Shown piece by piece: positions 1 through 38,326 of a stretch of DNA of 38,326 nt. Under the pieces are notes generated by a model. It worked only from the letters and a program-made list of their open reading frames with translations, ran no database searches and had not been told where the DNA came from. How positions within the stretch are numbered: the first letter of the stretch is position 1; each line of letters opens with the position of its first letter. Made by a program: the position numbers and the translations under genes. The stretch is taken from NCBI GenBank assembly GCA_026418195.1, contig JAOABU010000041.1, forward strand, positions 1 through 38,326. The letters run 5' to 3'. The DNA comes from Spirochaetota bacterium. GTDB taxonomy: Bacteria > Spirochaetota > Spirochaetia > DTKZ01.

Positions 1-42
1 CCGGAACAGAAAATTCCCTTAGAAGATTTCAAGGATTTCTAG
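1..42 (+). CDS. 3' end of an upstream gene (partial)
   Basis: The first 13 codons of the window are open in frame 1 and end in TAG at 40-42, giving a tail ending KIPLEDFKDF. The next gene starts 18 bp later on the same strand, so this is probably the preceding cistron of the chemotaxis operon. Too little is visible to name it; a CheW, CheX or other chemotaxis protein would fit the context, but that is inference. Confidence 0.45.
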   Translation, partial: PEQKIPLEDFKDF

Positions 43-60
43 GAACACAAGAGCAAAGGT

Positions 61-1524
61 ATGAAGAAAAAGTACCGCTGGATCCTGCAGGGTGTAATAA
101 TCGGACTTTACCTAATCGGACTAGGAGGGGTTGCATTAGGGGGAAATTGGCGAGCTTTAATCCCCTTCCTTCTTCTTCTGATCCCCCTGGGAGTCTATCT
201 CCGAATCCTTACCCGTGAAGCTCGTGTTTGTACCCATCAAGCTTCCGAGGGTTTTAAAACCCTCCTTTCCTATGGGAAGGGAATTGTACAGAATATATCT
301 TCGCAACTTGAACATCTTCCCAACACGGATTCGCAACAGACCCGACTTCAAGCACTTTACCAGCGCATCGTGAAAGAAGAGGAGCTAAGGGATGCGGGTT
401 CCCATATTTCTTTGGAGAAGATGGTTTCCCTTGTGAATGATTTTAATCAAGAACTAGAAGCTGTTATTAGGGAGTTGGTAACCCAAACAAAGTATTTGGA
501 GGTTCGGGTACAGAAGGATAGCTCTTTAGAACAAGAACTGCAAAGCTTGTGTTCTATCCATCTTCCGTTGGAAGTGACGGATAAATGGAAGAATATTGCC
601 TCTGAACGATGGGATGCCGTTTCTAATGACACGTTAGATAGCCTAAGCCAGATCAAGGAAATGGAAGATTCTAACGTTCGATTCGTGCAGGAGGTAATTA
701 CTCAGTTCCAGCGGCAGCAGAACTCCTATGAGATTTACACAGAAAGTTACCAGGAAAGTCTTAAACAGTACTTTTCCAAGGTAGAAGGTATACGTGCTGC
801 ATACGAACGAGATTTAGATACCTCCACTCAAGAGGTTCAGAACGCCTTTGCCCAGTTCCAGCAGATCAACGATATCGTAGGTCGGATCAAACTAATCTCT
901 TTGAACATGAGCATCGAGGCAAGCAAGGTTAAAGGGTCTGGAGCATTCGGGCTCTTGGCTCGCGAACTAAGGAGATTAGCCGAGTTTACGGAAGAGACCC
1001 TTAAACGGATCTCGCAGCGGATCCAGACAACCCTAGAGGAAGTTGAACGCAATAAAGAAAAACAGATCCAAGAGTTTTCAACCATCATTGGAATCGTTGA
1101 TCATTTCAAAGAGATATCATCGCAGTATGATAAAACGACGATTGAACTGACCGAATACATCCATCGGGCAATTCATCAGATTGAATTGAACCAGAAAAAA
1201 GAACGAGATATGTTGATGAAGTTCTTCCAGAACCTTCAGAACATTGCGATATATAAAGAGGAATTGACCCATGTAATCCACTACCAGAAAAACTTCCTGG
1301 AACGGGTAGATCGGATTGTACAACAGATCGTTCGGGAACACAAAATCTGCCGGGGAGAAGCATGTCCAGACCGTCGAGAGGCTCTGGAACTTTTAGCTTC
1401 ATTGGTTACTACCGATGAAGAACGCAGGTTTATCAATGCTCTATACAAGGAATACTTAGGGATCGATCGGGAAGAGACCCATGGACGGCTATCGGAGTCG
1501 CAGGAAGGAGTTGTACTCTTCTGA
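61..1524 (+). CDS. Membrane-anchored methyl-accepting chemotaxis-like protein without a periplasmic sensor
   Basis: 487 residues. Two hydrophobic segments (about 8-27 and 31-48) form a tight hairpin with almost no periplasmic loop, so the classical ligand-binding domain is absent. The rest is a long predicted coiled coil. Around residues 271-312 it has the chemoreceptor hairpin-tip pattern: ISLNMSIEASKVKG, then FGLLARELRRLAEFTEET, resembling the canonical NxxIEAxxAGExGxGFxVVAxEVRxLAE. This is the region that contacts CheA/CheW in known receptors. The C-terminus has a short Cys-containing tail (CRGEACPD) and no CheR-tethering pentapeptide. It lies 5 bp before cheR and heads the cheR-cheD-cheB run. 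It probably senses an intracellular or membrane-borne cue or acts as a structural receptor; the ligand is unknown. Confidence 0.75.
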   Translation: MKKKYRWILQGVIIGLYLIGLGGVALGGNWRALIPFLLLLIPLGVYLRILTREARVCTHQASEGFKTLLSYGKGIVQNISSQLEHLPNTDSQQTRLQALYQRIVKEEELRDAGSHISLEKMVSLVNDFNQELEAVIRELVTQTKYLEVRVQKDSSLEQELQSLCSIHLPLEVTDKWKNIASERWDAVSNDTLDSLSQIKEMEDSNVRFVQEVITQFQRQQNSYEIYTESYQESLKQYFSKVEGIRAAYERDLDTSTQEVQNAFAQFQQINDIVGRIKLISLNMSIEASKVKGSGAFGLLARELRRLAEFTEETLKRISQRIQTTLEEVERNKEKQIQEFSTIIGIVDHFKEISSQYDKTTIELTEYIHRAIHQIELNQKKERDMLMKFFQNLQNIAIYKEELTHVIHYQKNFLERVDRIVQQIVREHKICRGEACPDRREALELLASLVTTDEERRFINALYKEYLGIDREETHGRLSESQEGVVLF

Positions 1525-1529
1525 ACAGT

Positions 1530-2378
1530 ATGTATGCTTCGAGGAGTGCTTTTGTAGGAGAAAAGGAACTTTCCGATTCCTTGTTCCGAAAGTTCACGGA
1601 ATTACTTCAAGCCTTTTCCGGTATCACCATACGGGAATACAAAAAGTACCTGATGGAGTATCGGCTTCAGAAGCTCGTAGGACCGGGGAAACGGTTTTCC
1701 AACTTTCAGGACCTATACAAAGCCCTTGTTTCCAATTCCGAACATGCTCGGGTCGAGTTCGTGAATGTTCTTACTACGAATTACACTTACTTCTATCGGG
1801 AAGAGGTACATTTTCGGTTTCTTTCCCATTACCTTCGTACCAAAGCTCAAACTCAACCGTACCTTAGATTTTGGAGCGCTGCTTGTGCTAGCGGTGAAGA
1901 GGCCTACAGTATGGCAATTACCGTTGCAGAAGAGGGAACTGCGAAGCAGATCCAGGATGTTAGGATCCTTGCCACTGATATCTCCCTCAAAGTATTGGAG
2001 TTTGCTTTGGAAGGGGTCTATCCTTATCACCGAATTCGCGGACATATACCGGATACTTATTTGAGAAAGTACTTTTCCTTTGATCCACGGCATAATACCT
2101 TTACGGTAAAGGAACAATTGAAAAGTCTTGTTACGTTCCGATACCTAAACTTAATGGATCCTTATCCGTTCCAGAAACAGTTTGATGTAGTATTTCTTCG
2201 GAACGTTCTCATTTACTTTGATATTCACGAAAAGGAACAAATCCTAACAAAGATCTTTTCGGTCATAAAACCGGGTGGATTCCTAGTCCTAGGGTTATCA
2301 GAAAGCCTCGTAGGGGTACAACACTCGTTCAAGCCCTTAAAACACTCAATCTATCGACGGGATATACCTAACACATGA
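1530..2378 (+). CDS. cheR: Chemotaxis protein methyltransferase CheR
   Basis: 282 residues, the usual CheR length. CheR transfers methyl groups from S-adenosylmethionine to glutamates of chemoreceptors in the cytoplasm. Visible features are the N-terminal helical domain (about 1-80), the conserved TTNYTYFYRE stretch (82-91), the SAM-binding FWSAACASGEEAYSMAI segment (about 114-130), the ATDIS acidic strand, FDVVFLRNVLIYFD, and the C-terminal GGFLVLGLSESL. It begins 5 bp after the receptor-like gene and overlaps cheD by 4 bp (ATGA), which indicates translational coupling. Confidence 0.96.
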   Translation: MYASRSAFVGEKELSDSLFRKFTELLQAFSGITIREYKKYLMEYRLQKLVGPGKRFSNFQDLYKALVSNSEHARVEFVNVLTTNYTYFYREEVHFRFLSHYLRTKAQTQPYLRFWSAACASGEEAYSMAITVAEEGTAKQIQDVRILATDISLKVLEFALEGVYPYHRIRGHIPDTYLRKYFSFDPRHNTFTVKEQLKSLVTFRYLNLMDPYPFQKQFDVVFLRNVLIYFDIHEKEQILTKIFSVIKPGGFLVLGLSESLVGVQHSFKPLKHSIYRRDIPNT

Positions 2379-2872
2379 AAACACTGCCAGAATACTTTTT
2401 AAAACCGGGCGAAGTAATCTTCTCCAAACATTCCATCGTGATTAAAACAGTACTTGGTTCCTGTGTAGCGGTATGTATCCACGACAAGGCACATGGATGG
2501 GGAGGGATGTGTCATTACCTTTTACCGTATTCTCCCTCGGAGGAACAGAATAGTACGAAGTATGGAAATATTGCGATCTATACCTTGCTTCACCGTTTTC
2601 TCGTGAAGAATGGATCGAAACGGGAAGATCTAGTAGCTTCGATTATTGGTGGTGCCTTTGTAGTGTTTGATGAACGGGAAATTTTTTTTATTGGGGATCG
2701 AAACATTGACACTGCGATCACGATTCTAAAGAAGGAGAAGATCCGGATCCTTCATATGCACACAGGAGGTGAACACGGTCGTAAAGTCCTGTACAATACC
2801 GCTACTAACAAACTCCACATAGGGAGTTTAGAAAAGATCACTGTGGATGATTTGTATAATCCGAATATTTAA
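2375..2872 (+). CDS. cheD: Chemoreceptor glutamine deamidase CheD
   Basis: 165 residues, typical of CheD. The enzyme converts receptor glutamines to methylatable glutamates and binds CheC/CheY-P in other bacteria. The catalytic cysteine motif TVLGSCVAVCIHD is at residues 25-37 with Cys30 as the likely nucleophile, and the partner His47 is in WGGMCHYLLP. The IIGGAFVVF and HTGGEHGRKV stretches are also conserved in the family. The start overlaps the end of cheR by 4 bp. Its position between cheR and cheB makes a complete receptor-modification cassette. Confidence 0.95.
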   Translation: MKTLPEYFLKPGEVIFSKHSIVIKTVLGSCVAVCIHDKAHGWGGMCHYLLPYSPSEEQNSTKYGNIAIYTLLHRFLVKNGSKREDLVASIIGGAFVVFDEREIFFIGDRNIDTAITILKKEKIRILHMHTGGEHGRKVLYNTATNKLHIGSLEKITVDDLYNPNI

Positions 2873-2880
2873 GGTGCGAA

Positions 2881-4038
2881 ATGGAAAAGATACGAGTGCT
2901 AGTAATCGACGATTCCGCAATAGTCCGAGACGTGCTATCCGGAGCCATCGCATCCCAACCGGATATGGAGTTGGTTGGTACGGCTCCGGATCCGTTTGTA
3001 GGGCGGGATAAGATCGTTCGGGACAAACCCGACGTGGTCACCCTAGACATCGAAATGCCACGAATGGATGGACTGACCTTTTTGGAACGATTGATGCATT
3101 TTCATCCCCTCCCTGTCATTATTGTTAGTTCCATCACTACAAAGGATCCCTACGCTGCAATCAAGGCATTAGAGCTAGGGGCATTCGATGTGGTGAATAA
3201 ACCGGGAGGAAGCCTCACAGTAGAGGAGGTAAAAGAAGAGGTCCTTCGAAAAATCCGGCAAGCTTTTGATGCTCGAGAAGATTTCCTCCGCAAATGGTGG
3301 ATCCTGGCAGAAAAAACTGTCTCGGATCTAAGGACAACTACGAAAAAAGGACCTCAAATTAGGTCAGCGAAGAAACAATTTGGATTTTCACCGCAAAGGA
3401 TGGGACAGACCCCCAATCTGTTAACCCAACTCGTTACCACAGAGAAGCTAATCGCTATCGGTGCCTCTACAGGGGGCACAGTGGCACTTGAAACAATTTT
3501 TCGAACGCTTCCGCAAAACCTTCCCCCCATAGTTGTGGTACAACACATGCCTGAGGGATTTACTACTCAGTTCGCCCAACGGTTGAATGAGTTGTGTGAA
3601 CTGAGAGTGAAAGAAGGGGAAGAGGAGGAACTGCTAGAGGCAGGAACAGTGTATATTGCCCCCGGGGGTTACCATATGGAAGTAGTACGTAGGGGTGCGA
3701 GTATGTTTCTCCACCTCCATAAAGGTGAGAGAATCCAATTCCAACGACCCGCAGTAGATGTGCTTTTCCGTTCCGTGGCGAAACAGGTGGGGAAGAATGC
3801 GTTAGGAATCCTTCTAACAGGGATGGGAAAAGATGGGGCTGAAGGTTTACTGGCGATGAGACAATCCGGTGCAATCACAGTAGCCCAAGATGAAGCTTCC
3901 TCCATTGTTTGGGGTATGCCCAAAGCAGCGATCGATTTGAATGCTGCTCTTCGAGTCCTTTCCCTTGAAGGAATACCTGAAACGATTATTCAATTTGCTC
4001 GGGGAACCCTAGGAGGAGAGAAGATAAAGGAGCCTTAA
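2881..4038 (+). CDS. cheB: Protein-glutamate methylesterase/response regulator CheB
   Basis: 385 residues: receiver domain (about 1-120), linker (about 125-180), methylesterase domain (about 185-375). The receiver has the acidic pair D10/D11, phospho-acceptor Asp56 in TLDIEMPRMDG, and the late Lys in VNKPGG. The esterase triad is visible as Ser196 (GASTGG), His222 (VVQHMPEGF) and Asp318 (LLTGMGKDGAEG). Spacing between these residues equals that of the E. coli triad. The gene starts 8 bp after cheD. It removes methyl groups added by CheR when phosphorylated by CheA, which is not in this window. Confidence 0.97.
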   Translation: MEKIRVLVIDDSAIVRDVLSGAIASQPDMELVGTAPDPFVGRDKIVRDKPDVVTLDIEMPRMDGLTFLERLMHFHPLPVIIVSSITTKDPYAAIKALELGAFDVVNKPGGSLTVEEVKEEVLRKIRQAFDAREDFLRKWWILAEKTVSDLRTTTKKGPQIRSAKKQFGFSPQRMGQTPNLLTQLVTTEKLIAIGASTGGTVALETIFRTLPQNLPPIVVVQHMPEGFTTQFAQRLNELCELRVKEGEEEELLEAGTVYIAPGGYHMEVVRRGASMFLHLHKGERIQFQRPAVDVLFRSVAKQVGKNALGILLTGMGKDGAEGLLAMRQSGAITVAQDEASSIVWGMPKAAIDLNAALRVLSLEGIPETIIQFARGTLGGEKIKEP

Positions 4039-4051
4039 CACATCCGTTGCA

Positions 4052-4079
4052 CTCCTCTTAGCTGAAAGGAGCTTTTCAG
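4052..4079 (+). promoter_or_regulatory. Two alternative hairpins around the ribosome binding site of the MASE3 kinase gene
   Basis: The only spacer of note in the che/kinase run. CTCCT (4052-4056) can pair with the Shine-Dalgarno AGGAG (4067-4071). Alternatively CTGAAA (4062-4067) pairs with TTTCAG (4074-4079) and presents GGAGCT in the loop. The two pairings use overlapping bases. The ATG follows at 4083. Whether either forms in vivo is unknown. Confidence 0.4.
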
Positions 4080-4082
4080 GGT

Positions 4083-5525
4083 ATGAAAAAAAAGTTACCG
4101 AAATATTTGTTCTTTTTTATCCACCTTTTGGTGTTAGACTTGCTTTACACCTCTGGTATCGTGAACTACTTATTCCTCCATTCCATGATAGAAGGGGTAG
4201 CCATTGTGGTGTCTGCATCTCTCTGTATCATTGGTTGGGAGACTTTTTCCATTGCAAAAAACTCTCGGTTTCTCTTTCTTGCTGTTGGGTATCTTGGAGT
4301 GGCGTTGTTGGATACCTTGCATACCCTAGCCTATAAAGGAATGGGGGTGTTTCCGGGAAGTTCCGCGAATCTTCCTACTCAACTTTGGATGGCTGCTCGG
4401 TACATGGAAGCTATCACCTTTTTAGCCTTTTGCTTCTCTATCGGAAAAAACTTCTCTTTCCCTCGGGCCCAGATATTCTGGGGGATGTATGGGTGGGTAA
4501 TACTGAATCTTCTTCTCATTCTAACTGGGTTTTTCCCGGACTGTTTCCTCGAAGAAACAGGCCTTACTCCCTTTAAAATTGCCAGCGAATACGTCGTTTC
4601 AGGACTTTTTCTATTATGTGTGTGGATAATTATTCGACAACGATCCGTTCAATCAAAACCCCAGGTGATCCTGCTCACCAGCGCTCTTATTCTTAAGATT
4701 CTTTCCGAAATGAGTTTTACTCTTTACACGGATGTGTATGGATTTATGAACTATTTAGGTCACGTATTCAAGTTTTTTTCGGTGTTACTCGTGTATGATG
4801 CGTTGATCGAGCAAACTCTTCAGAATCCATTCCAAAGCTTGTTCATAGAAATAGAACAGAAAAACGAAGCTTTAGAACGAGAGGTTTTCGAAAAAGAAGA
4901 GAAACGAAGACTCCTTGAACAAGAAAATGCTCAAAAAGAACAGCTTTTACGTGAGGTGCATCACCGAATCAAGAACAATCTTGCTTCCATTATGGGACTA
5001 TTACAGTTAAAGCTAGAAACTACCCTTTCTCAGGAAACCCAGCTTGTGTTGCAGGAAACCATAGGGAGATTACAAACCATGGCTACCCTATATACGAAAC
5101 TCCTTGTTTCTACCGAACACGAACATGTGGATGGAAAGGAATACTTAGAAACGTTGTTGGATGCGTTCAGAAAACTCTACACAGGGTTCCCCCGGGTGCG
5201 AATTGAGCAACAGATTCAACCCTTTCGTATGGATCCCAAAAGATTGTTTCTTGTGGGAGTTGTTCTAAACGAGCTAGTCACCAACGCATACAAGTACGCA
5301 TTTGAAGGGAAGGATTCGGGTACCATCGAGGTAAGGTTGGAACATTCGGAAGGATGGGGCCATCTATTCATCCAGGATGATGGAGTAGGGATAACGTTGG
5401 AAAAACGAAGGGGATCAACGGGATATGGGTTGAAGTTGGTGGAAATGCTAAGCTCTCAGCTGAAAGGTTGGTGCGCACTCCAAAGCGATCAGGGTACCCA
5501 ATGGGAAATCGCATTTCCTCTATGA
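4083..5525 (+). CDS. MASE3-type membrane sensor histidine kinase (HisKA_2 family)
   Basis: 480 residues. The N-terminal half (about 5-245) is hydrophobic with seven likely membrane segments and the LLDTLHTLAYKGMGVF motif characteristic of MASE3 sensor domains. A coiled-coil linker (about 255-288) leads to the HisKA_2 phospho-acceptor box LLREVHHRIKNNLASIMGLL, with His293/His294. The ATP-binding domain shows NELVTNAYKYAF (N-box), DDGVGI, and GYGLKLVEMLS. ATG at 4083 is preceded by an AGGAG that can fold into hairpins. The end overlaps the next kinase gene by 4 bp (ATGA). No partner regulator of its own is adjacent; it may feed the downstream regulator or an unlinked one. Confidence 0.88.
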   Translation: MKKKLPKYLFFFIHLLVLDLLYTSGIVNYLFLHSMIEGVAIVVSASLCIIGWETFSIAKNSRFLFLAVGYLGVALLDTLHTLAYKGMGVFPGSSANLPTQLWMAARYMEAITFLAFCFSIGKNFSFPRAQIFWGMYGWVILNLLLILTGFFPDCFLEETGLTPFKIASEYVVSGLFLLCVWIIIRQRSVQSKPQVILLTSALILKILSEMSFTLYTDVYGFMNYLGHVFKFFSVLLVYDALIEQTLQNPFQSLFIEIEQKNEALEREVFEKEEKRRLLEQENAQKEQLLREVHHRIKNNLASIMGLLQLKLETTLSQETQLVLQETIGRLQTMATLYTKLLVSTEHEHVDGKEYLETLLDAFRKLYTGFPRVRIEQQIQPFRMDPKRLFLVGVVLNELVTNAYKYAFEGKDSGTIEVRLEHSEGWGHLFIQDDGVGITLEKRRGSTGYGLKLVEMLSSQLKGWCALQSDQGTQWEIAFPL

Positions 5526-7099
5526 CCCTCTCGCTCCAGCTTCGGATTACGATCGTTGTCTCCTTCATCATTCTCATCGCTTTAGGGCTAGAGACCCTCT
5601 TGATTAAACGATCCTTTGAGTCCTACATCGTTACCCAAACGGAGAATCGGGTGCTTTCCATTGCAACACAGGTTGCCCAGGATCCAGAGATTATCGAAGC
5701 CTTCCATCTACCCGATCCTTCTAAACGGATCCAGCCTATTGCCGAGAAGGTCCGGATGATGACTGGCACTTCATACGTGGTAGTGTTCAACATGGATACC
5801 ATCCGGTATTCCCATCCTGTTCCAGAGAGGATCGGTCAGCACTTTGTAGGGGGGGATGAACAGGACTCTCTTAAAGGAAAACGGTACGTGTCCCAGGCGC
5901 ATGGAACACTGGGACTTTCCATCCGAGCCTTCGTGCCTATTTTCGATGCTTCGAGTACCCAGATCGGTGTGGTATCGGTGGGACAACTCTTGAGGGATGT
6001 GGAGATGGAAAGCCGGAGACTCACCTCGATTCTTTCGGTCGCTTTAGGTCTAAGCCTTTTTGTAGGAGCAGTGGGGGCATTCCTTCTGTCCAGGAGTATT
6101 AAGAAGATACTTTTTGGCCTGGAACCTCAGGAAATTGCCACGTTGCTGGAGGAACGGAATGTGATCCTCTCTTCCATCAAGGAAGGTGTACTAGCTGTGG
6201 ATCGGGATGCGAGAGTCATCCTAATCAATGAGAACGCAAAGGCTCTCCTAGGTTTGAGGGATGTTCCAGAAAAGTGCAGGGTTCAGGATCTTATCCCTAC
6301 TTCCAAACTGCCGAAGGTGATTCGCTCGAGGGAACCTGATTACGACGAGGAACAGATCGTGAACCATCGAGTTTTGTTGGTGAACCGAGTACCCATGGTG
6401 TCTAAGGGTGAAGTGATCGGTGCGGTAGCTACATTCCGGGATATGAGCGAGATCCGTTCCATGGCAGAGGAACTGACCTCTGTGAAACAGTACGTGGAAG
6501 GTCTGCGGGCACAGCACCACGAGTTCCTCAATCGGTTGCACGTGATAGCGGGCTTGCTGCAGTTGAAGGAATATCGAAAAGCAGTAGATTTCGTACTAGA
6601 CACGGTCAGTAAAGACCAGGAGGTTTTAGATTACCTTAAGACCCACGTACAGGAACCTACGATATCGGGTTTACTATTGGCAAAGATTACCAGCGCTCGG
6701 GAACAGAACATAGAGATCGAGTTCCCATCCGAGGCTCGATTCCCTCCCATCCGAAAGGAGGTTGTAGGGTCATTGGTAACAGTGTTGGGGAATCTAATCC
6801 AGAACGCCATTGAAGCGTTACGAGAATCAGGAAGAGTACCTAAGAAGATAGGAATCCTCTTTTCTCTTTCCGAGAATCAATTTACCATACGGATACAGGA
6901 CACAGGGCTAGGGGTTTCACAAGAAGCAAAGGATCGAATCTTTCAAAAGGGGTTTACTACAAAGAAAGAGGGAAAGGGAATGGGACTCTTTTTAGTAAGA
7001 CAACAGGTGGAAGGGTTGGGTGGTTCTGTGGCATTCGAATCTAGCGAACAAGGCACAGTATTCACCGTGGTGCTTCCGAAAGAAAGGGTTTGCCTATGA
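5522..7099 (+). CDS. CitA/DcuS-like sensor histidine kinase for carboxylates
   Basis: 525 residues with the start at the ATGA overlap with the previous stop; an in-frame ATG at 5468 would add 18 residues that do not look like part of the family. Membrane segment 1 is at about 8-26, followed by a periplasmic CACHE-like domain (about 30-175) containing SHPVPERIGQ, as in DcuS/CitA. Membrane segment 2 spans about 176-197. A PAS domain follows (about 210-320, ILSSIKEGVLAVDRDARVIL). The kinase core is SPOB_a-like, RAQHHEFLNRLHVIAGLLQ, with His333 as likely phospho-acceptor, then NAIEAL, DTGLGVS and GKGMGLFLV. Family members sense citrate, fumarate, malate or related acids. It overlaps its regulator gene by 4 bp and faces a TRAP transporter. 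Confidence 0.92.
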   Translation: MTLSLQLRITIVVSFIILIALGLETLLIKRSFESYIVTQTENRVLSIATQVAQDPEIIEAFHLPDPSKRIQPIAEKVRMMTGTSYVVVFNMDTIRYSHPVPERIGQHFVGGDEQDSLKGKRYVSQAHGTLGLSIRAFVPIFDASSTQIGVVSVGQLLRDVEMESRRLTSILSVALGLSLFVGAVGAFLLSRSIKKILFGLEPQEIATLLEERNVILSSIKEGVLAVDRDARVILINENAKALLGLRDVPEKCRVQDLIPTSKLPKVIRSREPDYDEEQIVNHRVLLVNRVPMVSKGEVIGAVATFRDMSEIRSMAEELTSVKQYVEGLRAQHHEFLNRLHVIAGLLQLKEYRKAVDFVLDTVSKDQEVLDYLKTHVQEPTISGLLLAKITSAREQNIEIEFPSEARFPPIRKEVVGSLVTVLGNLIQNAIEALRESGRVPKKIGILFSLSENQFTIRIQDTGLGVSQEAKDRIFQKGFTTKKEGKGMGLFLVRQQVEGLGGSVAFESSEQGTVFTVVLPKERVCL

Positions 7100-7785
7100 T
7101 TCGGGTGTTGATCGTAGAGGATGACTTTCGAGTTGCAGAGATCAATCGGAAAATGACGGAACGAGTGCCTGAGTTCATTGTGGTTGGATCGGTAGGAACA
7201 GGTGCAGGGGCCATCCAGTTCGTCATGGAGAAACCTGTAGATTTAATCCTACTGGATGTGTTTCTTCCCGATATGGCGGGCATTGAGGTACTGAAAGAAA
7301 TCCGAAAAAGAGAGCTTCCCATCGATTTCATTCTAGTTACCGCTGCCCATGACAGTAAAACGATCCAGGAGGCATTACGGTATGGGATTTTCGATTATTT
7401 GATCAAACCTATGGAAATGGAACGGTACCAACAGGCATTAAAAAAGTATCGGGACCAACGCATTACGTTTCAGAAGGAAGATGAATTAGATCAACGGGAA
7501 GTGGACTCCGTTCGCTCTAGTGGCAGCGTTCCTACCATGTCATCTTTACCTAAAGGGATCTCTGCACCCACGTTGGAGAAGGTACGGGAGGCAGCCCTGT
7601 CCTTCAACCCTATCCCCTTCACCCTGGAACAGATGGCGGCATCCTTATCCCTATCCAAAATCACAGCTCACCGGTACCTGGAGTTCCTTTACCGAACAGG
7701 AGTTCTGGGGAAGGATTACCAGTACCACAAGGTAGGCCGCCCTACCGCCCTCTATTTCCCCAAAGAACGGCCGGGCAACCTGTGA
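7096..7785 (+). CDS. CitB/DcuR-like response regulator
   Basis: 229 residues, start at the ATG that overlaps the kinase stop. The receiver domain (about 1-120) has the acidic pair in VLIVEDD, phospho-acceptor Asp54 in LILLDVFLPDM, Thr in ILVTAAHD and Lys in YLIKPMEMERY. The C-terminal output domain (about 165-225) has the helix-turn-helix typical of CitB/DcuR/DctR: FTLEQMAASLSLSKITAHRY followed by LEFLYRTGVL and GRPTALYF. Together with the kinase upstream it forms a carboxylate two-component system. The most likely target is the convergent dctPQM operon; candidate A+T-rich operator sequence lies upstream of dctP. Confidence 0.93.
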   Translation: MIRVLIVEDDFRVAEINRKMTERVPEFIVVGSVGTGAGAIQFVMEKPVDLILLDVFLPDMAGIEVLKEIRKRELPIDFILVTAAHDSKTIQEALRYGIFDYLIKPMEMERYQQALKKYRDQRITFQKEDELDQREVDSVRSSGSVPTMSSLPKGISAPTLEKVREAALSFNPIPFTLEQMAASLSLSKITAHRYLEFLYRTGVLGKDYQYHKVGRPTALYFPKERPGNL

Positions 7786-7844
7786 AACTCTATTCAGTTT
7801 TAAACACTCGATCAGGTCCAGGTGTATAAGACTGTTTGCCCTCT

Positions 7845-9119
7845 TCACCCCTTCAATAGCCGCGGAACGAACAGAATGATCTGAGGCACGAAGGTGACGA
7901 TTACAAGGTCTACGAGAAGCGCATAGAGGAAGGGAAGGGTGGCTTTTACGACCCGTTCGATCGGTACCTTTGTAATGGCACTGGCGACGAAGAGATCTAA
8001 CCCAACTGGAGGAGTAATGCATCCGATAGCGAGGTTCACTACCATGAGGACACCAAAGAACACAGGATCAATTCCAAAGGAATGGACAATCGGTAGGAAA
8101 ATGGGGGTGAGGATAACCACCGCAGCTGAGGCGTTAACCATGGTTCCAGCAATAAGGAGAATGATATTTACCGCCACGAGGAATAAAGCAGGTGTCTTTA
8201 TGACCGAAATCACTGCCTGAGCAATCCGTTGGGGAAGCTGTAGGTTAGTGAGCATCCACCCGAATACATTAGCGGCTCCCACAATAAACATAATGATGGT
8301 AGAAGAAATTACCGCTTTGAAAAGGATATCGGGGAAATCCTTCAGCTTCAGTTCCTTATAGATGAACATTCCCACGAGGATGCCATATACAGCGGCTACT
8401 GCGGCAGCTTCGGTAGGGGTAAAAATTCCCCCATATATTCCCCCAATGATGATTACCGGCGTCAGAAGGGCGAAAAAAGATTCCTTGAAGGTTACCCACA
8501 CTCGCGGTAGGGAAAAGGTTCCTTCTCCCGCCCATCCTCTTTTTTTCGATATAAAATAACTAACAAAGCACATGGTGATTCCCATGAGGAATCCCGGAGC
8601 GAATCCTCCCACGAATAGTTCCCCAATGGAAACGCCAGCTACAACTCCGTACACCACCATTGTGATGGATGGAGGAATCACAATGCCTACCGTTCCTCCT
8701 GCAGCGACCACCCCGGTAGCAAACTCCCGGTCATACCCTTTCTGTACCATCTCGTCAATCATGGTAGATCCGATGGCAGCGGTCGTAGCAGCTGAAGAAC
8801 CGGAAATGGCAGCAAAAAACATTCCTGAAACAGCCACCACCTGCGCCAGGCCTCCTGTAAGGGATCCCACAATAGACTGGGCAAAGTTCACCAATCGGCG
8901 GGTTACTCCCCCTGCAGACATGAAGGCTCCTGCCAACATGAAGAAGGGGACAGCCATGAAGGAGAAAGAGTCGATGCCCATGTACATCATTTGGGCTACC
9001 ATTACTTGAGGAAGATTCAATTTCACTAGCAGAACAGAAACGGACAAGCAGAGGGAAAAGGCGACTGGAACTCCGAGGAGAGTTAGGAGCATGAATAGGG
9101 CGATCAATACATAATCCAT
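7845..9119 (-). CDS. dctM: TRAP transporter large permease subunit DctM
   Basis: 424 residues, very hydrophobic, with about 12 membrane segments. Typical family stretches are FFMLAGAFMSAGG, ISGSSAATTAAIGS, GIVIPPSITMVVYG, and near the end AIGCITPPVGLDLFV. It forms the sodium-coupled translocation channel with DctQ. The start is set at 9119 rather than the longer possibility at 9152 because TAAGGAGAT sits 5 nt before this ATG. It begins 10 bp after the dctQ stop and is the last gene of the operon. It ends 59 bp from the convergent regulator gene; no clear terminator is visible in that gap. Confidence 0.95.
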   Translation of the reverse strand: MDYVLIALFMLLTLLGVPVAFSLCLSVSVLLVKLNLPQVMVAQMMYMGIDSFSFMAVPFFMLAGAFMSAGGVTRRLVNFAQSIVGSLTGGLAQVVAVSGMFFAAISGSSAATTAAIGSTMIDEMVQKGYDREFATGVVAAGGTVGIVIPPSITMVVYGVVAGVSIGELFVGGFAPGFLMGITMCFVSYFISKKRGWAGEGTFSLPRVWVTFKESFFALLTPVIIIGGIYGGIFTPTEAAAVAAVYGILVGMFIYKELKLKDFPDILFKAVISSTIIMFIVGAANVFGWMLTNLQLPQRIAQAVISVIKTPALFLVAVNIILLIAGTMVNASAAVVILTPIFLPIVHSFGIDPVFFGVLMVVNLAIGCITPPVGLDLFVASAITKVPIERVVKATLPFLYALLVDLVIVTFVPQIILFVPRLLKG

Positions 9120-9129
9120 AGGGATCTCC

Positions 9130-9627
9130 TTACGGATGAGATTTGTGGGCATCAGGAGAGCGATACTCTCGGATGAACCTAGCCGTGTCTCGGATCAAGT
9201 ATAGAAGCATCAATAGGGAACTGAAGGGAATAATCGCGTACACCAACCCCATGGGGATATCCAAACCCGGAGATCGCTGAAACATCATAGTATTCGCCAT
9301 CTTGTATCCCTGGGTCAGGAGGATCAGGATAAAACTATATCCACACAGTTTAATGAACAGTTCCAGTACGAATCCAATCCGTTTGCCCTTCCACCGGTTG
9401 GTTAGGAACTCCACCGCTAGATGCCCATTCTCTCCCATAATCAAGGCCCCTCCAATGAAAACGGACCACACAAAGAGGTATCGAGCCGCTTCTTCCGCCC
9501 ATTCTGCCGAATACCCAAATAGGTAACGAGTACCTACAGTTACCGAAATGATAAGGAGCATCAGAGCCATAGCGATTACCGAGACCCAGTACAGGGTGGT
9601 TCGAAGGACAACAAAGATCCGGTTCAT
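9130..9627 (-). CDS. dctQ: TRAP transporter small permease subunit DctQ
   Basis: 165 residues with four membrane segments (about 12-32, 48-65, 88-108, 126-146). The YLFGYSAEWAEEAARYLFVW stretch is characteristic of DctQ proteins. It pairs with DctM in the inner membrane. ATAAGGAGT lies 6 nt before the ATG. It is separated from dctP by 107 bp containing a stable hairpin, and runs directly into dctM. Confidence 0.93.
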   Translation of the reverse strand: MNRIFVVLRTTLYWVSVIAMALMLLIISVTVGTRYLFGYSAEWAEEAARYLFVWSVFIGGALIMGENGHLAVEFLTNRWKGKRIGFVLELFIKLCGYSFILILLTQGYKMANTMMFQRSPGLDIPMGLVYAIIPFSSLLMLLYLIRDTARFIREYRSPDAHKSHP

Positions 9628-9671
9628 ATAGACTCCTTATTTCTTTTCGCTAAGCGCATATCTTACCCATC

Positions 9672-9710
9672 GGGAAAAGGAGGTTCGGTTGATCGGAGCC
9701 CCCTTTTCCC
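9672..9710 (-). promoter_or_regulatory. Intercistronic hairpin between dctP and dctQ
   Basis: GGGAAAAGGAGG (9672-9683) can pair with CCCCCTTTTCCC (9699-9710), a 12-bp stem with one mismatch and a 15-nt loop. In the dctPQM transcript it is not followed by a U-run, so it looks like a 3'-end stabiliser or partial attenuator rather than a full terminator. Such an element would allow more DctP, the soluble binding protein, than the membrane subunits. That role is inferred from position. Confidence 0.6.
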
Positions 9711-9734
9711 CAGGTATCGAATGAAGTAACTCCT

Positions 9735-10754
9735 TTATTTCTTTTTCAAAGCGTTGATCTTCGCGAGATTGTCGCGACCTACTGAATCGGCAAACTCGTC
9801 ATGCACCTTTTTTGTGACTTCCATAAAGGGCTTTCGATCTACCTCGGTTACTTTCATTTTTCCCGTTGCACGAATTTTATCCCAGTATTCCGAGTCTTCC
9901 TTTTTGGATAGTTCCCGCTGCCATGCGATCGATTCTTTTGCTGCTTCCCAGAAAATAGACCGAACCGGTTCCGAGAAGGCGTTCCATTGTTTCATAGAAA
10001 TGAGAACGGGTTCCGGAGCGTAACAGTGAGCGGTAAGGCTTGCGTACTTCTGAACCTCGTAGAACCGTTGAGTGTAAATGTGAGCTGCAGGATTCTCTTG
10101 TCCGTCCACGACTCCTTGCTGCATCGCGGTGTAGAGTTCCCCTAAGGACATAGGAGTAGGGGATGCCCCTAGTGCTTTCATCATAGAGACGAAGATTTTA
10201 TTGGTCTGTACCCGTATTTTAAGTCCCTTCATGTCTTCCGGGGTTTTAATCTCCCGAACGTTGTTGGTCATATGCCGAACCCCATTCTCCATGTAACCTA
10301 GGAGTTTCAACCCTTTTGGTTCTAGTGCTTTGCCTAATTCCATCCCTACCGTATCGAGGGATTTGTAGGCGTGTTCTAGGTCATCGAACAGAAAGGGCAG
10401 ATCGAAAATGCTGATCTGGGGCTGGAATTGTCCAAGGGCTGCGGTACCAACTAATGCCATGTCGATGGTACCGTAAATTAACCCCTCGATCAGGGTTTTT
10501 TGATCCCCTAATTGGGAAGAGTGGAAGGTCTTGATTTCGATCTTTCCTCCTGATTTCTTTTTCACTAGATCGGCAAAGTAGTCTCCTCCTCGAGCATAGG
10601 GATGACTGGGCTCTGCAATGTGTCCTAGTCGAAGGGTAAGGGAAGGAATTTCTCCCGCCCCCTGCTTGGAAGCGGCGCTCTCCTTCCCACCTCCTGCGAA
10701 AGACCCACTGACCGCCCATAGAAGAGTCAATACAACTATTAGACCTCGTTTCAT
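9735..10754 (-). CDS. dctP: TRAP transporter substrate-binding protein DctP
   Basis: 339 residues from the ATG at 10754, which follows TTAGGAGGAGATCC; a start at 10781 would add nine residues before the signal peptide. Signal sequence MKRGLIVVLTLLWAVSGSFA, then GGGKES, as in many spirochaetal periplasmic binding proteins. Conserved family stretches include LRLGHIAEPSHPYARG, IDMALVG, IFDLPFLFDD, the carboxylate-binding arginine in MKGLKIRVQ, and GVVDGQENP. It delivers a carboxylate to DctQM. It is the first gene of the operon and has its own strong ribosome binding site. The ligand cannot be deduced; C4-dicarboxylates or other organic acids fit the neighbouring CitA/DcuS-type sensor. Confidence 0.95.
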   Translation of the reverse strand: MKRGLIVVLTLLWAVSGSFAGGGKESAASKQGAGEIPSLTLRLGHIAEPSHPYARGGDYFADLVKKKSGGKIEIKTFHSSQLGDQKTLIEGLIYGTIDMALVGTAALGQFQPQISIFDLPFLFDDLEHAYKSLDTVGMELGKALEPKGLKLLGYMENGVRHMTNNVREIKTPEDMKGLKIRVQTNKIFVSMMKALGASPTPMSLGELYTAMQQGVVDGQENPAAHIYTQRFYEVQKYASLTAHCYAPEPVLISMKQWNAFSEPVRSIFWEAAKESIAWQRELSKKEDSEYWDKIRATGKMKVTEVDRKPFMEVTKKVHDEFADSVGRDNLAKINALKKK

Positions 10755-10842
10755 GGATCTCCTCCTAATAAATGGATTCATTCAGTCCTGCATGCTTCAC
10801 AGTTTGAGGCTGAAGGGGAGATCTGTATACAAAACGAACTTT

Positions 10843-10942
10843 TTTTTCATAAATTTCATTTATTTCACAAAGGAGCGGAAACACCGTTGAATGGCATCAC
10901 CTGTTCAAACCCAAGGCGCTATACCTACAGGAAATGGTATAG
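10843..10942 (-). promoter_or_regulatory. dctP upstream region with an A+T-rich inverted repeat and a second inverted repeat
   Basis: The 214 bp between dctP and the WD40-caspase gene has two dyads. ATAAAT-TTC-ATTTAT (10849-10863) is a perfect 6-bp A+T-rich repeat next to a T-run; CitB/DcuR-type regulators bind A+T-rich sites of this kind, so it is a candidate operator. CTATACC (10919-10925) and GGTATAG (10936-10942) form a perfect 7-bp repeat with a 10-nt spacer, lacking a T-run for terminator function. On the minus strand TATACA, near 10824-10829, could serve as a -10. I see no convincing -35. Confidence 0.4.
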
Positions 10943-10968
10943 TTCTTACAATACCAATTGCTTAGCCA

Positions 10969-13900
10969 TCAAGGCAAAACGCATAGGGGAAAATCCATCC
11001 CGCGAGAATCGACAACGGGATACTGGGCTTCCCTGTAGTACTTACGGGTAATCTCAGGTAGCTGATTCTCCACGTAAGCCATAAGACTTCGGGCAGTGAT
11101 TGTTTTAGAAGAGGTAGCGGCTTTTCCCCCTAATCCTTCCAAGATTGTGTATGTAAACGCCCCATGTTGAAGATCTGCGATCTCTGAAGCATACTGTTCC
11201 TTTGTGGAGGCAGCTATAATATGGATCCCTGTCGAACGGGATAGTTGCTGTAACGCTCGGCGATCTTCGTAGCCTCGGAATGCCAGAAGGGCCCCTCCTG
11301 CTTTACAGGTATCGATCAACATGAGCACTTTCTGAGCAGGAATTCTTTTTAGAACCGAAGCGAGTTCCGATGATGAAATGCCTTTTTCTTTTATTTCTTC
11401 CTCCCGCTCAGGGTATATCACTTCATGGGGAAGGAAGTACCAGATATCTTTACTTACTTCCCCATGGCCGGCAAGGTATATGATGACCGCATCCTGAGAG
11501 GACGTTTTTTGCAATGCTTCCAGCTGGTTCAGGATATTCGCCTTCGTTGCCTCCTGATTGTACAATTCTTTCACACGGACTTCATGGAACAGTCTTTTTT
11601 CTTTTCGGAAAAAGGTCACGATGCTTCGTGCATCGGGTTCTGCATAGTTCAAATTCAGGGAGGCATTCCGGTAATGGTTCACTCCCACTGCAAACAGATG
11701 TAATGTAGTCTCTTTTAAAGATCCCTCGCATCGAATCTGTACTTCTGCGGGAAGGGATTCGATCCGATCCTTACTAAAGGCAACTGCTCGGAACGTATTG
11801 AGTCCTTCAACTAATGGGAGAGTAAACTCTAGCCTCATTTCATCCGTACGAGCTGTTACTTGTAGACCTCGAGTCGATTCCCCAACTATCTTCCCGTTAT
11901 GGAATAATCGGATTTCTCCAATCCCTCCTCCAAGATCTTTCGCTTGGATAACAACGGTGACCTTTTCTTCCTGAGTGATAGTATTGGGGGTAGGCTGCAA
12001 AATACGTACTTCAGGAGGCGGTGCGATTCCTTTCCGCATGTCTGCGGTACGGGGAACTTCTCTTCCTTCTAATAAGAAGGCTACGGCTAAGGGGTGGTAG
12101 AAGGTTTCGTAAAAATTATCCATGGAATAAAGAGTATTTCCTATCCGTACGTTCAAGTACTTCGCACCATTCTTCGAAGCATCGAAGTACCCTTCTGGTG
12201 TAAGGGCAATCCATTCCTGGTTTAAAAAAAATACGAATTGTACTTTTTCTGCTCCTGTAGAGAAATCCCACAATCGGATTGTCCCATCCATACTGCCCGA
12301 AAGAATCCAATCCCCCGCTTTAGAGAGTGCAAGGGTGCACACCGCACTTGTATGGCCTTTGAGGGTTCGAATCTCGGTGCCTCGATCCAGATCCCAGATG
12401 CGGATGGTCTTGTCCGAACCTGCAGAAACTAAATACTTCCCATCCGATGTAATCTGAAGGGCATGAATCGAGCCAGTATGACCTAATAGAGTACGGATCA
12501 GGGTACAGCTGGTTATATCCCAGATTTTTATAGCTTCATCACCACCGCCTGTGATGAGAACTCTCCCATCGGGTGAATACACAGCTGCTTGTGTAGAATT
12601 TGAATGTCCTTCGAATTCTTTCACTTTGGTTCCCGTGAACAGGTCAAATAGCACAATTCTACTTTTCCCTACGAGAAGATGGGTCCCCGATGGGGATACA
12701 GCGAAAACATTCATTCCCCAGAAATTAGTGGGAATGGTTCTAAGGAGTTTTCCGCTAGTTCTGTCCCATACCTCTACAGTACCTTTTTGATTATTCCGAC
12801 CTACCAAAATCCACTGCTCATCCGGGGTAAACCGTAGGAAACTCACCATTCCCTCTCCTCCATATTTCCGTTCCACCTTTCCAGTGTTTTGATTCAGAAG
12901 GAATATGGAACCCCAGTTCGTGCAAGCAAGGTAGGTTCCTTTAGGAGATAGCGTGAACCCTTCTAGGAAGCGAAGATTATCGAAGGGTGTCCAGAGTTTC
13001 GAGTTTGATAGTTGACTGATATCCCAGGACTGAATCCTAGAACCTGAAAGAGCGAATATTTTTTTCTGATCCGCAGAGAAGAAAACCTCTGTGATTCTCT
13101 CAACTTCTCCTGAAAAACTCTGTACGATCTTTCGGGATCGAAGAGAGAAAACCCCCAGAAAGTAAGGGGCCATGGAATCGCAATACACAATATGACGGCT
13201 ATCGGGAGAAAAGGAAACTCGTTTAATATGATATGTTTTCAATTCAGGGTAATCCGCAGTGTAAATTAGGGTTCCTGTAAGGGAATCCCAAAGCTTTAAC
13301 GAGGAGCTAACTGCTCCAACGATGTAACGGCCATCCGGAGAAAAGGAAGCGTCTTCATACATTCCTGAAGCTTTTGAAAGCTGTTTCCCCGTTTTTACAT
13401 CCCAAATCCGTAATGTATTATCCCGGCTGCTGGTAGAAATGAGTTGTGTGCCGTCAGGAGAAAAGCGTAGGGAATTGATACCTCCTGAATGCCCATCGAA
13501 AGTCTGTATCAGTTTCCAACTCGTTGTATCCCAGAGTTGGATTTGAAAATTTCCTTTATATTCTCCTCCATTCGCAACCGCTAAATATTTACCATCTGGA
13601 GAAAAGTCCAGCGCTGTAATTTCGTGACCATGATCCAGTGTCCTAATGCTATTTCTCTCCTGTAGAGTCCAAATTTGAATATCCCCATTCTTGTCTCCCG
13701 AAGCTATGTAACCACCATCTGGAGAAATTGCCACGGAAAGGACATCACTGTACGTTAACCAGGTCCGAACTCTCTTTCCTGTTTGTATATCCCAGACACG
13801 AACGGTTTTATCGAGCCCCCCAGAGACTATGTACCGTCCATCAGGGAAGAACGCTGCCGCTTTTACACTTCCCGCATGTCCGGTAAAAGTACGCACCTCT

Positions 13901-14121
13901 TTTCCTGTTTCAAAGTTCCAAATTTTAATGGTAGCGTCATCACTGGCCGAAAGAATGTATTTCCCATCCGGGGAGAATCGAGCTACCGTGATTTCCTGCG
14001 AATGTCCGATCTGTACGAACACTTCTGGTTGAATCTGACCATAGGAAATGGTGTAGCTGAAAAGAAGAATCCCAAGACCAAGAATCCCGATGATTCTCTG
14101 TCGGTTCCTCAACCTTTTCAT
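10969..14121 (-). CDS. Exported WD40-repeat caspase-like cysteine protease
   Basis: 1050 residues. An N-terminal signal or anchor segment (about 9-28, GILGLGILLFSYTISYGQ) points to export. Fourteen WD40-like units follow (about 35-640), each built on GH...FSPDGKYI...IWD, which would fold as two seven-bladed propellers; units 6-11 are degenerate. A linker with an Ig-like strand pattern (about 700-790) leads to a caspase/peptidase C14 domain (about 800-1045). The catalytic dyad is visible as His886 (YLAGHGEV) and Cys939 (LMLIDTCKAGG), 53 residues apart, as in caspases. No proteolytic partner or substrate gene is adjacent. The ATG follows an AGGAG. WD40 domains usually mediate protein binding, so the propellers probably present or recognise substrates. 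Confidence 0.9.
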   Translation of the reverse strand: MKRLRNRQRIIGILGLGILLFSYTISYGQIQPEVFVQIGHSQEITVARFSPDGKYILSASDDATIKIWNFETGKEVRTFTGHAGSVKAAAFFPDGRYIVSGGLDKTVRVWDIQTGKRVRTWLTYSDVLSVAISPDGGYIASGDKNGDIQIWTLQERNSIRTLDHGHEITALDFSPDGKYLAVANGGEYKGNFQIQLWDTTSWKLIQTFDGHSGGINSLRFSPDGTQLISTSSRDNTLRIWDVKTGKQLSKASGMYEDASFSPDGRYIVGAVSSSLKLWDSLTGTLIYTADYPELKTYHIKRVSFSPDSRHIVYCDSMAPYFLGVFSLRSRKIVQSFSGEVERITEVFFSADQKKIFALSGSRIQSWDISQLSNSKLWTPFDNLRFLEGFTLSPKGTYLACTNWGSIFLLNQNTGKVERKYGGEGMVSFLRFTPDEQWILVGRNNQKGTVEVWDRTSGKLLRTIPTNFWGMNVFAVSPSGTHLLVGKSRIVLFDLFTGTKVKEFEGHSNSTQAAVYSPDGRVLITGGGDEAIKIWDITSCTLIRTLLGHTGSIHALQITSDGKYLVSAGSDKTIRIWDLDRGTEIRTLKGHTSAVCTLALSKAGDWILSGSMDGTIRLWDFSTGAEKVQFVFFLNQEWIALTPEGYFDASKNGAKYLNVRIGNTLYSMDNFYETFYHPLAVAFLLEGREVPRTADMRKGIAPPPEVRILQPTPNTITQEEKVTVVIQAKDLGGGIGEIRLFHNGKIVGESTRGLQVTARTDEMRLEFTLPLVEGLNTFRAVAFSKDRIESLPAEVQIRCEGSLKETTLHLFAVGVNHYRNASLNLNYAEPDARSIVTFFRKEKRLFHEVRVKELYNQEATKANILNQLEALQKTSSQDAVIIYLAGHGEVSKDIWYFLPHEVIYPEREEEIKEKGISSSELASVLKRIPAQKVLMLIDTCKAGGALLAFRGYEDRRALQQLSRSTGIHIIAASTKEQYASEIADLQHGAFTYTILEGLGGKAATSSKTITARSLMAYVENQLPEITRKYYREAQYPVVDSRGMDFPLCVLP

Positions 14122-14431
14122 TCTCCGTCTCCTGAATCTATTTATAACAATACTTTGGGTTTAGTAGGTTTTCCATCAAGAAAAACCATTATTCGGATTA
14201 AATTAACAGGTAGTTCGCATGAGGTCTCAAGTTTTTTATGGGGTTGTCAAAGGAAACAAATGGTACTTTGGAGGAATGGGAAATCTTTATATAATTCATT
14301 GCAGCACAGGAAATTGTTTCTTGCGTTAGATAGTGTTGATAAGCTACTTAAAAACTAGGCGTAGAAGTATACCCTTCCCGAATAAGGGAAAAGGGAAGCT
14401 AGCCTTTTTTAAACTCTAGGCTCCCCTGCTT
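14122..14431. other. A+T-rich intergenic region between the caspase gene and tRNA-Val
   Basis: About 310 bp without a convincing gene. A 36-codon open stretch at 14219-14329 (+) has no ribosome binding site and no recognisable product. TATAAA (minus strand, about 20 bp before the caspase ribosome binding site) is a possible -10 for that gene, with no good -35. Downstream of the tRNA, AGCCT/AGGCT (14401-14405 with 14418-14422) can form a short hairpin followed on the minus strand by a mixed C/T tract; it may end the tRNA transcript, but it is weak. TTCCC/GGGAA (14375-14390) is another short dyad. Confidence 0.5.
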
Positions 14432-14504
14432 TGGGCGATACCGGACTTGAACCAGTGACTTCCTGCTTGTAAGGCAGGCGCTCTCCCAACTGAGCTAATC
14501 GCCC
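14432..14504 (-). tRNA. tRNA-Val (anticodon UAC)
   Basis: A complete cloverleaf reads on the minus strand: acceptor GGGCGAT/ATCGCCC, D-stem GCTC/GAGC, anticodon stem CCTGC/GCAGG with loop CTTACAA (anticodon TAC), T-arm ACTGG-TTCAAGT-CCGGT, discriminator A. The 3' CCA is not encoded, so it must be added by the CCA-adding enzyme whose gene lies at 29152-30513. Confidence 0.97.
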
Positions 14505-14516
14505 GTAGTGGGGGAG

Positions 14517-14546
14517 AAAATAGCATAGGCTTAGGCTAAATGTCAA
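14517..14546 (-). promoter_or_regulatory. Sigma-70 type promoter of tRNA-Val
   Basis: On the minus strand TTGACA (14541-14546) is a perfect -35, followed after 18 bp by TATTTT (14517-14522). The mature tRNA 5' end is 12 nt beyond the -10. Confidence 0.6.
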
Positions 14547-14555
14547 GTTATGAGG

Positions 14556-14561
14556 TATACT
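14556..14561 (+). promoter_or_regulatory. -10 hexamer of gpsA, suggesting a leaderless start
   Basis: TATACT ends 8 nt before the ATG at 14570. A transcript starting about 7 nt after the hexamer would begin at or 1-2 nt before the start codon. There is no Shine-Dalgarno in front of this ATG, and the -35 region is weak. Confidence 0.45.
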
Positions 14562-14569
14562 ACTTAATC

Positions 14570-15628
14570 ATGAAGATCGCAATTATTGGAGCCGGGTATA
14601 TGGGGGCAGCATTCTCATGGCCGTTACGGGACAACGGACATGAGGTAAACTTGGTAGGTACCCATCTAGACGGGGAAATTATCCATGCATGTGAAACCAC
14701 CAGGATACATCCAAAGTTGAAAAGACCTCTTCCTGAAGGAACACGTGTGTTTCCTCTGTCGAGAATCGATGAAGCCTTGGAAGGAGTAGAAGTGATCGTA
14801 AGTGGGGTCAATTCCTTTGGGATACCTTGGATAGCAGAGATTCTTACACCGAGAGTTCGCTCCATTCACAAAATCCTAAGCCTTACAAAGGGCTTAGACA
14901 TAACCTCAGAGGGAAGGGTTCGACATTTGCTCCAGGTAATTACCGAAAACTTTCCCGAGGATAGAAAAAGGGAAGTACCGGTTGCCGCTATCGGAGGGCC
15001 CTGTATTGCAGGTGAGTTAGCCGGTAGGAGGCAAACCTGTGTAGTTTTCGGTGCAGAGGATCCTACTGTTGGAACCTTTTTTAAAAAAACCTGTGAAACG
15101 AATTACTACCATATCTGGACGACTACAGATATCTTCAGTTTGGAAGTATCCGTAGCATTAAAAAATGCCTATGCACTGGGAGTAGGGATCGCATACGGGA
15201 TGCTGGACCAACAGGGTGGAATGGATCAGTCCAATGCTTCCATGCACAACCTCGCTAGTGCCATGTTTGCCGAGGGAACCTGGGAGATCGCTCAATTCTT
15301 GAAACGTACGGGTGGAAATCCGGAGTTTGCCTACACGTTACCGGGAGCGGGTGACTTGTACGTCACCACTATGGGGGGTAGATCGGTCCGAATGGGAAGG
15401 CTTCTCGGAGAAGGGTACTCTTTCCAGGAGGCTCTGGAGCAGATGAAAGGGGAAACCTTGGAGGCAGTAGAGATCATACGAGGCGTGGCAAGATGGATCG
15501 CTTTTCAGGACCAGCAGGGTCAGCTATACCGTGACGAGTTTCCCCTCATGCGATCTCTGGTACGAACCGTAGTGGAAGGAAAACCCCTGGAATTGGATAT
15601 CAGAGAGTGGTTCGGTGGCGCCTACTAG
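14570..15628 (+). CDS. gpsA: NAD(P)-dependent glycerol-3-phosphate dehydrogenase (GpsA-like)
   Basis: 352 residues with the start at 14570, where the N-terminal Rossmann strand begins at once: MKIAIIGAGYMG. The longer start at 14540 adds ten residues ahead of the nucleotide-binding fold. Family features include the LSLTKGLD substrate-lysine stretch, IGGPCIAGELAG, the catalytic-lysine helix VSVALKNAYALGVGIAYG, and GAGDLYVTTMGGRSVRMGRL, which matches the GxGDLxxT...R...G pattern. In standard GpsA the last motif reads NSRN; here it is GGRSVR, so a related 2-hydroxyacid or sugar-phosphate substrate is possible. The usual reaction is reduction of dihydroxyacetone phosphate for phospholipid synthesis. 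It appears to be a single-gene unit divergent from tRNA-Val. Confidence 0.85.
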   Translation: MKIAIIGAGYMGAAFSWPLRDNGHEVNLVGTHLDGEIIHACETTRIHPKLKRPLPEGTRVFPLSRIDEALEGVEVIVSGVNSFGIPWIAEILTPRVRSIHKILSLTKGLDITSEGRVRHLLQVITENFPEDRKREVPVAAIGGPCIAGELAGRRQTCVVFGAEDPTVGTFFKKTCETNYYHIWTTTDIFSLEVSVALKNAYALGVGIAYGMLDQQGGMDQSNASMHNLASAMFAEGTWEIAQFLKRTGGNPEFAYTLPGAGDLYVTTMGGRSVRMGRLLGEGYSFQEALEQMKGETLEAVEIIRGVARWIAFQDQQGQLYRDEFPLMRSLVRTVVEGKPLELDIREWFGGAY

Positions 15629-15658
15629 TTGTGATGGTTTTTGACCTCGCCTACTCTC

Positions 15659-15687
15659 TTTACAGGGCCTATTCCCTTTGCTATCTT
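15659..15687 (+). promoter_or_regulatory. Probable smc promoter
   Basis: TTTACA (15659-15664), a 17-bp spacer and TATCTT (15682-15687) resemble a sigma-70 promoter. Transcription would begin near 15694, about 25 nt before the GTG start of smc. Confidence 0.45.
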
Positions 15688-15718
15688 GAAGGAACGTTAA
15701 AAGTGGCAGGGAGTTAAT

Positions 15719-18532
15719 GTGTTCTTAAAAAGCATCGAACTGTTCGGATTCAAATCCTTCGCCGAGCGCTGTAAACTAGAATTCACAGAAGGGGTATCTG
15801 CTCTTCTCGGTCCCAATGGATGCGGGAAAAGTAATATCGTGGATGCAGTAAAATGGGTTTTGGGGGAGCAGGCTAGCCGAAGTATCCGAGCCGATAGAAT
15901 GGAGGATGTGATTTTCAATGGCACCGAGAATCGAAAACCCCTCAATGTTGCGGAGGTCACCCTTACCCTTTCCAATGAAACAGGATATTTACCCTTAGAA
16001 GTACCGGAAATTGTGATCAAGCGCCGATTGTACCGTTCGGGAGAAAGTGAATATTTCATCAATGGAACTCCAGTAAAATTGAAAGAAATCCGGGAACTCC
16101 TCTATGATACGGGAATTGGAAAGTCAGCCTATTCCATCATGGAGCAGGGAAAGATTGATCAAGTGCTCTCCAACAAACCCGAGGAACGGCGCACCATTTT
16201 CGAAGAAGCCGCAGGGATCACGAAATATAAAATGAAAGGTCTAGAAGCAGAGCGCAAACTAGAACGAACAGAAGAGAACATGCGGCAGGTGGAGGGAATC
16301 ATTGGCGAGGTGAAACGTACCTACGATTCCTTGAAGATCCAGAGTGAAAAAACCATCAAGTATCGGCAGTTGAGAGAGGAAGCGTTTCACCTCGAACTGG
16401 ATCTTCAACTTCTCCGCTTAAAGTCACTCCTGGAAGAAAGAAACCAAAAAGAAACCCAATTGAACCAGGTGTTGGAAAAACGTTCCACCGTCAAACGTTC
16501 CATCGATGGAATCAACCAATCTCTGGAACAGAACATGGATCTAGTGAACGAGATGGAATCGAAGCTGGTGGAAAATCAAAAGAAACTGTATGGAATCGGT
16601 TTGGAAAAGAATGGACTGGAGAACCAGCGGCGAATGTTGGCTGAGCAAATCGGGGAGTACGAAGCCAAACTTGTCACAGATGCTACCCAAGCCAAACGAA
16701 TCGAGGAAAAGATTCAATCCTTATCTGCCGAAATGGTAGAGAAATCGAAGGCTTTGACAGAGTTCCAAAAACAGATCGAAGAAATCGAATTTCATATCAA
16801 AGAGTTCGAACAGTCAGTACAGTATGCAGAAGATCGAGGCAAGGCAAACCAGCAGAATATCCAACTGTTAGAGGGAGAGATCCGGCAGTTGGAGGCTCAA
16901 GATGAGATTCTTCGAAACGAACTTCGTACCATCACCGATGCGATCGTATCCCAGTTGGACGAAAAATTAAAGGAGAGCGGGTACTCCTATCACGAGCACG
17001 TACGTTTGGAGCAGGAGGTGAGGAATCATCTCGAAGGGGTACGGATCCTACTGCAAGGCAAGGCAACGCTATTGAAGGATTCCTTGCAATTGGCCTTTCG
17101 AGAAGGATCCCATCATCCGGATGAGGCTTTTCGTCTTCTCCATATGGCAGTTGACAGTCTAGAGGAGTCTTCTCGCAAACTAGAAGAATTGAGTCACCTT
17201 CTTCATTCCTTCATTGCAGCTACCCCTACCTTCATCGATGAGTTCCTATCACCCAAAGGAGTCATTACCCAAAAGCGAGAGATAGATGAACGGATCGCAA
17301 AGGTACTCTCTACGATACGTTCCAAGCGGGATCAGATCCTCCATCTACGGGCTGAAAATACTACTCTCACCAAGAAGATCGAAGAGTACCGGAAGAACCT
17401 GGAAGAACTACGGATGAATCGCGTGCGGATTCGCACCATGGCGCAAGGGGTTCAGGAAGCTATCTCTGTGCTGGAACGAGAACGAAGGGTACAGGAAACT
17501 CAACAGAAAGCTCTCCAGGAGGAGATGCGTAGAGTCCAGGACCGTATCCAGGAAACTCGCACCAAGCAAGACGCAATAGAGCAAAAGAGACTCCTGCTGG
17601 AGGAGGAAGAGGAAAGAGTACGTAGCGCTCTATCCGAATTGGAAGCGAGCATCAGTGAACGCAACCAAGACCTAGTACAAAAAGAAAAGAACTTGAAGTC
17701 CCAGATGGAACAACTTGCCCAGATTCAGTCCCAGGTGGAACGAATCCAGATGGAGCTTACCGAGTCGGTAACAGAGATCCGGAACCTGTACGACAATTTT
17801 CGGGAACGACATTCAAGGGAACTATCGGAGTTTGAACCAAGGATCTATGAGATCAAAGAAAGCCCCAAGGATCTTCGGGATCGGTTGAACGAGGTGCGGG
17901 AAGAATTGAAAAAATTAGGAGGGGTGAACTTGATGGCCCCTGAGGAGTTCGCCGAGGTAAAGGAACGGTACGATTTCCTCACGAATCAGTTGGAAGACCT
18001 CCGAAAGGCTCGAGAGGATCTCCAAAAGGTAACGAAGGAAATTCGCCAAGAATCTACAGCCCTGTTTCTCGATGCATACGAAAAAATCCGGAGGAATTTC
18101 CACCAAATGTTCCGAAGATTGTTCGGAGGGGGTAGAGCAGAATTGCGGTTGACGGATCCAGATCATGTTTTAGAATCGGGAATTGAAATTCTTGCCCAAC
18201 CTCCAGGCAAGAGCCTGGAAACCATCTCGCTTCTGTCGGGCGGAGAACGATCCTTGACTGCTGTCGCTCTTCTCTTCGCTACCTATATGGTAAAACCTTC
18301 CCCGTTTTGTATCTTGGACGAGATCGATGCAGCACTGGATGAAGGGAATATCAGTCGGTTCATCAGTATGCTTATGGAGTTTAGCGCTAACTCTCAGTTC
18401 ATCCTCATTACTCATAACAAGAAAACCGTAGCAGGGGCAAAGACCCTGATCGGTGTCACGATGGAAGAACCTGGAGTTTCCAAGGTAATTTCAATCCGCC
18501 TGGAAACTCAACCGGAAGCGGTGCATGCATGA
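15719..18532 (+). CDS. smc: Chromosome-partition SMC ATPase, short form without a recognisable hinge
   Basis: 937 residues, clearly shorter than the roughly 1150-1200 of typical bacterial SMC. GTG start with GGGAG upstream. The N-terminal head begins LKSIELFGFKSFAE and has Walker A GPNGCGKS (31-38). Two long coiled coils lie at about 165-400 and 510-780. The C-terminal head has the ABC signature LLSGGERSLTAVALL (Ser840) and Walker B/D-loop FCILDEIDAALDEGN. Between the coils (about 400-510) the sequence is helical, and the glycine-containing SMC hinge (GxxG...Y..AIE.ALG) is not seen. SMC condenses and segregates chromosomes with ScpA/ScpB, which are not in this window. The end overlaps the next gene by 8 bp. 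Confidence 0.92.
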   Translation: MFLKSIELFGFKSFAERCKLEFTEGVSALLGPNGCGKSNIVDAVKWVLGEQASRSIRADRMEDVIFNGTENRKPLNVAEVTLTLSNETGYLPLEVPEIVIKRRLYRSGESEYFINGTPVKLKEIRELLYDTGIGKSAYSIMEQGKIDQVLSNKPEERRTIFEEAAGITKYKMKGLEAERKLERTEENMRQVEGIIGEVKRTYDSLKIQSEKTIKYRQLREEAFHLELDLQLLRLKSLLEERNQKETQLNQVLEKRSTVKRSIDGINQSLEQNMDLVNEMESKLVENQKKLYGIGLEKNGLENQRRMLAEQIGEYEAKLVTDATQAKRIEEKIQSLSAEMVEKSKALTEFQKQIEEIEFHIKEFEQSVQYAEDRGKANQQNIQLLEGEIRQLEAQDEILRNELRTITDAIVSQLDEKLKESGYSYHEHVRLEQEVRNHLEGVRILLQGKATLLKDSLQLAFREGSHHPDEAFRLLHMAVDSLEESSRKLEELSHLLHSFIAATPTFIDEFLSPKGVITQKREIDERIAKVLSTIRSKRDQILHLRAENTTLTKKIEEYRKNLEELRMNRVRIRTMAQGVQEAISVLERERRVQETQQKALQEEMRRVQDRIQETRTKQDAIEQKRLLLEEEEERVRSALSELEASISERNQDLVQKEKNLKSQMEQLAQIQSQVERIQMELTESVTEIRNLYDNFRERHSRELSEFEPRIYEIKESPKDLRDRLNEVREELKKLGGVNLMAPEEFAEVKERYDFLTNQLEDLRKAREDLQKVTKEIRQESTALFLDAYEKIRRNFHQMFRRLFGGGRAELRLTDPDHVLESGIEILAQPPGKSLETISLLSGGERSLTAVALLFATYMVKPSPFCILDEIDAALDEGNISRFISMLMEFSANSQFILITHNKKTVAGAKTLIGVTMEEPGVSKVISIRLETQPEAVHA

Positions 18533-19865
18533 GGTAGCCTCCCGAAGCATCAGGAAACGTCTCCTCTGGCTTAAGATCCATCTGAAAAGGATACTTGGGG
18601 AAATCGTTTGCCTGTCAGGTGCCCTATCCCTTGCAGGAGGATGTTCCACGTTCCTCACCTCGTCGATACCCTATTCTCTATCGACGCAGGCAGCTTCCGA
18701 GATAGAGGTTTCCATTTCTAGGGTTCCTCTTCCACCCCGAGGAGAACTGAAGGTATCCATCCCATTGGAACCTGCTTTAGAGGATGTCTCCTTTCCCAGT
18801 TACTGGAGTGGAAAAGGAGGGATTCCCTCTCCTGCCAATGCCGGACCATTCTTCCAGCCCGAACTTCGGGAAGAAGAGGAAGTCTCGTTTCCCCGATGGA
18901 GAAGGTTCTCGGGAACCTTCCCATCTAAACCCTTTTTTGAGGAGGCTGTAACTTATCCCCCTCTCCCCGCGCTTTCAACTTTATCTATTGTGGATCGGAT
19001 ACCTCCAGTGGAAAATCCATCCCTACCTCCAGGGAAGCCTTCTCAACCGACCATCCAACCAAAGGCAACCCCGCCTAAGGAGGATCCCGCAAGACAAGCT
19101 CCTCCTAAAGAAACTTCTAAAAAGGAGATGCCCATAAAAGAAGAACCGAAGCCCCCCCCCAGATCCCAGGAGTCCTTCCCTATAGGAAAATCAGTCCCTG
19201 TAGATTCTCAACCTGAGAAGAGGGTGGAAGGAGAGGTAGGGAAAACCGTTCGGATCGTGCTACCGGGGATTGGGTGGATCTACCTTGGAGAGAAAGATCG
19301 CTTAGGGAAGGTAAAGTACCTAGGCAGAGATACCGGTACCGATAGTACCACATTTACCTTTTCCATCCTCCAGGAAGGAGATGCAGTTTTACAATTCCAG
19401 CAGCAGGATCTTCTTGCCAAATCAATCACCTATGATGCGGTTCTGGTAACTACTTCTCGCGCTTCGAAGCAACCTCCCCTAGAAAGAAAGGATGGAAAGG
19501 ATCTCTCGCTGGCACCCTCTAGGGGAGAAACTGCTTCTTCTGTACCGAGTGTTCAAGGACCAACGACGAAAGAAGAACTCTCCCCTGCAAAGCTGGATCA
19601 ACTGATAAAGGAAGGTAAGAGAAAAGAAGCGGTTCGATGGATTGAAGAGTACCTCCAATCCGAAGAAGGAAAGGGATCTCAGGAGAGGGACCGATGGTAT
19701 TTTACGCTAGCCCAGCTGTATGAAGGGGAAGGGGACGTAAAAGACATAAAGAAAGCCCTCTTCTATTACGAAACAGTGCGGGACCAGTTTCCTTTTAGCT
19801 CCTATTGGGAGGAGGCAGATTACAAAACCAGATACATCCGCCGGAACTATTTCGAGATCCGTTGA
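18525..19865 (+). CDS. Proline-rich lipoprotein with a C-terminal TPR-like region
   Basis: 446 residues. Residues 1-25 are basic, then comes a hydrophobic stretch ending in the lipobox LSLAGGC (Cys40), indicating a lipoprotein. Residues about 60-240 are low-complexity and rich in Pro, Lys and Glu. A beta-rich segment follows (about 235-310, RIVLPGIGWIYLGEKDRLG). The last 90 residues contain a helical repeat typical of TPR units (WYFTLAQLYEGEGDVKDIKK, then ALFYYETVRDQFPFSSYWEEA). The codons 210-212 are nine consecutive C, a tract that could slip during replication. Translational coupling to smc by an 8-bp overlap is likely. The function is unknown; an envelope-associated scaffold is possible. 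Confidence 0.75.
   Translation: MHEVASRSIRKRLLWLKIHLKRILGEIVCLSGALSLAGGCSTFLTSSIPYSLSTQAASEIEVSISRVPLPPRGELKVSIPLEPALEDVSFPSYWSGKGGIPSPANAGPFFQPELREEEEVSFPRWRRFSGTFPSKPFFEEAVTYPPLPALSTLSIVDRIPPVENPSLPPGKPSQPTIQPKATPPKEDPARQAPPKETSKKEMPIKEEPKPPPRSQESFPIGKSVPVDSQPEKRVEGEVGKTVRIVLPGIGWIYLGEKDRLGKVKYLGRDTGTDSTTFTFSILQEGDAVLQFQQQDLLAKSITYDAVLVTTSRASKQPPLERKDGKDLSLAPSRGETASSVPSVQGPTTKEELSPAKLDQLIKEGKRKEAVRWIEEYLQSEEGKGSQERDRWYFTLAQLYEGEGDVKDIKKALFYYETVRDQFPFSSYWEEADYKTRYIRRNYFEIR
19152..19160 (+). repeat. Poly-C tract (C9) inside a lipoprotein gene
   Basis: Nine consecutive C form codons 210-212 (Pro-Pro-Pro) of the lipoprotein. A change of one base would shift the frame and remove the C-terminal half. 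Homopolymeric G/C tracts of this size are known phase-variation switches in Treponema pallidum and other bacteria; variation here is not shown. Confidence 0.55.
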
Positions 19866-19890
19866 CAGCCTTTCCTGATCTCAGTATAAC
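19862..19890 (+). promoter_or_regulatory. ffh promoter (sigma-70 type)
   Basis: TTGACA (19862-19867) matches the -35 consensus perfectly, the spacer is 17 bp, and the -10 is TATAAC (19885-19890). The -35 overlaps the stop codon of the upstream lipoprotein gene. The predicted transcript starts near 19897, leaving about 28 nt of leader with TTGAGGA before the ATG at 19925. Confidence 0.75.
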
Positions 19891-19924
19891 TATTAATCCA
19901 ACTGTCCAGTAGAATTGAGGAAGA

Positions 19925-21253
19925 ATGCTCGAACGAATAGCGGCTAAGTTTTCGGATATCCTCCGGGAAGTATCGGGTAAATCCCGGATCACAGAAAAAA
20001 ATGTAGAAGATACCCTCGAAGAGGTTAAGAAAGCCCTTCTGGAAGCGGATGTCAACCTCCGTGTGGTGAGGCGTTTCATAAACCATACATTGGAGGAAGC
20101 AAAGGGCGAAAAAGTCCTTCGATCCATTACTCCTGGGCAACAGTTTATTAAAATCATCTATGATAGGATCGTTGCCCTTCTGGGGGATGAACGACAGGAT
20201 CTGTCCCTCAAAGGTCCTGATACTCTTTCTGCGATTCTCCTCTGTGGGTTGCAAGGTTCAGGAAAAACGACGACGGCTGCTAAACTTGCACGTTTACTGA
20301 AGAATAGGGGAAGGCGCCCATTGTTGGTGGCAGCGGATCTGCAGCGTCCTGCGGCGGTGGAACAGCTCCTCACCTTGGGAAAGAGTATTGAGGTTCCAGC
20401 ATTTACCCTGTCTACGAAGAATCCACTGGAAGTGGTAAAGGAAGCCCGTTCCTTTGCAGGAAAGAACTTCCTAGACACCCTCATTGTGGATACAGCAGGG
20501 CGATTACAGATCGATGAAGCTCTGATGGAAGAACTGAAGAACGTGAAAGAACTGGTAAACCCCGATGAAGTTCTTCTAGTAGCAGATGCCATGACGGGAC
20601 AGAACGCAGTCGAGATCGCTAAAACCTTCAACGAACGCATTGGAATCACGGGTATCATCCTGAGCAAGTTCGATTCCGATGCCCGGGGTGGTGCAGCTCT
20701 TTCGCTTAAGAGTGTCACTGAAAAACCCATCAAGTTCATTGGTGTAGGAGAAAAGATCGAAGACTTAGAACCCTTCTACCCCGAGCGAATCGCTTCCAGG
20801 ATCCTCGGAATGGGGGATGTGGTAAGTCTAGTAGAAAAAGCCCAGCAAGCGATCGATCAGAAAGAAGCAGAAGAACTGCGGTACAAGATTGAATCGGCAA
20901 GCTTCACATTGGCAGACTTCCTCGAACAATTCCAGCGGATACGTAAGCTAGGAAGTCTTCAGTCCATTGTGGAAATGATCCCCGGACTTTCGGGTCAGTT
21001 GAAGGATCAGGAATTGGATGAGAAAGAAATAAAGCATCAGGAAGCTATTATCCTTTCCATGACCCCTGAAGAACGGCAGAATTACCGAATCATTGGTCCT
21101 TCTCGTAGGAAACGAATTGCCCGCGGGAGTGGGACGTCGGTGTTCGAAGTGAATCAACTATTGAAGCGGTTTGAGAAGACCCGGTTGATGATGAAGAAGA
21201 TGAGTCAGGACAAAAAATTACAAGCCCAAATGTTCTCCCATTCAAAAGGTTAA
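19925..21253 (+). CDS. ffh: Signal recognition particle GTPase Ffh (SRP54)
   Basis: 442 residues, the usual length. Order: N domain (1-90), G domain with G1 loop GLQGSGKT (108-115), LIVDTAGRLQID, and SKFDSDARGGAALS, then the methionine-containing M domain (about 300-442) with FTLADFLEQFQRIRKLGSL and SRRKRIARGSG. Ffh binds the 4.5S RNA and signal sequences of nascent proteins and delivers them to FtsY at the membrane. The RNA partner gene is not in this window. It has its own promoter and heads the ribosomal protein/RNA-modification cluster. Confidence 0.98.
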   Translation: MLERIAAKFSDILREVSGKSRITEKNVEDTLEEVKKALLEADVNLRVVRRFINHTLEEAKGEKVLRSITPGQQFIKIIYDRIVALLGDERQDLSLKGPDTLSAILLCGLQGSGKTTTAAKLARLLKNRGRRPLLVAADLQRPAAVEQLLTLGKSIEVPAFTLSTKNPLEVVKEARSFAGKNFLDTLIVDTAGRLQIDEALMEELKNVKELVNPDEVLLVADAMTGQNAVEIAKTFNERIGITGIILSKFDSDARGGAALSLKSVTEKPIKFIGVGEKIEDLEPFYPERIASRILGMGDVVSLVEKAQQAIDQKEAEELRYKIESASFTLADFLEQFQRIRKLGSLQSIVEMIPGLSGQLKDQELDEKEIKHQEAIILSMTPEERQNYRIIGPSRRKRIARGSGTSVFEVNQLLKRFEKTRLMMKKMSQDKKLQAQMFSHSKG

Positions 21254-21262
21254 TCGGATGGG

Positions 21263-21297
21263 ATACCTCGACAGAACCCTAGCGTTCTGGGTATAAA
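21263..21297 (+). promoter_or_regulatory. rpsP operon promoter overlapped by a bulged inverted repeat
   Basis: TCGACA (21268-21273), 18-bp spacer, TATAAA (21292-21297): a good sigma-70 promoter with transcription expected near 21305. Over the same bases lies a two-part dyad: ATACC (21263-21267) with GGTAT (21290-21294), and CAGAAC (21272-21277) with GTTCTG (21284-21289), separated by a TCGA bulge. It could be an operator or, in read-through transcripts from ffh, a leader structure. Confidence 0.55.
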
Positions 21298-21322
21298 TGG
21301 AATTCAAGTTCAGGAGGATAGA

Positions 21323-21574
21323 GTGAGCGTAAGGATCAGATTGAAACGGTTTGGGACCAATAAACGTCCGTACTACCGAATCGTGGTGATGGATTCCAGA
21401 ACCAAAAGGGATGGCAAGGCTCTGGAGGTTGTGGGGTTGTATCATCCTATCGAGACAGAAGAGAAGCAGGTTAGATTGGAAACAGAGAGGATTCAGGCAT
21501 GGCTCCAGCAGGGAGCAATTCCCTCGCCAACAGTGAAACGCATCCTCAACAAACACAAGATCTTTCTAACCTAA
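21323..21574 (+). CDS. rpsP: Ribosomal protein bS16
   Basis: 83 residues, typical of S16. It begins at GTG 21323 after CAGGAGGAT, and reads [20 protein letters not shown], then [20 protein letters not shown], the N-terminal signature of the family. It is a small-subunit assembly protein. It is followed 13 bp later by the KH-domain gene, the order usual in many bacteria. Confidence 0.97.
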
Positions 21575-21587
21575 GAAAGGAGTTGCT

Positions 21588-21821
21588 GTGGAAAAGGAAC
21601 TGGTTGCCTACATCGCAAAAGCCCTTGTGGATGAACCGGATAAGGTTGAAGTAAACATGATCGAAGGGGAGAAATCGACCATCCTGGAACTGAAGGTTTC
21701 CCCTAACGATATCGGGAAGGTGATCGGCAAACATGGAAGAATTGCCAAGGCAGTACGAACGATCCTCAGCGCTGCCGCTACAAAGACGGGAAAACGGGTG
21801 GTGCTAGAGATCCTCGACTGA
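21588..21821 (+). CDS. khpA: KH-domain RNA-binding protein KhpA (YlqC family)
   Basis: 77 residues, GTG start after AAAGGAG. A single KH domain with the RNA-binding GXXG loop GKHG in [20 protein letters not shown]. KhpA proteins bind many RNAs and often pair with KhpB. The stop codon overlaps the rimM start by one base (TGATG), so the two are translationally linked. Confidence 0.93.
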
Positions 21822-22321
21822 TGGAAACCCTCGTCATCGGTATCGTACAACGATCTCATGGTGTAAAAGGGTTTCTTCGGGTTAAGAGCCTTTCGGGAGA
21901 GACTGCCCATTTCTTAGGCTTGAAATGGGTATACCTCCGCAAAGGGGATCAGGATCTTCGCTTCGAGGTAGAAGAGGCAAAAGTAAGTGGCAAGGATGTG
22001 TTTCTGAAACTAAAGGGTATCGACTCCCCAGAGTCATCCTTGCCCTACCTATCCAGTGAAATTGTAGTTCCCAAAGATAAGGCTTCCCCTTTGAAGCAGA
22101 ATCAGTACTATTACGGCGACCTTTGTCGATGCCTCCTGATGCATCAGGGAGAGGTGATGGGAAAGGTAGTCTCGGTAGTGGAAAGTGGAGCTTCGTTTCT
22201 GCTAGAGGTCCAGCTCACGAGGGGTAAAACGGTTTTAATTCCCTTTGTAGATGCGTGGATAGGGGAAGTGAACATCGATATGGGAACGATCGAACTCCGG
22301 AACCCAGAGATGCTGGAATGA
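21821..22321 (+). CDS. rimM: 16S rRNA processing protein RimM
   Basis: 166 residues. The N-terminal RimM domain begins [20 protein letters not shown] and the C-terminal half is a PRC-barrel (QYYYGDLCRCLLMHQGEVMG, then IPFVDAWIGEVNIDMGTIEL). RimM assists maturation of the 30S head and binds S19. It starts inside the khpA stop codon and overlaps trmD by 4 bp. Confidence 0.94.
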   Translation: METLVIGIVQRSHGVKGFLRVKSLSGETAHFLGLKWVYLRKGDQDLRFEVEEAKVSGKDVFLKLKGIDSPESSLPYLSSEIVVPKDKASPLKQNQYYYGDLCRCLLMHQGEVMGKVVSVVESGASFLLEVQLTRGKTVLIPFVDAWIGEVNIDMGTIELRNPEMLE

Positions 22322-22992
22322 AGATCAAGATCTTAACCTTGTTTCCCCAGATCATCGAGACATACTTTTCTACCTCTATCGCAGCGAAAGCGGTAGAGAA
22401 GGGTCTTATTACCTACGAGATCATCAATATTCGTGATTTCGCTAGGGATAAGCATAAAACCTGTGACGATGCTCCGTATGGGGGAGGCGCGGGAATGGTG
22501 CTCAAGCCGGAACCATTAGGAGCAGCCTTAGAAGCTTCTGGTGCGGAGCAGTATCGAACCATCTTTCCTACTCCTTCGGGAAGGCTATTTCATCAATCCT
22601 ACGCTACAGAACTAGCGCAGGAGAAAACCCTCATTTTTATCTGTGGAAGGTATGAGGGGATTGACCAAAGGATCATAGATCTGTATGTTGATGACGAAAT
22701 TTCGATTGGTGATTATATCCTTTCCTCCGGAGAGGTGGCTTCGCTGGTACTGATCGATTCAATCCTCCGTTTGGTACCAGGGGTAATCAAGGCAGAGTCT
22801 CTGGTGGATGAGAGTATCACCTCGGGGTTACTGGAATACCCTCAGTATACACGCCCTGAGGTTTACAAAGGGCTGCGGGTTCCAGAGATCCTACTGAGTG
22901 GCAACCATGCCATGATCCAGAAGTGGAGATACGAACAGAGTCTTTTGAAAACTAAGAAATATAGACCGGATTTATTGAGAAAGGGGAATTGA
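22318..22992 (+). CDS. trmD: tRNA (guanine-N1)-methyltransferase TrmD
   Basis: 224 residues from the ATG that overlaps the rimM stop; an upstream in-frame ATG at 22255 would only add rimM-overlapping sequence. The protein begins [20 protein letters not shown] and contains [18 protein letters not shown] and the trefoil-knot SAM site [14 protein letters not shown] with [13 protein letters not shown]. TrmD makes m1G37 in tRNAs and prevents frameshifting. Its length is slightly short compared with about 240. Confidence 0.97.
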
Positions 22993-22994
22993 GT

Positions 22995-23411
22995 ATGGAT
23001 ATGATCAAAGCTGTGGAAGTAGCCCAACAGAAGGAAGGGGTTGACAATCTCCGTATTGGGGACTTGGTCCGGGTACATTTCACCATTATCGAAGGAAAGA
23101 ATGAACGCGTGCAAGTCTACGAAGGTGTGATCATTGCCATGAAGAATTCGGGTCTTCGTAAAACCATTACTGTTCGCAAAATCTCCTATGGTGTAGGAGT
23201 TGAACGGGTGTTTCCCCTCCATTCCCCCCGGATTCAGAAGATCGAACTCGTCCGTCATGGTCGGGTTCGAAGGGCAAAACTCTACTACCTGAGGAGCAGG
23301 GTAGGTAAGGCTGCCAAGATCGTAGAACTCATCCAGAAGAAAAAACCCGTTGTGGTAGACCCGTCTACTGCAGCGGAATCCACACCAGAAGAGAAATCTA
23401 AAGAGGAGTAA
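22995..23411 (+). CDS. rplS: Ribosomal protein bL19
   Basis: 138 residues from ATG 22995, with AAGGGG about 8 nt upstream; a TTG at 22989 would add two residues. Core signature: [10 protein letters not shown]-like stretch, [35 protein letters not shown] and [14 protein letters not shown]. It sits at the interface of the ribosomal subunits. About 20 residues beyond the usual end form a charged tail (KKKPVVVD...EEKSKEE), longer than in E. coli. Confidence 0.96.
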
Positions 23412-23423
23412 TCCATACCCTAG

Positions 23424-24296
23424 ATGCAAATCCCCCCCAAGCTACCTCCCGGATCTTTTCCTTTTACCCCTTCGAACGAAGGGAGGGTTGTTAACCGAGA
23501 GGCGAGACGAGGGGGAGAAACGCATCCTACCTTACCCAACCCAATGGAAGGGTATTTCGAAGGTAAAAACAAAGGGTATTCCAGCCTTCGCGAGCTGATT
23601 CATCAACGGTTTTCCCTATGGAGTATATCCCTTCCTGAAAGAAAAGGACTCCTATGTATCGAGAGGTTTCTTTCCAAAGGGGCGCCCTTAGAGTATTTTC
23701 CCCGTATTGCGGTAGTAAAACAGTTCCTAGAAAAGAATCTTCCCCTTTCGTTAGAGGCTCTTGAATCCTGTTACAAATGTATAGAAGGCAGGCAAGAGGA
23801 AACCGTAATAGCGCAGGAGGAAAAAAGTCGCCTTTCTACCGATCCATGCACCGCTCCTCTCCAGACCGATGCCCCCTTAGAGGATCTCCAAACGAAGAGA
23901 TTGCTAAATGAGTTCAATCGAAGAAAGAACCGAAGGGGAAAATGGACTGTACTACCCTTTTCTTGTGCCTTGGAAGACAATCTCTACCATGGTTGTCTGC
24001 GGTTATATAGTGAAGAAGGAACAACTTCGAAAGTAGTACTCTCTGTGCGTCGACATTCGCTCGATGGATTGCCCTGGTACTTTGTATGGTATCCTCAAGA
24101 ACCAAAACGACCTCTTCGGATGTATCCTCCGTTTCAAGAGAAGGAGAGTTCCATTCCAGTTGAGCTTTTAGAAGCATTTCGCAAGAAACTTCGAAAGATC
24201 GGTTTCATCCTTGACGATAACAAGAATAGTGGTCTAGGGTTCGACGGATTTGACGAAATCGAGGGAAATTTACAGAATATAGATGTGTGGATCTGA
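23424..24296 (+). CDS. Uncharacterised protein, possibly FliK-like, upstream of the FlhB-tail gene
   Basis: 290 residues, no signal peptide. The first 60 residues are proline-rich and basic (PPKLPPGSFPFTPSNEG); a C7 run lies at codons 3-5. The C-terminal 110 residues look folded (RRGKWTVLPFSCALEDNLYH, then RLYSEEGTTSKVVLSVRRHS), with alternating strands ending in GNLQNIDVWI. I recognise no catalytic motif. Its place directly before an FlhB C-terminal-domain homologue parallels the ylqG-ylqH pair of Bacillus, where a FliK-like protein is suspected. A role in flagellar export or hook-length control is therefore an inference from context. No clear ribosome binding site precedes the ATG, 12 bp after rplS. 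Confidence 0.55.
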   Translation: MQIPPKLPPGSFPFTPSNEGRVVNREARRGGETHPTLPNPMEGYFEGKNKGYSSLRELIHQRFSLWSISLPERKGLLCIERFLSKGAPLEYFPRIAVVKQFLEKNLPLSLEALESCYKCIEGRQEETVIAQEEKSRLSTDPCTAPLQTDAPLEDLQTKRLLNEFNRRKNRRGKWTVLPFSCALEDNLYHGCLRLYSEEGTTSKVVLSVRRHSLDGLPWYFVWYPQEPKRPLRMYPPFQEKESSIPVELLEAFRKKLRKIGFILDDNKNSGLGFDGFDEIEGNLQNIDVWI

Positions 24297-24304
24297 AGGG
24301 TGCC

Positions 24305-24583
24305 ATGGGGAAAAAGAAAGCAGTTGCGCTACAGTATCGAACAGAAATGGGAGCTCCCCAGATTCTTGCCAAGGGTGAAGGAACATGGGCTGAAAAAATC
24401 CTGCAGGTAGCCCGGACAAACGGGATTCCCATTGTGGAACATGCCGAAGTGATTCCCCTTCTATTTCAGCAGGAGGTGGGGAGTTTGATTCCTGAATCTT
24501 CCTATGAGGTGATTGCCCAGATCCTTGCCTTCGTCTATACCCTGGAACAAAAGAGGCAAAGGAATGAAAGTTATAAAAGTTAG
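24305..24583 (+). CDS. FlhB cytoplasmic-domain homologue (YlqH/FhlB type)
   Basis: 92 residues from ATG 24305; a GTG at 24287 would add six residues overlapping the upstream gene. The sequence AVALQYRTEMGAPQILAKGE followed by IPIVEHAEVIPLLF matches the stretch of FlhB that lies just after the NPTH self-cleavage site. The membrane half and the NPTH motif are absent, as in stand-alone FlhB-C proteins. These proteins can partly substitute for the FlhB C-terminal fragment in substrate switching. It overlaps the HD-GYP gene by 20 bp. Confidence 0.88.
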   Translation: MGKKKAVALQYRTEMGAPQILAKGEGTWAEKILQVARTNGIPIVEHAEVIPLLFQQEVGSLIPESSYEVIAQILAFVYTLEQKRQRNESYKS

Positions 24584-25700
24584 CGAACTAAAAGCCGGAA
24601 ATAGGTTTTCAAAACCGGTGTACATTGACAAAGAGAACATACTTGTTCCTCCTAATGTGCCGCTAAAACAGAAAGAAATCGATCGGCTGGTCCGTTGGGG
24701 TATAGAAACCGTAACTACGGAAGGGGATCTTTTATCAGAAGAACCTTGCTCCGAAAAAACGACAAAAGCGTCCCTTGCCAGTCTTCTGAAAGCACCCATG
24801 CATCAGGAGTTCCTGAAGATCTACACCACCATGCTGGAAGGAATGAAAACTGTATACTCGGCTATAAAGGAACGCCAAACCGTCGATACCGCTTCCATCA
24901 ATAAGATTGTGGATACCCTCATAAAAGTATTAAAAGAAAAAAAAGAAGAGTTTGTTCATTATATCTTTTTCGAGAATACCGGAGAAAGCAATTTTTCCCA
25001 GAACGCTCTCCATGGTGCTACCCTTTCCACTTTGATAGGGATGCAGATGGGAATTCTTCAGCACAAACTGTTTCCTCTTACTACGGGGGCTCTTCTCCAT
25101 GATGTAGGGATGCTCCGCATTCCCGAATCAATTGTAGAAAAACAGGGGAAATTGGATCCGAAGGAAGCCCAAACCATAAAGGTACATCCCATCTATTCGT
25201 ACACGATCATAAAGAAAGAACTCAACTATTCAGACGAGGTAGCTGTGGTAGCATTACAACATCACGAACGGTGGGATGGACAGGGGTATCCAAAGGGGCT
25301 TGCGGGAAAACAGATTCATCTCTATGCTCGAATTGTAAGTGTGGCAGATGCATACGAAGCGATGATCAGTAAACGTCCCTATCGGAATTCCATGATTGGG
25401 TATCAGGCAATGAAATCCCTTCTAAGCGATAATGGACGGAGGTTCGATCCGGATGTTTTGAAGATTTTCATCCAAAGTATGGGAATCTACCCATTGGGAA
25501 GCATCGTTCTTTTGAGCGATTCCAGTATTGGAAGTGTAGTGGAGACGAACTCTGAATCTCCTTTAAGACCCAAAGTAAGAATACTGATCGATCAGAAGGG
25601 TACCCCTATAGAGGCGGGGGCTGGACCTGTGATCGATCTTGAAACTGAAAAAAAGGTATTCATCGTAAAAGCGGTGGATCCAACAACATTACAGGCGTAG
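24564..25700 (+). CDS. HD-GYP domain cyclic-di-GMP phosphodiesterase
   Basis: 378 residues from ATG 24564, preceded by CAAAGGA; a start at 24513 would lie deep in the previous gene. An N-terminal DUF3391-like region of about 120 residues (MKVIKVSELKAGNRFSKPVY) is followed by the HD-GYP domain. Metal ligands are visible as H179-D180 (LLHDVGMLRIP), and the GYP signature HHERWDGQGYPKG begins at 233, followed by RIVSVADAYEAM and the RPYR motif. These enzymes hydrolyse c-di-GMP, which controls motility and attachment in spirochaetes. No receiver domain is fused, so control is probably through the N-terminal domain. A C-terminal extension of about 70 residues follows the domain. Confidence 0.93.
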   Translation: MKVIKVSELKAGNRFSKPVYIDKENILVPPNVPLKQKEIDRLVRWGIETVTTEGDLLSEEPCSEKTTKASLASLLKAPMHQEFLKIYTTMLEGMKTVYSAIKERQTVDTASINKIVDTLIKVLKEKKEEFVHYIFFENTGESNFSQNALHGATLSTLIGMQMGILQHKLFPLTTGALLHDVGMLRIPESIVEKQGKLDPKEAQTIKVHPIYSYTIIKKELNYSDEVAVVALQHHERWDGQGYPKGLAGKQIHLYARIVSVADAYEAMISKRPYRNSMIGYQAMKSLLSDNGRRFDPDVLKIFIQSMGIYPLGSIVLLSDSSIGSVVETNSESPLRPKVRILIDQKGTPIEAGAGPVIDLETEKKVFIVKAVDPTTLQA

Positions 25701-25707
25701 CACAGGT

Positions 25708-26067
25708 ATGAATACTGTTTCCAAAGGTCATAAAGGAGAACAGGTAGCAGCCGAGTATGTAAAGCAGAAAGGGTATACGGTTTTGGAACAAAACTACCGA
25801 CTTAAGCACGGGGAAATTGATCTTATTGCGCGGGATGGAGACACCATCGTGTTCTTCGAGATAAAGACATGGCGAACCTATGGAACGGATCAGATTCACT
25901 ATAGTATAGATCGTGTAAAACAAGGAAAGATTTTCTCCATTGCCAAAGTGTACCTCCGGGAGCATCCAGAATACGATGGAAACCCTGTTCGGTTCGATGT
26001 GATACTCGTACAGGGAGATGGGGGTAGAATCGAACATTATGCACATGCCTTCGATGAGGAACAGTGA
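25708..26067 (+). CDS. yraN: YraN/UPF0102 endonuclease-like protein
   Basis: 119 residues, the usual family size. It has the restriction-endonuclease-like core: GHKGEQVAAEYVKQKGYTVL, GEIDLIARDGDTIVFFEIKT (the E...D...ExK metal-site pattern) and RFDVILV. The family is widespread and its cellular role is unsettled, although DNA uptake or recombination has been proposed for some members. It lies 7 bp after the HD-GYP gene in the same operon. Confidence 0.92.
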   Translation: MNTVSKGHKGEQVAAEYVKQKGYTVLEQNYRLKHGEIDLIARDGDTIVFFEIKTWRTYGTDQIHYSIDRVKQGKIFSIAKVYLREHPEYDGNPVRFDVILVQGDGGRIEHYAHAFDEEQ

Positions 26068-26070
26068 TCC

Positions 26071-26235
26071 ATGGTTCGTGTGGCAAAACAGATTGATCCT
26101 AAACGAATCGAAGAACTGAAAAAGAAAATACAGGATCGCAAGTATCTTGATGCAGCTATTGCACGACTAGCTCAGACGTTGACCAATGAATTGGTTCGAA
26201 GGGAACGACCTTTAGGGAGGGAACATGAGTTCTAG
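26071..26235 (+). CDS. Small uncharacterised protein of 54 residues
   Basis: An ATG directly after the yraN stop (3-bp gap) opens 54 codons ending TAG at 26233-26235. The product is mostly charged helix: IDPKRIEELKKKIQDRKYLD, then AAIARLAQTLTNELVRRER. It overlaps the next gene by 11 bp, and both the tight spacing and the composition suggest a real cistron. The family is not recognised. It could be a small adaptor or a protein-interaction helix. Confidence 0.6.
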   Translation: MVRVAKQIDPKRIEELKKKIQDRKYLDAAIARLAQTLTNELVRRERPLGREHEF

Positions 26236-26599
26236 GCATCGAAGACGCAAGAAAGGTTCTCAAGGTCTACCGGGAGGAGAGAAAAAAACATCCCCCCTTC
26301 AAAAACCTCAAATCGAACAAGTGATTTGTCCCGTTTGCAATGCTCCGATTCAGGAAATTTACCTCTCCTTGGTAGACGCAACTTCGGGAAACACGGTTCA
26401 CTTTGATTGTGCCGTACAGCTCATACGTGAACGAGAGCCTCTTAGAGAGGGGGAAACCCTTGTGTATATAGGGTCTGGGACTTTTGCAATTTCGGATAGG
26501 GTTCCAGGTACAGGACCGTTCAATATTCGAAAGAAAATCCTATTCGAAGAGAAAGAGTCTGCGGCTCCTTGGAGAAGACGGATTGCCTTTTCTCTGTGA
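26225..26599 (+). CDS. Small zinc-ribbon-like conserved protein
   Basis: 124 residues, with AGGGAGGG before the ATG. The first 33 residues are strongly basic (MSSRHRRRKKGSQG). Then comes CPVC (about 37-40) and a second HFDC motif about 25 residues later, which together can bind one metal. The following VYIGSGTFAISDR looks like a beta-rich tail. The basic N-terminus and the Cys/His set suggest nucleic-acid or ribosome binding, but no function is established. It is the last gene of the plus-strand run before a convergent gene. Confidence 0.65.
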   Translation: MSSRHRRRKKGSQGLPGGEKKTSPLQKPQIEQVICPVCNAPIQEIYLSLVDATSGNTVHFDCAVQLIREREPLREGETLVYIGSGTFAISDRVPGTGPFNIRKKILFEEKESAAPWRRRIAFSL

Positions 26600-26627
26600 T
26601 TTTATAGGTCCTTTTGAGGCAATAATC

Positions 26628-27314
26628 CTAATTCCCTACAGGTTGAATCCAGTGTTGAATCACCTCCCTTGCCAGGGTCCTGACTTCTTTGGGAAAGGGC
26701 AAATCGGATATCCTCAATACGAAAGAAAAAAGCTCAGAGGAAAAGGGAGAATCAAAGTTGGGAGGATGTTCCCGCAGTAGAAGTAGAGTGGCGTACGCAA
26801 GATTAGCCTCCTGTTTAGGCAGGATATGTCTAGAAAAAATTTCCACGATTCCAGCAGATTCTTCCAACGTAAGAGGGGGAGGTTGCCTGCGCAGAGCATG
26901 AACTGCTTCCGCAATTACCATGGGTTCTGGGTCCTGAAAAAGAATTCCCTGTAGGATGCTTCTTGCTTCAGTTCCTTTTAAATAGCCTAATAAGAATGCA
27001 GCTTTCCGACGAACTTCGGGAAAATTCCGGGCTCCTCCTGATGGGGCTCGATCTGTTACTCCTTCTTCCGCTAACCGTTTCAAGATATATAATGCAGGTC
27101 GATCCCCAGAGGAAAGGGTTCCAGTCCGTAAACGCATTTCTAATTCTTCCAGAACTTGCAGTTTCATCGATTGATTCGGTAGCAAAGCCTGTTTCATAAG
27201 CAGAAAGTCTCCCAGGTTCATCGAAGGAACGACCCAATCAAGAGTTCCTTGGTCCTGGGAGAATAGGAAAGAGGCCAAGAGTATATAGCATCCGAACAGA
27301 ATTGAAACCTTCAT
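26628..27314 (-). CDS. Exported HEAT-repeat-like protein
   Basis: 228 residues. It has an N-terminal signal sequence (about 1-18, ILFGCYILLASFLFSQ) and a helical body with HEAT-like units such as EVRRKAAFLLGYLKGTEARS and EPMVIAEAVHALRRQPPP. It probably works outside the cytoplasm as a protein-binding scaffold; no partner can be named. It is transcribed divergently from coaD. No Shine-Dalgarno is present before the ATG, and TACAAT lies 8 nt upstream, suggesting a leaderless mRNA. Confidence 0.7.
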   Translation of the reverse strand: MKVSILFGCYILLASFLFSQDQGTLDWVVPSMNLGDFLLMKQALLPNQSMKLQVLEELEMRLRTGTLSSGDRPALYILKRLAEEGVTDRAPSGGARNFPEVRRKAAFLLGYLKGTEARSILQGILFQDPEPMVIAEAVHALRRQPPPLTLEESAGIVEIFSRHILPKQEANLAYATLLLLREHPPNFDSPFSSELFSFVLRISDLPFPKEVRTLAREVIQHWIQPVGN

Positions 27315-27322
27315 TTACTACT

Positions 27323-27357
27323 ATTGTATTTTCTTTATTCCCCGTGGTACAGTACCA
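27323..27357. promoter_or_regulatory. Overlapping divergent promoters with a palindrome before coaD
   Basis: For the minus gene, TACAAT (27323-27328 on the minus strand) ends 8 nt before its ATG. For coaD, TTGTAT (27324-27329), an 18-bp spacer and TACAGT (27348-27353) end 7 nt before its ATG. The two promoters share bases, so they would compete for polymerase. TGGTAC-A-GTACCA (27345-27357) is a perfect 6-bp palindrome covering the coaD -10 and could be an operator. Confidence 0.45.
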
Positions 27358-27360
27358 TTC

Positions 27361-27840
27361 ATGAAGGTGGTGATCCCCGGCTCGTTCGACCCTCCAACCA
27401 ATGGACATTTGAACCTGATCATGCGAGCTGCGCAGATATGGGATGAAATTGACGTAGTAATTGCTGAAAATCCCTCTAAGAAGTATACGTTTACCGCGAA
27501 GGAACGCAAACAAATGATGGAAACCTTGCTGAAGGAGTATCCCAACATCAAGGTAGCCATTTGGGATAAGCTGATCGTTGACTACGCTCAACAAACAGGA
27601 GCCCGCATTCTCATACGAGGGGTTCGAGCTCTAGCAGACTTTACCTACGAGTTCGAATTGTCCATGGTGAACAAAGGTCTAAATCCTTCCATCGAAACCA
27701 TTTTCATGCCTACCGATCCCAAGTATTTCGTTCTCCGTTCCAGTGCAATCAAAGAAATCGCGGCTTTCGGAGGAGACATTTCAACCATGGTTCCTCCTTT
27801 AGTGGCGGATGCATTGTACCGGAAGGTTAGGGGTTCTTGA
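27361..27840 (+). CDS. coaD: Phosphopantetheine adenylyltransferase CoaD
   Basis: 159 residues, the typical length. The nucleotidyltransferase signature GSFDPPTNGHLNLI includes T13 and H16 of the TxxH motif. Also visible are AENPSKKYTF, ILIRGVRALADFTYEFELS and YFVLRSSAIKEIA. The enzyme makes dephospho-CoA from 4'-phosphopantetheine and ATP in the cytoplasm. No Shine-Dalgarno precedes the ATG. The next gene, rpmF, follows after 61 bp, and then acpP, which needs the CoA-derived prosthetic group. Confidence 0.97.
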   Translation: MKVVIPGSFDPPTNGHLNLIMRAAQIWDEIDVVIAENPSKKYTFTAKERKQMMETLLKEYPNIKVAIWDKLIVDYAQQTGARILIRGVRALADFTYEFELSMVNKGLNPSIETIFMPTDPKYFVLRSSAIKEIAAFGGDISTMVPPLVADALYRKVRGS

Positions 27841-27901
27841 CATTCCCCTTGGCATAGATTATTTTGTTGTCCATTATTCAGTTAAGGGAAGAGGTTCATA
27901 C

Positions 27902-28090
27902 ATGGCAGTACCTAAATATAAACCATCTAAAGCAAGAACGAGACGCAGACACTCCATCAACCGAAAGCTGGAAACCCCTCTCCTTTCGGTATGCTCCAAC
28001 TGCGGAAATAAAGTGTTGCCCCATCGAGTCTGTGGAAAGTGCGGCTTTTACAATGGGAAACAGGTCTTAGAACCTGAAGATATGGCATAG
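27902..28090 (+). CDS. rpmF: Ribosomal protein bL32
   Basis: 62 residues from ATG 27902, with AAGAGG upstream. It begins MAVPKYKPSKARTRRRHSIN and has two CxxC pairs (CSNCGN and CGKCGF) that bind zinc, so this is the zinc-binding form of L32. In many bacteria rpmF sits next to fatty-acid genes; here acpP follows after 23 bp, without plsX or fabH between. Confidence 0.95.
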   Translation: MAVPKYKPSKARTRRRHSINRKLETPLLSVCSNCGNKVLPHRVCGKCGFYNGKQVLEPEDMA

Positions 28091-28113
28091 GAAAAGGTTA
28101 ACGGGAGGTAAGA

Positions 28114-28350
28114 ATGGACGAACTGTTCGAAAAAATGAAGAAAATTATCGCCGATAAGTTAGAGATCGATGAAAGTAAGATCACTTTGGATTCTTCCTTT
28201 CGTCAGGATCTAGGCGCCGATAGTTTGGATACCTATGAACTCGTATACGCCATAGAGGAAGAAATGGGCATTAGTATTCCCGATGAAAAGGCGAACGAGT
28301 TCGAAACGGTTCGGGATGCTCTGGAATACATCAAATCTCAAAAGAAGTAG
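28114..28350 (+). CDS. acpP: Acyl carrier protein
   Basis: 78 residues, acidic and helical. The phosphopantetheine attachment site is Ser37 in DLGADSLDTYELVYAIEE. GGGAGGTAA precedes the ATG. The protein carries acyl chains in fatty acid and lipid synthesis. It is followed 8 bp later by rnc, an adjacency found in several bacteria. Confidence 0.97.
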   Translation: MDELFEKMKKIIADKLEIDESKITLDSSFRQDLGADSLDTYELVYAIEEEMGISIPDEKANEFETVRDALEYIKSQKK

Positions 28351-28358
28351 TTGTTTGT

Positions 28359-29132
28359 GTGTTATTCAGGAAGACAGCAGATACTAGCACTAGGAAGGCG
28401 CCTCCGGTAACAGCAGAACGAAAAAAAGAACTATCCGTATTTCAGAAAGGTGCAGGAATAAGGTTCAGGAGTCTAGAGCTCCTGAACCTTGCTTTTTGTC
28501 ATCGATCTTATGCGAATGAACAATCCGTAGACATTGCAAACAACGAACGGTTAGAGTTCCTAGGGGATGCTGTATTGGGATTAATCGTCAGTGAATACCT
28601 GGTTGAACATCTTCCAGATCGGCAGGAAGGAATTTTAGCAAAGATCAAATCCTTTGTAGTGAGCGAAGAAAGTCTATCTACCATTGCAAAACGGTTGAAA
28701 GTCGATAATTTCATCCTAATTGGTCGAGGAGAGGAATACTCGGGGGGCCGAACCAAGAAGGCTATTTTAGCCGATGCGCTAGAAGCCATCATTGGTGCTT
28801 ATTTCATCGATTCTGGGTTGTCGGATTGTAAGAAATTTGTACTCAGCTTCATGGTGCCGGAAATTCAGAAAGTGATCGAAAACCGACATAGGAAAGATTA
28901 CAAAACATTGCTCCAAGAATACGTTCAGAAACGATTCAAAACCTATCCGAAGTATTTTCTAGTAAAAAAAACAGGCCCAGATCACGACAAGACGTTTTGG
29001 ATCGAGGTAAAGATTCTCGATAAGACCTATGGGCCTGGTCAAGGAAAGAATAAGAAAGAAGCTGAGCAGGATGCTGCCAGCATCGCATACAACGAGCTAG
29101 TTCCACAGGAAGAACAGGAACCTGTGTCTTAA
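28359..29132 (+). CDS. rnc: Ribonuclease III
   Basis: 257 residues. The start is GTG 28359, 8 bp after acpP, without a clear ribosome binding site. An N-terminal extension of about 25 residues precedes the nuclease domain. The signature NERLEFLGDAVLG gives the metal-binding residues E63, E66 and D70, and the second acidic patch is in ADALEAIIGAYF. The double-stranded RNA-binding domain occupies about 175-250 (DYKTLLQEYVQKRFKTYPKY). The enzyme processes rRNA precursors and some mRNAs. A perfect 12-bp hairpin lies inside codons 34-44. Confidence 0.96.
   Translation: MLFRKTADTSTRKAPPVTAERKKELSVFQKGAGIRFRSLELLNLAFCHRSYANEQSVDIANNERLEFLGDAVLGLIVSEYLVEHLPDRQEGILAKIKSFVVSEESLSTIAKRLKVDNFILIGRGEEYSGGRTKKAILADALEAIIGAYFIDSGLSDCKKFVLSFMVPEIQKVIENRHRKDYKTLLQEYVQKRFKTYPKYFLVKKTGPDHDKTFWIEVKILDKTYGPGQGKNKKEAEQDAASIAYNELVPQEEQEPVS
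28460..28497 (+). promoter_or_regulatory. Perfect 12-bp hairpin with a U-run inside the rnc coding sequence
   Basis: AAGGTTCAGGAG (28460-28471) and CTCCTGAACCTT (28479-28490) are exact inverted repeats around a 7-nt loop TCTAGAG; a U-G pair could extend the stem by one. GC and five T follow (28491-28497), giving the shape of an intrinsic terminator or attenuator. It may also be an RNase III target in its own mRNA. The codons also encode the conserved LLNLAFCHRS part of the enzyme. Confidence 0.7.
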
Positions 29133-29151
29133 TCCCCTTCTTTTGGAAGGT

Positions 29152-30513
29152 TCAGATTTTCAGTCGTTCTTGATAAAAATTTTTCGCCAATTTTAAGAGT
29201 GTTTCTTTCTCATTCATAGAAGGATCTTCTAGTACCGATTCTAAGAGGAACTGGAGGACGGTCCCCATAGCAGGACCGGTTGGGATACCGACCTCGGACA
29301 GGTCGTTCCCATTTACTGCAAGTTCTTTTAAGGAAAGGGGGGCAGATTGGGCAAGAACGGAGGCAATCCGTTCTCGAAACCGGGTCAACGTTCTGGGATC
29401 TTGACGTTTTCCAGCGGTAGCCCATCCATCGGCTTCTCGTAATGTGAACAGATCTTCCAAATGTTCTTTCCCTACCTTTCGTACGAACCGACGCACCGCT
29501 GCATCAGTCCAGGAATCCTCGTAATGAAACATATGGTGCAGAATTAGATGTGTCACCCGTTTTTCAAAGGCTACAGGGAATCGAAAGCGTCGTAGAATGT
29601 TGCTTGCCAACTGTGCAGAGGTTTGTTCATGACGGTGAAATACAATATCTCCTTCTGGAGTCATTGTCTTCACGATAGGCTTTCCAATGTCATGAAGGAG
29701 GGCAGCCCAACGAACTGTGGGGTTGTGTTTAGGGGCCGCGTCACAACAGAGGATGGAATGGGTGAACACATCAAAGGCATGAGATCCCTTCTGTTCTACC
29801 CCACGGCAAACCTCTAATTCTGGAAAAAGGATGGGAAGGATTCCGGTTTCCGTCATCAGATTGAACCCGATGGAGGGAGTTTCACTGGCCATGATCTTTT
29901 CCATCTCGTCCCGAAGTCGTTCAAACGATACGTTGCTTAGGGTAGGGGCAAGGACTCTCATGGCCTGCTTGGTTTGTTCCTCGATGGTAAACCGAAGTTG
30001 GACGCTAAAGCGCACTGCCCGAAGGATCCGTAGCGCATCCTCTTGGAAGCGCTCTTTCGGATCTCCCAGAGCACGAATAAGGCACCTCTTTACATCCTCT
30101 TGACCTCCATAGGGATCAATGAGGAGTTTTTCCCTGGGTTCGATGGCCATTGCATTGATGGTAAAATCCCTGCGCTTCAGATCTTCCTGTAAATCTCGGG
30201 TATAGTGTACATGATCTGGATGTCTGGCATCAGAATACGGGCCTTCGATGCGAAACGTAGTAGTTTCGAACTTTTGGCCTTTGTAGAGGATCGTTACCGT
30301 ACCATGTTTAATTCCCGTCGGGATCACTGTTTTAAAGAGGGGGAAGAGCTCTTCTGGAGTCGCATCGGTAGCTAGATCCCAATCTGTAGGGTTCTTATTG
30401 AGAAGAATGCTTCGGACCGCTCCTCCGACTACGTAGCACTGGTATCCCGCTTGCACGATTCGAGTATGCACTTCCAGTAGTTCTTTAGGAAAAGGATAAC
30501 GGATGCGCTCCAT
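29152..30513 (-). CDS. cca: CCA-adding enzyme / poly(A) polymerase-type nucleotidyltransferase with HD domain
   Basis: 453 residues from the ATG at 30513; ATGs at 30522 and 30549 are in frame, but the first overlaps a good -10 and the second its -35. The nucleotidyltransferase head has YVVGGAVRSILLNKNPTDWD with catalytic D44 and D46, then RRDFTINAMAI and the ALRILRAVRF helix. An HD domain in the C-terminal half reads WAALLHDIGKP, with HRHEQTSAQLA following. It repairs or adds CCA to tRNA 3' ends, and the tRNA-Val of this window lacks an encoded CCA. It converges on rnc with 19 bp between the stops. Confidence 0.93.
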   Translation of the reverse strand: MERIRYPFPKELLEVHTRIVQAGYQCYVVGGAVRSILLNKNPTDWDLATDATPEELFPLFKTVIPTGIKHGTVTILYKGQKFETTTFRIEGPYSDARHPDHVHYTRDLQEDLKRRDFTINAMAIEPREKLLIDPYGGQEDVKRCLIRALGDPKERFQEDALRILRAVRFSVQLRFTIEEQTKQAMRVLAPTLSNVSFERLRDEMEKIMASETPSIGFNLMTETGILPILFPELEVCRGVEQKGSHAFDVFTHSILCCDAAPKHNPTVRWAALLHDIGKPIVKTMTPEGDIVFHRHEQTSAQLASNILRRFRFPVAFEKRVTHLILHHMFHYEDSWTDAAVRRFVRKVGKEHLEDLFTLREADGWATAGKRQDPRTLTRFRERIASVLAQSAPLSLKELAVNGNDLSEVGIPTGPAMGTVLQFLLESVLEDPSMNEKETLLKLAKNFYQERLKI

Positions 30514-30520
30514 GAGCGGC

Positions 30521-30549
30521 ATTATTCCCCGTTCAAAACGTTGGGTCAA
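30521..30549 (-). promoter_or_regulatory. cca promoter giving a probable leaderless transcript
   Basis: On the minus strand TTGACC (30544-30549), 17-bp spacer, AATAAT (30521-30526). Seven nt separate the -10 from ATG 30513, so transcription should start at or beside that codon. A palindrome AAAAGCGCTTTT (30583-30594) lies about 35 bp upstream and could bind a regulator. Confidence 0.6.
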
Positions 30550-30605
30550 GCGAAAAAATATTGTGGAAAAGGTTTTTGTAGAAAAAGCGCTTTTCTATCC
30601 CCCCT

Positions 30606-30652
30606 AAAAAAAAAAAAAGAAAAAAGAGGGTGTCCCTACAGACACCCTCTTT
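30606..30652 (-). terminator. Rho-independent terminator of flaB
   Basis: Read on the minus strand, AAAGAGGGTGTC pairs with GACACCCTCTTT (30623-30634 with 30641-30652), a perfect 12-bp stem with a 6-nt loop, followed by a T-run interrupted once by C (13 T at 30606-30618). It lies 22 bp after the flaB stop codon. Confidence 0.96.
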
Positions 30653-30674
30653 GGGAAGCCCTTCGAGATCGCAT

Positions 30675-31547
30675 TTACCGCAAGAGTTGCAGTACGTCCT
30701 GTGCTTTCTGGTTCGCTTGGGCAAGCATGGCTGTGGAACTCTGAACCAGGATTTGGTTGGTGACATACCGAACCATCTCCTCCGCCATGTCGGTATCCCG
30801 TATCCGAGATTCCGAAGCCTGCATGTTTTCCGCTCCGATAGCCAGTCCTCTGCGGGCATGTTCCAGACGGTTCTGGTAGGCTCCTAGATCAGCCCTCTGC
30901 TTGTTCACCGTACGTAGAGCCTTGTCCAGCACTCCGATGGCAATGTTTGCCTTGTCTGGAGTAGAGAGGGAAATAAAGGTAGCTGAATGGGGCAGTCCAT
31001 TGGCGCTCTGGATTCCCAATCCCTGCGCGGTCATTGTACCAATATACACGCGTTCCCGTTGATCCATGTTTGCACCGATCTGGAACCACATACTAGCGGT
31101 TACCGTGTTTTCACCCGTCTCTTTAGCGAACCGACCCGTGAGGAGGTTCATACCGTTGAACTGGGCATGGGATGCGATCCGGTTGATTTCATCGATCAAC
31201 TGGGACACCTCCACCTGGATCTGCATTCGATCCTCTGTGGAATAGATTCCGTTCGCAGCCTGAACAGCTAGTTCCCGCATCCGTTGCAGAAGGTCCTGGG
31301 TTTCCTGCAGGTACCCTTCGGCTGTTTGAATGAGAGAGATTCCGTCCGCAGCATTCCGCTCCGCTCGTACTAACCCTCGGATCTGGGATCTCATTTTTTC
31401 AGACACCGCCAAGCCAGAAGCATCGTCCGAAGCACGATTGATCCGTTGCCCAGAACTTAGCTTCTCCATGTTCTTGTCGATGTTGATGTGGTTGAATTTG
31501 TTCTCCCGCTGTGCGAACATCGCACTGATGTTGTGGTTGATGATCAT
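30675..31547 (-). CDS. flaB: Periplasmic flagellar core filament protein FlaB
   Basis: 290 residues, close to the usual 285. The start at 31547 follows GGGAGGAT by 3 nt and reads [18 protein letters not shown], the spirochaetal FlaB start. Conserved N-terminal D0/D1 ([27 protein letters not shown]) and C-terminal D1/D0 ([20 protein letters not shown]) surround a short middle typical of FlaB ([20 protein letters not shown]). No signal peptide is present, as expected for export by the flagellar type III system. The gene is a single-gene unit with a strong terminator, a sigma-28-like promoter and a leader with CsrA-like sites. Confidence 0.97.
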
Positions 31548-31550
31548 AGC

Positions 31551-31606
31551 ATCCTCCCTGATAGAATTCCGGACATCCTTGTCCGGTAAAGCGTAGAACG
31601 CCTTAC
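31551..31606 (-). promoter_or_regulatory. Structured flaB leader with a CsrA-type hairpin and a GGA-containing ribosome binding site
   Basis: In mRNA sense, CCGGACA-AGGA-TGTCCGG (31569-31586) is a perfect 7-bp hairpin with GGA in its tetraloop. Its ACAAGGATGT core matches the CsrA consensus RUACARGGAUGU at 11 of 12 positions when flanks are included. About 20 nt later the ribosome binding site AGGGAGGAT (31551-31559) has a second GGA. A further imperfect hairpin (GTAA-GCGT/ACGC-TTAC, 31586-31606) begins the leader. CsrA represses flagellin translation through two such sites in Bacillus; the same role here is inferred. Confidence 0.6.
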
Positions 31607-31611
31607 TTACA

Positions 31612-31638
31612 ATGTCGGAGAAATTCAACCATACTTGA
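31612..31638 (-). promoter_or_regulatory. Sigma-28 (FliA)-like flaB promoter
   Basis: On the minus strand TCAAGTAT (31631-31638), 11-bp spacer, TCCGACAT (31612-31619). Compared with the flagellar consensus TAAAGTTT-N11-GCCGATAA it matches 6 of 8 and 5 of 8 bases with exact spacing. Transcription would begin near 31604, giving about 57 nt of leader. Confidence 0.45.
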
Positions 31639-31701
31639 GAAAGCCTCTTTACTTCTTGAGGAATTTCGATCGATAGTTGTAAGAGAAGGGGGAAACACTA
31701 G

Positions 31702-32325
31702 GTGCTAGGGATCGTATTTACCGGGGGGTTGGGGCCGAAGCGGGACGAGGTGGAAGAGTACCTGCGTAGAGCGCAGTTGATTGTAGCAGCTGATTCAGGA
31801 CTTTTACTAGCTGAACAGATGGGAGTAGAACCTCAGATCATACTAGGTGACATGGATTCTCTCCCGGATCGAGAATATTTACAGCGTCATAAGAATGCGG
31901 AAATCCAAGTGTACCCTACCGAAAAAGACGATACTGACACCGAGTTGGCTTTGAAGTGCTTAAGATCCCGGGGTTGTACCGATTCGATCCTCATAGGGGG
32001 AGGAGGGGGACGGTTAGATCATCTTCTTGGAATTGTCAGTCTATTCTTCCGACCGAATCCTCCGAGTCGATGGTTTACCCATGGAGAGGAAATTATCTAC
32101 ATTGCGGAAACCCTGGAAATCCGAGGGTTGAAAGGAAGAGTGGTCACCTTTATGCCTGTAAGCAGGGAAGGATGTCTGATGAAAACAGAAGGGTTACGGT
32201 GGCCCCTAGACTCCCTTTGTTGGCACCCTGGGGATATAGGGATTAGTAATATCATTGTATCCGATCAGGCAAGGGTAACTATGCTACAGGGAAAACTGAT
32301 CATGATCCTTCCCAAGAAAGGGTAG
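31702..32325 (+). CDS. thiN: Thiamine pyrophosphokinase
   Basis: 207 residues, GTG start with AAGGGGG 7 nt upstream. Signature stretches of the family: LIVAADSGLLLAEQMGVEP, IILGDMDSLP, TEKDDTDTELALKCLRSRG and LIGGGGGRLDHLLG. The enzyme converts thiamine to thiamine diphosphate with ATP. Spirochaetes often lack full thiamine synthesis and rely on uptake plus this step; no transporter gene or TPP riboswitch is visible here. It starts 154 bp from flaB on the opposite strand and ends 2 bp before the next gene. Confidence 0.93.
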   Translation: MLGIVFTGGLGPKRDEVEEYLRRAQLIVAADSGLLLAEQMGVEPQIILGDMDSLPDREYLQRHKNAEIQVYPTEKDDTDTELALKCLRSRGCTDSILIGGGGGRLDHLLGIVSLFFRPNPPSRWFTHGEEIIYIAETLEIRGLKGRVVTFMPVSREGCLMKTEGLRWPLDSLCWHPGDIGISNIIVSDQARVTMLQGKLIMILPKKG

Positions 32326-32327
32326 CC

Positions 32328-34058
32328 ATGAAAACACTAAGTACTATTTCCCTGGAGGAGCAGAAACGTCTTCAACAAGGTATCGAACACTCCCTTGCCT
32401 TGAACGATACCCTGGAGTCCATGATCGTTCGGGTTCCTACCGATCCTTCGGCAAAGAGCGTGCTCCTTCAACAAGATTGGTCTCAGGCAAAGATTGGTCG
32501 GAAACTGAACGTCTGGGCAAAAAATTTAATTTCCGTGAAAACTGAGGAAGAGTTCCTTTTGGAAGCAAAACTTGCGACCCTTCGTTCCTCCATCCGGAAT
32601 CGTTCCAAACCGTTTGTGGATTTCACTCGAAGAGCCTTTCTTCCCTCTCTTGCCGAAGAGATCCATTCGGTATATGTATCGATTCAGCCTCTCATGGAAC
32701 CTATTCGTCGATTGATCAACGATATTGATCAGGTCCAGAAGCTCTTTCGACAGTTTATCGAACGCAACCTAGAGCATCCAAAAACCTCTCTTGTTGAGTT
32801 TATTTCCATCGAGGAAATGAAGCACCTATTTTTTAAAACAGAATCGAAGCAGGATCTGGTTGGAGAAATTCAAAAACGTCTCAATCAGTATTTCAATGAG
32901 ATCGATGAAGAAAAGATACAGAAGCTGCAGAGGGAAATTCTGCCATTTTATAATCTGCGAAATCTGGCCATCTTTCCTTTCGAGGATACCCTACACTGTT
33001 TTAAGGCAAAGGTCATACCGGAAGCTCCTCCCACGTTTGACGATGCCCCCATTTTCCCAACACTGGAGTACCTGGAGCAATTTTTCTGTGCTCTCTATCC
33101 TTTCCGTGCTCAGTCGGTAGAAAACCTCCTTCCGAATGAGCTGCTTGTATACCTATCGGGTGTTCTGGATGGAGGAGGCGATTCCATTCGGATTCAGCAA
33201 GTTGACCCTTCTCGAGTGGAATCCGTAAAACAAATCCTTCACAGAATCGTTGTGAGTTGCCAAAGAGCGCTTAAAGAGATGCCCCTAGTGGAACTTATTC
33301 GCTATTTTAGAACGGATCCTTACTATCGGGTGATGATCTATCAACCCAAGGTGCATCTGCGAGACTTTTATACTTACTCCCTTACATTTAAAGTGTTCAG
33401 CGACTTTGAAGCGTTTTTCTCCAAGATCCGTTTCGACATTCTCGAAGACCTGATGAATCAACTGTTTAAAGGGGAACCACTCGTGGAGTTCCAGTACTAC
33501 ATGAACCCTCAGTTGAATCTAGTGCCTAAACAAGGGTATCCCGGGTTTACCCATCACCGGTCCCTAGTTTTATTGAACAACTTCATTCGAAGGATCTATA
33601 CAAACCATATCCAGGACACGATCCATGTACTGAACCGAACCATCACCAATAGAGTGCGGGATAGTGTGAGTCAAATGTTGATCCATGCATCGGGAATCGA
33701 AGAAATCGATGAACGATTACAAAAGTTCGATGGATCCTTTGCCCCCGATACCGAAGCAGGAAGAATGATGGCTGTCCTGAAATTGGTTCTTGATCGGGAC
33801 CCCAAACAACAAAAACTATACCGTTCTCTCATTGCAGAGAAGGACAAAGAAGGGAAGGATATCCTAGAGAAAGCGTTGGTGCATCTGGAAAGTTTAATGA
33901 TCGGATTTCAGAATGTAGGGAAAGATAAAGTGTTCTTGAAAGAAACGTCTCGCCGGTTCCCTACTCTGGAGACCAAAGTTGCGAGGTGTCAGAATTACCT
34001 TCTCTTCGGCACCAAAGCACTCCGGTACTTAATGGCTATGGAGAAAGGTGCCATCTGA
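32328..34058 (+). CDS. Large helical protein, probably spirochaete-specific
   Basis: 576 residues, cytoplasmic by composition, no signal peptide or membrane segment. Mostly amphipathic helices, for example RPFVDFTRRAF-like and LMEPIRRLINDIDQVQKLFR stretches, and conserved-looking patches such as VVYLSGVLDG-type LLVYLSGVLDGGGDS and YYMNPQLNLVPKQG. I recall a spirochaetal domain of unknown function (possibly DUF5312) of this kind, but could not check it. It starts 2 bp after thiN, with AAAGGGTAGCC before the ATG. Its last 30 bp overlap the convergent HIT gene. Confidence 0.65.
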   Translation: MKTLSTISLEEQKRLQQGIEHSLALNDTLESMIVRVPTDPSAKSVLLQQDWSQAKIGRKLNVWAKNLISVKTEEEFLLEAKLATLRSSIRNRSKPFVDFTRRAFLPSLAEEIHSVYVSIQPLMEPIRRLINDIDQVQKLFRQFIERNLEHPKTSLVEFISIEEMKHLFFKTESKQDLVGEIQKRLNQYFNEIDEEKIQKLQREILPFYNLRNLAIFPFEDTLHCFKAKVIPEAPPTFDDAPIFPTLEYLEQFFCALYPFRAQSVENLLPNELLVYLSGVLDGGGDSIRIQQVDPSRVESVKQILHRIVVSCQRALKEMPLVELIRYFRTDPYYRVMIYQPKVHLRDFYTYSLTFKVFSDFEAFFSKIRFDILEDLMNQLFKGEPLVEFQYYMNPQLNLVPKQGYPGFTHHRSLVLLNNFIRRIYTNHIQDTIHVLNRTITNRVRDSVSQMLIHASGIEEIDERLQKFDGSFAPDTEAGRMMAVLKLVLDRDPKQQKLYRSLIAEKDKEGKDILEKALVHLESLMIGFQNVGKDKVFLKETSRRFPTLETKVARCQNYLLFGTKALRYLMAMEKGAI

Positions 34059-34529
34059 TTGTAAAAAGGTGCGGATTCTTTCTACGGTATGAAGGGGAGA
34101 TTCTACTAGCACCCGTTTTCCCGCGATCAAATCGGCAATACCTAGCTCTCTGGGATACCGAGGGATGATATGAAGGTGAAGGTGGGCAATGGAAGCACCT
34201 GCATTCATCCCCATATTGTATCCTATATTGTAGGCAGAAGGATGGTACAGGGCATCCAATACATCGAGAAATCGGTTGGTAAGTTCCGTACAGCGGGTAT
34301 TTTCTTCCGTAGATAATTTGCGGACATCTTCCACATGCCTTCGGGGAAAAACCATTAGGTGTCCAGGATTATAGGGGTATAGATTCACCACTACGATAAA
34401 AAGGGGATCTTCGTACACGGTTAGATTCACCGTATGCTCCTCTTTCTGGGCGATCCCGCATAAGACACACCCGGCAGTTTTTAGCCCCATTACATACGCC
34501 ATCTTTTCGAAGTTGAAAAAGTACTCCAT
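34029..34529 (-). CDS. HIT-family nucleotide hydrolase/transferase (Ap4A phosphorylase-like)
   Basis: 166 residues. The HIT catalytic motif HLHLHIIPRY is preceded by NMGMNAGASIA, and VVNLYPYNPGHLMVFPRRHV is the typical N-terminal part. A CVLC pair near residue 21 may bind zinc with downstream His residues, as in some family members. Members hydrolyse or phosphorolyse dinucleoside polyphosphates or nucleotidyl-linked phosphates. It begins 10 bp after the preceding gene on the same strand and overlaps the 3' end of the 576-residue gene by 30 bp. Confidence 0.9.
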   Translation of the reverse strand: MEYFFNFEKMAYVMGLKTAGCVLCGIAQKEEHTVNLTVYEDPLFIVVVNLYPYNPGHLMVFPRRHVEDVRKLSTEENTRCTELTNRFLDVLDALYHPSAYNIGYNMGMNAGASIAHLHLHIIPRYPRELGIADLIAGKRVLVESPLHTVERIRTFLQSDGTFLHSH

Positions 34530-34539
34530 CTACAAACCC

Positions 34540-35421
34540 CTACTGTTCTTTAGGAACTCGATTCTGTAGCTCCTGTAATAGTTGCAGTTCCGAGGGACCT
34601 ATCCGTTGCATTCTTTCTATGGCTAAATATGGCAAAAGCATGGGATACGTTTTTAGAAGTTCACCATATTTTTTTAAGGATTCTATCCTTCTCTGTTCGG
34701 TCATCTCCTCGATGAGCCGTTTCTTGCTTTCTGATATCAGAGTATCCTGCTTGGCCTGTTCCATAGAGAGGTAGAGGGATTTCCCTTTTCGATACAGGTC
34801 CATATCCGGAATCGTTACCTTCGGAAAAGCTAGGGATAGAAGAGAGAACGCGGAGAATCGTTCCTGCCATCCCTGAAGAATAGTTTCCCGAATGATTTCG
34901 TGCCAAGCATGAGGGACGGTGTTACCTGTAGAAGAGGATTCGAAGATTCTAGGCATACCTACTTGCAAGATTCGAGAGGTAAGCTCCCCTCGAATTTCGT
35001 TCTTTTTTTGTTCGAACCAACCTTCAAGATTCGTAGAGGTAAGCCCTTCTGTACGGACCAATTGAGGAAAACGCTCCTTTTGAAACCCTACTTGTAATTC
35101 CAACTCGATTTCATACGAAAAGGAAGGCTTGCCATCGAGAACTTCTGCGTACGTAGAGCCAGAAGGTAGTTCCCCCTTGATCGAGAAGGAAATAGCGTAT
35201 TGTCGAATCGGAAACTGATGGACGGAATAGGCTCCTGGAAAGATGCGTTCCCACCGAAAATCGAACCGTCCGGGTTCAAACATCCTCTCTTCCCATCCTC
35301 GGCTCTTTGAGAATCCTAAAGCCCAGGAATCTGGAGAAACGGAGCGCTGTATCCAACCTAGGTAGAGAAGGGTTCCACTAAGTAGGAGAAACACCAGAAG
35401 AAGGAACAAGGGTCTTTTCAT
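34540..35421 (-). CDS. Membrane-anchored protein of unknown function
   Basis: 293 residues. One N-terminal membrane segment (about 4-24, FLLLVFLLLSGTLLYLGWI) and a long non-cytoplasmic region. The segment FEPGRFDFRWERIFPGAYSV followed by a beta-rich domain (about 50-110) and a helical C-terminal half with coiled-coil character (about 215-260) is loosely like SPFH/band-7 proteins, but I cannot confirm that. The ATG at 35421 lacks a Shine-Dalgarno, and TAGTAT lies 7 nt upstream. It is followed by the HIT gene in the same direction. Confidence 0.6.
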   Translation of the reverse strand: MKRPLFLLLVFLLLSGTLLYLGWIQRSVSPDSWALGFSKSRGWEERMFEPGRFDFRWERIFPGAYSVHQFPIRQYAISFSIKGELPSGSTYAEVLDGKPSFSYEIELELQVGFQKERFPQLVRTEGLTSTNLEGWFEQKKNEIRGELTSRILQVGMPRIFESSSTGNTVPHAWHEIIRETILQGWQERFSAFSLLSLAFPKVTIPDMDLYRKGKSLYLSMEQAKQDTLISESKKRLIEEMTEQRRIESLKKYGELLKTYPMLLPYLAIERMQRIGPSELQLLQELQNRVPKEQ

Positions 35422-35428
35422 CGAATCA

Positions 35429-35477
35429 ATACTAGTCGGAAAATAGTCTTCTTTGCAAGGGCAAATCGGTGTATAGT
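35429..35477. promoter_or_regulatory. Divergent leaderless-type promoters between the two membrane protein genes
   Basis: Minus strand: TTGCAA (35453-35458), 18-bp spacer, TAGTAT (35429-35434), then 7 nt to ATG 35421. Plus strand: TATAGT (35472-35477), then 10 nt to ATG 35488, with a weak -35. The 66-bp gap holds both. Confidence 0.4.
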
Positions 35478-35487
35478 ACCACTGGGT

Positions 35488-35814
35488 ATGGATCGAATTC
35501 TCTTCCAGTTGTACCGCTACCTATCGATCGTGGGGTTTCTCTTCAGTGCATTGGTCTTCTTTTATTATATCATAGGGTCTTTCCAGATGTTCACACCAAC
35601 TACACAGTATTTCTTACTTACGGTTCTCTATGGGGTATCGAGTGTCTCTTTCTGGAGTGGGGTAAACCTCCTAGCTCTTTCACTCGTAAGAGGAGTGCTT
35701 CGTATGAAACCTGTACCGATGGATTTTCTTTGGGGAGGTATAGCCCTGGTAGGAGGAGGTTTCTTCCTGATCCTTACACAATTCTTGTTTGCATTTCTTC
35801 GTGTTCCCCTCTAG
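35488..35814 (+). CDS. Small membrane protein with three membrane segments
   Basis: 108 residues, highly hydrophobic: segments at about 10-30, 40-65 and 75-102 (for example LSIVGFLFSALVFFYYIIG and WGGIALVGGGFFLILTQFLF). No catalytic motif is seen. It is divergently transcribed from the 293-residue membrane protein and ends 10 bp before map. Another open frame over the same bases gives a far less plausible product. The function is unknown. Confidence 0.65.
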   Translation: MDRILFQLYRYLSIVGFLFSALVFFYYIIGSFQMFTPTTQYFLLTVLYGVSSVSFWSGVNLLALSLVRGVLRMKPVPMDFLWGGIALVGGGFFLILTQFLFAFLRVPL

Positions 35815-35824
35815 GGTTCCCACT

Positions 35825-36616
35825 ATGAATATCCATTTGAAAACTGCTTTGGAAGTCCACCGTATCCGTAGAACTTCCCGGATCATTGAAACCTTATTCC
35901 AGGAACTTCGAGATGTAATCAAACCGGGAATTACCTCGAAGAAAATCGATGCGTTCTGTGAACGGTTCTTTCAGCAGTATCATGTAACTTCGGCTCAGAA
36001 GGGGTATCGGGGATACCCCGCTTCTGTTTGTGTGTCTCCCAATCATATCGCAGCTCATGGAATACCCAACGAGGTCCCTCTAGAACGAGGAGATATTTTT
36101 ACGGTAGATGTAACGATTTATATGGATGGTTGGCATAGTGATGCAGCCTGGACGTACTCCATTGGACCACCCAATCCGCAGGCTCTCTATTTAATCAAGT
36201 GCGCGTGGAAAGCGTCCATGGCCGGTGTATTAGCTGCCCGAGCAGGGAATCGGTTGGGCGATGTAGGAGCTGCCATTCAGCGAACCGCCTTCCGGTTTGG
36301 ATGTTCGGTACTAGAGGATTTTGCTGGTCATGGGATAGGAGAATCTTTCCATGAGGATCCCATCGTAGCGAATACAGGAACCAAGGGAGTAGGGCAACCC
36401 ATCGTTCCTGGTATGGTCTTTACCATAGAACCGATCCTTTGTCTAGGGAACTCAAAGGTGAAGACCTTGGAGGATGGATGGACCGTGGTAACCTGCGATG
36501 GGAGTCTCACTGCGCAGTATGAACACACCATCGCGGTGTTCGGGGATCGAACGGAGATACTGACGTTGTCTACCATCAAACCCGAAGAGTATCTTGACGG
36601 TCCACCGTTTTTTTAA
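35825..36616 (+). CDS. map: Methionine aminopeptidase, type I
   Basis: 263 residues from ATG 35825; the earlier in-frame ATG at 35789 lies in the upstream gene. Metal-binding and substrate motifs are visible: HGIPNEVPLERGDIFTVDVT, the first metal Asp in DVTIYMDGWHSDAAWTY, the His of FAGHGIGESFHEDP, and GMVFTIEPILC with the first glutamate; the last glutamate is in QYEHTIAV. It removes N-terminal methionine from nascent proteins. The N-terminus is of the simple type without a zinc finger. It follows the small membrane protein by 10 bp without an obvious Shine-Dalgarno. Confidence 0.95.
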   Translation: MNIHLKTALEVHRIRRTSRIIETLFQELRDVIKPGITSKKIDAFCERFFQQYHVTSAQKGYRGYPASVCVSPNHIAAHGIPNEVPLERGDIFTVDVTIYMDGWHSDAAWTYSIGPPNPQALYLIKCAWKASMAGVLAARAGNRLGDVGAAIQRTAFRFGCSVLEDFAGHGIGESFHEDPIVANTGTKGVGQPIVPGMVFTIEPILCLGNSKVKTLEDGWTVVTCDGSLTAQYEHTIAVFGDRTEILTLSTIKPEEYLDGPPFF

Positions 36617-36660
36617 TAGTATCCCTCCACTGGAAATGCCAAAAGAATCTATCCTCAACG

Positions 36661-37119
36661 GACCATGAAGCTCAGCTCGCCCTTATTGTGAGCCGGAAAT
36701 GCAAGGATATCCGAGCATCCAAAGCCATGGACTCCATTTTTGGTTTCACCTGTATAAATGACTTGAGTCAGCGTAATATCCAAGAGAGCGATGTATCGGG
36801 ATGGTTTCGAGGTAAAAGCTTCGATACCTTTTGTCCTATAGGACCTGTCCTTGTTCCTCCCGAAGATATAGGGGATGTCCAGAGTCTAAGGATCATTTGT
36901 TGGGTTAATGGACGGGTTGTCCAAGATGGTAACACGAAAGACATGATTTTTGGTGTGCGGGAGCTTCTGGCCTTCGTTTCGGAAAACTTCACACTATAAA
37001 AAGGAGATATCATAATGACGGGAACGCCGTCCGGAGTTGGGCCGATCCAGCACGGAGATGTTGTGGAGGTATAAATTGAACGTATAGGAATGCTACGGAA
37101 TCCTGTACGACAGGAATAG
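36661..37119 (+). pseudogene. Fumarylacetoacetate hydrolase (FAH) family pseudogene
   Basis: Translation in one frame gives the C-terminal part of an FAH-fold enzyme: HEAQLALIVSRKCK, then GFTCINDLSQRNIQ, RGKSFDTFCPIGPVLVPPED, NTKDMIFGVRELLAFVSE. The frame is broken by TAA at 36997-36999 and again at 37072-37074, yet the family sequence continues (KGDIIMTGTPSGVGPIQHGD, then IERIGMLRNPV). Both stops stand where an Asp/Glu/Lys-type codon is expected. The 5' half, including the family's start, is missing and the sequence abuts the end of map. A truncated and inactivated gene is therefore likely; an original role in aromatic or sugar-acid breakdown cannot be resolved. Confidence 0.85.
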
Positions 37120-37138
37120 GAAAGCTGAATTGGTTCGT

Positions 37139-38326
37139 TTAACAGGAATCTTCAGGAAAAATGAGAACTTCTAGGTTTTCTCTGATACCATAGTGGTCTC
37201 CCAAATCATGGTAGTCTACGCTGCTGCGGGAGTTCCAATCCCACATTACAATCCCATCTTTAATGGTCATCTCACAAATGAGTCGATGCTTTGCGGGAAT
37301 CCGACCATCGAAGCTGTCGGAGTACCAGTAATTCCCCTCCAGCAGATTCCAGACGGCAATATCTGCAATAGCCCCAGGACTCAAGTGGCCAAGTTCGGAA
37401 TGTCCAATGTATCGAGCAGGATCACAGGTAGATTTCTTTATAACATCCGACAAGCTCATTCCTAATGCCAACATTTTTGATAGGGTAGTAGGCATGTCCA
37501 TCATGTGCAAGTTCATGCTCAGCACATGGAGATCCGTTGAGATGGTATGTAATGGAAAGTTTTGTTGAAGCGCGGGAACGGCGTTCCGGAAGAGAAAGCT
37601 TCCCGCACCATGCCCTAAATCGAACAGTACTCCTCGTTCATGAGCTTCAAAGAAATAGTCGTACACTTTCCCCTGTTTATTGATTACGGGAACGGGGCCT
37701 CGTAAGCAATGGGTACTGAAATCACCTTTTCGTAGTTTCCTTGTAACTAACTCCCAGTAGGGTCGTTCTTTTCTGAAATACCCAAAATCCACCATGATAG
37801 GTAGGTTTGTTGCAGTCCCTGCTTCAATAGCTCTCTCAACCGACAGCCAATCAGGCTTCTGGTAATGGGCTGTTTTGATACCAACTATGCAATCTCGGTT
37901 CTTTTCTGCTATTTGTACGGTATTCTTTACATCAAAAAACTCCGAATCCTGTTCCAACGCATCGGTGATCATTCCGTACGAGGCAATATTGAGGAACGCA
38001 AAGACCCGAGTTTTCGATCTTTCGATGATTGTAGAACGGAATTGAGAGAAATTCTTCCAGCCGGAAGACCCCGCATCCACCATGGTAGTCACACCGGTTC
38101 GGAAACTAAAACAATCGGGATAGACGCTGTAGTCTCCCGCCCATGCTTCCGGGATATTGGCAGAGGCAAAGAGATGCGTGTGGATATCCACTAGACCCGG
38201 AGTTACGATCAGTCCGGAAAGGTCAATGACTTTACTCCCGGATTCGTTTAGGCCCTTTCCGATCGCCTCAATTCTCCCATTTTTGATTAAAATATCCTGT
38301 ACGGAAGCCACCGTATTCAGAGGATC
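37139..38326 (-). CDS. Amidohydrolase/deacetylase-family metalloenzyme (partial, 5' end beyond the window)
   Basis: At least 395 codons; the frame stays open to the window edge (DPLNTVASVQDILIKNGRIE), so the true start lies outside. Metal ligands are visible as the HxH of VDIHTHLF, the likely carboxylated lysine in IVGIKTAHY, a later His in THCLRG, and the Asp of ISTDLH. LSPGAIADIAVWNLL is the usual C-terminal composite-domain strand. It most resembles the amidohydrolase group (COG3964-like) often annotated as dihydroorotase-like or deacetylase; the substrate is unknown. The neighbouring FAH remnant may have belonged to the same catabolic island. Confidence 0.88.
   Translation of the reverse strand, partial: DPLNTVASVQDILIKNGRIEAIGKGLNESGSKVIDLSGLIVTPGLVDIHTHLFASANIPEAWAGDYSVYPDCFSFRTGVTTMVDAGSSGWKNFSQFRSTIIERSKTRVFAFLNIASYGMITDALEQDSEFFDVKNTVQIAEKNRDCIVGIKTAHYQKPDWLSVERAIEAGTATNLPIMVDFGYFRKERPYWELVTRKLRKGDFSTHCLRGPVPVINKQGKVYDYFFEAHERGVLFDLGHGAGSFLFRNAVPALQQNFPLHTISTDLHVLSMNLHMMDMPTTLSKMLALGMSLSDVIKKSTCDPARYIGHSELGHLSPGAIADIAVWNLLEGNYWYSDSFDGRIPAKHRLICEMTIKDGIVMWDWNSRSSVDYHDLGDHYGIRENLEVLIFPEDSC

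Follow-up and report, generated by a model that had tools for sequence, protein, structure and literature searches.

A hairpin followed by a U-rich tract near the beginning of the rnc gene of a spirochaete seems to be, with a probability of about three in four, an intrinsic (Rho-independent) and probably leaky terminator of the rpmF-acpP message, located inside the coding sequence of the next gene. At the level of comparison between homologous loci, the hairpin itself, its conservation, the compensation within its stem, the selection on the U-tract, the strand polarity, the replacement of the site and the dependence on acpP are established; from these we infer that transcription terminates at the hairpin, that termination is leaky and that translation may be linked to it. 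Terminators are usually sought between genes, and the form of a coding sequence is attributed to the protein. In the present case, a terminator-like signal in the gene of a conserved enzyme appears to dictate synonymous codons as well as some paired amino acids.

The hairpin and its genetic setting

The window, which is the whole stretch of 38,326 nucleotides analysed, contains the consecutive genes coaD, rpmF, acpP and rnc (Table 1). The acpP stop and the rnc start are separated by 8 nt, a spacing that leaves no room for a terminator between the two genes. The promoter-like site upstream of rpmF is a candidate for the start of the rpmF-acpP(-rnc) transcript; matches to this consensus number 8 in the region, against 5.5 expected by chance.

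Table 1. Positions in the window of the proposed terminator and of the surrounding features
Feature	Position	Strand	Basis or remark
Promoter-like TTGACA-17-TATTTT	27837..27865	+	upstream of rpmF; consensus match alone
rpmF (ribosomal protein L32)	27902..28090	+	Pfam; upstream, same gene run
acpP (acyl carrier protein)	28114..28350	+	Pfam; message proposed to end at the hairpin
rnc (RNase III) ORF	28359..29132	+	Pfam Ribonuclease_3 and dsrm; GTG start assumed
Terminator-like hairpin within the rnc ORF	28459..28491	+	inverted-repeat scan, predicted fold, homologue conservation
U-tract (T GC TTTTT)	28490..28497	+	third base of Leu44, Ala45, Phe46

The 12-bp stem is perfect, its 5' arm AAGGTTCAGGAG (28460-28471) and its 3' arm CTCCTGAACCTT (28479-28490) being exact inverted repeats separated by the 7-nt spacer TCTAGAG. 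The 5' arm begins 101 nt past the GTG start of rnc, and the stem is followed by GC (28491-28492) and TTTTT (28493-28497), so that the sequence-only reading, which had described a perfect 12-bp hairpin with GC and five U about 100 nt into rnc, was exact. The predicted fold lengthens the stem to 13-14 pairs by a U-G pair at the outer end and one pair at the inner end. The hairpin spans codons 34-45 of rnc and, together with the U-tract, reaches codon 46; except for position 28490, the U-tract lies outside the 12-bp stem. AAGGTTCAG, found at 29147-29155, about 15 nt past the rnc stop, repeats bases 1-9 of the 5' arm and might base-pair with the 3' arm.

The 33-nt element folds with -21.3 kcal/mol (z = -6.3), a value equalled by 0 of 200 shuffles, and the 71-nt segment around it gives z = -5.85. 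Perfect 12-bp short-loop inverted repeats occur twice in the window, the rnc hairpin being one of them, and its pattern is present as a single copy in the whole 3.1-Mb genome. The hairpin had no match above the gathering score in a scan of the window with Rfam 15, in which the sole match was a tRNA. The other perfect repeat belongs to a textbook terminator directly past the flagellin gene (30623-30652, - strand), with a 12-bp stem and then TTTTCTTTTTTTT; it scores highest among the terminator-like hairpins of the window.

The rnc element has the features of an intrinsic terminator, namely a stable G+C-containing hairpin with a short loop (12-14 bp stem) and, on the sense strand, a U-rich tract. 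The strength of this tract is modest because GC separates the stem from the main T-run. With an approximate d'Aubenton-Carafa-style score, the hairpin obtains +17.6 and the flagellin terminator 66; the same formula gives a positive value in 91 of the 114 codon-35 loci.

Conservation of the stem and constraint on codons

All of the 30 rnc genes nearest by protein (62-97% identity), which were picked regardless of the hairpin, carry it at identical codons and with identical spacing. In the alignment of these genes, 97% of the stem cells are paired and 26 both-side stem changes are observed, against 8.4 in shuffles; the pairing signal is lost once the arms are slid in the alignment. The compensatory changes for which the sequence-only reading had proposed to look in relatives are therefore present, and its opinion that such a structure is unlikely to have arisen by chance is borne out by these changes, by the occurrence of the hairpin in 30 of 30 genes and by the z value of about -6.

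An exact-pattern scan over 84,980 genomes gave at least 80 matches listed, among which at least 62 are situated at rnc codon 35, all in spirochaete-named records; the other 18 of these listed matches come from other bacteria, at loci without rnc. A covariance-model search over the phylum retained 38 of 393 genomes under strict filters, a figure that is not an estimate of prevalence. In an RNase III tree built without the hairpin codons, many branches of which are weakly supported, the codon-35 site is distributed across most of the class and is replaced in several lineages. Overall, the codon-35 hairpin seems to have been kept across some 20 spirochaete families; the cultured species Breznakiella homolactica is one of its carriers.

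These searches yielded several minor observations. One record named Borreliella garinii, from a cave metagenome (L081), carries the codon-35 hairpin and has an rnc gene like that of L051 and unlike the Borrelia-type; its name is probably wrong. Four Pseudonocardia loci (L069, L085, L097 and L118) contain repeated palindromes AGGTTCAGGAA...TTCCTGAACCT with GTGGC/GCCAC-containing spacers, outside rnc. At locus L006 (G053), the first search gave an rnc match that crosses a single TAG close to its end.

The covariation of the hairpin extends into the amino-acid choices of RNase III. In 91 of 96 loci, residues 38/41 are S-L, R-L or K-F, and at codons 37/42 most loci combine either AGR with CTG or AAR with TTG. 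In the full-stem loci, G-U pairs outnumber A-C mismatches by 53 to 21, which points to the coding-strand RNA as the paired molecule.

The figures for recoding and codon bias were obtained from the 107 full-stem loci. Synonymous recoding of codons 33-48 left on average 7.1 of the 11 pairs, and all 11 were found in 1.8% of recodings. The seven most synonymously constrained rnc codons (35, 44, 43, 45, 36, 38 and 41) all belong to the hairpin or its tail, a ranking that is partly circular for loci picked by the stem pattern, since most of the top codons are stem codons. Codon 45 lies outside the stem, yet it is among the top-constrained codons.

The U-tract is under selection beyond the stem as well. 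Ala45 is encoded by GCT in 83% of cases, against 17% at other Ala codons of the same genes; Ser45 is TCT in 91% (13% elsewhere in the gene) and Leu44 is CTT in 87% (29%). Third-base T is found at codons 44 and 45 in 87% and 87% of the 107 loci, against 27% and 22% expected, and the 10-nt tail contains 6.06 T, against 4.25 expected, with values above expectation in 105 of the loci. The set chosen by protein similarity, taken alone, gives 80, 77 and 97% third-base T at codons 44, 45 and 46 (27, 20 and 54% expected). At hairpin-free loci, third-base T reaches 42% and 35% at codons 44 and 45 (29% and 27% expected), and the bias at Ala45 is little (GCT 31% vs 24%). Four loci (L046, L049, L095 and L058) have a poor U-tract though the stem, or most of it, is present.

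Replacement of the site and dependence on acpP

We surveyed 173 Spirochaetia junctions, all chosen with acpP directly upstream of rnc and enriched for the codon-35 site, for hairpins with a stem of 8 or more, no fewer than 4 G-C pairs and a loop of 3-24. Such a hairpin, with 5 or more T among the 10 nt that follow, was detected on the sense strand at 127 of the 173 junctions and on the antisense strand at 21 of 173; of 516 windows taken as controls from the rnc body, 3 contained one. By class, with counts that are approximate as some rows were reassigned by eye, the junctions comprise 118 with the codon-35 hairpin, 15 with a second embedded site, 2 with a third site, 4 with other early-ORF hairpins, 17 intergenic, 1 leader and 5 weak cases, and 11 with none.

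The second ORF-embedded site corresponds to K-A-P...R-E-L codons and has the form AAAGCTCCC-N20-GGGAGCTTT with a T-rich tail; it occurs in families f9 and f12. The loci carrying it (L053, L060, L061, L179-L183, L191, L194, L207, L216, L224, L225 and L234) are all without the codon-35 hairpin, and only 1 codon-35 locus also bears the second site. The third embedded site (2 loci) lies at LAAFQKAAGF. Treponema-type loci (f25) have an intergenic hairpin instead of the codon-35 one, and in Leptospira-type loci, where acpP precedes rnc, many junctions contain ordinary intergenic terminators. The median distance from the acpP stop to codon 35 is about 104 nt at junctions with an embedded hairpin and 166 nt at those with an intergenic one (p = 6e-11, kinship ignored, as in the other statistics of this comparison). 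Where a lineage lacks the codon-35 hairpin, the stretch from acpP to codon 35 usually contains a different terminator-like hairpin, and the terminator site thus appears to relocate between lineages, to a second place in rnc or to the intergenic gap where this is longer.

The sequence-only reading had named relatives with the same protein stretch and no base pairing as evidence that would speak against it. Such relatives exist in several families: Treponema-type, Borrelia-type and others, these types being judged by grouping, share the RNase III motif without the pairing. Most of them have a junction hairpin elsewhere, but the Borrelia-type loci do not; no hairpin was detected in them by the survey criteria, and they are among the 11 of 173 junctions with none.

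At 27 loci without acpP upstream of rnc (15 Brachyspira-type and others), which are distant relatives and make an imperfectly controlled comparison, a hairpin in the 5' part of rnc was found only in L231; L281 has one 208 nt upstream of codon 35. Position after the terminated gene and dependence on it are expected of a terminator, and these 27 loci are nearly all hairpin-free. An RNase III cleavage site would be expected to stay with rnc whatever lies upstream, and at these loci the element does not.

Proposed function, rival explanations and known systems

Transcription of rpmF-acpP would end about 140 nt past the acpP stop, at codons 34-46 of rnc, the terminator being located inside rnc because acpP and rnc are packed too tightly to fit one between them. 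Most polymerases would halt at the hairpin, giving an abundant short acpP mRNA, and the fraction reading through would supply rnc mRNA, with the level of RNase III held much lower than that of acyl carrier protein. A ribosome translating rnc close behind the polymerase should block hairpin formation, so that the termination ratio may also depend on rnc translation. A regulated form of this attenuator, in which the trailing ribosome or stem-bound RNase III would set termination against read-through and thereby make the RNase III level depend on the activity of the enzyme or on the translation of rnc, is a tentative extension that we consider rather unlikely; in it, the constraint would also have shaped residues 38/41 (S/R-L vs K-F) over the history of the class. 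If termination is confirmed, it would explain the very different expression of the tightly packed acpP and rnc genes, provide a clean system to study competition between polymerase, ribosome and terminator inside an ORF, and call for caution in attributing synonymous or amino-acid constraint in such genes to protein selection alone.

Two interpretations had been offered by the sequence-only reading. Comparison gives strong support to an attenuator that sets acpP expression apart from that of rnc, in view of the selection on the U-tract, the substitute terminators at the junction and the near absence of the hairpin without acpP, and self-cleavage by RNase III is disfavoured. In the latter case, the enzyme would bind and cut the hairpin in its own message, resulting in decay and negative feedback. 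The host gene is indeed rnc, the pairing of the stem is conserved, and RNase III of Staphylococcus aureus was shown to cleave its own coding sequence (PMC3386247), as was that of Streptomyces according to work cited in the same paper. However, self-cleavage predicts neither the synonymous selection of T outside the stem, nor the lack of the hairpin at loci without upstream acpP, nor its exchange for T-tailed intergenic hairpins upstream of rnc. The S. aureus element, too, is a hairpin that lies within the coding part of rnc and is conserved in one group of bacteria, but its helix is long, irregular and placed elsewhere (U+296), whereas the spirochaete stem is short and perfect, has a selected U-tract and goes with acpP adjacency. 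Self-cleavage as the main role is thus improbable in view of the selected U-tract, the replacement of the site and the dependence on acpP; RNase III may cut at the hairpin in addition to termination. It is quite improbable that the hairpin serves 3' processing or stabilization, with read-through RNA cut downstream and trimmed to the stem, the acpP mRNA protected and its 3' end made by RNases. Stability stem-loops setting operon stoichiometry are known (PMC8219983), and acpP adjacency and a strong stem would likewise be predicted, but by itself such processing predicts neither the T-tract at codons 44-46 nor the sense-strand polarity of T.

A palindrome acting at the DNA level, for example as a site in rnc bound by a transcription regulator, could account for the inner core AGGTTCA/TGAACCT, which is nearly invariant in hairpin-bearing loci. 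This possibility is very improbable: both-side substitutions occur elsewhere in the stem, G-U prevails over A-C, the T-tract is strand-specific and the substitute sites differ in sequence, and a regulator palindrome was rejected on the single copy in the genome. Finally, a conserved RNase III segment (xxRFxxxxLLNLAFxHRS) is encoded here, and the hairpin might be a by-product of protein or codon constraint, devoid of function in RNA. Such a coincidence is scarcely credible, as it is contradicted by hairpin-free relatives sharing the protein motif, by the rarity with which synonymous recoding yields the hairpin and by a synonymous constraint that peaks exactly there.

Leaky terminators inside operons are known from several systems. 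In ABC importer operons of cellulolytic Clostridia, internal intrinsic terminators of this kind set stoichiometry (PMC9045158); as in the terminator proposed here, a hairpin with a U-rich tract lies between highly and lowly expressed genes and partial read-through is proposed, but those terminators are intergenic, whereas the rnc hairpin occupies the downstream ORF, limits the choice of codons there, is found in many families and shifts its site. In Methanococcus maripaludis, internal operon termination lowers the expression of downstream genes and sets ratios (PMC10450193), by an archaeal mechanism and at intergenic sites, unlike the ORF-embedded rnc hairpin. RNA 3' ends inside ORFs, some with a structure like that of intrinsic terminators, were reported for Escherichia coli (PMC7815308) and Borrelia burgdorferi (PMC10319736). 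They were mapped on RNA, each in a single species; the texts of these two papers contain no rnc or acpP case that we could find, and Borrelia-type loci are without the codon-35 hairpin. In the open-access literature searched, we found no account of a terminator maintained within rnc. Leaky internal terminators are thus known, and one that is embedded in the downstream ORF, spread over about 20 families and shifting its site appears to be new.

Many of the 47 acpP-rnc junctions from Clostridia have an intergenic terminator and few an embedded hairpin (L323, L376, L388 and L391); most loci with tightly packed acpP and rnc genes have no embedded hairpin. This rarity indicates that there is no general need or rule for one. 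At L323 (2128-2160, - strand), a locus of the Clostridia class in which acpP and rnc overlap in TAATG, a 13-bp hairpin with a poor U-tract occupies the same place in rnc and probably represents an independent case.
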